Assembly (NCBI GenBank): GCA_910574455.1
Contig: CAJSYZ010000003.1
Span: 2,170,001-2,234,000, forward strand
Direction: 5' to 3'
Source: Trichaptum fuscoviolaceum
Lineage: Eukaryota > Basidiomycota > Agaricomycetes > Hymenochaetales > Trichaptaceae
DNA: 64,000 nucleotides
Position numbers and translations under genes: made by a program. Under the pieces are notes generated by a model, which was not told where the DNA came from, searched no databases, and was given only the letters and a program-made list of their open reading frames with translations. Below are positions 1-64,000 of this stretch, piece by piece. Within the stretch, counting starts at the first letter, position 1. The number at the start of each line of letters is the position of its first letter.

Positions 1-1811
1 GTTCTGATCGTCTTGATTCCTCCGTCCCCTCTCCCCCGATATGTCGGTTATCCGACCTTTTTTGAACGTTAGCCATGAGAAGATCGCGCGGGCTCATTCA
101 TAGATACTGGACATACCAGTGTGATAGATCCGTGGCAATAAGGGTCTGCGCTCGCATTCGAGTGTTGCGTGGATTTTCCTGATGAATGGGCTAGGAATGA
201 ATGCAAACGTATGATACGTGCCAGTGCGCGCATGTGATCGCCGTGTCCACATGTCTGGGGAGTAGCAGATCGCAGTATTGTATGTACTAGTAGCAAGCAG
301 CAAGCAGATTCCTCCCCAATGAGAGCCGGGGACGGGAACAGCCATCCTCGAAAGGCCATCCAACAAACATTCTTCTTTCGCATCAGGCGAATGCCAATGC
401 TTCGGTAAGAAGAGCCATCGCGTCGGAAATGATATATCATTGTTCTCCGTCATGACCGTTTCGGGCCCTAGAATCTCAAACGGACGGGGGGAGTCAGGTC
501 ACTGCTCGAGGCTGTCATGACAAACGGCGGGGTTCGCAGGAAGATATTGGGCCACACACAACACGCAGAAGTATGTCGTACGCATTGATTTTGATTTCAT
601 CAACATCCGAAGCACTCCCCGGCCGAGCGCTTCTTGATACATGCCCATTTCTCAATCAGCAAAGAGTCAGTTGGCTTGCCAGTGAAAAAGCAGCTTTATG
701 GATGTTCTCCCGTCCTTGATACAGTAAATGCCTGCGAACGGTGTAGTGAAGAGTCAGACATTCTAGTGATAGATAAACGAATGTTTGTAGCCATAGGAGA
801 CACTGACACTTACTAAGATGTGTTGATAAAGTTGAAGGTACTCGATCTGCTTCTGAGATCAAACCGTGACTTGTTGAGCTTCTGCGTCCCAATCAATCGA
901 AAGGTCCTGACATCTTCCGGAAAGCACTCTTGTCCCCTATGTTATGATGGCCGACTACGAAAGATAATCAATATCCACGATTGTTCAGCCGAGTAGGACA
1001 TCACAGACCCTTGCTCCGCTTTCGAACGTTTTGCTTCTTCAAATCCGTCAATCAAGTTAACAGGTTAATCGGGTAGTTGTCTAGTTCAAGAACGGTACTT
1101 CCACGATCGATACACTTTTCGGCAGGTACAGACTGGATGAAAGACGGTATGCACTGCACAACTTGTCGAAGGTGAGAGGTGGTTTTGCACATCAGAATCA
1201 GACGCGCCAAACAAAAAGAGAACTCGAGGGTTTTCTTCTTCTTTGCCGGTCGGCAACAAGAATTTGAGTTCGGTTCTTCCCCCCTTCTGCTTGCCTGACA
1301 TACGCATCTGGCAAGGGAGAGCGAAACAACGCGGGAGAGTACAGAGTTGACATGGGGAAAAAAGGATGAAAACCAATCAGCTTGTAAGCTCCATTTGTAG
1401 AGGAATAGTACTGAAGTCCAGAGATACTATGTTTTGAGCGCTGATCCCGATCCTTTTACGATCAGAAGGCATATTTGGCAACGAAGCTTTCAAGAGTTTG
1501 GGGATACTAGCGTGTCATGGTACACTCAGTCGACCCTTGAAGATGATAGTGGCTGTGATTCGAGAAGGCAGAACTGATATGGTGAATGCAGTCAGGTTTG
1601 AGCATAGTGCAGACAGAGTAAGTAGATAGGAAATAGGAAAATAAGGCAAAAGCATCGAAGGGGTTAGTGAAGAAGAGTGACTGTCGATCCGGAGGGTTAG
1701 TACACCTGAGGAGAGTTTCTGGATGTTTCCCACGGCCAATAATTTCAAGCATGGTGCATCCGAACGCGACTCTGAATCTCAGAACGAGCGTTGACGAACA
1801 AAGTCTACACT
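1..1811. other. no supported gene
   Basis: I see no recognisable gene in this stretch. The open frames on both strands are short (under about 125 codons), overlap one another, and show neither family motifs nor convincing splice-linked continuations. The final part presumably contains the promoter of the gene that starts at 1812. Confidence 0.5.
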
Positions 1812-2432
1812 ATGTCGCTTCTCGGCGCAATAAGACACTCAAAGTGCCCGGCCTTCTGCACCATCTCTACGTATTACACAGCTACGAGCTCTTCATGTCG
1901 AATTCAGCTCGATCGTATCCGACGGAGACCGTTCTCGGACAGTCCAAACACGAAACGAGCAGCTCCCCCGCCTCCACCACCACCTGTTCCCGAGAATGCC
2001 GATAGCTCAAGGGGCGGCTCCAGCAGCTCAAATGAAAAGCAAAAGCAGAAGTCAGCGCACGCGCAATGGTACGCAGATACCGTGCCCGCGATGATCCCTG
2101 TTGCGCTGCTCGGGTCTGCCGTTTATTTCGTACGTAGCTCCCTTGCCAGTGGACAGGTTTTCCTTTTACGAGTTTGATCTTGAACTGACGCTCTTTCTAC
2201 ACCGCACACCGACCTGAAGGCACTACTCCTGACACAACAAAAGCTCTCGTCGGAGAAGTATCTCGACGAAGCGAATGCACGGATACAGGCTCTGGAGGCA
2301 GAGATCGTGGCGCTGAGGGAGAAGCAGCTTCAGAACAGGACGTCGTCGAGTTCAGGTACAAGTCAGAGTGCACTGGCTTCCACCGGTACTGCGGGTGATT
2401 CCAAGAAATCGTATTGGCGGTCTTGGTGGTAG
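1812..2432 (+). CDS. small mitochondrial-type single-pass membrane protein, unknown function
   Basis: The coding sequence has two exons. The intron runs from GTACGT after codon VYF (about 2130) to ...CTGAAG before GCACTACTC. The product is about 178 residues. The N-terminus is basic and rich in Ser, Arg and Thr with no acidic residue early on, as in a mitochondrial presequence. A proline run follows, then one hydrophobic segment (MIPVALLGSAVYFALLL), a heptad-like coiled coil (LDEANARIQALEAEIVALRE) and a Trp-rich tail ending YWRSWW. I chose ATG 1812 because it opens the presequence-like segment; an upstream in-frame TTG at 1791 is less likely. I recognise no family; an inner-membrane protein with a coiled-coil domain is an inference from composition. 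Confidence 0.65.
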
Positions 2433-2935
2433 AATTTTGCGATCGGCCATGCGAAGGATTAACCATAGACACGGAGCTCGAAAAACAAATCGGTCAACGG
2501 CATGGCTACCTGGTCATGGCTCTGCAATAGTATTCTTCGGCTGTTCTTGCCGCAAACTCTCGAGACAAAACCCGGACTGGTCTCAATATAAACTTGTTTC
2601 CATTAGCCAAGGAAAGATACGGGAGGAAGGGCTCGGGAAGGCAGGGAAGAGAGAAGGGAAAGTGGATACAGTAAAGCAAACCAATTAGCAGGATTGAAGA
2701 AGAGGATCGAGGGGTATGTAGAGCACGCCCATAAGCAAGTAAGGGGCGCAAGGAGATCTATGTACGACATATGTAAAAGATTTAGTATCATACCGAGTAA
2801 ATGGAAGTATCTAATAACAACTGGGTGAAGGATCAAAAGGTATGCGCATGTCATGTTATGCTCATTGGCGACTCTGCTTGAGCACAAGTGATGACCGGTG
2901 GTTGGCATAGAGTTTTGCAGTGCTATTAGAGAAGA

Positions 2936-4375
2936 TTAGAACACTCGCATAGGTACTCCAATGGACAAAAAGGCGAACCTAAGTAACGCAGCGGTGAGAC
3001 CTGCGAACGGCTTGACGACGTCTTTTGCAGGCTTGAGTTTGAAGACTTCGTATGCTGTCAAGTCATAGGTTTATGGTAAGAATGAGGTGAGCCTCGAAGG
3101 TGAGGCTTATGACGTACAAACGAAGATCAAGTCCATGAGGAGTTTCGTGCGCTGGATACGCAGCCAGAAATCTTGCCTGTGAAGCTTTTCCATCTCTTTC
3201 TCGATAGCTTTCGTATTTGCTGACTTGGAGTTAGCGGTCTGGCCTGACATGGAGTCTCGATATAGTTTGGATTCGGCTGTGCGCGTGAAGTCCGCTACTG
3301 AGATAAAGCAGATCAGAGACTAAGGATACGACTTACCGGCTTGAAGCTTGCTCTTAGTGATATTTCGTTCGAAACCTAGCTCGACCAGTGCGATCAACGT
3401 CCCGAAGAACCAGCACCAGTCGGAGAACCGGCCCGCTCGTTCACCCGTCTTCTTGCTAATCAATCCCAGTCTGCATCGACAGTTAGTGACCTGTGCACTG
3501 CATGGCGCTCACTAGACATTTACTTATACCAAGCATAGATATCATCCGACAGTCCGTTGACAAGGTCCAGAAGCGCTGGAGGCGGTGCATGGAGGAACGT
3601 GTGTAGGAGAGGCTTGGACGGCGGTTTTTGCCTAAAGCTGCTCTTTTCGGAGAAATCAAGCTCGTCGTCCCGGGTGGCGAGGATGGAGGTGAGGGGAGAG
3701 AGCCAGTTGAACATGATTAGACTTTTCCTGTAAAAGGAAGGTTAGCACTTATGAGACGTGAAGTATGGTGCATGGAGTTTTAGACTAACCTAGTTGTCGA
3801 AAGTCCTGATGCTGTAGCTTCTAAGCGCTTTACAAGACCCAGCTCCAAGGGAGACTTAGTTCGTCTCGATAGTAGGCGCGTTGCACCCATTGTACTATGA
3901 AACAGCAAGTAGACCTTTATCGAGTATTGCATAATTTTCTGTCGAAGAGCATGAGATTAACATGTGACTCGATCGAATACTCAGATTATTCTCTCACAAA
4001 AGCTTTATCTCTCCCCGCACTTGTCCTCAAGACCTCTCTCCAAACATCTGGAGACTTGATTTTCTCAACAGCCTCCTTTCCTAGAGTCTCCTCAACATCC
4101 TCTGGTACCTCTTCGTCCTCGAACTGTTCCTCTTCAGCGGGCGGCTTCTCTGAGATGCTCTCAGTTTCTGATGCAGGGGCGTAGATATGTGAGCCGTAAA
4201 CCTGAGATTGAGATACGTTCACGATCGAGCTGCGCGGTGTACGCGGCGGGTGCTGTGAGAGAGGATTGATTTGGAATGAGGAAGACGGATTGTAGGACGA
4301 GCCGAAGAAACTCTCTTGGACAGAGGACGAAGGCGAGCCAGGCCTGACGCCTGTTGGAAATGATACGGAAGACAT
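2936..4375 (-). CDS. PEX11: peroxisomal membrane elongation factor PEX11
   Basis: PEX11 proteins bind and curve the peroxisomal membrane during elongation and division. Six exons are joined in frame by short GT-AG introns. Exon 1 is 4375-3998 and exon 2 starts at 3938; the last exon ends at TAA 2936. The PEX11 signature starts across the first junction (TSAGRDKAF then KIMQYS). Later come the conserved stretches LGLISKKTGERAGRFSDW and MDLIFVSYEVFK and a hydrophobic C-terminus. Length is about 390 residues. The extra length over a typical 230-280-residue PEX11 is an N-terminal region of about 115 residues rich in Ser, Pro and acidic residues. The start is the first ATG of that frame. The gene converges on the small plus-strand gene to its left with about 500 bp between stops. 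Confidence 0.9.
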
Positions 4376-5269
4376 AGACTTTAGTTGCCTATAGAGCTAC
4401 TCGTGGACGCCAGAAGACAAAATAAAGCAAGAGCTAACCAAGCTACGCCAGAAAGGCACGTCGAAGTTGTCGAAGTCAAAACGCGCACCGACCTGGCTGG
4501 AAAGACGCGCGCTTGCCATTCTCAGCTCTCCGGCAGCATCAGGGAAACTACTTTTTGCTTAAGGCGACTGACGCGTCCTGACGCTGCCTTAAATGGACTG
4601 AAGGGTTGCTATGCCTGTCTGAAATCTACTGATATGTTGCTATGCCTGTCTGAAATCAACTGATGGCCTGAACACACTGAAATAAGCCAATTTTCAGGAC
4701 ACACTCAGTACGTCAGTACATCAGGAGGTCAGTCAAGCATAAGTAAAGACTAAGTACAAGCATGTACAATTCAAATGTCATAGTAAGTACAAATCAGTAC
4801 ACCAGTAATTCAGTACGCCAGTATTGTAGGCTGCGCGCTGCTTTCCTCTCGCCTTCGCTGATAAGGATGTTCATGCTTTTCGTTGTTGGCTGAGCGACTC
4901 AAGCACATTTGCCTTGTGCGCTTCGAGAATTGTCCGACTTCCGCCCAAGTGGCATATTCTTCCTGACGCCTGAAACAATTGTCAAACATAAATTCCAGAG
5001 TTCTTACTACGGGTTTTCGGAGGACTCGGACATACTATTTTCAATCTGTTCCGAAAGCAATTTCTCTCTTGTCCGATTGCGCACGTTCTGATCATTTTCC
5101 CTCAAGGTCCATGTTCTTGAATTACCCTCCACCTTGAATGGTCCGCCGTAGCCGCTCGTGTCAATTCTCGTCACCGCAACCTATCGATCTAGCTCTGCTT
5201 CTACATCCTTGAGAAGCAGATTGCCTCCGGTGGGAAGTGGGGGTAGATCTCGGTCTGGAAGTTGTTTGT
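4376..5269. repeat. intergenic DNA with short direct repeats
   Basis: No gene is supported here. A 29-bp unit beginning GTTGCTATGCCTGTCTGAAA occurs twice in tandem (about 4604-4632 and 4636-4664) with one mismatch. From 4700 to 4840 the words CAGTAC, AAGTAC and GTCAGTA recur. Similar CTGAAAT/TCAGTA words occur near 45.8-45.9 kb. This may be decayed transposon subterminal DNA, but I see no paired inverted termini. Confidence 0.45.
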
Positions 5270-7080
5270 TCAATAGGGAGTTTTGGTCTGACGCCAGAAC
5301 GATCGGTATATATTGCAAGTGTTCATACTCCTGGTTTGTTCCTTCTGGATCATCCGAAAAGTGTTTGAGTAAGGCTTTATACTGTAGCTCGAATGCACTT
5401 TAACAAGATGACTTACGGCCGTCAGCGAATCAACAAGTATCCCATCGATATGTAGGCAACACTCATTATCTGCAACTTCGCTCACGTCGTAAGGCTTCAG
5501 AATAAGCTCTGTGATACGCATCACTACACCTGTTCGGTCGTCCAGCGTATTGGCAAGCCGGATTTTCTGCTTCGCGAATGCCTGGATCATCGAAAGTACG
5601 TTCTCGGTGGACAACTGGCTGATTTAGGAGGTGGTCGTGAACTTCCCTTGCCCAGCTCGCTCTCAACTCACATCGTCTTATTCATCAGCGACACAACTCA
5701 CTTCGATACTGATTGACCAAGGACAGCACCACCGTAGTCCTAGATTTAAGAAAGTAAGACCACTACAGGCCGGAACAAATGACTATTCGAGAAGAGCTCA
5801 CTCGAGTGGTTGATCCATCCCCTCGCACGAACGTACCACAGATCAAGTTCACTGTACCTTTCGTAATACCAATACCGTATCCGTGAGACAGAACTCTACC
5901 TTCACCATCGAGTCCTTGATGCCAACCAGACGGCACGACAGCGCAGCATGTCCGTTCCACACGACCTTGCTCGAGGTGAACTTGATAGCGTTGCCGACAA
6001 TGTTCGTAATGACCTGGCGCAGATGCAGCGAGTCACCGATGAGCTGATCAGGAATGTCTGGGTAAACATCATATGTGAGGTCGAGGTTGTTTTGCGATGG
6101 TCGTACAACGAGAGTCTTGAGGTTACCGAAAACCGTGTGTCTCAGTGAATACCAAACTTGCTCTATCGTCATCCTGCCTGCTTCGAACGTAGTAATTAAT
6201 CGAAATATTAGCAACTGAATTCGGAAGCATCGGCGGCGGATTAGCTTACTCTTCGAGATATCCAAAATATCGACATTAATCAATAGCAGACTCCGAGCCA
6301 AACTATGCACCAGCAGAAGACTCTCGCGCTGACTCTTATTCAAATTGCTATCCAGCGTAAACTCTTTCATGCCAATGATACCGTTCATAGGGGTCGAATC
6401 TCATGAGACGTGTTCGCCAAGAACTCCAACTTGGAGCGACTGGCAAGTTCGGCAGCTTCACGAGCGGCGGCGTTCTTCTAAATCGACTCGCGCAAGTAGT
6501 GCACAATTTAATTGATTTGATGAGTCTCAAAGGATTCCATCTCGCCTGAGCCTTTGACGGTGATGAAACACGTGAAGTCGCCGTTTATACTAGTAGCTGC
6601 AGTACTGATCTGCGCGAAACCACGCACTTCGGTCGTCAAGTTTCCGGCCATGGTGTCAACAGCCATTCTATTCGGAGTGCGTTCAGTAAAAACCACACTA
6701 CACAATTCAGCGGAATGCTAGTGAAATAAACATACGTGATTTTTTGCTGTGACATGAACATTCTCGATTTCAGCTTGAACACCGAGTTTTTTCGTTCTGA
6801 CTTCCCGCGCGACTTTGGTCACCCCCGCAGTGAAGAGAGCCAACTGGTCAACCATGCCATTGATGGCCAAGTCCAGAATATCACCCTGAACAGACACGCC
6901 CACGATCTCCTGCGTCAAGTCGCCACGAGCGACGGTCGTAGTCGCGACAACAATGGTACGCACTTGAAAGTTCACCTGCGTCAAAGAAAAGTGAGACAAT
7001 TCTCTCCAAGACAAAAGCGCAGCATAGGTTGACCGCCCATTTGCTGTACTAGTAGTCACAGTCTCGAGCTCCATCGCCCC
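5270..7080 (-). pseudogene. decayed group III hybrid histidine kinase (Nik1/Os-1 type)
   Basis: Family members are cytosolic osmosensing kinases upstream of the Hog1 pathway, with tandem HAMP repeats, a HisKA/HATPase core and a receiver. In minus-strand order I see: a HAMP remnant (VARGDLTQEI, then MVDQLALF and VTKVAREV, about 6990-6780); the next repeat ([17 protein letters not shown], about 6650-6590); an H-box SHEIR with the His codon at 6403-6405; the HisKA helix (MNGIIGM); an N-box (LHLRQVITNIVGNAIKFT, about 6050-5980); a decayed GIGI...DGSTTR stretch near 5830; and a linker (SEVADN...ILVDSL) near 5450. Breaks include an in-frame stop just before the AAREAAELA helix and a one-base loss directly after SHEIR. 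Several frames are needed to follow the homology. Most HAMP repeats and the receiver are missing, so I read it as a dead fragment. Confidence 0.8.
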
Positions 7081-7189
7081 GCGAAGTTGTCCAGATCAAT
7101 AATTGTCTAACACATTTAGCTTCGGTTAGATCTGTGTTGATATGATATGTTTGAAGAGCAAAGTATCCGAAATAGACGCATGTGGTTTC

Positions 7190-7765
7190 TGTTACGACCT
7201 AGAGTGGTTCCTTCGCTTTCGAGACCCTGAATCGGACACTGACGACGATCGGACGCAATGAGCGGTGGTTCTCACTCTGAGAAGCACTTTACAAGTCAAT
7301 TAAGCTATTCTACACATCAGAGCTAAAGATAAACACATCACCTGAGAAGCACTTTACAAGAGGCCAAAAGTGGAGTGCTTCGCAGGGGGATCCGCGGTTT
7401 TGATGAACAAAGGTAAAAACTATACAGTACCAAGCCACTGGACCCTGATCCGACTAGGTCCGACCTATACCGCTGACGTAAGTCGGAGTTCGGGGTCCCG
7501 CTCTAGTCGGGGTCCCGCATTGGTAGAGCGGAGGTTTGAGTCGGAGTGGCGGAAGAAAGAAAGAAAAGAGAATTGTTTGCAGGGCGCTTGTCCTAGCGGC
7601 CTGCAAACATACAGGCAAGTAATCTACGCAAAAAGGAAGAGAATCGGAGTCAAGAATAGTCCGGTTTCGGACCGGACATGTCGGGGATCCGACTCGGAGT
7701 GTGATCGTAAAAGAAAATAAAAGAAAAATAAAAGAAATAAAATAACCTGAGGCGGATTCCTGACA
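7190..7765 (-). repeat. 3' LTR of the outer element
   Basis: This is the 576-bp partner of 22653-23228. In element orientation it is preceded by a purine-rich tract at 7766-7778. Confidence 0.95.
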
Positions 7766-7778
7766 TTATCCCCCTCCA
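7766..7778 (-). other. polypurine tract of the outer element
   Basis: On the minus strand the sequence GGAGGGGGATAA directly precedes the 3' LTR. That is the expected place and composition for the plus-strand DNA primer of an LTR retrotransposon. Confidence 0.7.
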
Positions 7779-7807
7779 AGGGCGCTCCTAAAGAGCGCGC
7801 GCGTTCG

Positions 7808-10116
7808 TTAGCGAATGGCGTCGGGGTACCGACGATAGAACTTTCGGATAACGGCGGGGGCATGCTCCATGTCCGCGGCATCGATCCATTGGTCTTCCTC
7901 GGGTCCATAGCCTTTCCAGCGAACCAAATACTGCAGAGTCCGACCTCGACCGCTTCGGCGCGAATTAAGGACTTCGGATACTTCGTATTCAATGTCGCCG
8001 TCGACGTTTACGGGCTCTGGCGGTGTCTGGACGCGACCAGGAATGGTGTCCGGTGTATACTTCGTGAGAAGCGACACATGGAACACTGGGTGAATCCGCA
8101 TAGTCGCAGGCAGCTGAAGCTCGTAATTCAAGAGTCCGATCTTGCGCAAAACCGTGTAGGGTCCGAGTCTCCGCGGATTCAGCTTGCGCGTGCCCGGTAT
8201 TGCGATATTCCGTGCGTCGAGCCATACCTTGTCTCCTGGTCGGATGTCCGGCGTGTCTGCATGTCCCTGGTCGTAGTACCGCTTCATCCGCTCCGCTGCG
8301 ACTTCGAGGGCCGCGCGAGCGTCCCCTCCTGAGCCTTCTGAAGCAGGTCGAGTCGGTCATCCGCAGCTGGAACCGTCGAAAGTCCGGCACTCGGTACAAT
8401 AGTGAACTCGGGGTCGTATCATACAGCAGTGCGAAGGGAGACACCTTGGTAGCGGAGTGCGCTCGCGTGTTGTGCGCAAACTCCGCCATGGGCAGTAACT
8501 CCGACCAATTTTCCTGTCGGACGTCAGTGAACGCGCGGAGATACTGTTCCAACTCCTGGTTCACCCGCTCGGTCTGACCGTCCGTTTGCGGGTGGAAGGA
8601 TGTCGACGTTGCGCCCTCAATACCGAGTCGGTGGAGTACCGCCTTCATAAACCGGGACACGAACTGTGTACCCCGGTCCGAAATGACTTTGCGCGGCGTG
8701 CCATGGTGTTTCCAGACTTCGGACACAAACAAGTCGGCCGTCCGCGCGGAGTCAATGTCTGAGGTCGTCGGTATGAAGTGTGCCTGCTTGGTGAGTCGGT
8801 CTACAACCACAAAGATGGCGTCGTATTCGCCAGACTGCGGCAGCTGTGTGATGAAGTCGCACGAAATGACCTGCCACGGTCCGTCTGGTACTTCATTGGG
8901 CTGAAGCGGACCAACCGGACGTTGCGGGATGTTCTTCGTCCGCATACAAGTGTCACAGCCCGACACGTACCGCTCGACGAAGGTAGACATACCAGGCCAC
9001 CAGTAGTTCCGACTCACCAGCTCGTAGGTCTTCCAACGACCCGGATGTCCGACCGGAAGCGAATCGTGGTGTAACTTGACGATATCGCGGCGGATCTCCT
9101 CGTCCTTCGGCACATAGACCTTACCCCGGTACAGCAGCAGCCCATCCTCCGTGTTCCACTCCTCCAGATCGTTCGCCAGCGCGCGCGGAGCCCCTTCCTT
9201 CACTTTCTCAATCGCCTCGACCAATTCCTCGTCAAACCTCTCGGACTCCCGAATCCTTCGCAACAACTCCGTATCCCCCTCTGCCCGGACCATCCCTCGT
9301 CGCATCGCCAACGTATAGAAGCGGTTCGTGTCCAGCAGGACCTTGTTCGTATTGTCCGGTCCGTCAGGACGAAGATCTTCGCGCCTGGACAAGGCATCCG
9401 GCTTTCCACCAAGTCGGCCGGGGCGGTGACGGATCAGAAAGTCAAAACGGCTAAGGAACAAGCTCCAGCGGGCCTGGCGTCTCGTAAGGTTTCGGGCTTC
9501 CGCAAAGAAGAGCAGGTTGCGGTGGTCCGACACAATATCAATTTTGTGCGGACTTCCTTCGAGATAGTGCCGCCACTCGTCCAAGGCTCGGACTATGGCT
9601 AACAGCTCCTTGTCGTGGATCTCGTAGTTCCTTTCTGCATCACCCAGGGACTTCGAATAGTAGGCCACTGGGTGGATGTCACCATCTGTTCCGATCTGCG
9701 AAAGTACCGCTCCGGTCGCAAAGTCCGAAGCATCACATTCGAGGATGAAGGGTTTCTCGAGGTCGGGCATCGCGAGGACCGGTGCCTCAGCAAACTTCTT
9801 CTTCAGACCATCGAAGGACTCTTGCTGGCGGGTAGTCCAGCGCCACTGGACATCCTTCCGCAACAATTCGGTCATGGGAACCGCCAGCTTCGAGAAGTCC
9901 TTGATAAAACGTCGGTAGAAGTTTGCAAACCCCAAGAAAGCCTGAATGTCCTTCACCTTCGCCGGAGTCGGCCAGTCGGCCACCGCTTCGACCTTCTTCG
10001 GATCCATCGAGATAATTCCAGAGCCAATGATCATGCCCAAGTACTCGATGGAGTCCTTGTGGAACTCGCACTTTTCGGGCTTACAGAACAGGTCATACTT
10101 TTCCAAACGTCGGAGT
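7808..10116 (-). pseudogene. pol: Pol of the outer element, C-terminal part (rest of RT, RNase H, integrase, chromodomain), frameshifted
   Basis: It resumes the RT thumb (CKPEKCEFHKDSIEYLG). RNase H follows (LECDASDFATGAVL, YEIHDKELLAIVRAL), then the integrase zinc finger (HHDSLPVGHPG...CDTCMRTK), the core D,D-35-E region (ISDRGTQF, HPQTDGQTERVNQELE), a GPY-type module (GPYTVLRKIG) and a chromodomain (LQYLVRWKGYGPEEDQW) ending at 7808. Near 8405 and again near 8325 the frame shifts by -1. Each shift is explained by one G missing from a G run. The chromodomain is therefore out of frame with the integrase. These could be real mutations or homopolymer sequencing errors. Confidence 0.85.
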
Positions 10117-10583
10117 TGTTACGTTTTCTTACTATGTCAGCGGCCCCCATTACTCCGAACCCTTCGCCCTATTTGTTTCTATTCTTGTTCTGCTCAGTCA
10201 TCCTCCGATGTAACCCTCAACCCTCAGCCAATCCCGATGTTACACATGTACCCTTTGCCCTAACCCTTTGCCCATCGCTCTCACACTATTATTAGTAGCC
10301 TATCGTCTACTCTCTTATTGTTCTCTTCTTACTCATCTTCCGATGTACCCTTGCTCCGCAGCTACAGTATATAAACCCCTGTACTTAGCATGATCGAACT
10401 CTAAGTTCGATCTCCTTTGTCAAACCCCCCGTCTCTAGTCTCTGCTATACATCTGTTTTTCTCTACTCTACATCGTAGGCCTTTGTCCATACAACACTTA
10501 GTGTCGAGCCCTAGCTCCGCTATCACTGAGCAACTTAACGTTGCGTTCCCCAACTATACGAGACCGTAAGTTGAGACGTAACA
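10117..10583 (+). repeat. 5' LTR of the inner element
   Basis: This 467-bp LTR starts TG and ends CA. A TATA box (TATATAA, 10368-10374) lies 35 bp upstream of the proposed self-primer AAGTTCGATCT (10403-10413), consistent with RNA starting at or near the primer. GATCGAACT-CTA-AGTTCGATC (10392-10412) is a perfect 9-bp stem with a 3-nt loop. Confidence 0.95.
10368..10374 (+). promoter_or_regulatory. TATA box in the inner 5' LTR
   Basis: TATATAA within a C/T-rich promoter-like LTR segment. The expected start of transcription 25-35 nt downstream coincides with the 11-nt self-primer at 10403. Confidence 0.65.
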
Positions 10584-11177
10584 ATTAGATCGAACTTATC
10601 TACCGTCGAAGACATCCGTCTTTACGACTCAGTGTTGAGCCTCGCTCCACATACTACTAACCAGTTGTAAACCCATCTAGTCCAGAAGAACATCCGCTCG
10701 AGGTAATCCCTTCAGTGTAGCAAGGTGCTCATCGATTGCAAGAGGGAGGCCAAGGAAAACTTCGAGAGTCGCGATCCGAAGATTAAGAAAACCGCTCCAG
10801 CTCATTGGTTGATTAAACCCCGGACAGTAGCGTTACAAAGGAACCAACTTCTGTCATACCAAACGGGACCGTAGCTGTGCACACAGGAAGAGGACTCAGT
10901 ACCTGCAAAGAAGGCATAAAGCTGCTAGCCTAGTCTTTGGGACACCTATTGGACAACGAGCATAACTCGCAGACGTGCCGCTTGGTAATAGCGAAGGGAG
11001 ACCGATCCAGAAATCGAAGGGAGACCGATCCAGAAATCGAAGAACAGTTCATCTGTTAACATTGAACAAAGCATCACAAACACTGCCCCACCGTCGATCA
11101 TCTCATAACGTTATCGCTTGACGACCCTCAAGACTAAACAAAGGTCAAACAGAAAACCACTTCACTTTACGTCATAA
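10584..11177 (+). other. proximal non-coding leader of the inner element
   Basis: No long open frame is present. It contains a 23-bp perfect tandem duplication (GAAGGGAGACCGATCCAGAA plus ATC) at 10993-11015 and 11016-11038. Packaging or translation signals would be expected here, but I cannot identify any. Confidence 0.6.
10587..10597 (+). other. putative self-priming primer-binding site, inner element
   Basis: AGATCGAACTT lies 3 nt after the 5' LTR. It is the exact reverse complement of AAGTTCGATCT at 10403-10413 in the LTR, near the predicted 5' end of the RNA. No tRNA-type TGG start is present at the LTR edge. This is the Tf1-like arrangement. Confidence 0.75.
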
Positions 11178-11636
11178 CATCTATCCATCACGGCACCCTC
11201 TATCCCACAAAACGCTTTGCTCCTTACCCACACCGACACCAACCACCTCGACAACGCAGGAAGACACATATACCAAGTCCAATACTCTGTAGCCAACTGT
11301 TATCAATTTGACACATACAGTTTCACCAAGTACTGTGACGATACAGTTTGGTCCATCACAAAAACTGCTAGTCTAATTGTCCAACCCGACTCTATCTTCT
11401 TCATCTACCACACCAACCCCAACGCATTCTTCTATCTAGAAGAGTTTCTTCCTGATCGAATCCGACTAGTTCATATCTGTGGAGACGATTGCCGACTTCT
11501 ACGCATACACTACACACTACCACAATCGTGGCGGACACCCTATCACTTCCAGCCCTTGACGATCCCATCTACTCAACCAGAGACCTCATCCGAAACCGAT
11601 TCCTCGCTTTTGCCGAAGAATTCGACGACATCCTAA
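11178..11636 (+). CDS. leader ORF A of the inner element, no ATG, unknown
   Basis: The frame is open for about 152 codons, from after TAA 11175 to the stop at 11634-11636. The translation has a mixed, protein-like composition with aromatic and hydrophobic residues but matches no family I know. There is no ATG, so any translation would need a near-cognate start (for example TTG 11217), splicing or frameshifting. It overlaps ORF B by about 180 nt; ORF B lies in the -1 frame. It could be a decayed gene kept open by chance in C-rich, G-poor sequence, though the length argues against chance alone. Confidence 0.4.
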   Translation, partial: HLSITAPSIPQNALLLTHTDTNHLDNAGRHIYQVQYSVANCYQFDTYSFTKYCDDTVWSITKTASLIVQPDSIFFIYHTNPNAFFYLEEFLPDRIRLVHICGDDCRLLRIHYTLPQSWRTPYHFQPLTIPSTQPETSSETDSSLLPKNSTTS

Positions 11637-12097
11637 ACCAAATCAGAACTATACTCAACGACCGGTATTACAATTACACCCAAACAGTTGGATACCTGCA
11701 GTACTCACGCGACAACCACCAACCTTGGATCTTCAAATACGGACTCCTCTGGAACCATACCCGATTATTCATCCCTCGAGAAACTCACCTACGCCGATTC
11801 TTCATAAACTACATCCATTTTGACAATCACGGAGAACAACTTCATCGCACTGAAGCTGAAACTGTTCGCTTTGTAAACCGACACTTCTGTTGGAATAGTA
11901 TCAGCGAAGACGTCAACCACTACATCTATCAGTGTAGTTGTCAACACCACCAACCCACTCCGCAAAACATAGTTCACAACTATCTTGCACCACCGATTGA
12001 CCCCCCGGAAGATTCACCCCACATTGCTAGTGTTACGGACTACACCCTTACAAACTACGATTCAGACAGTTACGGATATCAATCCGGAACCGATTAA
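11456..12097 (+). CDS. leader ORF B: divergent integrase-type HHCC zinc-binding domain upstream of gag
   Basis: The frame is open for about 213 codons with no ATG. The middle aligns with the integrase N-terminal module: GLL...RLFIPRETHLRRFF resembles the usual GLLYYRGRLYVP...LRREIL segment. Next comes H-x8-H (HFDNHGEQLH, about 11815-11845), then TEAETVRFV...CW...SEDVNHYI and CSCQ. The spacing between the His and Cys pairs is as in the family. The Cys pair is C-x-C here rather than C-x2-C. The element's own pol carries a normal copy, so this is a second, diverged one. No catalytic core follows. Whether it is translated is unknown because no ATG is available. Confidence 0.6.
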   Translation, partial: SNPTSSYLWRRLPTSTHTLHTTTIVADTLSLPALDDPIYSTRDLIRNRFLAFAEEFDDILNQIRTILNDRYYNYTQTVGYLQYSRDNHQPWIFKYGLLWNHTRLFIPRETHLRRFFINYIHFDNHGEQLHRTEAETVRFVNRHFCWNSISEDVNHYIYQCSCQHHQPTPQNIVHNYLAPPIDPPEDSPHIASVTDYTLTNYDSDSYGYQSGTD

Positions 12098-12966
12098 TCA
12101 CCACGGCGAACAAAGGCAAACAGACGGCTCGAAACACAGCCTCATCTACTACAACGGGCAAAACCAACAAAGAAACCACTTCGAAAACCACTGAAGAACC
12201 AATACCTACACAGACTACTGTTCCTCAGTATCCAGACGCTCCACCACCACACAATCGACTCTTCTTTGACACCGAAAAGAACTTCTTCTACTATAGGATT
12301 GGTAACAAAACTTATCGATCGTGGTCATACAATCAACTACTACAACGGTGGACCCCAATCGAAGCCAACTCTGCTGAAGAAGCTCGACAAAACTTCATCA
12401 CTCATACCCCCAACTGGGAAGACCTTGCTCGTCGAAGTCTAGCAGGAGAGTTCAAACACATTCAACCCCCACTACCACCGTTCCCAACCACTCTTATCTT
12501 CAACGAAGAAACACAATACTTCCATCTTCCCGACGCCAACGGAGAACCTACCGAAACCCCTTGGATCTACAACCCAACTGCTGATTCTTGGGTAGTAGCT
12601 CATACACTCGGCCCAGAACTACGAGAAATATACGAAGGTCACACTCCAAATTGGAAAGAGCTTAGAGAAGAGTACTACCGCCGACACCCCGACCTACTAC
12701 CACAACCACCACAAGAACCCCAACCAACTTCCACTTCCGACCCTCAACCCAGCAACTCCCATCGATCTCGTTCAAACTCACCCACTCACGGATCTCTTGA
12801 TCAAAACCTCTTCAGACGATCCTCCAGACGATCCTCTCAATCAGGCAGCTCCATTGCTCCAGAAACTCCTACTCCCTCACGTCAAGCATCCATACTTCCC
12901 CCTATCCCACCGAAACCATATCTCTCTTACACCCGCCCTCACATCGAACCTCTATCCATCAGTACT
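12037..12966 (+). CDS. open N-terminal extension in frame with Gag, no ATG
   Basis: The gag frame stays open for about 310 codons upstream of the gag ATG, starting after TAG near 12034. The translation contains two related modules. The first runs from about 12258 (LFFDTEKNFFYY...) to HTPNWEDLARR; the second runs from about 12490 (LIFNEETQYF...) to HTPNWKELREE. A Ser/Pro-rich linker into Gag follows. This looks like conserved protein sequence with an internal duplication. With no ATG, it could be made only by frameshifting from ORF B (61-nt overlap, -1) or from a non-AUG start. Gag may otherwise start at 12967. Confidence 0.5.
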
Positions 12967-14355
12967 ATGGCCACCCAAACTATCACGGAAACTACCCGCT
13001 CAATGTTCCGACCCCCACCTGGAGAAGAAAGTATCAGTACCTTTTTCCACTTAAGACATCTCCAAGGTCGAGGCAGAGGAGGCAGAGGAGGCAGAGGAGG
13101 CCGACAAAATCCTGCATGGAGAGGATGGGGATTTGGTGAACCACCCGCAGGAGATGAAGGAGGAGGAGGAGGAGAAGGACCCCCCGGAGGAGACCCGAAC
13201 AACAATGGAGGAGGAGGAGACGATGGAGGAGGAGGAGGAGGAGGAGGCGGAGGAGCTGGAGGTGGAGGAGCAGCAGACAATAACAATCAAGGAGATGGAC
13301 CCGCACACGATCGGCCTATAACCATGGCCAAAATCCAACCTTTCGACGGAACCCAAGAAGATGCTGATCGCTTTTTACTCCAAGTCCAAATCCATCTACG
13401 AGCCAACCGACACATCTATGACACAGATGAGCTATGCATCGAATTTGTGCTTGCCCATTGCAGTCTTCGCGGATCCCGACCCTTTGCAATGCAATACATG
13501 GCCAGCGGACGTTTTGAAACCGACACATTTGAAGAATTCCTGGCGGAATTCCACCGCACTTTCATCACATCCGAACTCACAATCAAGGCTACCATGGAAC
13601 TCGCCAAGCTCAAACAGCGAGGATCTATTGAAGACTACATTCTCAAATTCAAAACACTCATCATGCAAGCTCGTATCACAGAATACCTTTCCCAACGCAA
13701 TGCATTCTGGATGGGACTCAATGACAACCTTCGAATGAAACTACTTGCATGTAGTCCACAGCCTACCAACATGGAAGATTGGTTTTCGCTTGCCACTCGA
13801 CTGGACACCAATTACAAGATAGCTCGTTCAATGGAATCCCAACCCCACCAAACCTATTCCGGAGAGAACCGCTTCAAACGACGACCTATGCGACAATACA
13901 ATCGTCAAATTCGCGCCATTGCAAATGACACAAACGACACAGATGAATCAATGCCTTCCAATGACAACGATGATATAGAAGAGTTGGTCGACCTAGCCAT
14001 CTACAGCTTCTTTATATCACGACTTTCAACAGAAGAATTCCAACGTCATATGAAGGAAAACCTTTGCTTCAATTGTCATCAACCCGGACATCGCACTGCC
14101 AAATGTCCCAAACCTCATCCCAAACGTACCTCAAAAACTCGATGGCCCAACTCCCGCACACCAAGGTCCAAAAATATGCGCCAATTAACTTCAGCCGATG
14201 ATCAAAATGAATACTCTGAACCCGAGAACGAAGACCAAGATCAAGGCGAACTCTCAGCCGAAGATCGTGCCGCACAGATTCAACAACTCCTTATTGGCCT
14301 TGATGATGACGCAGTCAACCAAGTCTTCGATCGAGTTGAAGAAGGAAATTTTTGA
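12967..14355 (+). CDS. gag: Gag of the inner element
   Basis: A 462-residue Gag, which builds the particle and binds RNA. An RGG-type region (GRGRGGRGGRGGR) and a long Gly-rich tract encoded by GGAGGA repeats lead into a retrotransposon Gag core (IQPFDGTQEDADRFLLQVQ, KLKQRGSIEDYILKF). A CCHC knuckle CFNCHQPGHRTAKC and an acidic tail follow. The start at 12967 is the first ATG downstream of the proposed transcription start, more than 2.5 kb away. The stop TGA (14353-14355) directly follows the slippery heptamer AAATTTT. Confidence 0.95.
   Translation: MATQTITETTRSMFRPPPGEESISTFFHLRHLQGRGRGGRGGRGGRQNPAWRGWGFGEPPAGDEGGGGGEGPPGGDPNNNGGGGDDGGGGGGGGGGAGGGGAADNNNQGDGPAHDRPITMAKIQPFDGTQEDADRFLLQVQIHLRANRHIYDTDELCIEFVLAHCSLRGSRPFAMQYMASGRFETDTFEEFLAEFHRTFITSELTIKATMELAKLKQRGSIEDYILKFKTLIMQARITEYLSQRNAFWMGLNDNLRMKLLACSPQPTNMEDWFSLATRLDTNYKIARSMESQPHQTYSGENRFKRRPMRQYNRQIRAIANDTNDTDESMPSNDNDDIEELVDLAIYSFFISRLSTEEFQRHMKENLCFNCHQPGHRTAKCPKPHPKRTSKTRWPNSRTPRSKNMRQLTSADDQNEYSEPENEDQDQGELSAEDRAAQIQQLLIGLDDDAVNQVFDRVEEGNF
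14346..14352 (+). promoter_or_regulatory. -1 frameshift site AAATTTT between gag and pol, inner element
   Basis: Gag codons read GGA AAT TTT TGA; A AAT TTT is a canonical X XXY YYZ heptamer with the stop codon immediately after. A -1 slip leads to TTG AAC AAC, the pol frame that opens at 14352. Confidence 0.75.
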
Positions 14356-17300
14356 ACAACGAAGAGCTCCCGCAGCCCTCTCTCTCGTTGAACATCAGGC
14401 TGCTCATCAATTCAATCAACGACAATCACGCCTTACGAATCCCAATCACGTTCCTATATAACCAGAAAACCCACAAAGCCACCGCCTTACTCGACACCGG
14501 AGCAGAAGGTCTATTCATTGACAAAACACTTGTAGAAAATCTCCAGATCAAAACTATCAAACTGCGACAATCACTTCGACCACGCAATGTTGACGGGACA
14601 TTCAACAATGCCGGACACATCACATCCTATGCCCCCCTTCGTGTCAAACTCGGAAATGCCCACTATGCTATGCGATTCTATGTTACCACCCTTGGAAAAG
14701 AGAACTTCATTTTTGGACTACCATGGTTCAAGAAATATCAACCCAAAATCGACTGGGAAACTGGATCAATACAGCTCAATCGCGTTAATATCTCAACACA
14801 ACTTGCGCAACAAGCTCGAAAAGGACTCCAACCCGCTAAACCACTCACTGCCTTGGTACCCCATCAATACCACCAATTCCTATCCCTTTTTGACGAAGAA
14901 AAAGCACATCGCTTTCCTCCAAGTCGCCCATATGACCATGCAATTGATCTCAAACCTGACTTCATTCCTAAACGACATTCACCTTATCCACTCTCACTTC
15001 CGCAACAAGCTGCTCTCGATGCCTTCATCGATGAGAACCTCAAGAATGGATATATCAGACCTTCGAAGTCACCTATGGCATCCCCTCTCTTCTTCGTTGA
15101 CAAGAAAGACGGTACCTTACGACCTGTTCAAGATTACCGTTACCTCAACAATGGAACCATCAAGAATGCGTACCCATTACCACTTGTCCAGGATCTATTA
15201 GACAAGTTACATGGATCTCACTACTTCATCGCCCTAGATATCCGATGGGGATACAATAATATCCGCATCAAGGATGGAGATCAATGGAAAGCCGCATTTA
15301 CCACTCAACGAGGACTTTTCGAACCAACAGTTATGTTTTTTGGCCTATGCAACTCACCTGCCACCTTTCAACACTTTATGAATGATATTCTTGGCGAAGA
15401 AATCCTTCTAAATCATCTCTTGGTTTACATGGACGACATCCTCATACATGCCCCAACCTTACCGGAACTCATTTCTCGAGCACGACGTGCCTTCACTATC
15501 CTTGAAAAGAATGACCTCTACTTCAAGCCCACCAAATGCTTTTTCCATACGCAGAAACTACCCTATCTTGGACTCATTATTACACCTAATCACATCCAAA
15601 CCGACCCAACAAAAATCGAAGGAATCACTAAATGGCCAACTCCGACTACTGTCAAAGATATCCGTTCATTCACTGGATTCACCAACTTCTACCGCCGTTT
15701 TATTCCACACTACGCCGAGATCACCAAACCCTTGGACAACCTCAAACGCAAAGATCAACCTTTCAAATGGACTGAAGTAGAACAAAAATCATTCGATGAT
15801 CTCAAGGCCGCGTTCACTCAACATCCGTTACTTCTTATGCCCAATCCGCACAATCCCTTCTTCCTCGAAACTGACGCTTCCAAAGTTGCAACCGGAGCAG
15901 TCCTTCGACAACATGATGACAACGGTGTTCTCAAGCCAATCGGTTATATTTCGCAATCACTAAACTCCGCTGAACGGAACTACGAGATCTATGATCGCGA
16001 ACTATTAGCTATTATCCGTGCCCTCATCACTTGGAAACACTATCTCCTTGGATCCCCACACCCTGTTACACTTTGGTGTGATCATCGCAACCTTACCTAC
16101 TGGCGAGAGGCCCGACGACTCTCACCCCGTCAAGCACGATGGCATCTGTTGCTCTCACAATTCGACCTTCATATCACACATGTCCCCGGCAAACAAATGA
16201 TTCAATCCGATCTTCTATCCCGCCGGGCGGACCATGTTAAACAGGGGGAGAATCTCAACGAATCATCGATTATGCTTCCGAAGGACCTATTCATTTCCAC
16301 TCTTCAGGAACAGAAGGATCAAGAAAATTCTGAAGACGAAGAAGAAGAGGAAGACTATGAATCCGATGACGACCTCCCAGACACAGATAGCCTCACAAAA
16401 TCCATCAAAGAATCGATGAAGAAAGATGAATTCCTCACCAACACCATTGCCCAGCTAAAGAAGAAACTACCACCTGCCCGAACTGCCCTCAAAGACTGGT
16501 TTTTCGATGATGACGGCATCCTTTACTTCAAAAATCGCATCTATATCCCGGACAACCTTGAATTAAAGCGCACTATTCTCCGACTTCACCATGATATACC
16601 AGTTCGAGCACACCCTGGCATATTTAACACCCTGGAACAGGTCCGAAGGACGTATTACTGGCCCAGGATGCAGAAGTTTGTATCCGACTATGTCCATGGA
16701 TGCGCACTATGTCAACAAATGAAAGTCAATCACCATCCGACCGCTCCACCACTAATGCCTATCGCCGCCGACAAACACTTCTTTCCATTCTCCCACGTCA
16801 ATATGGACTTCATCACCGATTTACCAATGTCACATGGCTATGACACACTTCTATTAGTCATTGATCACGATTGCTCCAAAGCTATTGTCCTCATTCCATG
16901 CGAGAAGACAGTAGACGCAATTGAAACGGCACAACTATACTTCGACAATGTATATCGACGATTTGGACTTCCGATACGCATTATATCCGACAGAGGACCC
17001 CAATTCGCTTCTAAAGCATTCCAAGAACTCTGCAAGATCATAGGAATCAAGTCCTCTATGTCCACCGCTTACCACCCTCAAACCGATGGACAAGCCGAAC
17101 GGACCAATCAAGAGATCGAAGTATACCTCCGGATCTATTGTACTGCGGAACCTGAGAACTGGTCTAGACACATTCCCAACATTGAATTCGCCCATAACAA
17201 TCGTGCCCACGCTGTCACCAAGAGAACCCCTTTCTCGCTTCTCATGGGATACGACCCCATTCCACTACCCCTGAAATATCCGAAATCAAACGTCCCATCC

Positions 17301-17840
17301 GTATCACAACGACTTGCCAACCTCACAGTACATCGATCAGAAGCCTTAGCAGCCCATTCAGTCGCTGCTATGGTAATGAAAGAACGCACTTTCCGAAACT
17401 TCAAACCATTCAACAAAGGAGACAAAGTTTGGCTAGACTCAAAGAACCTTCGAATTCCCGGTTTATCGCAAAAGTTCAAGGAAAAACGCGATGGTCCCTT
17501 CAAGATCAAGAAAGTCTTATCTCCACTCGTCTATGAATTAGATCTCTCACGGACTAAATGGAAGATACACCCAGTATTCCACGCTGCGCTTCTCGTGAGA
17601 TACACTGAGACGGAAGCATATGGACCACCCCACAGTAACCCCCCACCTGATCTAATCGAAGGACAAGAACAATTCGAAGTAGAAGCCATCCGAGCCCACC
17701 ATGGGAATGGCACCAGGCGACAATATCTTATAAAATGGAAAGGTTACCCCACTTCTGGAAACTCATGGGAACCCGAGTCACATCTTCGGAACGCACAGAC
17801 CATCCTCAAAGCCTATAAAAGACTCCATCATCTCACTTGA
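14352..17840 (+). CDS. pol: Pol polyprotein of the inner element with chromodomain
   Basis: 1162 residues, intact, entered by -1 frameshifting. Domains in order: aspartic protease (LLDTGAEGLFI, catalytic DTG at 48-50); reverse transcriptase with YMDD at 359-362; RNase H (LETDASKVATGAVL, YEIYDRELLAIIRAL); integrase zinc finger (HHDIPVRAHPG...CALCQQMKV, about 745-785); integrase core (MDFITDLP near 818, IISDRGPQF, HPQTDGQAERTNQEIE); a GPF module (GPFKIKKVLS); and a C-terminal chromodomain (YLIKWKGYPTSGNSWEPE). The chromodomain places it in the chromovirus group, whose members steer integration towards modified histones. All catalytic motifs are present, which fits the recent insertion. The ORF ends TGA followed at once by ATG of the next ORF. 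Confidence 0.97.
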   Translation: MNNEELPQPSLSLNIRLLINSINDNHALRIPITFLYNQKTHKATALLDTGAEGLFIDKTLVENLQIKTIKLRQSLRPRNVDGTFNNAGHITSYAPLRVKLGNAHYAMRFYVTTLGKENFIFGLPWFKKYQPKIDWETGSIQLNRVNISTQLAQQARKGLQPAKPLTALVPHQYHQFLSLFDEEKAHRFPPSRPYDHAIDLKPDFIPKRHSPYPLSLPQQAALDAFIDENLKNGYIRPSKSPMASPLFFVDKKDGTLRPVQDYRYLNNGTIKNAYPLPLVQDLLDKLHGSHYFIALDIRWGYNNIRIKDGDQWKAAFTTQRGLFEPTVMFFGLCNSPATFQHFMNDILGEEILLNHLLVYMDDILIHAPTLPELISRARRAFTILEKNDLYFKPTKCFFHTQKLPYLGLIITPNHIQTDPTKIEGITKWPTPTTVKDIRSFTGFTNFYRRFIPHYAEITKPLDNLKRKDQPFKWTEVEQKSFDDLKAAFTQHPLLLMPNPHNPFFLETDASKVATGAVLRQHDDNGVLKPIGYISQSLNSAERNYEIYDRELLAIIRALITWKHYLLGSPHPVTLWCDHRNLTYWREARRLSPRQARWHLLLSQFDLHITHVPGKQMIQSDLLSRRADHVKQGENLNESSIMLPKDLFISTLQEQKDQENSEDEEEEEDYESDDDLPDTDSLTKSIKESMKKDEFLTNTIAQLKKKLPPARTALKDWFFDDDGILYFKNRIYIPDNLELKRTILRLHHDIPVRAHPGIFNTLEQVRRTYYWPRMQKFVSDYVHGCALCQQMKVNHHPTAPPLMPIAADKHFFPFSHVNMDFITDLPMSHGYDTLLLVIDHDCSKAIVLIPCEKTVDAIETAQLYFDNVYRRFGLPIRIISDRGPQFASKAFQELCKIIGIKSSMSTAYHPQTDGQAERTNQEIEVYLRIYCTAEPENWSRHIPNIEFAHNNRAHAVTKRTPFSLLMGYDPIPLPLKYPKSNVPSVSQRLANLTVHRSEALAAHSVAAMVMKERTFRNFKPFNKGDKVWLDSKNLRIPGLSQKFKEKRDGPFKIKKVLSPLVYELDLSRTKWKIHPVFHAALLVRYTETEAYGPPHSNPPPDLIEGQEQFEVEAIRAHHGNGTRRQYLIKWKGYPTSGNSWEPESHLRNAQTILKAYKRLHHLT

Positions 17841-18329
17841 ATGTCCCCATCCAAAAAACTCGTTCACTTCTCATATCCCCACTCATCTAACATCATAAAC
17901 GACTATACGCTCTCCCCATCGAACAAACAGCCACCAACACCTGAACCCCATACTGTCGCATTACCGACTACCTCGATTCCAACTCGCCCCCATTACCTGG
18001 ACGCTGTCCGACCTGTATACTCCGGAGCTTGGTCCAAAGACCACTACGACCCAGACTGGGAGTACAAGTACTTCAAACCCCCCACCGGACTTGGACTCCA
18101 CATCCCAACAATCTCGGTATTTCTCATCCACACCTTCTTTAACAACCCTGATTACGCCCACCGACTCATTGACTATTTCAACAAATCTGCTCGTGTTCAA
18201 CCCCCACTCACAATCACTCGACCCATTGTCCGACATCGTCATCACTTCAGCCACTTTGAACCTCGCCGCTCTGACCCCTATTGCACCTGCAGTTGTTGTC
18301 ACTACGACTGTCCGACTCATTCCCTCTAA
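17841..18329 (+). CDS. post-pol ORF D of the inner element, unknown
   Basis: 162 codons in the same frame as pol. The ATG directly follows the pol stop (TGAATG). The product is Pro- and His-rich with an aromatic middle (DPDWEYKYFKPP) and a Cys-rich tail (YCTCSCCHYDCPTHSL) that could bind metal. I recognise no family. The stop TAA (18327-18329) is followed by 3 nt and then ATG of ORF E. I see no other ATG between 17843 and 18333, so the arrangement suits termination-reinitiation. Confidence 0.55.
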   Translation: MSPSKKLVHFSYPHSSNIINDYTLSPSNKQPPTPEPHTVALPTTSIPTRPHYLDAVRPVYSGAWSKDHYDPDWEYKYFKPPTGLGLHIPTISVFLIHTFFNNPDYAHRLIDYFNKSARVQPPLTITRPIVRHRHHFSHFEPRRSDPYCTCSCCHYDCPTHSL

Positions 18330-18332
18330 GTC

Positions 18333-19181
18333 ATGCCACCTGCCCGTTCCCAACGCAACCCATCCCGTCACACCCCCTTATTTCGTTCATACACATCATC
18401 TCTCCAACCACCAGCCTTACGCCTCGACACCCACAACCCCTTGCAATCCCGCCAGATCCTTGAATTATTCTCAACTCGCACCTTCCACCAACGCCTAAGT
18501 CAATCAACGTATGATAACACTCCTCTTCTTGCCAACTGGACCCAATGTTATGATATTGTTACCCGAAACCAGGAGATTCTCGATCCTACCATTGCCATCA
18601 TCGAAGGATCTCTCCATCTCTTGCGACGGGCTCAAGAGTCATTCCAAGACATGCGACGATTTGCCCTTACGGAACTCCTTGAAACAGCGCCTCAAGAGCT
18701 ATTTGCCCCATTGGTCATTGACCTCACCACGGAGGACGACATCATCGACCTCACTAAAGACCTTGCTGACCAAGTACCTCGCCCACCCCTTCACTCCGTC
18801 GGCACTCAAGTCCCAGAACGCAAAGAACTCATCAATCGCCTGTCCGAACCCATTCGTCTACAATCGCCAATACAGTTACAAGAAGACCAAGAGTATCGTG
18901 TCAACACAGCCCCACCCTCACCCACATACAGCCCGAAAGTTGACAACAATCCTTTTACGTCTATGTCCTTGGACCCCAAGGAATGCACACAACACTCTGC
19001 TGTCGACCACCACTACAACCTGGCCGCGTCCACCTGCGAATTCTATACATGTTCATACTGCAACATACGTGCACCTGGACACACCATCATTGGATCCCCA
19101 AGTATACATGCCCCTCATGTGGACAACACGATGGTCATGACGATGAATGCGCATCTAACCGAATTGCTCAACAACGCGTAA
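18333..19181 (+). CDS. post-pol ORF E of the inner element, unknown
   Basis: 282 codons, again in the pol frame. The middle is helical and acidic (VIDLTTEDDIIDLTKDL) and the end is cysteine-rich (CEFYTCSYCNIRAPGH). Just past that, the -1 frame continues with a better zinc-cluster-like segment (YTCPSCGQHDGHDDEC) up to 19210. Either a one-base deletion has altered the C-terminus, or the protein really ends as annotated. I recognise no family. Confidence 0.5.
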   Translation: MPPARSQRNPSRHTPLFRSYTSSLQPPALRLDTHNPLQSRQILELFSTRTFHQRLSQSTYDNTPLLANWTQCYDIVTRNQEILDPTIAIIEGSLHLLRRAQESFQDMRRFALTELLETAPQELFAPLVIDLTTEDDIIDLTKDLADQVPRPPLHSVGTQVPERKELINRLSEPIRLQSPIQLQEDQEYRVNTAPPSPTYSPKVDNNPFTSMSLDPKECTQHSAVDHHYNLAASTCEFYTCSYCNIRAPGHTIIGSPSIHAPHVDNTMVMTMNAHLTELLNNA

Positions 19182-19358
19182 CGAAGAGAAACCCACCTGC
19201 AAACAACTAAAGCACCTGTTGCTAACCTGGATACCCTATTGGCGTTAACTTCGCTTATATGGCATGTTTTTCCTTATTGTCTATTGGACTTAATTTGTCC
19301 CTATAACGGCCATTTTCTTTACTGATTTCCACTACGTTTCAATTTAAGAACGGGGTAA

Positions 19359-19825
19359 TGTTACGTTTTCTTACTATGTCAGCGGCCCCCATTACTCCGA
19401 ACCCTTCGCCCTATTTGTTTCTATTCTTGTTCTGCTCAGTCATCCTCCGATGTAACCCTCAACCCTCAGCCAATCCCGATGTTACACATGTACCCTTTGC
19501 CCTAACCCTTTGCCCATCGCTCTCACACTATTATTAGTAGCCTATCGTCTACTCTCTTATTGTTCTCTTCTTACTCATCTTCCGATGTACCCTTGCTCCG
19601 CAGCTACAGTATATAAACCCCTGTACTTAGCATGATCGAACTCTAAGTTCGATCTCCTTTGTCAAACCCCCCGTCTCTAGTCTCTGCTATACATCTGTTT
19701 TTCTCTACTCTACATCGTAGGCCTTTGTCCATACAACACTTAGTGTCGAGCCCTAGCTCCGCTATCACTGAGCAACTTAACGTTGCGTTCCCCAACTATA
19801 CGAGACCGTAAGTTGAGACGTAACA
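19359..19825 (+). repeat. 3' LTR of the inner element
   Basis: This 467-bp copy appears identical to the 5' LTR. It is preceded by the purine-rich AAGAACGGGGTAA (19346-19358), the likely polypurine tract. Confidence 0.95.
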
Positions 19826-21326
19826 GGAGTACCTCCTTAACGTGTTCCTCGTGCTCCGACTCGTTCTCCGAAAATATGCAGATGTCATCGAGGTAGATAA
19901 TGACAATAACATCCAGCATGTCCTTGAAGAGCTCGTTCATCATCCGCTGAAACGTAGCGGGTGCGTTCGTAAGTCCGAAAGTCATAACGGTCGGTTCGAA
20001 GTGGCCCTCCTGAGTCCGAAAAGCGGCCTTCCACTCGTCACCTTCCTTGATGCGGATATTGTTGTATCCGGCCCGCAAGTCGAGCTTCGTGAAAACGCGG
20101 GCCTTCTTCAAGGAATCGATGAGTTCTGTGGTCAGGGGAAGCGGGTACCGATTTTTGACGGTGATTTCATTGAGTTTTCGGTAGTCGACGACCATCCGAA
20201 GCGATCCGTCCTTCTTCTTGATAAAGAAGACCGGAGCAGCGGCGGGGGACTTCGACGGACGGATGTAGCCCTTGCGGAGGTTCTCCTCAATGAACTCCTT
20301 CAAGGCTGCACGTTCCGCCGGTGCCATCGGATAGATCTTGCTGTACGAAGGTGTCGATCCGGGCTCCAGGTCGATTGCATGGTCAAACGGCTTCCTTTCG
20401 GGCAACCGTTCGGCCTCTGACTTCGAAAACACCTTCGCAAACTCGCGGTACTGCGGGGGGACCATCTCCTCGAAGGACTTGTCACCCTCCTTCACTGCCG
20501 ACTTCTCCGCAATCGCCTGCGACCAGGTATACGAGGCCGCAACTTTATGCACAAAGTCCGGATCGTCCGCCACATAGAACTGCTCCGCATCATGGTAGAT
20601 GTCCATGTACTTTTCGGAGTACCGAAATCCGGGGGGAATCTTCGCAAGGTCGTCAGACTCAATGTCCGACTCGTCTGAATCATCACCGACTTCCGCAACG
20701 CAGACTCTCGCATGGGGCTGCGGTCGTGGTCGCATCTGTCGACTGTTCTTGCATCGCGCGGTCCGCAACTTGCGAACGGCGCGGGGTAGCGGTTGTCCGA
20801 CTTCTACGACTCTTGCCGCTTCGACAGGGCGGCATTCGTTCGGACACCGCGTGAAGCTGATGGTCTCGTCGTTCCAATCAATCTCGGGGTTATGGTGGTG
20901 TAGCCAATCTATCCCAATAATCAACGGATAGTCTCCGATGTTTGCCACTGTGGCATCGACTTCTTCTTTGTGTCCACCGATCTCCAGAGTAAGTCGGACT
21001 TGGTCTGTAATCGGACCACTCTGGTTCAGTGAATCGTCGGCGTTGTACACCTTGATCGGTCGGTCGAGAGGACGAGTACGTAGTCCGAACTTCTGCACCA
21101 ACTTCTGGTTGATAATCACCGAAAATGCACCGCAGTCTAGCAGCGCTCTCATGCTCAAAATCTTTCGGCCGTCACTTATTCTCACTGGGACATGGATGAA
21201 TCGACGCAAACTCTTGTGTATTAGCGAAGTACGATTGTACACAGAGGGATCGGACACATCATCATCTAACAGCGAAAATCGGTTCGGGGTCTTGGGCGGA
21301 ACGACCGCGCGCCTAGACCCACTCAA
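19826..21326 (-). CDS. pol: Pol of the outer element, N-terminal part (protease and start of reverse transcriptase)
   Basis: This part is entered by -1 frameshifting from gag. It has an aspartic protease with the motif LLDCGAF (DCG rather than the usual DTG or DSG). Reverse transcriptase follows, with the conserved VDYRKLNEITVKNRYPLP and the catalytic box YLDD, then VKEVLL, where the inner LTR starts. The reading frame resumes at 10116 on the other side of the nested element. Joining across one GGAGT copy restores an uninterrupted frame, so pol was open here before the second insertion. Confidence 0.9.
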
Positions 21327-22588
21327 AAACCCTGACTCTTGAGAGCAGCAGCGACCGCTTTGGCGATCTCGTCAACGGTCGGAGTGCGAGCGGCATTCAC
21401 GGTCGGAGTCTCGTCGCGGACTTCCTCGAGGGTCGCCGTCGGTGTCTTGGGAGCGGCGGCGGGCGGAGCGGTGGACGACGAGGTGGCGGTCTGTGAAGCC
21501 ACCTTCGATCGGACATTTGATTTCTTGCTCCGCTGCGGACAGTCTCGAGCCAGATGTCCATGCTCACCGCACTGGAAGCAAAGTCCGCGGCGCATCATCT
21601 CCTCAGTGCTCAAGCGATCGATGTCCATCGCGTCGGGGTCCCGAGTCGGTCCGCGCGAAGCGGAGTGGTGTGTCTGCGAGCGGGAGCCCCAGTTCGGACT
21701 CCAGTTGTTCTGCTTGAAGCCAGTCCGACGTGCACGCAAGTCCTCATCGTATTCGCAAAGCAGTCGGACCCACTGGTCGAAGCTCTTCGTCTCCCGGATC
21801 TCCTTGCTCGCCAGATCGTAGCGGAACTGACTGCTGAGTCCGGTCTCGAACACCAACATCTTCCCTTCCATCCCCCAGTCCACTTCCGACTCCACCAGCA
21901 ACGCACGAAACTTCGCCGCATACTCCGACACCGTGTCCTTGCCCTGGCGCAGTTTCATAAGCTCCTGTCCGGCGTGGCGTTTGATGTTCGGACGTCCGAA
22001 CGCGGACTGGAGGGACGCCAGGAAGAGTTCCAAATCGGTCATGAGAGCGGGGACTTCGGTGCCCTCGAGGGCGGCGGTCGTGTGCGGACGAGCCCATTGT
22101 TCAGCGGGCCCGCGGAGTAGCGAAGCTGCCCATAGACAGGCCATCGTCGGACTGCCTACAAACTCCTGGGGGCGCATCCGGACATAAAGTCGGACCTTCT
22201 GCGACCACTCCTCAAAGCTGATACTCTCCGCCTCCTTATCTTTCGGCGTACGCCCATAGAACGCGGGCGGGGCACCGACCTTCGGACCCTTGGGAGTGCG
22301 GGTCGCGCCTTCCTGCGCATTTCGGACAAACAGGTTCATGAAGTCGTGGAGGCGCTGATTTTCGGCGGTCACCTCCTGCAGGTGTGACTGGAGAGGTCGG
22401 GTGGCATCATTGATAGCCTGGAGGACGTCTGGGGGGAGGTCTCCGCTCTGCTGGGGCGGCGGTGCGGCCTGTGGGGGAGCAGCACCCGGAGTCGGAGTCG
22501 GAGCAGCGCCTGGCGCGGGCGCTGCTTGCGCGGGGTTGATCGGGTCGGTCATATCTTCGTCGGAGTCTTCTTGTCCGAATCTTCCCAT
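21323..22588 (-). CDS. gag: Gag of the outer element
   Basis: This 421-residue structural protein forms the particle and binds element RNA. After a Pro/Ala-rich leader it has a retrotransposon Gag core (around SFEEWSQKVRLYVRMRP and LRQGKDTVSEYAAKFRALL) and a CCHC zinc knuckle CFQCGEHGHLARDC. A low-complexity tail follows. The frame is intact. It ends TGA at 21323-21325, directly after a -1 slippery heptamer. The ATG is the first after the 64-nt leader downstream of the LTR. Confidence 0.95.
   Translation of the reverse strand: MGRFGQEDSDEDMTDPINPAQAAPAPGAAPTPTPGAAPPQAAPPPQQSGDLPPDVLQAINDATRPLQSHLQEVTAENQRLHDFMNLFVRNAQEGATRTPKGPKVGAPPAFYGRTPKDKEAESISFEEWSQKVRLYVRMRPQEFVGSPTMACLWAASLLRGPAEQWARPHTTAALEGTEVPALMTDLELFLASLQSAFGRPNIKRHAGQELMKLRQGKDTVSEYAAKFRALLVESEVDWGMEGKMLVFETGLSSQFRYDLASKEIRETKSFDQWVRLLCEYDEDLRARRTGFKQNNWSPNWGSRSQTHHSASRGPTRDPDAMDIDRLSTEEMMRRGLCFQCGEHGHLARDCPQRSKKSNVRSKVASQTATSSSTAPPAAAPKTPTATLEEVRDETPTVNAARTPTVDEIAKAVAAALKSQGF
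21326..21332 (-). promoter_or_regulatory. -1 frameshift site GGGTTTT between gag and pol, outer element
   Basis: In the gag frame the codons read CAG GGT TTT TGA, so G GGT TTT is a perfect X XXY YYZ heptamer with the stop codon next. Slipping back one base continues into TTG AGT GGG, which is the pol frame. Confidence 0.7.
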
Positions 22589-22639
22589 TCAGAGGGATCA
22601 AAAATCGGTCGGTGCAATCGCAGGGCGTCGAAAGAACAA

Positions 22640-22650
22640 ACTTTTGGCCT
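22640..22650 (-). other. putative self-priming primer-binding site, outer element
   Basis: On the minus strand AGGCCAAAAGT lies 2 nt after the 5' LTR. It is the exact reverse complement of ACTTTTGGCCT within that LTR (plus-strand coordinates 22824-22834). There is no TGG at the LTR edge as expected for tRNA priming. The layout matches Tf1, where the 5' end of the RNA folds back to prime reverse transcription. Confidence 0.65.
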
Positions 22651-22652
22651 AA

Positions 22653-23228
22653 TGTTACGACCTAGAGTGGTTCCTTCGCTTTCGAGACCCTGAATCGGAC
22701 ACTGACGACGATCGGACGCAATGAGCGGTGGTTCTCACTCTGAGAAGCACTTTACAAGTCAATTAAGCTATTCTACACATCAGAGCTAAAGATAAACACA
22801 TCACCTGAGAAGCACTTTACAAGAGGCCAAAAGTGGAGTGCTTCGCAGGGGGATCCGCGGTTTTGATGAACAAAGGTAAAAACTATACAGTACCAAGCCA
22901 CTGGACCCTGATCCGACTAGGTCCGACCTATACCGCTGACGTAAGTCGGAGTTCGGGGTCCCGCTCTAGTCGGGGTCCCGCATTGGTAGAGCGGAGGTTC
23001 GAGTCGGAGTGGCGGAAGAAAGAAAGAAAAGAGAATTGTTTGCAGGGCGCTTGTCCTAGCGGCCTGCAAACATACAGGCAAGTAATCTACGCAAAAAGGA
23101 AGAGAATCGGAGTCAAGAATAGTCCGGTTTCGGACCGGACATGTCGGGGATCCGACTCGGAGTGTGATCGTAAAAGAAAATAAAAGAAAAATAAAAGAAA
23201 TAAAATAACCTGAGGCGGATTCCTGACA
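22653..23228 (-). repeat. 5' LTR of the outer element
   Basis: This 576-bp LTR matches 7190-7765 except at one base. It contains a 19-bp direct repeat (CTGAGAAGCACTTTACAAG at 22740-22758 and 22805-22823). The second copy directly abuts the putative self-primer sequence at 22824-22834. In element orientation an AT-rich TATA-like motif lies about 50 nt upstream of the primer sequence, near 22885. Confidence 0.95.
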
Positions 23229-23233
23229 GTTTC

Positions 23234-24566
23234 GCTGATGAATAAACCAGTATAAGCCTAGTAATATAATAGCAAGAAGAGAAGTCCGTACTTATAGTTC
23301 CAGAGGCTTCAAAGGTTGCGCTTATTCTCTTCCCTCGCATGCCCTCATAGATGTTCGCCACCGTAGTCCGATGCTTGTGAACTAGATGTAGCGCCTAGGT
23401 TCACGCTACCTTCCGGCGACTTGCTAGAGATTGGCCGGGAGATGCTGGCAGCTGTTTCATGGAAAGATGTTCGCCTCGCGTCATCGCGTTTTTCACTATC
23501 GGAGGTGTATCACATTCAACTAGAGGTATGAAGGTGTCTCGCAAGACGGTATGAGGTGGTGTTCCGAGGCCGGGGCCGGGGCCGTCAGCCTGCAATTGAC
23601 GGACGCGAGATTTACTACGTTGCAATGGCGGTTTCGGCGCAGGAAACTGATATGTGAAGCGAGGGGCATCCAAGGACACATGCGCAAGGCTGGCGCGGGA
23701 TCGGTCGTGTAGTTCATCTGCCCCCTCATCAATAGCGTCCTCTGCCACCTCTTCAATCGTCAGCGGACGGCCCTTGCCCTTCCTTTCCTATAAGGCGGTG
23801 TCGACTCTAGTTGAAGACGAAGGATTGTTACTAATTTTTGATGAAGATCACAACAGTTGGTGATGCAACATGTATCGGCCTATCCTCAGCGGGTGTCGTT
23901 CGAAAGGTAGAAGATGCTCGCTTCAGCGTGCACGTCGGAGCTCCTCTCACTATAACAAGGCCGCCCACCTTCTCCTCTCCAGGTACTAAAGACAAATGTG
24001 AGTGATAAGATCAAGCAAGAAGCACGTTCTCAGACGTACACTATCGTTTTTTTGGTTCATTCGGAAATGTTGAAGTCTAGGCGAGTTCAATACAAGCTTG
24101 AGGGTAGGATAAAACATAACTTGTTCAGGCCAATAAGTGGTCTTATGGAATGGGTGGGGGATGGCGGAGAAGTGCTCATAACAAGACTGGAGAACGTACA
24201 CTGTGTCGTTGAGGGGACGCAGTGGTAAAAAGTTCAAGTTCAAGTTCAAGTGCAAGTGCAGTCCGAGTCACGGTGGCAACTTGAACTTGAACTCTTCAAG
24301 TTCCAATTTTAGATTTAAAGCTCCACTGGAAGCATCATCATGGCAAGCAATCCGAACAGCAGACAGACACCATTGGCGACATCTTCCAAACCACTTTGAT
24401 ACCTCAGACTACGGTGATCATTCGGGAAAAAAAGGCAATTCAATAATAAATTTTAATCATGAATCTCCTGGCAACTTTGAAAGACAAGAGCATGCGCACA
24501 ACAATTTACTCGATAACTCAAGCACATTTGGTCAAACCTGCTACTGGTGGGCCTCAGCCTACTAGA
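23234..24566. other. no supported gene; flank of the retrotransposon
   Basis: This is the pre-insertion neighbour of the histidine kinase relic. A minus-strand open frame at 23401-23748 reads plausibly (acidic start, Pro-rich middle) but matches nothing I know and could be a further relic. At 24230-24310 there is low-complexity DNA of repeated TTCAAG/CTTGAA words. Confidence 0.4.
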
Positions 24567-25608
24567 TCAAGCCTCGAAGTTCTTGATGTACTTATCCGGT
24601 AAGGGTGAGTGGCTTTGGCTCAGGGCCAAAGCTACAGCAAACGTGCTGTGAACGTCAATAGCTGCATCTAGTATTCCAGTACAGCAGATCATGCAAGTGA
24701 GAACTTGAAGATGGTTGATCTTGAACAACAGAATGATAACTTACACTCTTTTTGTGCCGCTGATAGCTCGTCAGCTGCCCAGTCACTCATTGTGACCTCA
24801 CTACTCTTCTTGACGTTCAGCCTCAATACTTCTCCCACTATTTTTTCGAGCTTGACAGTCGGAGTCGGATGCTGGAACCAGAGACGAGGGTTTAAGAGCA
24901 GTTGGGACCAGGTCGGGTTTTTGGGCCAGACTTCCGGGTAGACAACGCGTGCCCAATCTGTCAGATCGACACAGGAGCGCACAGAGGTGCGAAACTTGCG
25001 CTTTATATGCACTGCGTCACCTGCCATTTCTTCTGTTAGGCCACCTCGCAGGAGAAAAGATAAGTTATTCATACCGTTGATTCCTGCGGAAATTTTCATG
25101 ACTGTACCATCCCCAAGGAGTTGCGCCAACGTAGGGGGAAGGTCAGTAAGAGTATGCGTCCTGACTAGATAAATGTGGTGTTGAACTGCGAGTTGGATGA
25201 GGTCCACGCGATGATTGGGCCCTTCTCCGCCACTTGCCCACTCGATGTCGATCGAGACAAATCTACTAGCTGGTACCTGTGGCAATGATGCATATATTGC
25301 AGTCACTGCATTGTCCACATCCAAGCCCGTGCGACACTGTATCGGAACTATATTATGGAGCCTATATTGATGTAATTCGGAGAGAGGTGTTGGTGGTACC
25401 CCGAGAAGATCAAGAAACGTTTGCAGTTTCTTGTGTATCTAGCAACAAGTCAGTGTACAGATCTTGATATGAATGAAACAAGTACCTTCGTTTGAGCCCT
25501 TGCTGTCCACCGTTGAACGAGCTGAAAGCGGAGGACGGTGCGGAGGTGCAGGCGTGCGTAATCAAGGGAGAGGAGGATGAGAAGGATAGTACGAAGATTT
25601 GAGAACAT
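24567..25608 (-). CDS. 3'-5' exonuclease domain protein (DEDDy family)
   Basis: Members remove nucleotides from 3' ends using two metal ions (WRN-exonuclease/RNase D type). Three exons: 25608-25486, 25438-24745 and 24667-24567. Motif Exo I is FVSIDIEW (Asp and Glu). Exo II lies in the KISAGI/NLSFLL region, where the usual Asp is not obvious. Later come CVDLTDWAR and, across the last junction, Exo III AAQKEYAAIDVHSTFAVAL with the Tyr-x3-Asp pair. Splicing is essential: the unspliced frame stops before Exo III. The product is about 305 residues with a short hydrophobic N-terminus (LRTILLILLSL) that might be a signal or targeting segment. Substrate unknown. Confidence 0.8.
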
Positions 25609-26559
25609 GATTCACGGTGGAATGGCTTGATGATGATCTTGGGGACAATACCCGCTCCCACTTCACACTTATACAAAGTAGTTGAAGTCAGTTTTCTGAT
25701 TTCCCATTCTTCTAGAAAGAGAGAGGGAGCTATTAGTGCTTTGTACTATGACTCGGATAAACCGCAAGTTGAACTGATAGTAGGAGATGACAAATGATTT
25801 CTTCCGGATGACTTGATTATAAGGCTTCTTTTCATTTTAAGCACAAACGAACAAGAAAATGAGTCATGTTAACTCCGAAGAAGTCGGGAGGATACAACCC
25901 ACTGCACAAGAAGCTGCTCCATCAGCTCTAGAAGGATTTCGAAGAAAGCCATGAGTAACTCACCATACAACAGTCATCCCTGTACACAACCCGAAACTTG
26001 AACTAGAACCGTGCCAAAATGGGAAATGGGCCAACTTGAATGCATCCCAACCCGCTTCGGAAGGAGTAATTTGCATGAAGGCGCGTTTCTCGTCCTCGGA
26101 GCTGAGGGAATTGCGCTGTCGGCCGATGATGGACTCATACTGCACATTGAAACCGAGTGTTCTCCGTTTAGGCGGCAATGGTGGCGGGGCAGAGGTGTTT
26201 GGCAAGGAATGGGAACACGACAAGTTGACAACAACTTGGATGATGTCGAAAATGCAGTTATTTTTTTCCCTTTGCGGCATTTGCAAATTGAGTTGTGAGT
26301 CGCTTTGTCGACCTTTGTGCATGCAAGCGGAATATTGGGATGCATCAAACTGCCCGGTGATACATAGCCCCGTATATACGAATCCGACCGCGCAACTTCG
26401 CAACCTTCCCTCTCCAGCATCCTTCCCATGTTTTTGGGCTCTTTACGCCGCTCAGGCCAGGCGAACTTAGGATTAGATGTCGATTGAGCAGGGATCCCTG
26501 AAGTGAGAGTAGACGGTAGGGATAGAGACTCGTCCCGACTGACTGCTCAGCGCGAGTCC
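25609..26559. other. no supported gene
   Basis: A minus-strand frame at about 25960-26200 (around TLGFNVQYESIIGRQR and ITPSEAGWDAFKLAHF) reads like an exon and ends at a possible splice donor near 25965. I could not link it to a start or to a family. The rest shows nothing I can name. Confidence 0.35.
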
Positions 26560-27240
26560 TGTGGCCGCTTATTGTTGAGCTTGAGATGGTCGAGGAAAAG
26601 AGGAACGATGGAACGAGAAGAAGCTGACGCGGCCATCGTTCCTTCCGGTGACAAGAAAGTCGGAGTCATACTGGAAAGTTGTCACTGATGAGTCGGGGAT
26701 ACAGGAATGTGAAGAAAATCATACCCATTTGCAGATTCCATACGCGAACGGATGTGTCCAATCCCCCTACCCCCACCCCAAGAAAAGAAGACAATATAAT
26801 TTTCGGCGTAAATCTTATGCAGATGTTCTCGGAGAACGTATAGACATTCCCCGTGCCGATGCTCCAAAGCTGAAGAAGCCCGTGAGTATTATGATTCAAA
26901 AATTAAAAGAACAACTTACTCGAGAAGTACAGTAGTAGCTTTCGCTCACTGATTACTGCACGCATACATCCTCTCCTCGTGCCTGTGAGGGCCGGTTCAG
27001 TAACTTGCCTCTTTGCACATCCGAAACGTCGGTGATGCGTCTCGCAATTCAAAACCTGAGAGGAGCGGACCTCGGATGCAAGTGCAGCAACCAGTTTTAA
27101 TGTCCTGCTCTCTGAGCTGGTCATCAGCCACCACTGACGATGAGCTCTCTGGCATAGCCCTGTCCCTCGGAGAAGGTTCACTCATGATATATGGTTACAG
27201 ATGTAACCACTCTACCATCACAAATCGCTGAAGAAGTTTG
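26560..27240 (-). pseudogene. broken WD40-repeat gene (Cdc4/F-box type blades)
   Basis: WD40 blade fragments follow each other along the minus strand but in different frames. They include DDQLREQDIKTGCCTCIRG near 27110, LLQLWSIGTG with ECLYVLREHLHKIYAENYIV near 26850-26800, GGLDTSVRVWNLQ near 26760, and QYDSDFLVTGRNDGRVSFF near 26650. Blades of this pattern occur in F-box/WD40 adaptors of SCF ubiquitin ligases. Stops and frame changes within blades that I cannot remove with plausible introns suggest a relic. A heavily spliced functional gene is not excluded. Confidence 0.45.
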
Positions 27241-27499
27241 TGTTGTCAACTGTGGAGGTGGACGCGTGCGCATGTGTGCTCGCCATTGCTTTAGTCGGTG
27301 GGGGGATACGCGTCGGCATAAATCTGCGAGAGAATCCTGGGTCAAGAATTGGGGCGCCTGCTGTGGGCGCAGTAAATTGCGTAGACGGCAGTGGTTTCGT
27401 TCCTCTGCAAAAGCGGTCGAACTCCTACCCCCTTGGTTTCCATACGAGCCTAGAGCGGCGCACGAGTAGAAACGCGTCGACCCACAGGGAGCTAACAAA

Positions 27500-28767
27500 G
27501 TAAGGCGCAGACGTTTTACGCGAGCTGCGCGAGGCGTTGAAACCGATAGAACAATTTGAGCGTGCCGAGACAGGCAAAGCGCGAGTCGGCAGATGCGCGG
27601 CGGAAGAAAGAGGTCTATCAGAGTTGTACAAGGTCCCGCATGGTGTTGGGAGAGAATCGGGACGTGCAGGAGGAATTCGATGTTGAAAATTGGTAGAAAA
27701 GTGAAGAAGAGAATCTGCGGTGACTTGGGCGTTGGGATACAGTGGTAGTTGAGGAGGAGGCCATGACTACGTCAGTTCGCTACTGAAAAGTCACTTGAGG
27801 CCATCAACGATATTATAGAGCTTACTCATCTTGGATGATTGGTTAAAGTGTGTCTGTAAGGTGGTTCCTGCCCTAGGCTGCCAGTGCCAGTGTGTAAGAT
27901 GATCCCGTGTCAACTCAACTGTACATCCTACGGCAGCGGCTGTTCCTTTTTCCGATAATTGCGTAGGATGCGATCAATAGTGGAGGGTGCGGGCCAAGAT
28001 GTAATCCTGGAGAGCAGAACGTAGTGTTAAACAGAAAATACACCAGGACGTAAGACAACCTGAGGAAGTTCTCTGTTAACGAGCCTGGTTGTATGGCATG
28101 GTGACTACGGCCAGTGTTGAGCATCTTCAATGTCCACCAAGTACTATGCCTGTGGTAGCAACAACTTGAAGTTGAAGTCGACAACTGAGTGCCAGCCTGC
28201 CAGCCTTAGTAGTGAGTGCCACAACTTCAAGTTGAACTTGAAGTCACCGTGCCAGTGACCGGCGTGCCACTGGCACTGGCAGCCTGAGTGGCAGTGAGCC
28301 TGAGTGACTCCGACTCAGACATCACTGGCAGAAGAATTTGCCGTCCATGTCCTCTTCATCTTGCTCCCCGGAACATTGAAGGGATGAAGTAGTGATGTTG
28401 AAGGCAACTTGAGCCAGAGGAACTTTAACACGGTGTATGTCCCCGAAATGTTAAAGTAGAAGCACAACACAAACAAGCCTTCGGGTACTACTAGTACGAG
28501 TACTAGTAGGCTAGTAGATACTCCTGGCAGCCTGGGGATGCGCTGCATCGTATGAGATGTGGTGATCAGTATTTACAAAATATCTTCAAGTTGAAGGTCA
28601 TATCATCACACAATCAAGCAAGACATAGGCGTTTTATTCAAGAAAAAGACGACACATCATTGTTTACTATTATCGGAAAGACAAAGTCGAAACATCATTG
28701 TTTATCAGGAAGACAGATAGACTCGACGAAGTTTATACCGTGACCATATACTACGGGTAGTAGTATA
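27500..28767. repeat. non-coding; start of the palindromic short-word island
   Basis: No gene is supported. From about 28150 to 28520 the DNA is built of recurring self-complementary words: AACTTGAAGTT / CTTGAACTTGAAG, GCCACTGGCACTGGC, CCTGAGTGGC and ACTAGTACGAGTACTAGT. The same words return between the next genes up to 42.3 kb. Confidence 0.6.
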
Positions 28768-31700
28768 CTAGGACAAGGGCGTCAAAGATTTGAGTCGAGA
28801 TACGCCTTCGCCGGTAATCCGAAACTCAAATGGCTCTTTGTAATGAGGATTGGAAGGATTCACAAATCCTTCCTTGGAACTAGGAGGCTTCCGTGTTTGC
28901 TCACGCACTTCCTTTGCCCAGTCCATGCGCAGAGCCAAATAAGACTGAGGTGCCCGACCATAAGGGCCATGGTTCCCCACTATCTTGCATATCCTTTTAA
29001 GCACGTCCTGCTGTTCATAGGTAAAGAGTGGTTCCCCCGCTGTCAGGTGCAGTACGGATGGTGCGTTTTCTATGAATTTGAAGAGAGATTCGTCGTCACC
29101 ATAATAATGTCGGTCGTGGATAAGTTTATTCAAATGTTGCCTGAGTGGAGTCTCGTTCATCACCTCAAAAACGACATGTTCAGAAGACGTAATCATCTGC
29201 ATCGCGTTGGAAAGGATAACAGCTTTCTCCCTGTGCGTATTTCGCCGCTTCTCCAGATGCAGGATCTTCGATAATTTTTTTCGGTCTTCGTCATTTTCCG
29301 GCCACTTTCGCACTGGCACCGGGACTTCCGTGAGATTCGCCTGCTTGACAACTTCCGCTAGTGTGTTCAAGGATAATTGGTCGAAAGAAGCTGAGACTTC
29401 CTCAAAACTGCGCTGTATATCAGCTGGGAGAGCTTTTGGAGGAAAACCTTTGGCCGACGCATGGGGTATGTCCTCAGAGCCATAGTATTCGATGTCGCCC
29501 TCTTCGGCCATCTTTGCAAAGAATTCCTCGAAATAGAACTTAGGCAGGTCCTTCAGATCGAGGACACCCTCTTCTGATGGATCAAGATTTGGGAACGGTT
29601 TGCACGTAAAGTCATCTATGCTGGCATCCCATGTGGACTCCTGCTCGTCGAGTGTGGTGGCTGGCTGTTGTGAATCCAACTTCTTCAGCTTGCGATTGAG
29701 GATGACATACAACCTTCGATGGAATTCGAAGATAAGATAGAAGCGCACAAGAAAGAAAACGGAACTTTTCGATGGATTTTGCGTCAGGCGACGGCTGCCA
29801 GGAGTTTGTGAAGGGGTATTTGGATTTAAGCTCTGCTCTCGCGCCCTCTACCAAGCTGTGCAGCTTCTTTTCGGTTTCCCTCAGCGTCTTCACGGCCCAG
29901 CCCCTCTTTTCCTCACTACACTTTGGGTCCTTTGTCGTCTCCGCCTCCGCCTCCGCTGCTTTCTTTTTCGCCTTAACCGCCTCCTTGTATGTCGTATCCT
30001 CCTTGCGGAAGTCTGCTAACTTGTCTTCAATCCCTGCTAACCACTCTTTGTAGCGTGCTTTCTCTGAGGATATGAGGCTTTCAGGTAAAGCGGTGAGCAG
30101 GTCATCAAACAGATGCCTTGCAATGGGAACCTTTCCGTCCCGGCGCATGGTTGGTTGGGCAGTGAACTCAGCGTAAAGCTCGTTTACACCTCTGATGAGC
30201 CCCGCTGTCTTGACACCGCCATCACCAGTAATGTCAAAAGGGGCAACCGATTCGATCTTGAATTTGTTTGGGAAAACAATGGCAAAAGCCATATAAAGAA
30301 TGTTCCTGGCGTCCTCGAAGACGTGTCGTAGTTTAATACTACAAGCTGCTGCTTTGCTCTATGTGAGAACTCATGAGTTTAATTTGTTTTGCAATAGCTT
30401 TCAAGATGACTTACCGATTCAGCTGCTACGGCAATGATTTGAAGCTCGCGTATCATGACAGCGAACGATGCTATAGTCCGCGTCAAAAGGTCGTCTTTGG
30501 AGCGGTCCGCCTTCCGTTCAGCATCCAATGTCTGGTCCGCCTTCCGTTCAGCATCCAATGTCTCCAAACGAGCCAGCTTTTCGTTCATTTGATGCACCTT
30601 GTCGGTGGTGCTTTGAATCATATCAAATTGACTGTCAAGCCTTTTGCTAACATTAGCTGCCATGACGGAGTGTAGCGCATGGATGCCCTCCTCAGCTGCA
30701 GCCCTCGCAAGCATCGGGTAATTCAGGGTTGCCTGGTCCTTTATATGTTGTATCTCGTTGGAGAGAGATTCGACTTTCTCCTCCAAGGTCTTTATTGTCT
30801 CCGAGTAATCCGTGTTCTCCGATTTGGCCGCCTTTTTTTTCGTGGCTTTCAGATCTTCCCTTTTTTTCTCAAGATCTTGAGATCCAACATTCCGCATCGC
30901 CCGATCCAGCCGTTCATCCACTTTCTTTTTTTCATCAGGATTCGCCGCCCGAGCTGCCGCTCCATGCTTGAGTTTTGTTATCACCTGGTTGAGAACTTTG
31001 GCAGTCTCGACCAGCTTTCCTCCAATGTCCGTCCATTCCTTGCCCGCTTTGTCCAAGTCGCCCCCTATCCCATTGAGCATGGTGACTGACAAGTCGCTAG
31101 TTGGGTATAGGAAAGAGATAAGAAGCAATCTACACAGACTGGCAATGTCACTCACAGGTTCGTTTTCAAGTCTTCGACACTGTTTGACGGCTTGGAGTCC
31201 ACGTCCGACCCAGGTTTTGCCACCCCACTGCCAGTGGCACCGGCACTGGCGGCCTCGCTGACAGTAGAATGGAATGTCATCAAGATGCAATTAAGCTCAG
31301 GCTGGCAACACTACTCACAATTCCAAATTGGATGTGTCTGGTTCCGCCTCAGTGGCAGACGTCAAATTGCCACTGCCAACTCCTAGTCCGACCTCAAACT
31401 CCGATTGTGACCTCAACCCGGGCCCTGCACTTGCAAGAGACTCCGAGTCGGACATGGAGACGCCGGGCCCATTCACTGGCAGGCTGTCAAGAGAATGTCC
31501 TGGTCACATACTTTGAAGGCTGGCAACATGAATGACACTTACTTGATTGCTGATTTGCCACTGTCATCTCGCTGTACCAACTGAATGAGAAATTCAATCC
31601 ATTTCACCATGTCTGACCGCGTCTTTATAAGCTCGGGCCACGGATGGGCTCCATTTTCGCCGGAAGAAACTATTCCTGTTTGGACTTTTTGTGAAAGAAT

Positions 31701-31895
31701 TGAAATTACTACTAATACTAGTTTTTGAGACATGTACTACATACCAGCTCGTCTGGCATCATCTGGACCCAGCAGCAGTCTGACTTCGATTGGCCCGGGA
31801 GGCTCAGGCTGAGTGCCAGTGGCTTGCTGGCCCGGGATGCCAGTGTTAACAGGTAGCAGTGGCATGTTAGCGTGAGGGACAACACTGGCAGACAT
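28768..31895 (-). CDS. coiled-coil protein of the accessory island, unknown function
   Basis: A multi-exon gene starting at ATG 31895 (MSASVVPHANMPLLPV). Exons are joined through GTATGT...AACAG, GTAAGT...TTGACAG, GTGAGT...TGTCAG and GTGAGT...AACTAG introns. These lead into a long charged coiled coil (about 31080-30400) that contains a tandem duplication, TLDAERKADQ then TLDAERKAD. A further intron near 30400-30330 precedes a second charged domain. A 52-nt intron (GTTCCG...CGAAG, about 29756-29705) joins IEK to LYVILNRKLKKL. Without it the gene would look frameshifted. The C-terminal region (about 330 residues) has no motif I know. The first exons use the same palindromic words as the intergenic DNA. 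It is transcribed away from the next gene, across the 1.9-kb gap that holds the MITE. Confidence 0.6.
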
Positions 31896-33826
31896 TCTGA
31901 AGGGATAGTCGTTGAGTTGCTGGCTTCAAGATGATGTGGGGGGCATCATGATGGGGTCCGCTGCCAGTGGCAACTAAAAGCTATTCACCGTCGGAACGTG
32001 AACTTGAAGAAGTTGATGGAAGTCGGATACTACCGCTGCCAGCAGGCCACACCGTGACTCAGGCTGACGGAGTGCCGTGAAGAGTAGTACTATATTTAAA
32101 TTTAAGTACTCAGGCTAGTACTACTATGCCAGTGATACTACTACTACTAGTAGTAGGACTTCCCAGCCTCACTGGCACTGGCAGTGCCACAGCATGAGTG
32201 CACCCGCCGCGAGTAGTACTACTACCGTAACTACTACTACTACTACTACTACTAGTACTTACTAGTCGAATTTGAAGTTGATGATCTCAGCAACTTGACA
32301 GCTCGGCCGCCGCAGTTCGCTTCGGAATCCGAGTCCTTGCCGGATAGTACTATAGTAGTACTATACTTGTTTGTGTTTCACGGCATGATGATGCGGAGGC
32401 ACCGTGATCATCATTATGATGGTACTGGATGCCTTCCCGTAAGGATTTAGGACGACGATTCTTATCCTAAATCCTCTTCCGAATATTATCCGGGAACGGA
32501 GCCAACTTTCCGGTCGACGTCGGTCGTCCTAAATTACTGAGATCAAGGAAGGGCTCTAAACATTACAGCAGCGTTCTCACATACCATATTTAGTAGAAGT
32601 GAAGATTATGTGACGCACCCGCTTCCATTTTAAGCAATTTTATCTATGAAAATAATCCGGCAGACCTCACCGTGGCAACCGGAAAGGAATTTAGGACCCG
32701 TCCTAGATGTTGCTTACGGTTTAGGATGGCTGTCCTAAACCTGTACCTGACGGAGTTTCAAAGATTTAGGACAGCCTCCGCCGTCCTAAATTCTTACGGG
32801 AAGGCATCCACTAGAGTAGTGACGCAGCCTGCGGCTCAGGCTGAGTCGGAAGCCACCATACTCAGGCTATGCTTCCCGTACTAAGGATTTAGAACGGCTT
32901 TTTCGTCCTACAAGTAGTATGTAGTACTAGTACTAAACGGCACGGCTCGGAGCCAAACTCTCCGTCTTGCCCGGGCCCTAAATTTCCAGGATCTAGCAGA
33001 GGGGAAGGGTCTGCCAGATGGTCCGTGTCTAGGACAGTCGTCCTAAATGCCTGCCTTGCTTACCGTACTAGTAGTAGTATCAGGTAAGATATCATAAGTA
33101 CACCCTGATACCTTACCTTCAAGTTCAAAGGTAAGTTATACCGCGGGTCTCCATGGACCGGCAGAACTTCTGCTCAAGGCCGGCGGTGGACGGGTGGCTT
33201 CAACCTCCCTAAATGCTTGCCAGCCTGAGTGCCAAGCGGGGTCTTATGGGTTTCAATTTCGGGTGTCCTAAATCCTTCATCCAGTGGCGCCACTGGCAGT
33301 GATACCGTGACTCAGGCTCAGCCTGAGCCTGAGGCTGCCACTGCAGTGCCAGTGGCAGTGAGGCTACTAGTTCTGGGAGGAAGGGCACTGCGTTCCGGAA
33401 TTGCGTGATAACGCTCAGGGAAATCTGCCTCCCGTGCGAACGTCTTCAAGTTGACAAATGGGGGACTCGGACTCGGAGTAAGGGACTTGCCGGCGAAGCT
33501 CGGCCCGTTTTCTACTACTGTAGTATTAGTAATAACTTGAAGTTGCCCCTCAGGCTCACTGGCACTCACTGCCAGTGGCTCACTCAGGCTACTACTAGTA
33601 CTAGTAATAGCCTACTACTACTAGTACTACTCAGGCTGCCGGTGGCATGCCACGGTGGCGACACTTGACCTTCATTCCAACTTCACTCACCGTTTGAATA
33701 ACCCTTGCCATTACTTTCCTCTCAGGCATACTACTACTACTACTAGTATTCCTAGTAGTAGTACTCACTGCACTGCCAACTTGAAGTAGCTCAGGCTCTT
33801 CGTTCAGTCACTATCAAATCTCCAAA
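31896..33826. repeat. palindrome-rich intergenic island between divergent genes
   Basis: No gene is supported. It is dominated by ACTAGT/TAGTAG runs (for example 32130-32160 and 32205-32270), CCACTGGCAGTG words (33285-33360) and CCTGAGCCTGAGG words. It also holds a family of small hairpins with the core TTTAGGA...TCCTAAA. Stems by position: 32443-32452 with 32465-32474; 32719-32726 with 32733-32740; 32764-32772 with 32783-32791; 33030-33035 with 33040-33045. Confidence 0.7.
32427..32809. mobile_element. MITE-like element with 28-bp terminal inverted repeats
   Basis: The left end (32427-32454) starts GGATGCCTTCCCGTAA and finishes GGATTTAGGACG. The right end (32782-32809) is its reverse complement with one mismatch. 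ACT flanks both ends (32424-32426 and 32810-32812) as a possible 3-bp target duplication. The 383-bp element is non-coding and carries extra hairpins with the same TTTAGGAC core. A related partial end lies at about 32870-32900. Three-base duplications fit CACTA- or Harbinger-like transposases; the family is not determined. Confidence 0.65.
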
Positions 33827-35652
33827 ATGTCAAGTTCTGATCTCGGGGATACTCCAAGCTCTTGCTTGGACACAGACGAGGACGAGGACGGTTCAGAATC
33901 CAGCTTTGGTCTCAACACTCACAGCTCAAAGTCCGCGATCATCGAAGACGAGAGCGAATACGAAGTGTATACAAATCCTGTAGAGGTTAAGTTCGGTAGG
34001 ACCACATATTATCTATATTTCAGTGTGTGGTTTGGCTTATCTTCAATGACTTGTCAGAGGACCTACCCTTTGGTTATCGCTCGGGAGCATATATCGATAG
34101 CACGGTGGTCCAGTCAATCACCAAAAGCTTAGAGTCCAAGCTAGAGCATGCAAATCGCTTCGGGTTTTCGTCGAACGATTTCAAGGAAACACTTGTTCTG
34201 GCTGATCGGCTGGGGAGGTACTTTGATACGTCAAATCAGTATATCAGTAACCGGGTTAGGGAAGCACAGGCTCTGCAGAGGAAGACGGCTGTGATGCTAG
34301 ACCAGTTTCGGATCAGTACATACCAGTACACGGACATGATCTTCAAGCTAGGTGAAGAACTAGCTATCCTGATGCGTTATACGGTAAGCTGCAAATTAAA
34401 TCAAAAGCTTGAATGCACGTCTCTAACCGCTTGTTCTTATGGTAATGCGCTATAGCCCGAGGAGCCACTTGAGCTGCTTATCCGCAAGCGTGTGGAGGAA
34501 TCAAGACTTGCTGTCGCCACGGCGTTCATATCTGTTCTTCCCGGCTTTTTCCCGTCAGGGAAACTCATCAATGTTTTCACTGGGGACGTCATCTGGGATA
34601 ATTTCTTGTCTTGCTTAGTCGCCCGATATCATTCACACCATGCAATCGTGCGTTGGCAACGTAAATTTGAGGATGAGGAGGCCGGCAATCGATTGATACA
34701 GACAAAATCTGTCTTTTCTGCCATAAGGATCGACATCAAAGGCACAAAGCTCGAGGAAAATGTTCGTCGTGAACTCTCTGCTCAATTGAAGCACTTTACG
34801 CCAGTCGTGGGCGTGAATCTTAAAGGCTCTACAAGCAGGCCCCGAAACCCAAGGCTTGCGCTCAAGTTCTTTCTCCCCCTACTTATTTGGTCATATAACG
34901 AGTGCAAGGATTGGATCGTCTTCCTAGACAAATGCCGTGCGGAACAATTGCCAAAGTCGCCCGTTGGTCAACTCTCAGAAGCAGAAGTCAATTGTTCTGC
35001 GACTCAGGCGACTCCGACTGTCTTTCAATCCGGAACAGCACGAGAGGCTCGGCGTCGATGGAAACGTGAACTTGAACGTGCCGGTGGAGAAGCTGCTCTA
35101 GCTGACTTTCATCGACTCATTCAGAAGTCAATGGATATTCTTGGCGTCGACTCGGCTGATGGTGGAACGTCCTCATTGGAGAATAATCGACAAATCCAGC
35201 GCGAATACGGAAATTATTCGGTTGTTCTGCGCAGGTTCAACTGGATCAGGAAATGTTTAATCATCCTCTGTGATGATTCGCTTCTGGATCTGTTGCTCAT
35301 GAATGATGGTGCAATGCAGCGCTTCTCCAGGGAGATGGACTTTGCTAGGCTGGGCATTATCGAAGTGACTCGAGCCATTAGGCAATTTGACGATGCTGAT
35401 CGCAAAGATATAGACAAGGAAAGACTCGACAGGGCCGCCGAATTTCTCCACGAAGATATGGAACACATCGATCATGCCCTTATTCCGGCAGAGCAAATTT
35501 TTGACTCTTTACTCCTGAAGACAGTCGACGATTTACTTCGTAATTATGGTCCATTTTATTTAACAGATTATGGAATCCTATTTGCTCTTCTCGACAAATT
35601 GGATCCCATCACGGACACCGACTCGGATGTCAATATGAGCTCGGCGATGTAA
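33827..35652 (+). CDS. unknown protein of the accessory island
   Basis: Three exons. Exon 1 (MSSSDLGDTPSS..., acidic and Ser-rich) ends at ...NPVE before GTTAAG near 33984. Exon 2 starts after TTTCAG with CVVWLIFNDLSEDLPFGY and ends at MRYT before GTAAGC near 34383. Exon 3 starts PEEPLELLIRKRVEESRL and runs to 35652. The product is about 540 residues: an acidic N-terminus, then a mostly helical, Leu-rich body without transmembrane segments. I recognise no domain. It faces the coiled-coil gene head-to-head and the transposase gene tail-to-tail. A role linked to the transposon is possible only by association. Confidence 0.6.
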
Positions 35653-36422
35653 CTGGCGGTTGCATATTGGACCATTCCCCGACACGAAGTGTTCTAGGGT
35701 TCACCAGCGCGCGATTCAAGTTTAAGTTGTGGCCGTGTTAAATTTTTATTTCGTTTTACTATGTTTATGACAAAAGTCAAGGACTCGGATTGTACTAGTA
35801 CTACTCATTCTATGCCAGTGCTTACTCCCTTTTCAAGTTTAACTTAAAGCTCCTCTCGCACTATGCTGCACTATTGGTAGTTAGTACTAGTAGCAACTAT
35901 GTGACATCGTTTTCTTGATTACTACTATATACTGCAAAAAAATTATTTATTTATTCATAGCATATGCTTCAAGTTGATAGTACTACCGTGACTAGTACTA
36001 CTAGTAGTCTGTGTTCAACTTGAACTTCAACTTCAAGATGGTTAAATTAGAACTTGAAGTAGTACTAGTAGTAGTAGCAGCCTGAGGCAGGTTATTGGTT
36101 CATTTCCAGTTGTTGGCAAGTTCCATGTTATTGTACACTTTTTACTTGAAGTTTTCTATGTTCATACTAGTAGTACTAGTACCAGTAGTAGTAGTACTCA
36201 GCCTGAGGCTGCCAGTGCACTGCAGCAGTGGGAAATTTTGACCACTGCCACTGACAGTGGCATCCGACATGATCCAACTTGAACTTGAAGTCTAAGATGC
36301 ACCGACTAGTAACACTACAATTCTAGTATAGCTAGTACCATAATCCGTCACTGAACATTTAAATGTTATATCCTTACTTCATAAGTTTCAAGGTACTTTG
36401 TGAGCTAAATGAGGGTTTATCT
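35653..36422. repeat. palindromic short-word island
   Basis: Non-coding DNA between convergent genes, with repeated AACTTGAACTTCAACTTCAAG, ACTAGTAGTAGTAG and CCTGAGGC words (clearest at 35980-36090 and 36165-36290). Confidence 0.65.
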
Positions 36423-39400
36423 TTATTGTTGCCTACTTTCGTACAATGTTTCATGCATGTGCATGTCAGCAAATCGGTTAACATAGAATCTATTGTAAAA
36501 GTCCAGGGACTCCTCAGGTGTCAATGACTTCGGAGGACATTCATCACCCTCTGGAACCCCAAGGAGGTGAGCTAAACGGAAGATACTCCCTAGAGCTATC
36601 ACGGATAACTTTGGAGTTTTTGAGTCACCGTGACGGGGGTAGCCTGACTCCGAGTCGGAGGTGTCATTCAGGTCACTCCGGCGAGTCCGAGTCAGCGGTT
36701 GACGGCAACTTCCAATAGTACTACGCTGGCACGCGGTAGAGGTCTCTGACTCATACTCTGGCTCGACTATCCACATTCTTGTTTTTCTGTCAGGTGAGTC
36801 TCCAACGTTCTTGAAAAACTGGACAAGGGCGCATTCCTGACGTTCTCCATTGGCGGTGAAGGAGAAAAGAAGCATAACCCGAGCAATTCGCATCCCTGCA
36901 AACCCCTTTTTGCGAGAACTAACTTGGACAAGAACGACATCACGTCGTGGTTTTCCGCGCCAAGAGGGATTGGACCTGATCACCTCCCTCATTGCTTGCT
37001 CTATAGGAATTGATTCGCCGCGGTAGGCGAAATACGCGGTAGCTGAATGGAAGATGGCAATGTCATTGCCCATGTCCAGTGCAAACTGTTGTTCGGCTAT
37101 CAGGCTTTCAGAAGCGCTTCCGAGGTCATAGTATCCTAATTCGTTCAAGTTGCACCTTTCGTACTTGCAGAATAAGTATATTTTGATGAGTCGTCGGAGC
37201 TGTCGGAGTTCCGGATGGCCTTTTATCGCCGCAAGAGCGTTGAGCTGTTTGGGGTACAGCTTACTGGACTCTGTAAGGATAGCAACGAATAAGTCAGATA
37301 TCCAGCGCCACAATTTGAAGCTCGTGTTACTGACGTTGTTTCGAAGCCATTAACATCAAGCTCGAAGGATCACTTCTACCACCTAAGCAAAACCGATGTT
37401 CTGTATTTTCCACATCATGAAGAACAACACTACTTTGCAGTCCTTCCACTGATGAAGTGCTGAAATCATCCAGGTCAGCAATTTCGTTGTGCCCTTGATT
37501 ACCCACAGTGCCATCGAAGAAATCATCTGTATCATTGGCTGCTCCTGCCACACCAATACACTGCAACTGCTCCCTCTGATTCGGGATCCTCTCAGCATCA
37601 TCCTCCTCCGGCTCTGACATATTCTTCCGCAGAACATCTCGCAAAACTTTCCACGTAGCCTCGGATAGCGTATCGTCTAGCATTCCACGCCGTTTGAAGT
37701 CTGACCTCGATGCAATAAGTTTGCTGAGTCGTTGGTTTGCTGTGATCATCTGGCCCAAGGGATCATTTCTGTTCGAGCGTCGCCACGTTTCTTTGACCGC
37801 ATAAATATGTTTATTCTCTGTAATCGATGAACACAGCCCGCTCGGTGCAGCAAACAGAGGGATCAATGTTGGATAATGGACCATAGCATGCTGTCGTGGT
37901 AGTGAAAAGTTATCCCGGATGCCCTTAGCTATGAATATTTGCCGATAACGGTGAAAGTGATCCAAAGAGGCTTTGATTTGATCAAGAGTTGAGGCTGTAA
38001 TCGTGTACCGACGCACAAGGTAACAGAAGTCTAGAAATGCACTTAATGTGCGAATCATATCATCGTGTGCAATGCCCACGATAGCCGGAAGATACACCTA
38101 AGCAAATTGCATCAAATATCAGCAAACCACTGCCTCGAACAAGATAAAAAGGTCACATACTTTCATAAGTGCCTTAGAATCATTGCCTGTCCATTGCTTG
38201 AAGCCTCGGCCTTCGGGGAATCTGCGAAGTCCAGGAAAAGGAGCAGCAACTCTGATTCTACGCGGATGTTAGCAATGGTATTTACATTAAACAACTTGCG
38301 AAAAAAATCACCTTTTATCCACAATATCCAGCTCTGACGTGGTCAAGCTCTGACATATCCACTCGACAAGATGATCCTTGAACACGCCTTTGATGATTTG
38401 GTGCAGCAGGTCCGGAGATATGAGATCGCATATATCTGCGCGTGGAATGTCATTGGTGAAAGGCTACGGAGCAACGTATCAGTTGCAATATACGCATCCA
38501 ATGAATAATTTGAAGCACGTACCACAATGTCCTGGTGGAATCCGTACTCTTTCCGAATTGTTGCTTTATTCATGTTGTTGGCGTCTACCTGTTCTATCAA
38601 TCGTTCGTGCAGCTCTTTTGTTCGAGGAATTGATACAAATTCCGGATTATCGAGGTCCTTGTGAGGCGCTGTGCATCTATAATGTCGAAAGTAAGTCATC
38701 ACCACAGAGCTTGATTTCAGGAAAGCCTGAGGGCGGTAGTACTTACTTGCAGCACCATCCAGTACATATGGCGCAAAGGCTGACCTGTTCCGGATAATCG
38801 GCTATATATGAGCCGAGTCCGAAAACCGACCTACGCAAGTGACCATCAGGGCACCGGAGAATGGTTTTCTGAGTGTTCATGATCATTGCGGATTTCAGCG
38901 AGATTAAGATCCTCGATATAGACGAATGAAAGATCTGATGTCGAAAGTGCCGGAAGTCATCTGACTTTTCGTATTGCCGCTCAGCTGCAAAGCATCAGAA
39001 GTCAATTGAATAGATCACTATTAACACATACTCTTTTGGTATTGCCAGAAATGCTATGAGCTGGACTGTATTCAGTTTCTGGGACCGCCGGGCCTTGTTT
39101 GATACATTCCCAATCGAGAGATACAAAGGATAGTATTCATTATTGCCAGTTCCAACAGAAACCGTTGTCTTATCGCTCCCTAAAATGACCGGGACGAACA
39201 TAGATCCATGGACTGCTTTATCTTCTGCGTAGATCTTGTTCTAAGTCAAGGATAATAAGTATCTGTGCGAGTTAATGAGTCATGACTTACAGCCTGTTCC
39301 CAAGCAAAATTCCCGGACATGTAATTTCTGAAAACTCGTTCTTTGTCATTGATATTATTGGTGTCCTCCTTTGTCTGAAATTCACGAAACGGGACAAAGT

Positions 39401-40505
39401 CAAATTCGCCTTCTAAAGCCGGGTTATCCACCAAATTTCGGATTACTTCCAAAGGATCCCGATACCATACATCATATTCTTTCCTCTTCCATGACTCGAT
39501 GTTCTCGTTTGTCGCTTTTTGGCCATTGTCGTTAGTGTAGAGAAGTTACTGAAGGATTTCCAAGATACATCACCGACTTTTGTAGTGTCAATGATCTTGT
39601 ACAAATTTTGTGCATCTCCATCGAGCAGTGCACCAGCTGTATCCAGACTTGAGTCATCATTGGGATCTGTCGCGTCCAATTCGGGATATCTAATAGATTT
39701 TGCGTTCTCCGTGGACTGAATTAGTTGATAAGCCTTCATAATTCCGAGAAGCTTTGTTATGTTGCCAGCAGACATTTGCTCTTCGCGATAGAGAAAATCT
39801 GCGAGCTCGAAATCTGCTCGGCACGAATAGGGAAACCAGTCATTTGACGCAGGTTCGTTCCGTGAAACGGGCGGTTCTTCCTTTTCTAAGAAGTTCCCTT
39901 CTTCATCGCATGGAGTGGCTGCACGATATTTGGTGTCAGAATGCTAAAGTAAACTGGGGACATCATACTTAGCGCGCACCATTTAAATATCTGTGATACA
40001 CCTTTAAGTTATCATTGTTCTCTTCATAATCTCCAATGTCGGAGTCCAGATCAGCAGAAGATAGGTCTTGGTCTTCAAGTTCGTCATCTCCAGTGTCAGC
40101 ATGGGACAGGCAATCAGGACCGTCTAAATCTTGAAGCAGCTCGTCTCGGCCTATGCTAAGCATCGAGATATCCTGTGTGAGTATAGAAATGTCGTAGTCG
40201 TAACTTGAAGAGTTGCAGCCACTTTCATCTTCATGATGGCCCTCCAAGTCTGTTGGAAGTTCAGGAGAGCCGGGAAGAGCTTGAGGTGTCGAAGGTCGTG
40301 CGGGTCGCTTGGGTGAGGAATCCAAGTCGTAACCACAAGCAGCAGGTCTTGTTGCAAATGATGACGGGTGAGCTGAATATTCATGTCTTGTCCTTGCGGA
40401 TTGATTTTTGAACCTCCTGCTGCAGAAGGAGAAGGTGCATCGAATAGTCGGGGGGAAGATATCTGTAAGATGAACGGGTTTGGGCCTTCGCCGAGTTACC
40501 GGCAT
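36423..40505 (-). CDS. Plavaka-family DNA transposase
   Basis: Plavaka transposases are fungal DNA-transposon enzymes related to the KDZ/CACTA group. The start MPVTRRRPKPVHL (ATG 40505) leads into a C2H2 finger (CTFSFCSRRFKNQSARTRHEYSAH). An acidic linker, the conserved FELADFLYREEQMSAGNI region and DVWYRDPLEVIRNLV follow. Next come FVPFREFQTK...NYMSGNFAWEQA, MFVPVILGSDKTTVSVGTGN and EYYPLYLSIGNV. The C-terminal half has YLPAIVGIAHDDMIRTLSAFLDFCYLVRR, LPRQHAMVHY, GLCSSITENKHIYAVKETWRRS and LGQMITANQRLSKL. Segments lie in different frames separated by introns of 50-70 nt, typical for the family. I saw no clear disabling mutation but did not resolve every exon. No flanking terminal inverted repeats were found. 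Confidence 0.88.
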
Positions 40506-40983
40506 TAGTTCCAGTAAATTGAACGCTGAATTTAAAGTTGAATGGCACGCTCAGCGGTGACGCCCGCGTAGTAACAACTTGAAGTTAGTAGTACTACTAG
40601 TAGTAGTACCGGTAAGCCTGAGTAGCCACAGCCTCAGGCTGTCAGTGACTCAGTGGCACCGCCGCCAGCCTGCCAGTGAGCCTGCAAGTGCCAGTGAGTA
40701 GTACTAGTACCAGTAGCACTGTGATAGTACTAGTAATAGAGCTAGCCTGAGTATCCGAGTGTCCAAGTCCGAGTCTGAGTCAGGCTCATTCCGAGTCAGC
40801 CTAACTTGAAGGCTGCCAATCACTGGCACTGCCAGTGCCAGCAAGTGCAAGTGGGCGTAAATTTTCCTTGAATAGGCGCCCTCATCTCCAACTTCAACTA
40901 CAACTTGCACCTTTGCCAACTCGATTCACCATCGAAACTCATAGCACCTGTCAGCGTGCCTCGACTTGAAACACTGCACAAGA
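40506..40983. repeat. palindromic short-word island
   Basis: Non-coding DNA between the transposase and the next gene, head-to-head. It has the same word set (AACTTGAAGTT, ACTACTAGTAGTAG, CCTCAGGCTG, CACTGGCACTGCCAGTG) at about 40575-40880. Confidence 0.65.
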
Positions 40984-43900
40984 ATGTCAACTCGAAGACA
41001 AACGCGGGCTAAGAATAGCAATCAGCACCCGGGAGCCATAGTCAATAAACTCAGAACACGTCGAACGAAAGAGGAGGTATTGAGGGAGAAAGAAGAGAAG
41101 GAGAGAAGGAGAGAAGAGCAGGCCTCAAAGCGTGGTGAGGCATTGAGGGAAAAGGAGGAGAAGGAAAAACAGAAGGAAGAACGGGCAGCTCTGCGCGAAG
41201 CTGCGGCTCAACAAGCCGCGGATGCGAGAGAGAAGAGAAAACTTGATGCGGAACAGAAACGGGCAGCAAAAGAACAAGAGGCATCTGAGAAGGTACGCAA
41301 AAAGAGAGCTGCAGCAGAGCAACAGGAAACAGCAATACTGGAGACGATGGAGCTTGAGAAGAATTTGTCGAAGGCTCTTGACATTCGCACCCAGATGGGC
41401 TCAACTGCACCTAAGCTGGCTGGCACTGACAAACGAGGGCTAAAAAAACCGAAAGACACTCCTGAAGCTAGTGAGTCCTTATCTTCAAGACAGCGACAGT
41501 CGAGTTACCAGATATTGGCATTGCAGGTTCAACGAACGAGGAAAAAGACAGCTTTTGTGAAGCTGAAGGCAATGCAAACTTTTATGTTCGTAAGTTGCAT
41601 TACCTTTACGACTTTAGGTTTTGAAAGATGAACATATTGACTCACGTTATGATGCAGCCAATTCCGATGGACCAGATAGAGAGCGCGCAAAAAAGGCGAG
41701 GAAAAAGGACACCAGAGGTGCACTTCCTTTCCGTACTTGTGTGCAGGGCGCAAAGGCTTCAAGTCGTATCATAGGAGGCACTGGCTATCATAGTACGCTT
41801 GCAGGACAGGACAGCAGTCTTTCTGGTGAGGATACAGACATGATAGACTCGCCCAATACGTCGAAACGGAACGATAAGACAAAGCGACCTGTCAGGGCAC
41901 TTCGCAACACAGATGGATCCACTTTCTTCGGCGGAGAGGGCAGAAATCCTGAGATCGCAAGGAAGATAGTAGAAGATATTGACTTGTGAGTTTGAAGTCG
42001 TACTACTCAACCGTTCGCATCATAGTACGAAAGATGAGTTTCAAATTCAAACAAATTCAAGTTGATAGTAAGTGTGAAGCTTGATTTAAACTCAGCTACT
42101 TGAAGCTTATCATTGTAGTACTACTTACTACTACTACTAGTAGTACTAGTACTGATAGCTTGAATGCGCCCGCCACTGCCAGTGGCAGTTTGAGCGTGCC
42201 ACGCGTGCGCCAGTGACACTGCCAGTGGCAGCGACCGTGGCGGCCCGGCGGGTCACCGCCGTGCCACACTTCTTCAAGATCATCATGAACCCGAACGTTG
42301 CAGCTTCTTCACTTATAATGCTCACATCCTTATCTTTGTTTCAAGTTGTGAGCCTGGCTGACACAAGGAAAATTTAGGCTCCCCGCCTCGGTGCAAGAGG
42401 ATGCAAACTTTAGTCCTTGGGAGGATGAAGGAGAGACAGTAACCCTCACGAGTTTTCAAGGTGTAAAGAATAGCTTTGCGAGCGAGCGACAGACGGCACA
42501 TCTTGTTGACTCCGACACTGATAATGTGAGTTGGTTAAAGCATTCATTAGACTGGCAGATGAAATCTTAATATTTTGATTGTGCGTTTAATTAGGACGCG
42601 AGGAGACTTACAATACCGCCCCAAGCCAATGTGAGTGCCGCTTAAAGTTCAAAGAAATCGTTCGATTCACAGAGACTATGCATCGGTGGAGTCCCATGCA
42701 CAACGATGGCTAATTAACAATGTTTCTGTATCGTATCAGGATGGAGCCAGCAATAAATCGAAGAAAAGGAAGCTATCCCGCGACACTCTCTCCGACTTGC
42801 AGGCTCCTACAACGTTGGTAAGTGGCATCATAATGTCTTGCTTCGTTCGCGCTACTTATCCTTCCTTCTTTGTGCTCTGGAGAAGAAGAATATCAGGAGA
42901 CAATCGGCCGTTCAGGTGAGTGTTTCACATCAAAGCATGGATCTGGTGCCGGACTTTCTTGTGTCCTTCGGCGTCGACATATCTTTACTTCATTACTTAC
43001 CAAACCGTACTCTGAATAGGGCGCGAAAATGCAGAGAATCGCCAACTCCCAGCTTGATGTAACGGTAAGTTTATTCTGCTTTTACCCCCTCACTACTCAC
43101 CTGTCATCTCGTCAGGAGGGTATTACTGTCGATGGACATAGAGAGCAATCGCCGGCGTTGTATCTGCAGATGCAGGTATGTGTAGGCATCGACACTCAAT
43201 AGGACAACTTTCTGCACCCCTTTCTTTGGCAAGGATCTGGTCGTCTACTAAGCTTTGCTTATTGTAGGACAGCATGATCGCGAATAATAAGAAGAGGAAG
43301 TCACCGCCGGACTCTAACTCGCATGCCGTGGTAATTCTTGCATTTCCACCCAATATTCAGATCACTTCCTTACTATCTAAAACAGACTAGCATGAACGTG
43401 TATATGAAGAAGCCGTCATCACAGGCTGCCTCGACAGTTAGTGTTAATCCTTCTAATCTCCATTTCATATCATTTCTGATTAAGCAACAAGGATTTGAAC
43501 CTCACTACTAGTAACAAGAGTAAACTGCAAGACAGTCATTCTCAGGCTGATATACTGGTATTCAATTCTCTTCGAGCTTTTCTTGGTAACAATTCCTCTA
43601 ATTGCTACAGATGAAATCTTCTACTTCTCTATTCGCAATTTGAAGAGGTCTCTGGCGGCTCATGCGCAACATATTGCAAGTGTGAGCTAATTGCTGCAAT
43701 TGATTCGTGTACTAATTCAAGGCTCCTTTAACAGGCAAGTGGTTGTGAGGTGTCGCTAACACCACGAGCACAATCACCTGCGATGACGACAGTATCCATC
43801 AGTCCTGAACCCGAAGTGCTCGCAACCAAGGCTCATCTTGGTCATCGCAAAGTCTCTCGGACTACTAGCTCTGTGCGTTAATCAAATCATGTCTATGATA

Positions 43901-45357
43901 TACATCCACTAACTTGCAGAAATGCAGACATCTGTAGGGCTTGAGGACAAGGATAGAAATAGTATCGGAAGGGAGGGATCCCGCGCTCCCGGCAAAAAAA
44001 GGGCAACGAATCAGTGTCTCCCTCCCGGAACTCAGGCAGGCTGGACTCACATTCTTCTGCCTTCGCTGTATCGCGCAGTTGGAAAGTCCACAACTCCATG
44101 GCAAAACCCGGACAATAAGTCCATCGGAGCCTTGTGGGGGAAGGTGTTTGATTCTGTCGAACTTAGTTACGACACGCAATTGGCCGACATCTGTTCTTTA
44201 GTTGAGTCATCCCTTATTGTCTTTCATCGGCCATTTTGAATCAAGTATGATCTGCCCTGTAGGCAGCCCAGAGATGCTCTGATAGTTGGCGCAAGAAATT
44301 GTTCGAGAAAGCCGAACAATCAATTTCGAGTTTCGTCGGCAACGAGCGTTCTAAGTTGGTGGAGACCGAAGAAATTGTGAAGATGTTGCAGACGATGGTC
44401 GACAAGAAGAAAGCTGAACCATTCCTCTGGGAAAGCTGGCATAGTATGGATAAGGTATGTAAAAATTTGCCCCATGTCACCCTTCGTATCCCTGCATTGA
44501 CTCTGAAAGTACAGAAGCAAGGGTTGTTCTGCTCTGATCTTGTAATCTCAGTGTTGTCCGTACACCTAGTCTTGGCCCTGGGTCGGCATAAAGTACTGGA
44601 TAAAAACACAATAGGAAAGCCTATCGGTGCCCTCGCTCTTGCGGCAACCGCGGTATCTATCTACTTCAGTTCTTATAGTGGCTTTATTCGCTGAATTTCT
44701 CATGAACAGGTCAAGGTTGCAATCGACAAGCAAGTGGCCCGGTTGCAAAAGATCAAAGAAGAGTTTGGTGGCGCTGAGTGGTACTTCACCAGTGCTCTGT
44801 GGCAGCCTCATACGGACGACTATGTTAACTTATTGTCGAATTCCTCGTTTTTTACTGAATCAAACTGGGAGAAGGTCCGATCCCGCCTAGCAGCTTACAA
44901 TTCCATTGAAGATTTTAGTGCGGGAAAGAACACCGAACTTGTTGGATCGGGTGTCACTGGCAGGGATTTCTCCCTGTATCTTGACGTTGGAGACGCGGAT
45001 GCGAGCGGCGAGTATACATATGGCGAGGGCGCTACTAGAAGTAGTAAGTGCAAGGAGGATAAGGATAATGACGGCGAAGAAGTCGAGGATTTCAAGGATA
45101 GGGAAGACGATATGGAGGACGAGAGTGTGCTTGGCGAGGGAGACGAGGTCGAGGACAAGGATCAGGAGGAGGACAAGGATCAGGATCAGGATGAGAACAA
45201 GGATGCGGACGAGAATTTCAGCGTGGGTTATGGACGCAGTGGAGGTTTTGAGGGCGAGGAGAATGACGCAGGCAGAGAGGACTGGGAAGGTGAGGGCGAT
45301 CGCGAGGAGGACGAGGGTTCATTATGGGATTCGGCTACGGACGGCGCAGACTTTTAA
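40984..45357 (+). CDS. charged nuclear-type protein with possible DUF6532-like C-terminal domain
   Basis: The first exon encodes a strongly charged Arg/Lys/Glu helix (REKEEKERRREEQ...) up to about 41470. A string of short exons follows (about 41500-43880), several 30-90 nt long and phase 0. Their peptides include KSKKRKLS, DARRLTIPPQAN, NNKKRKSPPDSNSHAV and GHREQSPALYLQMQ, with nuclear-localisation-like KKRK clusters. The last large part (from 43920) reads GWTHILLPSLYRAVGKSTTPW, SWRKKLFEKAEQSI, SDLVISVLSVHLVLALG and GKPIGALALAATAV. That order resembles the DUF6532 family common in Agaricomycetes. A very acidic Asp/Glu/Lys repeat tail ends at TAA 45357; a further spliced exon to 45530 is possible. 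About 42000-42340 is a palindromic island, probably inside an intron. Confidence 0.5.
42000..42340. repeat. palindromic short-word block inside the gene at 41-45 kb
   Basis: ACTACTACTAGTAGTAC and GCCACTGCCAGTGGCAG words interrupt the gene between the exon ending ...KIVEDIDL and the next exon near 42374. It is probably intronic. If it is not, two genes rather than one are present. Confidence 0.5.
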
Positions 45358-45585
45358 GAGCAGGTCGATCTCTGGTGAGCTTCGGCTTTGACCCATCACC
45401 CCGCCACTGTATTCAAGCTCTTACTACCATCAACTTGCAGTGGCATTCGTTCTCTGAATATGCCGAGGAACAGCCTGCCAGCGAGGCAGAAGTGGCAAAA
45501 TACAATCTGGTTCAGGATGCCGTGGTGTAGCTACTGAGGGACCGTGACACTGATGCACTGATTTCTACTTATTGTCTTAAATTAC

Positions 45586-45780
45586 TTGTGGAAATGAAGT
45601 AATTCTGGAACCTCTTACGCACTTACACGCTTGAGTACTGCAAACCGACAGACAAAAAAGTCTGCTTATATGATTAAATGATGAATTACTTATGGAATGA
45701 ACTACTTGAACCCCTTACAAACTTATACACTTGAGCACTGCAATTCGAATGCCAGAAAAAAACTTCTGATATGCTTGAAT
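45586..45780. repeat. imperfect tandem duplication of about 95 bp
   Basis: AATTACTTGTGGAAATGAAG...CTTACACGCTTGAGTACTGCAA (from about 45586) is repeated as AATTACTTATGGAATGAAC...CTTATACACTTGAGCACTGCAA (from about 45684). It lies at the right edge of the accessory island. This may be a subterminal repeat, but no inverted copy was found at the left edge. Confidence 0.55.
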
Positions 45781-46114
45781 GCTGAAGACTGAATGCCTGA
45801 AGTACTGATTTAAGTCGACGGCACTGATTTCAGCAGGCCCCTTCCTGAATAATGAAACCACATGCCTGAAATCAGTAAATCAGTAGAATTTCACTTCCCA
45901 GGGCTTCAGTAAATTTCAGACCGTTTAAGTAACCTTAAGTGAAAAAGAAGATTCCCTGATGAGGCCAAACAGGGACAAACATGGTACATTCGCGCCACCA
46001 ATCGATACGACGCGTTGCTGGACGCGATGTTGCTCCCGACGACAAACTGCTGTCTCTCATCGTTGTGCCCACTTCCGACGTCGACGACGGTGCCCGGATA
46101 GCTTACATTCGGCA

Positions 46115-46750
46115 ATGTCGAGCCACGGCATGCGCTCCCCGCCTCCGCCCTCTCCACGCCCGAGCTTTGACACGGAATTGCTGCAGACGTACATTAAGAA
46201 ACTGCTCGCGTCGACTCTGCAGGGCTCGACGTTCCCGGCCCCGCGGGATCGGGATCGAACAAAGGCGTGGTGTAAGGAGATTGGAGATAGAGTGAAGGAG
46301 AGGATGATTGGTATGCCCGCGAATGTCTTCTTCGGACGAATGCGAGCTCTCTTTGCTTATTTGCTTATACATTGCCGGCATGACAGAAATTCAACCAACA
46401 GGATTGTAAGCGACACTGTTTCCATTCATTATCCATGGCATGGAATTGAGGAGCTAACTCTTATCTGTTTCAGCAAGTATATTGTTTTGACTAGAGTGGA
46501 TGAGAATTGTGGGCAAGGCGGACAGTGCGTCACTTTCACTTCATGTTCACTGCACATACATTCTAAGCTTAAGTGCTTCAGTGCCAATCTCATATGCCAC
46601 TGGGAGGATTGCGATAAAGTCGCCCAAGAGCTCTTCTCGAATGTACTTTTACGCTCGTTAAGCTTCTCTTACCATAGTTACTGACATTGGGCTTGCTCGC
46701 AGGATTCACTGATTTGTGTTTGTACGGCATTTGCTATACGGACGGTCTAA
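46115..46750 (+). CDS. dynein light chain, Tctex type
   Basis: A small subunit of cytoplasmic dynein that binds the intermediate chain and cargo. Five exons: 46115-46310, 46387-46405, 46474-46524, 46582-46642 and 46703-46750, all with GT-AG ends. After a short Pro/Ser-rich start the protein shows FDTELLQTYIKKLL, then family signatures formed across junctions: MIEIQPTGFKYIVLT, CGQGGHANLICHWEDCD and FSNDSLICVCTAFAIRTV at the C-terminus. About 124 residues, normal for the family. Two exons are tiny (19 and 51 nt) and easily missed by automatic prediction. Confidence 0.92.
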
Positions 46751-49700
46751 TGACGCGCGCCCGGGTTTGTACATGTATTACTAGCCGCATTTCGTGATTA
46801 CAAAGGAACTCATACCCTCACCGCCATTGTGTCGATGCGCATCGCTTTGCTCGGAACCTCAGAAGATATTGGAGCGCAATGTCTTCCGTGCATTGTGTAC
46901 GGGGATAGACAGAACTGGCGAGTGCTTCGAAATTCTTACTTCTTTCCTTCGTCAGGGCTGCAGAAAGCTTAAAGGGCTTCCCCGACGAAGATTAGCGCCA
47001 CGTGGGCGACTCCTATTCCTATATTCCACCGTCTCGCGTTCGAAACCCCAGCCTTCCACTTCTGGCGTTCATCTACAGAGAACTTCTGATTGCTCTAAAG
47101 TTTACTCGTACTATCGCCAGAGCTTAACCTCAACTTCACAAAGCATCTTCACAAGCAACTTAGCATCAAGCCCCGCCGATGGCGTTTCGCATCCAGCATG
47201 GGAGCCACTATGTCCCCTTTCATGCTCCCCGCCCGTTTGTCTGATCCCGGCCGCGGGGTACGGCATGCGGAGACATGTCAGAATAAACATCCTGATACCC
47301 GCTCCCATGATCATCAGAAAGCGTATGCTGCGTGTGGTCTGATTGCACTCCTATACATTCAACAACTGTCCAGGCAGCGTTGGTGCTTTATCCGGATCAG
47401 CGATCCTCCGGAAACGCAAAGAAAGTTTCTGCCCGTATCCGGTCAGCAACACCCGGCGGACTTTACTGGTCAAAGATTGGTGAATTGCACCCCACTCGCT
47501 GGTCCCAGCCTTCCTCGTGTCAACATGGGCATCATGGCCGGTTGGGCTGCTGGTAGAAATGTTCGCCCCACCGTACATCGGATCTACTCATGTTTGTACA
47601 TTCATGAATTGGTGCTTGGAACGGACAGTCGCTGGCGTTGCATTCTTGCAGGATCCAACTTCCAGCGTCCAACAAGTAGCAGGCATCAGCACCCAGGTCC
47701 TGGAATAATGTTGGTTTCCCCGATATGTCTTCTGTGATGCTCACTCGGCATGCCCTGCTTCTCCATCGGCACAGGAGCTCTCGAATGTAGAAACGCTTGC
47801 AGCGCAGACCCCAGACCGTGCTTCTTTCAGTGCGTGACACCCCTTTCGTTTCCTGTTTTCATTACAGTTCGTTTCTTCCCTCTGGATTTACATTTGCTCC
47901 TAAATGACCTCCTCTATTGTTAGCACTATCTTCTTGAGAAAACGGAGCCGCTGTTGCGGTGATTCTATGCCCAACTGGTCATTGGTGTGCCGTCGTCTGC
48001 CGCGACCTCATGGAATGCAACAATAGTTGTCCCCACCGATATTTCTCCTCTTACTCGATCGTGGCCTAATGCGATTTGGCCTTCGAGACCTGGGCGTACA
48101 TTCACCGCGATATAGTCACTCAGCGTCTTCTCGCAGGAAGGGAATGTTATTCTTGCAGATCGACGGAACCCGGCCAAGCCGCGAACAATCAAGTGCCCGT
48201 CCGCGAAAAATCCATGGCGCACTATCTGCTCCCGAAGTCCATTTCTCTGCTTGAATTATTCAAGCCTACGTATGCGGAAGTAATATGTAACATTTTCTGC
48301 GCTTTGACAGACTAACCATGAGGTTGTGGATTCAGGTACCCTTGTCCCCGCAGCCCAGAATCAAGCAGCTGCCACACACTGTGCGACGGTGTCGATCGCT
48401 GTTCATTGATCATAGAGCTTCCTGTGAAAGTTCCAGGCTTATCATGAGGCAAGTCGCCATTCACCAGATCTTTGTTCATGGATCTTAGGGAGTCAAGCGT
48501 TCCGGACAGCTGTCACTTACAGATACAGGAACAGAGTTAGAGTGGGGCTCGACCTATGGGAAAGGGTGTCAAAGCAGACAATATTCACATACAAAAAGGT
48601 CCCGTATTCGTTCGAAGTTACAATCTGATAGAACACGTCTTTTAGGTACTCAAAATTTCTAACCCGTCCCTGGCGACAATGCCCCGCATCTTGATCTTTT
48701 GTTATGTGTTGAGAGCATGGGATGACGCGCTTTTAAATGAATGCCTTACTGGTACCTGCTGATTGTTTGAAAAACAGCCCTCTGATTTGCGGCGCTGCTT
48801 CTTTCATGAATGGGAGAAAGCAAAGTTGACCCGAAATAATAGGTCTGATTGAATACGACACATCGCGGGTGTTTTCTATCGATATATATCAAACTTGATG
48901 TTGTCGTGATGGGCATTCTCAAACGAGTGCTGCTGTGATTTCTCTCAGTGAGGTGCTTGGCAATTCGCTCGTCCGTAGCACGGTATCCTCGACTCATACA
49001 CAAAAGGTGTAATGAGTAAAGGTACTTCGAATCTGTAAGTCATTCATCAGCGCTCACCGGTTATAGATTTTGCTGCGATCCAGAGCGTGCAAGGACGCAC
49101 TGGAGCACTGAATAACAGTGATACCGAAAGCTCTTGCCCACACACTGTTCAGCTGCATCACTACTAGGACATCAAAGCTTGCTTAGAGGGGGGATGGGGA
49201 GCTAATCTTGGCGCCGCGCTATCTCTATCTTGCAATCCTTTGCGAGTGCGGAAAGATTTGTCCTGCGTATGGCCTAATTCACACTGGTTGCGGTGAGTAA
49301 GTCGGACGCGACCATGCGCATTGCTGATATCCGCGGAAATACCGACTGAGAGGATTCGGACTTGACGTTTGACTGAATGGATAGCCCTACCCGGTCTGCT
49401 CGCTCCCTCTGGCCACGGACGGCCGTCGTGTCGTGCCAATTGATCTGCTCCTGGTGTCCTAATGGGTCCGCCCCGGATTATGTCGCCACGGATGAACGGT
49501 TATGGCCTGCAGTGGACGAGACGGGTATTGGGAGTTCTTTTTCGAAGACCTTGGAACAGCTGCGCGTTCCCATCTATTTCTGTCTTTATTGCCCCATCGT
49601 TCAGTGCTTGAAATGTCTTACCTGCTTTAAGCTTCCTTGCGGCTTGTCGGAATCGGCGGAGCTCGCTCGTAAGGCCCGCTGCTATTATATGCCACTCCCT

Positions 49701-50497
49701 CCGTCCTCTGTAACGAGATAAATCTTTGTGCAGCTCTCGTAAAGGCAAATGCAGATATTTTCTACCCATCGACGAAAGCGAATGAGCTCGGACCTCTGAG
49801 AATTCGCGAAGCAGCACTTGTGGGAGGCCGGCTTTCCATATAAGCGCAGAAGCCTCATTGGTGCATCGTGTTGATCGTCAATCAATGGAGATTTTGCGAC
49901 AAATCTTTTACCATGAGCTTATATCGCTATTATCCACCTTTACACTTCATTGAAGAGCCCTTAACTCTTATTTTCGTCGAGGGGGAACAAGACTGAGTCC
50001 AAGGTAGAAGTTGCGTACAGATTTGTCGCGGAGACCCAAAATTGAAATCCGCTAAACCAAAACGGACTGCCACCGTCACGTCACAACAGTTGTGTCACAT
50101 CGATAGTCACAGAGTACTTCAGGTTCCGAGTCTGGCCCTGACACGATGGTTCCTGGTTCTGTTCTGACGTCGATCCTTGCCAGTATTCTTACTCTGCCTA
50201 AGGTTCTTCACTAAAGACTTTATTGTCCAAGGCACTCCCAGGACCTCACAATCATCGAAGAGCGTCAAAATATAGGCTAACAGTCATTGTTAGCGTGGCA
50301 TCTTCGCCGGTTACGCGGTCCGTTCTTATTATCTTCGTATGTTTACGCCCACTGGCAAATTTTGTGTTCGGTCATATGCAGATATTAGCAGAGGCACTAC
50401 AACATGTGGCATTAAATCCTCTTTGCATATGATAGAACTGCCAATTGATGTTTGTCTGCTAATACTTCGTATGTTGCAGCTTAGCTGTAACTTTCGT
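46751..50497. other. 3.7 kb without a recognisable gene
   Basis: Several open frames of 60-180 codons overlap on both strands (for example 46794-47342 plus, 47532-47840 minus, 48076-48315 plus). None shows a family motif, and I could not splice them into a convincing model. A decayed gene, an untranslated RNA gene or a fast-evolving orphan are all possible. Confidence 0.4.
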
Positions 50498-51434
50498 GAT
50501 GGCGACGACAAGCGAATACGATTCTGACAACAAAGTACAAAAATTAAGAAGACTTTTAACGACTGAAGGATCTTCTGCTTGGGAGCTAGCCTGGTAAAGA
50601 TTCTGAGCGTACAAACTCCATGAAACTCGGGATCTTCAATTATCTGCTTAGGCAAGATGGCTGCACACCTTGGGATGCCGGTAAAGCTCAGCCACCACTG
50701 AAGGAAATTCTTTCGAATCCTTTCTTGTATCTCCCTCCGAATGGGAGAGCTCTTGTTCCCGGCTGTGGAAGCGTAAGGTTTCATACCTATCAATCTATTT
50801 ATTAGCTGATTTTGGTTTTGCATGTAGGGCTATGATACGTTGGGCATCGCCTCGTATCTAAAATACAGTGCTGTTGGATTGGATTTATCCAGCTCCGCTG
50901 TGAAGGTAGCCACCGAGTTGAGTCTCCTGTCGTTAATATCTCTGTCATCTACTTTCAAATATTAATGGCACACACAGAATGGTTAAAAGTTCGGGCTTGC
51001 CTGCTGCCGATAAAGTGAAGTTTATAGCGGCGGACTTCTTCACTTACTCGGTTCCAGACAGCGAGAGATTCGACCTGATATATGACTACACGTAGGCAGA
51101 GACCTAGTCGGATATTTCTGGTAATCTCTATTTATCTTTTGTTAGGTTCTTCTGTGCAATCCCCCCAACCCACCGTGCCGTCTGGGGTGACCAAATGAAG
51201 AAACTGATTAAACCCGGAGGCTACCTCATTGCCTTGGTGTATCCAATCGATGGACCGCGAGAAGGCGGCCCTCCTTTCAGCATCTCTGTCGGCTTGTACG
51301 ATGAAGCTCTCGGACAGTACTGGGAAAAGGTCATCGACAAAACCCCGGATGAAAGCGACCTCACTCATGTTGGAAGAGAAAGACTCGTTGTCTGGCGTAT
51401 GACCGATGGTCTATCCTCGCCATCAGCACTCTAG
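50498..51434 (+). CDS. SAM-dependent methyltransferase, TPMT/thiol methyltransferase type
   Basis: Four or five exons. Exon 1 is 50498-50593 (MATTSEYDSDNKVQKL...WELAW) and exon 2 starts at 50652. The conserved WQDGCTPWDAGKAQPPL opens the fold. Motif I, LVPGCGSGYD, spans a junction near 50772. Then come VGLDLSSSAVKVA, VKFIAADFF, FDLIYDYTFFCAIPP (across the intron near 51090) and the post-core segment MKKLIKPGGYLIALVYPID. It transfers methyl groups from S-adenosylmethionine, in this family usually to thiols or halides; the substrate here is unknown. One donor (GTTGAG near 50922) is non-consensus but restores the frame. Length about 235 residues, normal for the family. Confidence 0.85.
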
Positions 51435-51821
51435 AGGAACTTGACTTTTAGCAACAGAAGTTGTGGATGGGAAGCTATAAACGATTATGTTTGGATTCAA
51501 CTTAGAATTTCGGAAACATCGCAGCAATGCAAATCTTGCATCCTTGATCGGTAAACATGTCCGCTCCTAAACATTTATACTCTTTCATATCAAATTATAT
51601 GTGTAGCATATAAGTCAGCATCAGATACATGGATGTAGAGAGCAAGCGTCGCACATAAAATCTAACAAAATACTTGTAATAAATATGAATGAAAGTAAGA
51701 TTTACGTAATTGGCGAACGTGAAAGTGATGGCCATGTTATTTTCTCGCTCACTTTACAAGTCCACACACAAAAGGGTGCGAGCTCTATAAACTTCAGAGC
51801 TGCCAGCGTTGGTGGCTTTCA

Positions 51822-53789
51822 ATGCTCCTGAGCGCCAGAAGAGCACTGGCAGCTCGAAGATATCCCTCTGGACATTTTTCATTTCACCTAGCTACCAGAA
51901 GATTTTCTCGATCGCCATGTTCCAAAATCTCGCTATCCTTACCCATTCCAAACGCCGCCGACTTACAAGGCGGAGGGCAGGATAGTCTCTTGGACAAGAT
52001 TCGTAGACAAAAATACGATGATCTTATTACAAGCTTTCGACGTGGTTATACGAATCCTCCGAACCCAAACGTAGTCTGGGCTTGCTATACAGATTTACTG
52101 CAGCACACGCCAGCTGAGGAGATACCTCTGGATATTCACCGAGAGGTGCTACGCAAGTGTACCAAGGATCATGGGAGGGTACGGAGTGATGTAGAAAGGA
52201 TTGTATCATATGGCAAAATGCGAGGGTCATTATGGTCGGCCAATCCACACCAGCACGAAAAGCGTTTCCTTTCAGTCCTCTCGAATATACGTTCGGCAGG
52301 CGAATACCCGGACGTGGACGACTACAACTTCATCCTCCAACAGTACGCTGCAGTTGGGCATCATGTAGGTGCTGCAGGGATTCTACAGGAGATGGAGCAA
52401 ACGGGACTGGAGCTTCGGACGAAGTCGTATGGATTGTGCTTGCAGGCTATTGCGCGGCGATTGACCTTGCCACGGCCTAAGGAGGATGATAATCGTATTC
52501 AAGAGGAATGTGCTCAACTTTGCTTGCATGTTTTGAATGCCATTCGTGCACGGCTACGCTCCATTCCGTCCGTTTGCCTGGACCTCACATTGCGGATAAT
52601 GAAGGACACCGGGAATACGCAAATTTTCAATGACTTGCTCAAGGCTGGCTATGGCGTTGACTTAGACTATCCAGATCGCCTTCCGCTTGGCTGGGAAAGA
52701 GTCAATAGATATGAACCTCTATCGACGGCTACGCTGACAACAGTTGTTGACCATCTAGGCCGCAAAGGCAATATCTCAAAAATGGTTACAGCATTCGAAG
52801 TTCTCAGTGCTCCATCGACCGTGACGGAGTCGCAATATCGTCAGATTGCATTCGACGACGACGACGACGACAATTTCCCTGTCCCCTTATCACAGACGAC
52901 TCGTTCCTTGCCTTCCGCCCAACCCAACATCACGACATATAATACCCTTATTCTCCGTTGTGCACAGGCCAGCCATACGGTCTTTGCTAAGCACTACGTT
53001 CTCCAAACCATGGAACTCTACAAGGAGACGTCTGCGAAGCTTCGCGAGGAGGTTCAGACAAAGCCTTTAACCGAGATTCTAAGGCCTGGCATCCAGGTGA
53101 ATGTTGATACGTTCCGTCCGATCCTTGGGCTAGCCAACCGAGATAGGGACATTGCACTCCTTAGATGGGTTATGAAACAGCACCGCGTTGCTTGGAAAAC
53201 AAAGCGGGAGGACTGTAGATTCTTTTCTGAAGTCCTGGAAAGAGAAATCCAGAAAGATCCTTTCTTTATTGCCTCCTCGCATGAAAATGGTCAATTTCAG
53301 CAGGCATCGCACAATGGCAAGGATAATGTCCGTATTTCGCCATCGGCGGAGCCTGCGGGCAACTTTTTCACATCCTCGATGAGTTCTTCCCCACTTTCAA
53401 GTCAAATAGATCAACACTTCGATTCAAACGGTTCCGCCGACATCAATCCTCTCGACATGAAAGTGGACACCTTCCATACACCCTTACCACCGAAACCTTT
53501 CGATCTGGCTTTCTATGTACAGTCCCTTCGGGACGATGCGCGTGCTATGAAAGATCTGGATGGACGGATCGGTACCGCGATGTCACGGCTGCATGTTCGT
53601 ATGAAGGAGAAATTAGGCCGTCGTATTTGGAAAGGCAAGAACGTCTATCTAAAGTCACAGAGCCAGCGAGTAGCTATCGCTCGCGCTGATTGGAGCAGGA
53701 TGGTGAACTTCAAGCCGGCTGGGAAGAATCGCCCGGAAGCACAAGAAAGTAAACTGGAGACCGGAAAGGAGGGTACATCAACAGCATAA
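51822..53789 (+). CDS. PPR-like mitochondrial protein
   Basis: Single exon, 655 residues, starting with an Arg/Ser/Ala-rich presequence-like segment (MLLSARRALAARRYPSGHF). Helical-pair repeats of pentatricopeptide type appear around 140-230 (DVDDYNFILQQYAAVGH, AAGILQEMEQTG, RTKSYGLCLQAIARR) and again around 300-370 and 420-450 (NITTYNTLILRCAQ, VNVDTFRPILGLANRD). Such proteins bind organellar RNA and act in its processing, stability or translation. The target cannot be told. The C-terminal 130 residues are basic and not repeat-like. Confidence 0.7.
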   Translation: MLLSARRALAARRYPSGHFSFHLATRRFSRSPCSKISLSLPIPNAADLQGGGQDSLLDKIRRQKYDDLITSFRRGYTNPPNPNVVWACYTDLLQHTPAEEIPLDIHREVLRKCTKDHGRVRSDVERIVSYGKMRGSLWSANPHQHEKRFLSVLSNIRSAGEYPDVDDYNFILQQYAAVGHHVGAAGILQEMEQTGLELRTKSYGLCLQAIARRLTLPRPKEDDNRIQEECAQLCLHVLNAIRARLRSIPSVCLDLTLRIMKDTGNTQIFNDLLKAGYGVDLDYPDRLPLGWERVNRYEPLSTATLTTVVDHLGRKGNISKMVTAFEVLSAPSTVTESQYRQIAFDDDDDDNFPVPLSQTTRSLPSAQPNITTYNTLILRCAQASHTVFAKHYVLQTMELYKETSAKLREEVQTKPLTEILRPGIQVNVDTFRPILGLANRDRDIALLRWVMKQHRVAWKTKREDCRFFSEVLEREIQKDPFFIASSHENGQFQQASHNGKDNVRISPSAEPAGNFFTSSMSSSPLSSQIDQHFDSNGSADINPLDMKVDTFHTPLPPKPFDLAFYVQSLRDDARAMKDLDGRIGTAMSRLHVRMKEKLGRRIWKGKNVYLKSQSQRVAIARADWSRMVNFKPAGKNRPEAQESKLETGKEGTSTA

Positions 53790-54264
53790 TGACTGTTTCT
53801 TAGTGTAAAAGGTTGCACAGCGTCTTCCGAGCTCAAGTCGCTTATGTCCCGCCCTAGGAAAAGCGGTCTGCCGCTGCCTTCGATATCGTCGAAGTTTGAC
53901 ATAGCGCCCGCGACGTTAGTCTCTTTGGATTACCCATCAATGTCCTAGCAGCTGTCTATTTGCAACCTTATCAAGTGCCTAAACACCAGCGCATTACCAA
54001 TTCTCACCTCGGAGGAGGCTGAGCGGGGCCGAGTAGGAGGAGGGGCTAGCGGAGGAACAACGAGGCGGTGCACAAAAGTATCTATTCCAGCTCAGTACAT
54101 ACATAGTATAGTCGAGGACAATAAACTACACAGCAATTGTTATTCATAGAAACATTGACAGCATTATCAGATCTATCAGATAAATGATATACAGCTACAG
54201 AGTTGTAAGAAATAGGGTAGTACATCGGAGGGAAAGAAATTGGTATTGGTATGGGCAACTCGGA
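53790..54264. other. intergenic, nothing recognised
   Basis: The downstream regions of two convergent genes. I see no further feature. Confidence 0.5.
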
Positions 54265-56235
54265 TTATTGGAATCTGCTACGATTTCCAGACTCATCTTT
54301 CACGACTTTTTGCATGGCGTTAAGCCATACTTCGACTGATATTGGCGCTGCTCGTTTTAAGGGTGCTGTCGATTGTGGTTTGCTACAATAATTAAATAAG
54401 CTAACGATGAGGAAGACATGTAAGTTTTTTTTTTCAATAAAACATACCCGTTCATCTTGACAGTTCCGCTTCTGGTTGCAGGCATGAGACCGATATAGCG
54501 CGCATGTGCAAGGACAGGGAGACGGCGGAGCGATCGCCCAGAGACACCCTAATGTCCATGGATGAGTCGAAGCTTGTCACAGTAAGAAAAGATCTCACTT
54601 TGCACTTATCTGCTATAGCAAATAGAGTTGAACCAATGTAGCGTTGCAAATCCTGGTTGCCCGACTCCGATTTCAGACTAAGATGCTGTAATGTCTGCAA
54701 CGTGCTTCCTTCGTCAATGTCAGCTGCTGATGAAGACGCACGTCCGTTCAAACGGTATGCCAGAATTGCTGATTCTGACGTAGGGACATCCTGCAAAAAA
54801 TGAGTTCAATGGTTTTCAAAATTCTCCGGCACTTTGTCTGCTACTCACAACTGGACAGACTATGCCTTTCCTCATGAGCTCAGTGAGAGAACTGCGTAAA
54901 ATCTCATAAACGGCTTCAGCGGGAGGATAGTCAATGAATTGCGCAATATCTGCTCGGTCGACAAATGCAGAGTCTAATCAGAAGATTTCAGTACAAGGAG
55001 CACCTTTGCAACGTGGCTACATACCGATGGCTTTTGCTAAGTTACTAGTTGCCATTATCAGAACATTCTTCTGGTGTTTTAACCTGTCGATCTGAGTGAG
55101 GAGAGCATTCACGACTCGTAGAGCATCACTGGGTTCTGTCCCAGCCATTGCACTGTTTCGGGCCGATGTTAGTGACTCGACCTCATCTGCGAACATTCAA
55201 TAACGGCATTCGAAAGGTAGAAAGTTGTCGCTTAGGCTGACCAATGAGTAAAACAACGAAGTCTTCTTCCTCTCGAGCCATCTCTGTGACTGTGGAAAAC
55301 AAATTCTGGACGAGCTTGCCCGATTCCGAAAACCAACGCGAGAACAGTGAATGTGAGTTTATCTCGAATAGATGTGTCTTCGAGTATCTATTATAAAGTG
55401 AGTTTCTCGGTCACACATAAATCTAAATTCATGCTTACCGTTCGTTCAGACGGATGCTTAACTTTTGCGCGAGAGCTCTACATAAAGAAGTTTTCCCAGT
55501 CCCAGGAGGTCCGTGTAACAGTACAACACGATTCCAAGAAACGAGGTTATCTAAACCGCGTAGAATAGTTAGTTAAGAAGTATTGCCCTACATATGCCAA
55601 ATAATCCTCACAATCAACATCCGCATCACTGAAACCGATTGTTGCGTAAATATAGTTCAGTAAGCGCTGTTTCACTTCTCCGTCGTAAAACAGGCTCTCC
55701 CAGAGTCCTTCAAGCTCCTTGCTTGGAAGATCCGAAATGGTCCCGGCGGTATATTCTTCAGTAGGATCTGAAGGATTAACTGACATTCGTTCATATGTCG
55801 AGTTCTCAGATGGTTGATAGACGTGTATTTGTAGTAAACATCTCTCCAATGGTAGGCATTGCTGCGAACATACTGGGCGCAGTTAGTCATCGACTGTTAG
55901 TATATCGTCATGAGTGCGCACCACTGTCTGACACGACAATCCTCTCGACACTATTCACCAGAGTCGAGCAACTTTCCCAACCACTTAAAACTGAGGGCAT
56001 GAACAAGCGTTCATAATTATCGGTTAGATGTTGGTGCACGAGCCTTCGAATGCTATCGAAAGGCGTGGATGTCCTCTGCGTCAAGCGTACTTCAACTAAA
56101 AGGTGATCAAGATGTTCAATAATTATTCCAGATTAGTGGCCGCAATGTGTTCGTACCGTGTACTGGCCAGACGCTCTGGTCTTCCTCAACTTGTGAAGTT
56201 CCAGTCAATCTGATGACATCTGCATCCATATTCAT
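54265..56235 (-). CDS. PCH2: meiotic checkpoint AAA+ ATPase PCH2 (TRIP13)
   Basis: PCH2 remodels HORMA-domain proteins to control meiotic recombination and the synaptonemal complex. It is spliced from several exons starting at ATG 56235 ([12 protein letters not shown]). Diagnostic parts in order: [20 protein letters not shown]; across an intron, [20 protein letters not shown] (Walker A) and [25 protein letters not shown]; Walker B with [11 protein letters not shown] and [19 protein letters not shown]; sensor 1 [23 protein letters not shown]; and the sensor-2 region [20 protein letters not shown]. The last intron joins KMNG to KPQSTAP and the ORF ends TAA at 54265. All ATPase motifs are intact. 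It is divergent from the Sfr1-like gene, 283 bp away. Confidence 0.93.
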
Positions 56236-56518
56236 GGAGTAGGAGTTGTAAAAAGTTTTTGAATGCAGCTACAGTGTACACTAGATGGTGAGTAAGAAGA
56301 ACGATTGCTACCCCGCATTCTCGAGCCTGAAGGTAAATTTGGTACAAACAAGTACAACTTGAACGCGACGCGACGCGTCTCCGAGTCGTGGGAACTTGAA
56401 GACTCGGACCCCAGCTCTGAGTAAACGCAACTCCTTCTTCCTTACCTTACCAACCTCACACTAGTGTTTCACCCCAGGATTCGAGAATAAAAGCTATCGC
56501 TATCTTACATGCTCTGAT
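56236..56518. promoter_or_regulatory. shared divergent promoter region of PCH2 and the Sfr1-like gene
   Basis: 283 bp between the two start codons. It contains CAACTTGAACGCGACGCGAC with a repeated CGACG run and a GACTCGGA/TCCGAGTC pair. No classical TATA box is evident. Confidence 0.5.
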
Positions 56519-59271
56519 ATGACGTCTGTTTCTTTGCTAAAGGATACGGAAAGCGAGGTCAAACAAGAAATTTGCAGTATTTCAAGTGTACGTCCGAGTC
56601 TTTGGTAGATCCAAAATACACTGCACCTATCGTGCCTAACTGTTCTTGCTAGAACATCCCAGTATTTGAGGTTCTTAAAGGCGAAAACCTTTATGGCGCA
56701 ATAGGAACAATGGGAGTGGACGTTGGGACTGAAGTTTCTAAGCCTCCCGACGACGGAAATGAATTACTAGACGAACTAGACGACGGCGAAGACCAGCTAG
56801 TCAGAGACGAAGACGAAGGTGAACTAAATAAAGTCGGAGATAAATTGAGCGAACATGGAGATCATTTGCATGAAGATGGAGATCAATTGGATGAAGATGA
56901 AGACGAAGACCAATTGGATGAAGATGAGGACCAATTGGATGAAGATGAGGATCAACTGGATGAAGATGAGGATCGCCTGGATGAAGATGACGGCCAACTA
57001 AACGAATATGACGATCAAATGGATGATGGCGAACACCATACAGTCGAAACCGAGTTAGCATGCAGTTCAGTACCAGAACCTATTCGAACAGCGTTCGAGG
57101 AGTTCAGACAAAATAACGCAGAACTACCGCAGTTAGAAATCTTTTTCCCAGAACGTAAGTCAGAATCAAATAATAATCTGGAGGTTTCTTCTCCAAGTAG
57201 ACATGGAACAAATACTACAACGATGGTGAGTAATTCCCTGTAGATGTCGAAGCGGTATAACATCTCACAACTTGTAAAGCTCTACTTTAAGGACCATGAA
57301 TGTTTCGCAGAAGCCTCTCAATACATCCGACTTTCAAGCTCGTTGCCTTTAGAATCTACAACAGAACCTTCCAGTACCACACACACAACTTGCTCTCAGC
57401 CGCCTTCCGACGTCGCAGCATATAGAGACATCATTCCTTGCGCAGTTTCCAGCTCGTCGCCTGGGGTAAGATATTCCAGTACTCTATATATGCGCATAAT
57501 TCGACATTTCTAAGCTTGTGTTTTTAGCCTGAAAACACTACGCTCCCTCCCTCATCCTCTCCTCAATGGAATGAGATCCCCGAAAGCGATGGCGAAGTGC
57601 CAGCTGATCTTAACGACGACGCTATTATGTGTAATGCGGAAGTGAGTTTACGGCTCTTCTAACTTGCCCACATGAAGTTATGCTAATGTTCATGTTGGTA
57701 GATAACTATATCGTCTAGCCCCGAATTCGGAAGAGGCTCGCAAGACGGAATATCGAGCGACCTGTCGTATAACGATTTAACCGATTCCACTCTTGTCGAA
57801 GTACCTGAAGATAAGGCGTATGTATGCGTGGCTCCGAACAGTGATGTTTACACCAGTTCTCCACCAAGCGTTTTCAACGGGTCAATCGAAGAAGTCTCTG
57901 AAAAGCAGGTAAATATTGATGCCTGTCATAGATTCAGTATCCTTAGGCTGATGTATTTACAGCCCGAAGACTCTGCGTGCGCGGGAACCGGTCCTTCGCC
58001 TTCTCCTGTTCTATTGCCTAACATGCACACAGAGGAAAGCACTGCTATACCCACAGGATTTATAAGCCCATCACCTCAACCATCACCTAACAGTGAGCGT
58101 TCGGAAGATACTCACCCGACATCTCCTATGAAGGGCCCTAATCCATCGTGTGATATCAGCACAGCTAAGGTTTCGCCCTTCTACTTCCTAGCGTCTCATT
58201 TTGACTAAATACCGGATGTAATGGCAGAAACGATCCTACTCTAACCTGGAGGAATCTTACAAGGCCCCTATTCCTAAACGCATGACCCCTAGCTTAGCGA
58301 AACGACAACACGCAAAACTCTCGACTCCATTTAGATCTCCGCTCCTGAACAAGACACATCTTCAAAACATCTCAGACTCTAGGTCTACGAAGAGACCTTC
58401 GTTGCAACCTTTTCCCCTTCAAACGAAGGAAAAGCACTCTCGTAGCCCTCTGCCTGCCTCATCTCTCAAGTCTTCGAATTTGCCAACGGATTCTTTACTG
58501 TCTTCGCCCGCTTGCTCTCAACCAGGAACATCCTCAAGGAAAAATACTCTTAATGCTACATATAAGGCAACCGCTCAGTTCAAGCTTCCTCTCATGTCGA
58601 CCCATACTGCTCCTTCTTCCTCACGCGTTAATCTCTCGCGGGCAGTCCAGAGCCTGGAACAGAAGTTGCAGCTCCTGAAGCGTGCTGTCAAGATTAAACG
58701 CGACGAAGACGAAGATAAACTTGTTGAACTCGTACAGAAATGGAAGAGAGCTGGCCGTGAGGCTGCCTGGGATCTCTGGCACATCGTCCGTGAACAACAG
58801 TCGGATGAAAATACTGGTGTCGCTTATCCCGGGACGAACGCGAAGTCCGTCAGTAACAGTGACTTCTCGGGAAGCTGGGGATGGGCCTCAGACATGGACA
58901 ATAACCGCGGCACATCGGCGTTTGGAAGTAGCTGGGGATTTGAAGAGCCAATGGAAGCTAAGTTTGAAGACGATGGCGAACCTGATGATTTCCCCTCGCC
59001 ACGTACATTTGAGAACGAATTTCGGAGGGCTTTTAAAAGAAATCCAAACTCCGTCGTACTGCCGACGTCGCGCTCTCCGCTACATAAATTACAGCTTGAA
59101 ACATACGACGATACCACGGAACACGTTGACAATATAAAGGAGATGGAAGAGGACGAAGAAAGAGAAACTGTATCTGAATCTAAGACCCTCGGAACAATGC
59201 TGCGACAATTCGGCATCCCTCACGAGACTCTAGGCTGGAATGAAGATGAGGGGGATTTTATCGATGACTGA
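56519..59271 (+). CDS. Sfr1/Mei5-like recombination mediator subunit (putative)
   Basis: In other fungi Sfr1/Mei5 pairs with Swi5/Sae3 to help Rad51 and Dmc1 filaments. Exon 1 (MTSVSLLKDTESEV) ends before GTACGT near 56587. Further short introns occur near 56652, 57222, 57465, 57640, 57910 and 58170. The N-terminal half is disordered, with an acidic DEDQLDE minisatellite. The C-terminal half has TPSLAKRQHAKLSTPFRSPLL, a coiled coil (LEQKLQLLKRAVKIKRDEDEDKL), WKRAGREAAWDLWHIV and the terminal TLGTMLRQFGIPHETLGW...DFIDD. The coiled coil, the Trp helix and the C-terminal motif match the Mei5/Sfr1 layout. Assignment rests on this and on its meiotic neighbour; moderate confidence. Confidence 0.6.
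56872..57000 (+). repeat. coding minisatellite (DEDQLDE)
   Basis: Tandem units of about 21 bp, such as GATGAGGACCAATTGGATGA, encode DEDEDQLDEDEDQLDEDED. It is expected to vary in copy number between strains. Confidence 0.75.
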
Positions 59272-59559
59272 AAATATTTGCTCTGCTCCTCTAGTTTGTC
59301 CGAGTCGTCCACCTGCTTTCTATGCTCATTCATAACCAACTGCTCAGACCCCATGCCGCTCACTGTGCCATCTCATCGACCACAAACGCAATAGATAATT
59401 CATTCGATCAGCATTGAGATGTCATCTATGTATCTATGTATAAATGTGATAATGGAATTACATCGTGTATATCATACTACATTGTTACGCAGTGATTGTG
59501 TTGCCGTTAAAGTAGCACTAACTCTTAAACTTTCACTCGAAATTTTCCGCTTCTGTTGG

Positions 59560-60330
59560 CTACGATGTGGGACTTCCTTCCTGTATCAGAATGTTATTTG
59601 ATAACGGAAACAAAAAGAGGAGTGGAGATGACGACGAACCTTATGCAAAATGCCTTTATCATGCAACTCCTTGTTTCCAGTGATCTTCCCGATGAATTGC
59701 TCTGCTGTTCCTGAAATTAAATATTTTAGTCAGTACTGCAAGTTGAGAGAGTTTCGCGGAAGAGAAGACAGTGCTCACCTTTAATTTTGTCAGAGAGATT
59801 TGCCGAGCTGCCGTAATAGGTGTCTGCTCTCCCGAGCTCTCCATACCTATTCTCCGCGTAGACATCGTCCGAACGATATTCTATCGCTTTCTCGGTCGTA
59901 TCCTCCCCAAAGTGATCCGATTTAGGTTCTGAAGTAGCGGTCACAGTCTGCGCATTGTCTGTAAGATCAGGATCCGTTTCTGCACGATGGATCTCGCCAT
60001 ATTCATTTTCCTGGAACGTGGTACCGCTTGGTATCCGCGCTCGAACAGCGTCTGGCTGGGTAGGCTGCATCTCTCCATACTCGTTCTCCTCGTATGTGAC
60101 ATTTGGAAGGAATGGGACCGACGTTGTTGTGGGTGTGCTCGAGCTTGTATTTATGGGAGAATCCAGTGCGGTATCATTATATTTGGGTGGGGTATTGGGG
60201 AGGGTCTCGTCAGATACTGGAATGAATTACAAGGCCTGTGAGTTGCATTCAATGGCAATAGGAATATCATTAACAACTACTTACGATGTGATAAGGTGTT
60301 AGAGCTTTGAGAAGAGGTATCGAAAACCAT
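59560..60330 (-). CDS. CsbD-domain protein with NEYGE repeats
   Basis: CsbD-like proteins are small stress-induced proteins, first known from bacteria. The start is MVFDTSSQSSNTLSH (ATG 60330), followed by an intron. The next exon has three related motifs, YEENEYGEMQ, FQENEYGEIHR and YAENRYGELGR, spaced about 35-50 residues apart. The C-terminal CsbD core SDKIKGTAEQFIGKITGNKE is formed across an intron (donor after IKG near 59780). A last small exon gives HKEGSPTS and a stop at 59560. About 185 residues. The function in fungi is unknown; the combination with tyrosine-containing repeats is the notable point. Confidence 0.75.
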
Positions 60331-61889
60331 GGCTTTGGATAGTGTGGTGTGTATGTGGTGCAGGATGTGCTGTGTCCCTCTGGCTGGATCGCCCTTGGAT
60401 TTTATACAATGCTTCCATGGCCAGTTTTACTGAGTGAATGATGTCAGAGCTTCCGCAGTCGACAGATCACACAGCCATGTCCAAGCTAATCTTCAGCCCA
60501 TTATTCAACGTGTAATTGGTAACAGGTCCGTCGATGACGAAAGTGTCTGCAGAACCGTGTGTTTTCGCCCCATGCAAGTAGGGTACATATCCCTGGGTGG
60601 AGAGCCGTGTACTAAAGCAGCCACTTTATGAAACAAGAGACTGCTCGATCCTCCCACACGAATGAAGATTGCGACTTTCAACTTGCTTTCCCTCCGAGTT
60701 TGTGGTTTCGCCTCGCAGGCATTGGGTATTGCGTGATGCCTTCGTTCCTGAGATCGGCTTGGGTGTGCATAGTTGACTGACTTAATTGACGGATGTTCAG
60801 AAAGACTGGAGGTGGCCCAAATAGTGTTCTTTCCAAGAATGTTCCCTCCGTCAAGAAACTCTCAGGCTATGCCCAGGACTTGCGTGTGAGAGTTTTTATT
60901 ACGCGGAGGCTCGCGTCACTCCCTCTCCCGGAGTCCCGCCCACGATGGTGCACCAAGAATCAGGATTGATATCTGTCTTTTGCATGCAGTGCCCAATTAT
61001 GAGCAAAGAACGACTGTTTCAGCCGTCTAAAGTCGAGTATTGCTCACCGATGATCACGCACATTTTTTGACTGTTCCCATCAAGGTTGAGGTCACAGATG
61101 GTATCGTACGGCGTACGTGTACCCACAGGCCGCCGTGGAGGCAAAAGTTCGGACGGGATCAACGCCCGGCTCAATGCCCTGCCAGTGATCAGCATGGCGT
61201 CATTGTCTGGCTCAGGCACGGTTTGTCCCAGTTGAACATGAAATTGTTCCTTTCAAGTTGTCGAATTTACTTCTGCACCCGCCAATTTTGCATGCAATCC
61301 TGGGGAAAAGATAAAGATAGAGCACAGCTGACGGATTTTCGAACACTCACTGTTACTAGTAGGTTATGATAGACGATAGTCCACGCGAACGCGAGGGGCT
61401 GCCAGTGTTAAGTAAATCAGAATCAGGACCTTCTTGTGAATGACACATTTTCCCCGGAGGAATACTGTATTTCGTTCAGAAGCACTTCTAGACTTGAAGT
61501 AATGGAATCCAAGTTTGATGATTTAAAGGGACGGTTGTCAAGTCGAAAGCAACACGATGTCGTGTTGAAGGCCGCATTTGCAAGATTTATGAAATAGCGA
61601 GATGTCTAGGAGTCACGAAAGCAGCCATAGAGTGCTCTTTGGCAATATACCGAGATCTTTGTATGATTGGTAAAGGTACGTCTTATTTAAATAAAGCAGA
61701 GGGTTACGGTTTTGTTCAAGTCGTCTCATTGCCAATGAGTGACTTCAAGTTTACTTTCAAGTTCGGCGTTACGCCGCGCGTTCTTCAAGTTCTCACGCCG
61801 AGCTCAGGCTCTAAAGTCGCGTCGCGTCGCGTCCTTGGCCTCACAACCTTCTTCTATCACCACCATCATTGCACGATCCCGAAGTCAAC
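60331..61889. other. no supported gene
   Basis: Only short overlapping frames are present (the longest, 61040-61369 plus, has no motif). Near 61740-61850, just upstream of the next gene, are TTCAAGTTTACTTTCAAGTT and the repeated GTCGCGTCGCGTCGCG, words that also lie in the PCH2 promoter region. Confidence 0.5.
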
Positions 61890-63068
61890 ATGGGATCAAA
61901 GAAAGACACAGAGGAAGACACTCTTCAGGAAGGGGAAATCTGCTATAACTTCATCGATCCCGAGGACTTCATTTTCGCCGAAAACATAGTCCTGGACCTT
62001 CATGATCTCGTTGGTATCCTGCTATACGAGTATCAGCAATCAAAAACACGCTTTCGACACTCTAAACTTCTTGCCGTTGGAGACAGCAGTACTCTTCCAA
62101 TACGTCCATTCCACGAACTCCCCATGTGGCTATCAATCAAGAGTCGTTCCAAGGTCGGCTACTTCATCGGAGACCCTCAAGAAACGCCGCCCAAGGGTAC
62201 ACCACCTGTTGGTCCAGAAGATTTTCTGCATCCTACCTTCAGAAGTCTCAAGGCCTTAGGAGAAGAAGAGGCTGAAAGCATATACTGGCGTATCAAACTT
62301 ACTAGTGCTCAAGCAGACCTTGTCTATGCTATGCAATCTATTTTGGACACTCTTCCTGCATCTACAATACTTCGCATTCGTACCTCACAAGGCGTCTCTT
62401 CGAAGTGTCCAGCAAATGCATTCGAGATATTCAAACCGATACTCTGCCCTAAGAAAGGGATGTACATAGGTCTTGTCAAACCATCCATCATCGACTCTTG
62501 GACTATACCGCGTTGGCGAACGACTATAAAACATCATTACCTCCATGATTATCACGCGGGCGACGAAAGGTCCAAACTTGACTGGATGATCCTGGCCTTT
62601 CCAATCGAAAATTCTGAAGAAGACGCGATCATACTCGACCTTACTTCGCTTGTCTTTGGGAGCCGTGGCCTCGGGGGCGAAATATTCTCTCTGGAGGCTG
62701 GAGACACTTATATTAACAAGGTCTTAGACGGGGTGGCGAAGGTGAAAGAAGACTCGGACTTAGACTTTTCCTCTCGTATTGGCCGCAGAGTTCCGGATGA
62801 CCCAAGTATCGAAGGGCTGAAGGAACTTGGTCAAGAAATAGCTCTGACAAAGCGCGTCCTGGAGAGGCTGGAAAGGATCTGTCTAGGAAAAGAGGTCTTT
62901 TGCTCGTACTGCGGGAAACCGAGGGCATCTTACCGTTGCTCTATGTGTGCTTCATCTACATACTGCGGAGTGACTTGTCAGAAGAAGGCTTGGAAGTATC
63001 ACAAAGTCTGGTGCAAGGTGGACACTGGGAAGGGCGCAAAAATTCCAGTGCAATCTCTTCCTGTTTGA
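61890..63068 (+). CDS. MYND zinc-finger protein
   Basis: Single exon, 392 residues. ATG 61890 (MGSKKDTEEDTLQEGE) is chosen as the first ATG of the frame. The body (about 1-340) is mixed alpha/beta with no family I can name. The C-terminus has a complete MYND finger: CSYCGKPRASYRCSMC, then STYCGVTCQ and HKVWCK, giving the C-x2-C...C-x2-C...C-x3-C...H-x4-C pattern. MYND fingers bind proline-containing peptides. The finger plus fungal-specific body is widespread in Agaricomycetes without known function. Confidence 0.85.
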   Translation: MGSKKDTEEDTLQEGEICYNFIDPEDFIFAENIVLDLHDLVGILLYEYQQSKTRFRHSKLLAVGDSSTLPIRPFHELPMWLSIKSRSKVGYFIGDPQETPPKGTPPVGPEDFLHPTFRSLKALGEEEAESIYWRIKLTSAQADLVYAMQSILDTLPASTILRIRTSQGVSSKCPANAFEIFKPILCPKKGMYIGLVKPSIIDSWTIPRWRTTIKHHYLHDYHAGDERSKLDWMILAFPIENSEEDAIILDLTSLVFGSRGLGGEIFSLEAGDTYINKVLDGVAKVKEDSDLDFSSRIGRRVPDDPSIEGLKELGQEIALTKRVLERLERICLGKEVFCSYCGKPRASYRCSMCASSTYCGVTCQKKAWKYHKVWCKVDTGKGAKIPVQSLPV

Positions 63069-63830
63069 AACTCCCGGTGTATTAAATAATGCTCAATTCT
63101 TTAGCTAGTACTTTTACGTGTAACTCTCAATCTTTAAACTGTAGCGCTATTAGTGGCTTCTATGTACTCAACGTCGATACGTATAACTGTAATGAATTTG
63201 AAGGTCCTTCTGTCCAAGTAGTACGAGGATAAAATGAACATCCCACCTCCCTTACTTTATCTCGAACTGACTTGCTCCGTCTGTATGCGCATATACTCAA
63301 CATATGTAAGCCAAGGTGTAGTATCACTGGTCCAACTCAAGTGACCGTACATGAATGCGGTATCAGATATCAAATGGATTTGCTACGGGTGTTCTTTGAC
63401 CGAAATAAGATGAAGTTGTAAAATTGAGAACGTCTCACTCTTTCGTATACCATAAAACTACGATTACTACTATACACCGCCGGGCATGTGACAATGTATT
63501 AGTGGTTGTGTATAAATAAGCGCTAGATTTTACTCTAAAAGCAAAAGCAACACTAGTAGTGATATAACTGGCGAGATAATGTAGTTTACAGAAAGGCTTT
63601 CCAGCACCGAAGGTGAATTGAGAGACAAGTGCATTAACCTGGGGCGGCGGAAGCTGAAGTTAAGCTCACTCGGATGGCGGTGACTGGGACTCGGACTCGG
63701 CGGCGGAGTGAGCCTGAGGGGATAGTATTTGTTCCCACGAATTTTTGGACGCGACTCAATGATGGTTCGTCGAGAGTCGAGTCGTTTAGTCCAATGCTAC
63801 CGTGCCCTCCTTCACTGCATAGTATCATCT
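63069..63830. other. intergenic, nothing recognised
   Basis: AT-rich downstream region of the MYND gene and the promoter of the last gene. Short direct words occur near 63690 (ACTCGGACTCGG). No gene is supported. Confidence 0.5.
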
Positions 63831-64000
63831 ATGGCAGAGTACGACCTTGACAAGCTCATCGCACAATGTAAAGCAACCGGTGAGCATATTACGAATGCAA
63901 TTCTTTATTTCTCCATCTAATAGCCAAGCTTAGACGTTGACGCGAAGGTCGACGCGGTCACGAAGCTGAAGGATGCATTTGAAGCAGGCGTGGAGGTAAG
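63831..64000 (+). CDS. CLASP/Stu1-like microtubule-binding protein, 5' end only
   Basis: The gene runs off the window. Exon 1 is 63831-63879 (MAEYDLDKLIAQCK...) and exon 2 is 63934-63995 (...DVDAKVDAVTKLKDAFEAGVE), followed by a donor GTAAG. The joined sequence resembles the N-terminus of basidiomycete CLASP proteins (TOG-array proteins that stabilise microtubules at kinetochores and the spindle). With only about 37 residues visible, another HEAT/TOG protein is possible. Confidence 0.6.

Follow-up and report, generated by a model that had tools for sequence, protein, structure and literature searches.

The window, by which we mean the whole 64-kb stretch of DNA analysed, contains a Ty3/gypsy chromovirus of ~9.7 kb. 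This assignment rests on the presence of gag, the order protease, reverse transcriptase, RNase H and integrase in pol, and a chromodomain that ends Pol, as identified with Pfam (Chromo, 1.6e-13); three Pfam protease models score under their cut-offs in Pol. The element is bordered by the target-site duplication GGAGT, and its features are as follows.

10117..10583, + strand: 5′ LTR, 467 bp, an exact repeat of the 3′ LTR
10403..10413, + strand: predicted 5′ end of the RNA and start of R, 11-mer AAGTTCGATCT, complementary to the primer-binding site; in 36 of 38 copies
10403..12966, + strand: ATG-free leader, 2,564 nt, from ATG counts in the window and in copies
10403..11189, + strand: non-coding, ATG-free part of the leader, with indels among copies and no frame signal
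10587..10597, + strand: primer-binding site AGATCGAACTT, of the self-priming type by its sequence; in 33 of 38 copies
11190..11636, + strand: ORF1, predicted ACG start (ATC-ACG-GCA), no recognised domain; omega 0.07, start in 37 of 38 copies, open in 33 of 38
11528..12097, + strand: ORF2, predicted GTG start (ATC-GTG-GCG), integrase H2C2-like; omega 0.18, open in 37 of 38 copies
12103..14355, + strand: ORF3-gag, predicted ACG start (ACC-ACG-GCG), open through the gag ATG; omega 0.35 over 12103–12966, extension open in 25 of 38 copies
12967..14355, + strand: gag, opening at the first ATG in the predicted RNA (ACT-ATG-GCC); Pfam Retrotrans_gag above its cut-off, zf-CCHC below
14340..17840, + strand: pol, with protease (below Pfam cut-off), reverse transcriptase, RNase H, integrase (H2C2, rve), SH3_Tf2-1 and chromodomain by Pfam; in a different frame from gag
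17841..18329, + strand: ORF4, its ATG adjoining the pol stop TGA, without internal ATG; in 12 of 12 copies read
18333..19181, + strand: ORF5, an open frame from the next ATG after that of ORF4 (18333); in 12 of 12 copies read
19359..19825, + strand: 3′ LTR, 467 bp, identical to the 5′ LTR

The element is itself nested inside another Ty3 element on the − strand, in which the gag ATG lies 65 nt from the LTR.

The 11-mers at 10403 and at 10587, the latter directly behind the LTR, are complementary, an arrangement of the Tf1 type. Given this 11-nt complementarity between the primer-binding site and the predicted RNA 5′ end, the element is a probable member of the Tf1/sushi self-priming group, whose chromoviruses it also resembles in having a Pol with a chromodomain and SH3_Tf2-1. 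We know of no leader genes in Tf1, and the literature passages on Tf1 available to us make no mention of any.

The original prediction stated that the plus strand carries no ATG from 10403 to 12966, that roughly twenty or more would be expected by chance, and that ATGs are frequent once gag starts. All of this was borne out. A scan of the whole window showed that the + strand ATG at 10390 is followed by none until 12967, 2,577 nt further on, and the second-longest ATG-free gap on that strand was 550 nt. The leader has zero ATGs; 2,000 dinucleotide shuffles of it averaged 19.6 (sd 3.6, range 10–32). No other trinucleotide has a zero count in the leader, and CAT occurs 53 times. ATGs resume directly after the leader, with 38 in the 1,389 nt of gag.

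The genome (59.1 Mb, 12 contigs) is presumably fungal and probably that of a basidiomycete. A search of it located this leader, which we call family A, at 40 or more places (40 of the 61 candidates scored), and 39 copies besides the window were retrieved. After exclusion of L038 and L044, in which the 5′ part is unrelated DNA, the family A set comprised 38 copies including the window. Many leader ATGs in other copies would have refuted the prediction, and this did not occur: 27 of the 38 had none, eight had one, two had two and one had five, and in one of the single-ATG copies (L039) the ATG falls in the stretch where that copy breaks off. Eleven of the 12 ATG-making substitutions examined were C to T or G to A changes at CpG, each present in at most two copies, and copy pairs with a common ATG-making change differed by 37, 74 and 101 substitutions. 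These observations fit decay after insertion. ATG-creating changes were not clearly fewer than expected, either as singletons (8 against 9.3 expected) or as shared variants (4 against 6.3), so that the present A copies alone show no purging, and avoidance is visible only as fixed absence.

A database protein, P0001, pointed to relatives of ORF2 upstream of gag in two further families of the same genome, B and C, with at least about 36 and at least 27 matches, respectively, among the 150 scored. We read 11 copies of B and nine of C. Both families have the leader layout seen in A, and the 11-nt self-priming complementarity was found in 11 of 11 B copies and eight of nine C copies, with a different 11-mer. 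From this 11-mer to gag, the B leader measures 2,872–2,925 nt and lacks ATG in ten of the 11 copies, with a single ATG in the other. The C leader spans 2,713–2,761 nt (L060 and L067 aside); five of the nine copies are without leader ATG, L059 and L066 have one each, L060 two and L067 twenty. Copy L067 has no 11-mers. Shuffling gave an expectation of 21–23 ATGs for B and C leaders (21.1 for L048 of B, 22.0 for L065 of C), and zero was never reached. The A leader has no 14-mer in common with B or C, and B and C have 68 in common; being partly alike in leader sequence, B and C are not fully independent of each other.

The leader had been described as containing three long, protein-like open frames, for which a dN/dS comparison between copies was proposed. 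Using variants present in at least two copies, we obtained in family A ratios of nonsynonymous to synonymous variants of 3:20 for ORF1 up to the ORF2 start (omega 0.07), 9:23 for ORF2 (0.18) and 38:44 for ORF3 (0.35). The corresponding values were 0.00 (0:6) for ORF2 and 0.26 (21:29) for ORF3 in B, and 0.03 (1:14) and 0.56 (137:97) in C, with ORF2 of both families counted from ten codons past its start and C calculated from seven of nine copies (L060 and L067 dropped). Omega for ORF1 was 0.37 in B and 0.19 in C, from few shared variants (5:6 and 2:4). In the two alternative frames the ratio exceeded 1 wherever it was defined, in all three families. ORF1, ORF2 and ORF3 are under frame-specific purifying selection in each family, and this constraint, together with protein similarity across families, makes the leader frames look like real genes, in agreement with the description.

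In A, ORF1 was open throughout in 33 of 38 copies, ORF2 in 37 and the ORF3 extension in 25. For the same three frames B had 9, 11 and 10 open among 11 copies, and C had 7, 7 and 5 among 7. Frameshifting indels within A ORF1–3 were each private to one copy, and the single multi-copy indel was of 12 nt (seven copies). Some observations count against the leader frames as genes. Stops or frameshifts private to one copy break ORF3 in 13 of the 38 A copies. Stop-making variants numbered one singleton in A ORF1, six singletons and two shared variants in A ORF3, two singletons in B ORF1, and two singletons and four shared variants in C ORF3. Singletons in A ORF1 look neutral (0.89). Where ORF1 and ORF2 overlap in A (11528–11636), eight of ten variants lie on ORF2 third positions and one on an ORF1 third position; in 11439–11527, five of 11 variants, and three of the four shared ones, lie on ORF1 third positions. 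These positions fit a frame switch at the proposed ORF2 start, albeit in small numbers.

Translation of the leader frames was predicted to need non-AUG starts or frameshifts. Of these two possibilities the first fits better: ORF2 and ORF3 of all three families, and ORF1 of family A, have predicted starts at conserved near-cognate codons in strong context. In family A the ORF1 ACG is kept in 37 of 38 copies (ATG in the exception), the ORF2 GTG in all 38 and the ORF3 ACG in 37 (ACA in the exception); one ORF2 copy has GCA instead of GCG behind the start. The predicted starts of B are CTG codons, within AATCTGGCG for ORF2 (11/11) and within AAACTGGCG (10/11) or AAGCTGGCG (one copy) for ORF3. CTG is likewise the predicted start in C, within AACCTGGC[A/G] for ORF2 (9/9) and A(CT/TC/TA)CTGGCA for ORF3 (9/9), where the preceding codon varies (ACT, ATC, ATA) and A at −3 and CTGGCA are constant (9/9).

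The motif combining A at −3, one of ACG, CTG or GTG, and GC at +4 and +5 occurs three, two and two times in the leaders of the window, L048 and L065, in every case at the start of a leader ORF, against a shuffle mean of 0.8–1.05. It was defined once the starts of A, B and C had been seen, and its specificity is therefore partly post hoc. A looser context (R at −3, G at +4, TTG allowed) yields 15, 10 and 10 sites in the three leaders, so the claim rests on the strict context. ORF1 of B and C lacks the motif, and the CTG in AACCTGA is a candidate start.

Between B and C the ORF1 proteins show 37% identity, and comparison of ORF1 with the protein database returned two candidates, neither at E 0.001. 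Judged by profile similarity, ORF2 is a predicted stand-alone relative of the integrase H2C2 zinc-binding domain: against Pfam Integrase_H2C2 (PF17921, cut-off 25.5 bits) ORF2 of C scored 33, and those of A and B, and P0001, scored 20.3, 20.4 and 23.9. P0001 is 72–75% identical to A ORF2, and its first residue aligns to the A GTG, with the proviso that gene callers render GTG or TTG starts as M too. P0001 also aligns to Pol integrase regions of many elements of the genome, including the outer element of the window, at 29% identity over about 140 residues. The aligned ORF2s have a CxC cysteine pair at the place where both Pols of the window have CxxC, which suggests a single origin, with zinc binding possibly altered. 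Viral and genome contig scans returned no relatives of ORF2, and a structure model from a two-sequence input had a mean pLDDT of 39, too poor for use. ORF3 is open into gag, predicting a Gag with a 288-residue N-terminal extension. P0002, a gag from another source, aligns to 49% of the N-terminal 300 residues of ORF3-gag at 48% identity and keeps part of the extension.

We consider it probable that this region is a linearly scanned polycistronic leader, in which some ribosomes start leader proteins at non-AUG codons and others reach the gag ATG. The message would be full-length unspliced RNA along which 43S complexes scan from the cap, with ACG 11190, GTG 11528 and ACG 12103 used as starts. 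ORF3 would be made as an N-terminally extended Gag beside ordinary Gag, and weak initiation at the near-cognate codons would hold the leader products well below Gag in amount. Linear scanning from cap to gag requires that no frame contain an ATG, as is seen here. With somewhat less assurance, we favour a broader reading: a clade of LTR retrotransposons that would express three genes without AUG from one unspliced gag-pol RNA, across 2.6–2.9 kb of scanned sequence and from ACG, GUG and CUG starts, one gene being a captured integrase zinc-domain and the last a long Gag.

Selection for scanning to gag had been proposed from the missing ATGs, and the extent of the ATG-free tract agrees with it: in three families the tract matches the distance from predicted 5′ end to gag ATG, the non-coding part included. 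The last ATG upstream of the predicted 5′ end lies 13, 9 and 9 nt before it in A, B and C, and U3 contains 6, 10 and 5 ATGs, from which it follows that the ATG-free tract runs from the predicted RNA 5′ end to gag. The non-coding 5′ part (about 745–790 nt in the three families) has no consistent reading frame and freely tolerates 1-nt and 23-nt indels among copies. It is also without ATG, where 6.5–6.9 would be expected (zero in 0, 1 and 1 of 1,000 shuffles for A, B and C), which favours scanning across the entire leader.

We find it hardly credible that the missing ATGs simply follow from protein content and a composition poor in G. The leader does have little G (401 of 2,564 bases), its proteins lack Met, and ORF1 taken by itself shows no shortage of out-of-frame ATGs, with no significant signal in synonymous-codon shuffles of A, B or C (250, 126 and 618 of 1,000 reach zero), all of which would suit such an origin. 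However, full leaders are never at zero in dinucleotide shuffles, and ORF2 and ORF3 of every family reach zero in no more than 38 of 1,000 synonymous shuffles (5 for ORF2 and 12 for ORF3 in family A); the shortage of out-of-frame ATGs in these two frames exceeds protein constraint. Under the same procedure gag, pol and ORF5 of the element show an ATG surplus, and pol, in which G makes up 16%, much as in the leader, has 73 ATGs in 3,485 nt.

The remaining explanations take ribosomes to gag by another route. Spliced or internally started RNAs could translate the leader ORFs, with gag read from an RNA beginning near gag, an arrangement that we regard as unlikely. A donor-like GTAAGT lies close to the end of the 5′ LTR, and ORF4 and ORF5 behind pol seem to require an extra message or reinitiation; but leader ATGs would then be tolerated, especially in the non-coding 5′ part, where no ATG is seen in the reference leader of any of the three families, and no such message would supply ORF1–3 with an ATG, the leader having none to offer. 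Quite unlikely, in our estimate, is delivery of ribosomes to gag by shunting or an IRES, with the ORFs relying on frameshifts. Plant pararetroviruses do shunt across long leaders, but in the account given in passages of PMC5902531 the shunt of RTBV accompanies a short uORF started by AUG, and no ATG is present here. Frameshifting would not supply ORF1 with a start, and conserved near-cognate codons in strong context are present at ORF2 and ORF3. Splicing, an internal promoter and a shunt would each permit ATGs, so that a leader without ATG speaks against all three.

Among known systems, the Caulimoviridae are pararetroviruses without LTRs, and membership of that family is ruled out for the element by its 467-bp LTRs, target-site duplication and integrase. 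Passages of PMC5902531 describe RTBV and badnaviruses of this family as having long ORFs without internal AUG ahead of the polyprotein ORF; the first ORF of RTBV starts at AUU, the remaining ribosomes scan on, and ORF II has an AUG. Leaky scanning there covers about 900 nt, following the shunt over a uORF-containing leader (PMC5902531). The long leader ORFs of the element, as read from its DNA, are similarly without internal AUG in any frame. Its leader, in contrast to that portrayed in those passages, extends over 2.6–2.9 kb from the predicted 5′ end, about three times longer, with no AUG start before gag. The last leader frame of the element, unlike that of RTBV, runs into gag.

A predicted in-frame non-AUG start upstream of gag with no stop between (12103–14355 open) is a likeness to MLV glyco-Gag; we know of no distinct MLV genes ahead of that extension. 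According to passages of PMC5778647, the reported start of the N-terminally extended Gag in the MLV leader is a CUG in favourable context (accCUGg), and the region is generally without AUG in other gammaretroviruses. The MLV extension is given as 88 residues in the part of PMC5120145 available, compared with 288 predicted here. LTR elements with additional ORFs, in plants also upstream of gag-pol (PMC7264820), fungal and spikemoss elements with an ‘add. ORF’ in a figure legend (PMC2864245), and the caulimovirid PVCV with an integrase upstream of gag (PMC2774666) have been described, and the available passages of these three papers make no mention of ATG avoidance or non-AUG starts. Six related terms are absent from PMC3248453, on LTR retrotransposons in fungi. 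Among open-licence papers, as represented by titles and the beginnings of abstracts, we found no report of an LTR retrotransposon whose polycistronic leader is free of ATG.

The combination of features and the length of the leader are new to us. If the proposed reading is true, this leader would exceed in length every other AUG-free scanning leader known to us, and it would be a natural archive of near-cognate start sites under selection. With three families of tens of copies each, linear scanning over 2.5 kb and near-cognate initiation in a eukaryote would have been put to a repeated evolutionary test, and the strength of non-AUG initiation would become directly testable at natural, selected sites. 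The element would also be an LTR element with leader genes, including a separate integrase-domain protein, that annotation reliant on ATG would overlook.

The arrangement of ORF4 and ORF5 behind pol was read in 12 copies, namely 11 of the other 39 and the window. Zero ATG was reached in 91 of 1,000 synonymous shuffles of ORF4, so its gap is not striking by that test. The leaky logic of the leader may also operate at ORF4 and ORF5, on another message or via reinitiation.

In all 12 copies read of the inner Ty3/gypsy element (family A), the ATG of ORF4, the first of two frames located 3′ of pol, abuts the Pol stop codon TGA without a gap (region 17838-19181 in the window). ORF4 contains no internal ATG in any frame in these copies, and the first ATG after that of ORF4 is the start of ORF5 (12 of 12). 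An IDLT stretch is present twice in ORF5 (18330-19181), and the two stretches bear a resemblance to SUMO-interacting motifs.

Among the leader copies L009-L047, CpG transitions accounted for 11 of the 12 ATG-making changes, a sequence pattern that suggests cytosine methylation of family A elements. The non-coding leader of the window's A element also carries a 23-nt unit in exact tandem duplication (10993-11038). Of the 37 other A copies, 7 have a deletion of 23 nt that leaves them with a single unit; its position was verified in three of the seven.

The inner element interrupts an outer Ty3 element on the minus strand (7190-22999), the LTR stretches of which (347 bp) match each other exactly and the LTR-to-gag ATG distance of which is 65 nt.

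One further ORF has the likeness of a transposase:

37327-38097, minus strand, ORF, candidate Plavaka-type transposase

This ORF, which resembles the Plavaka-type transposases known in mushroom genomes, returned zero matches in a Pfam search, and a near copy of it was found 5′ of the family B element in L050.
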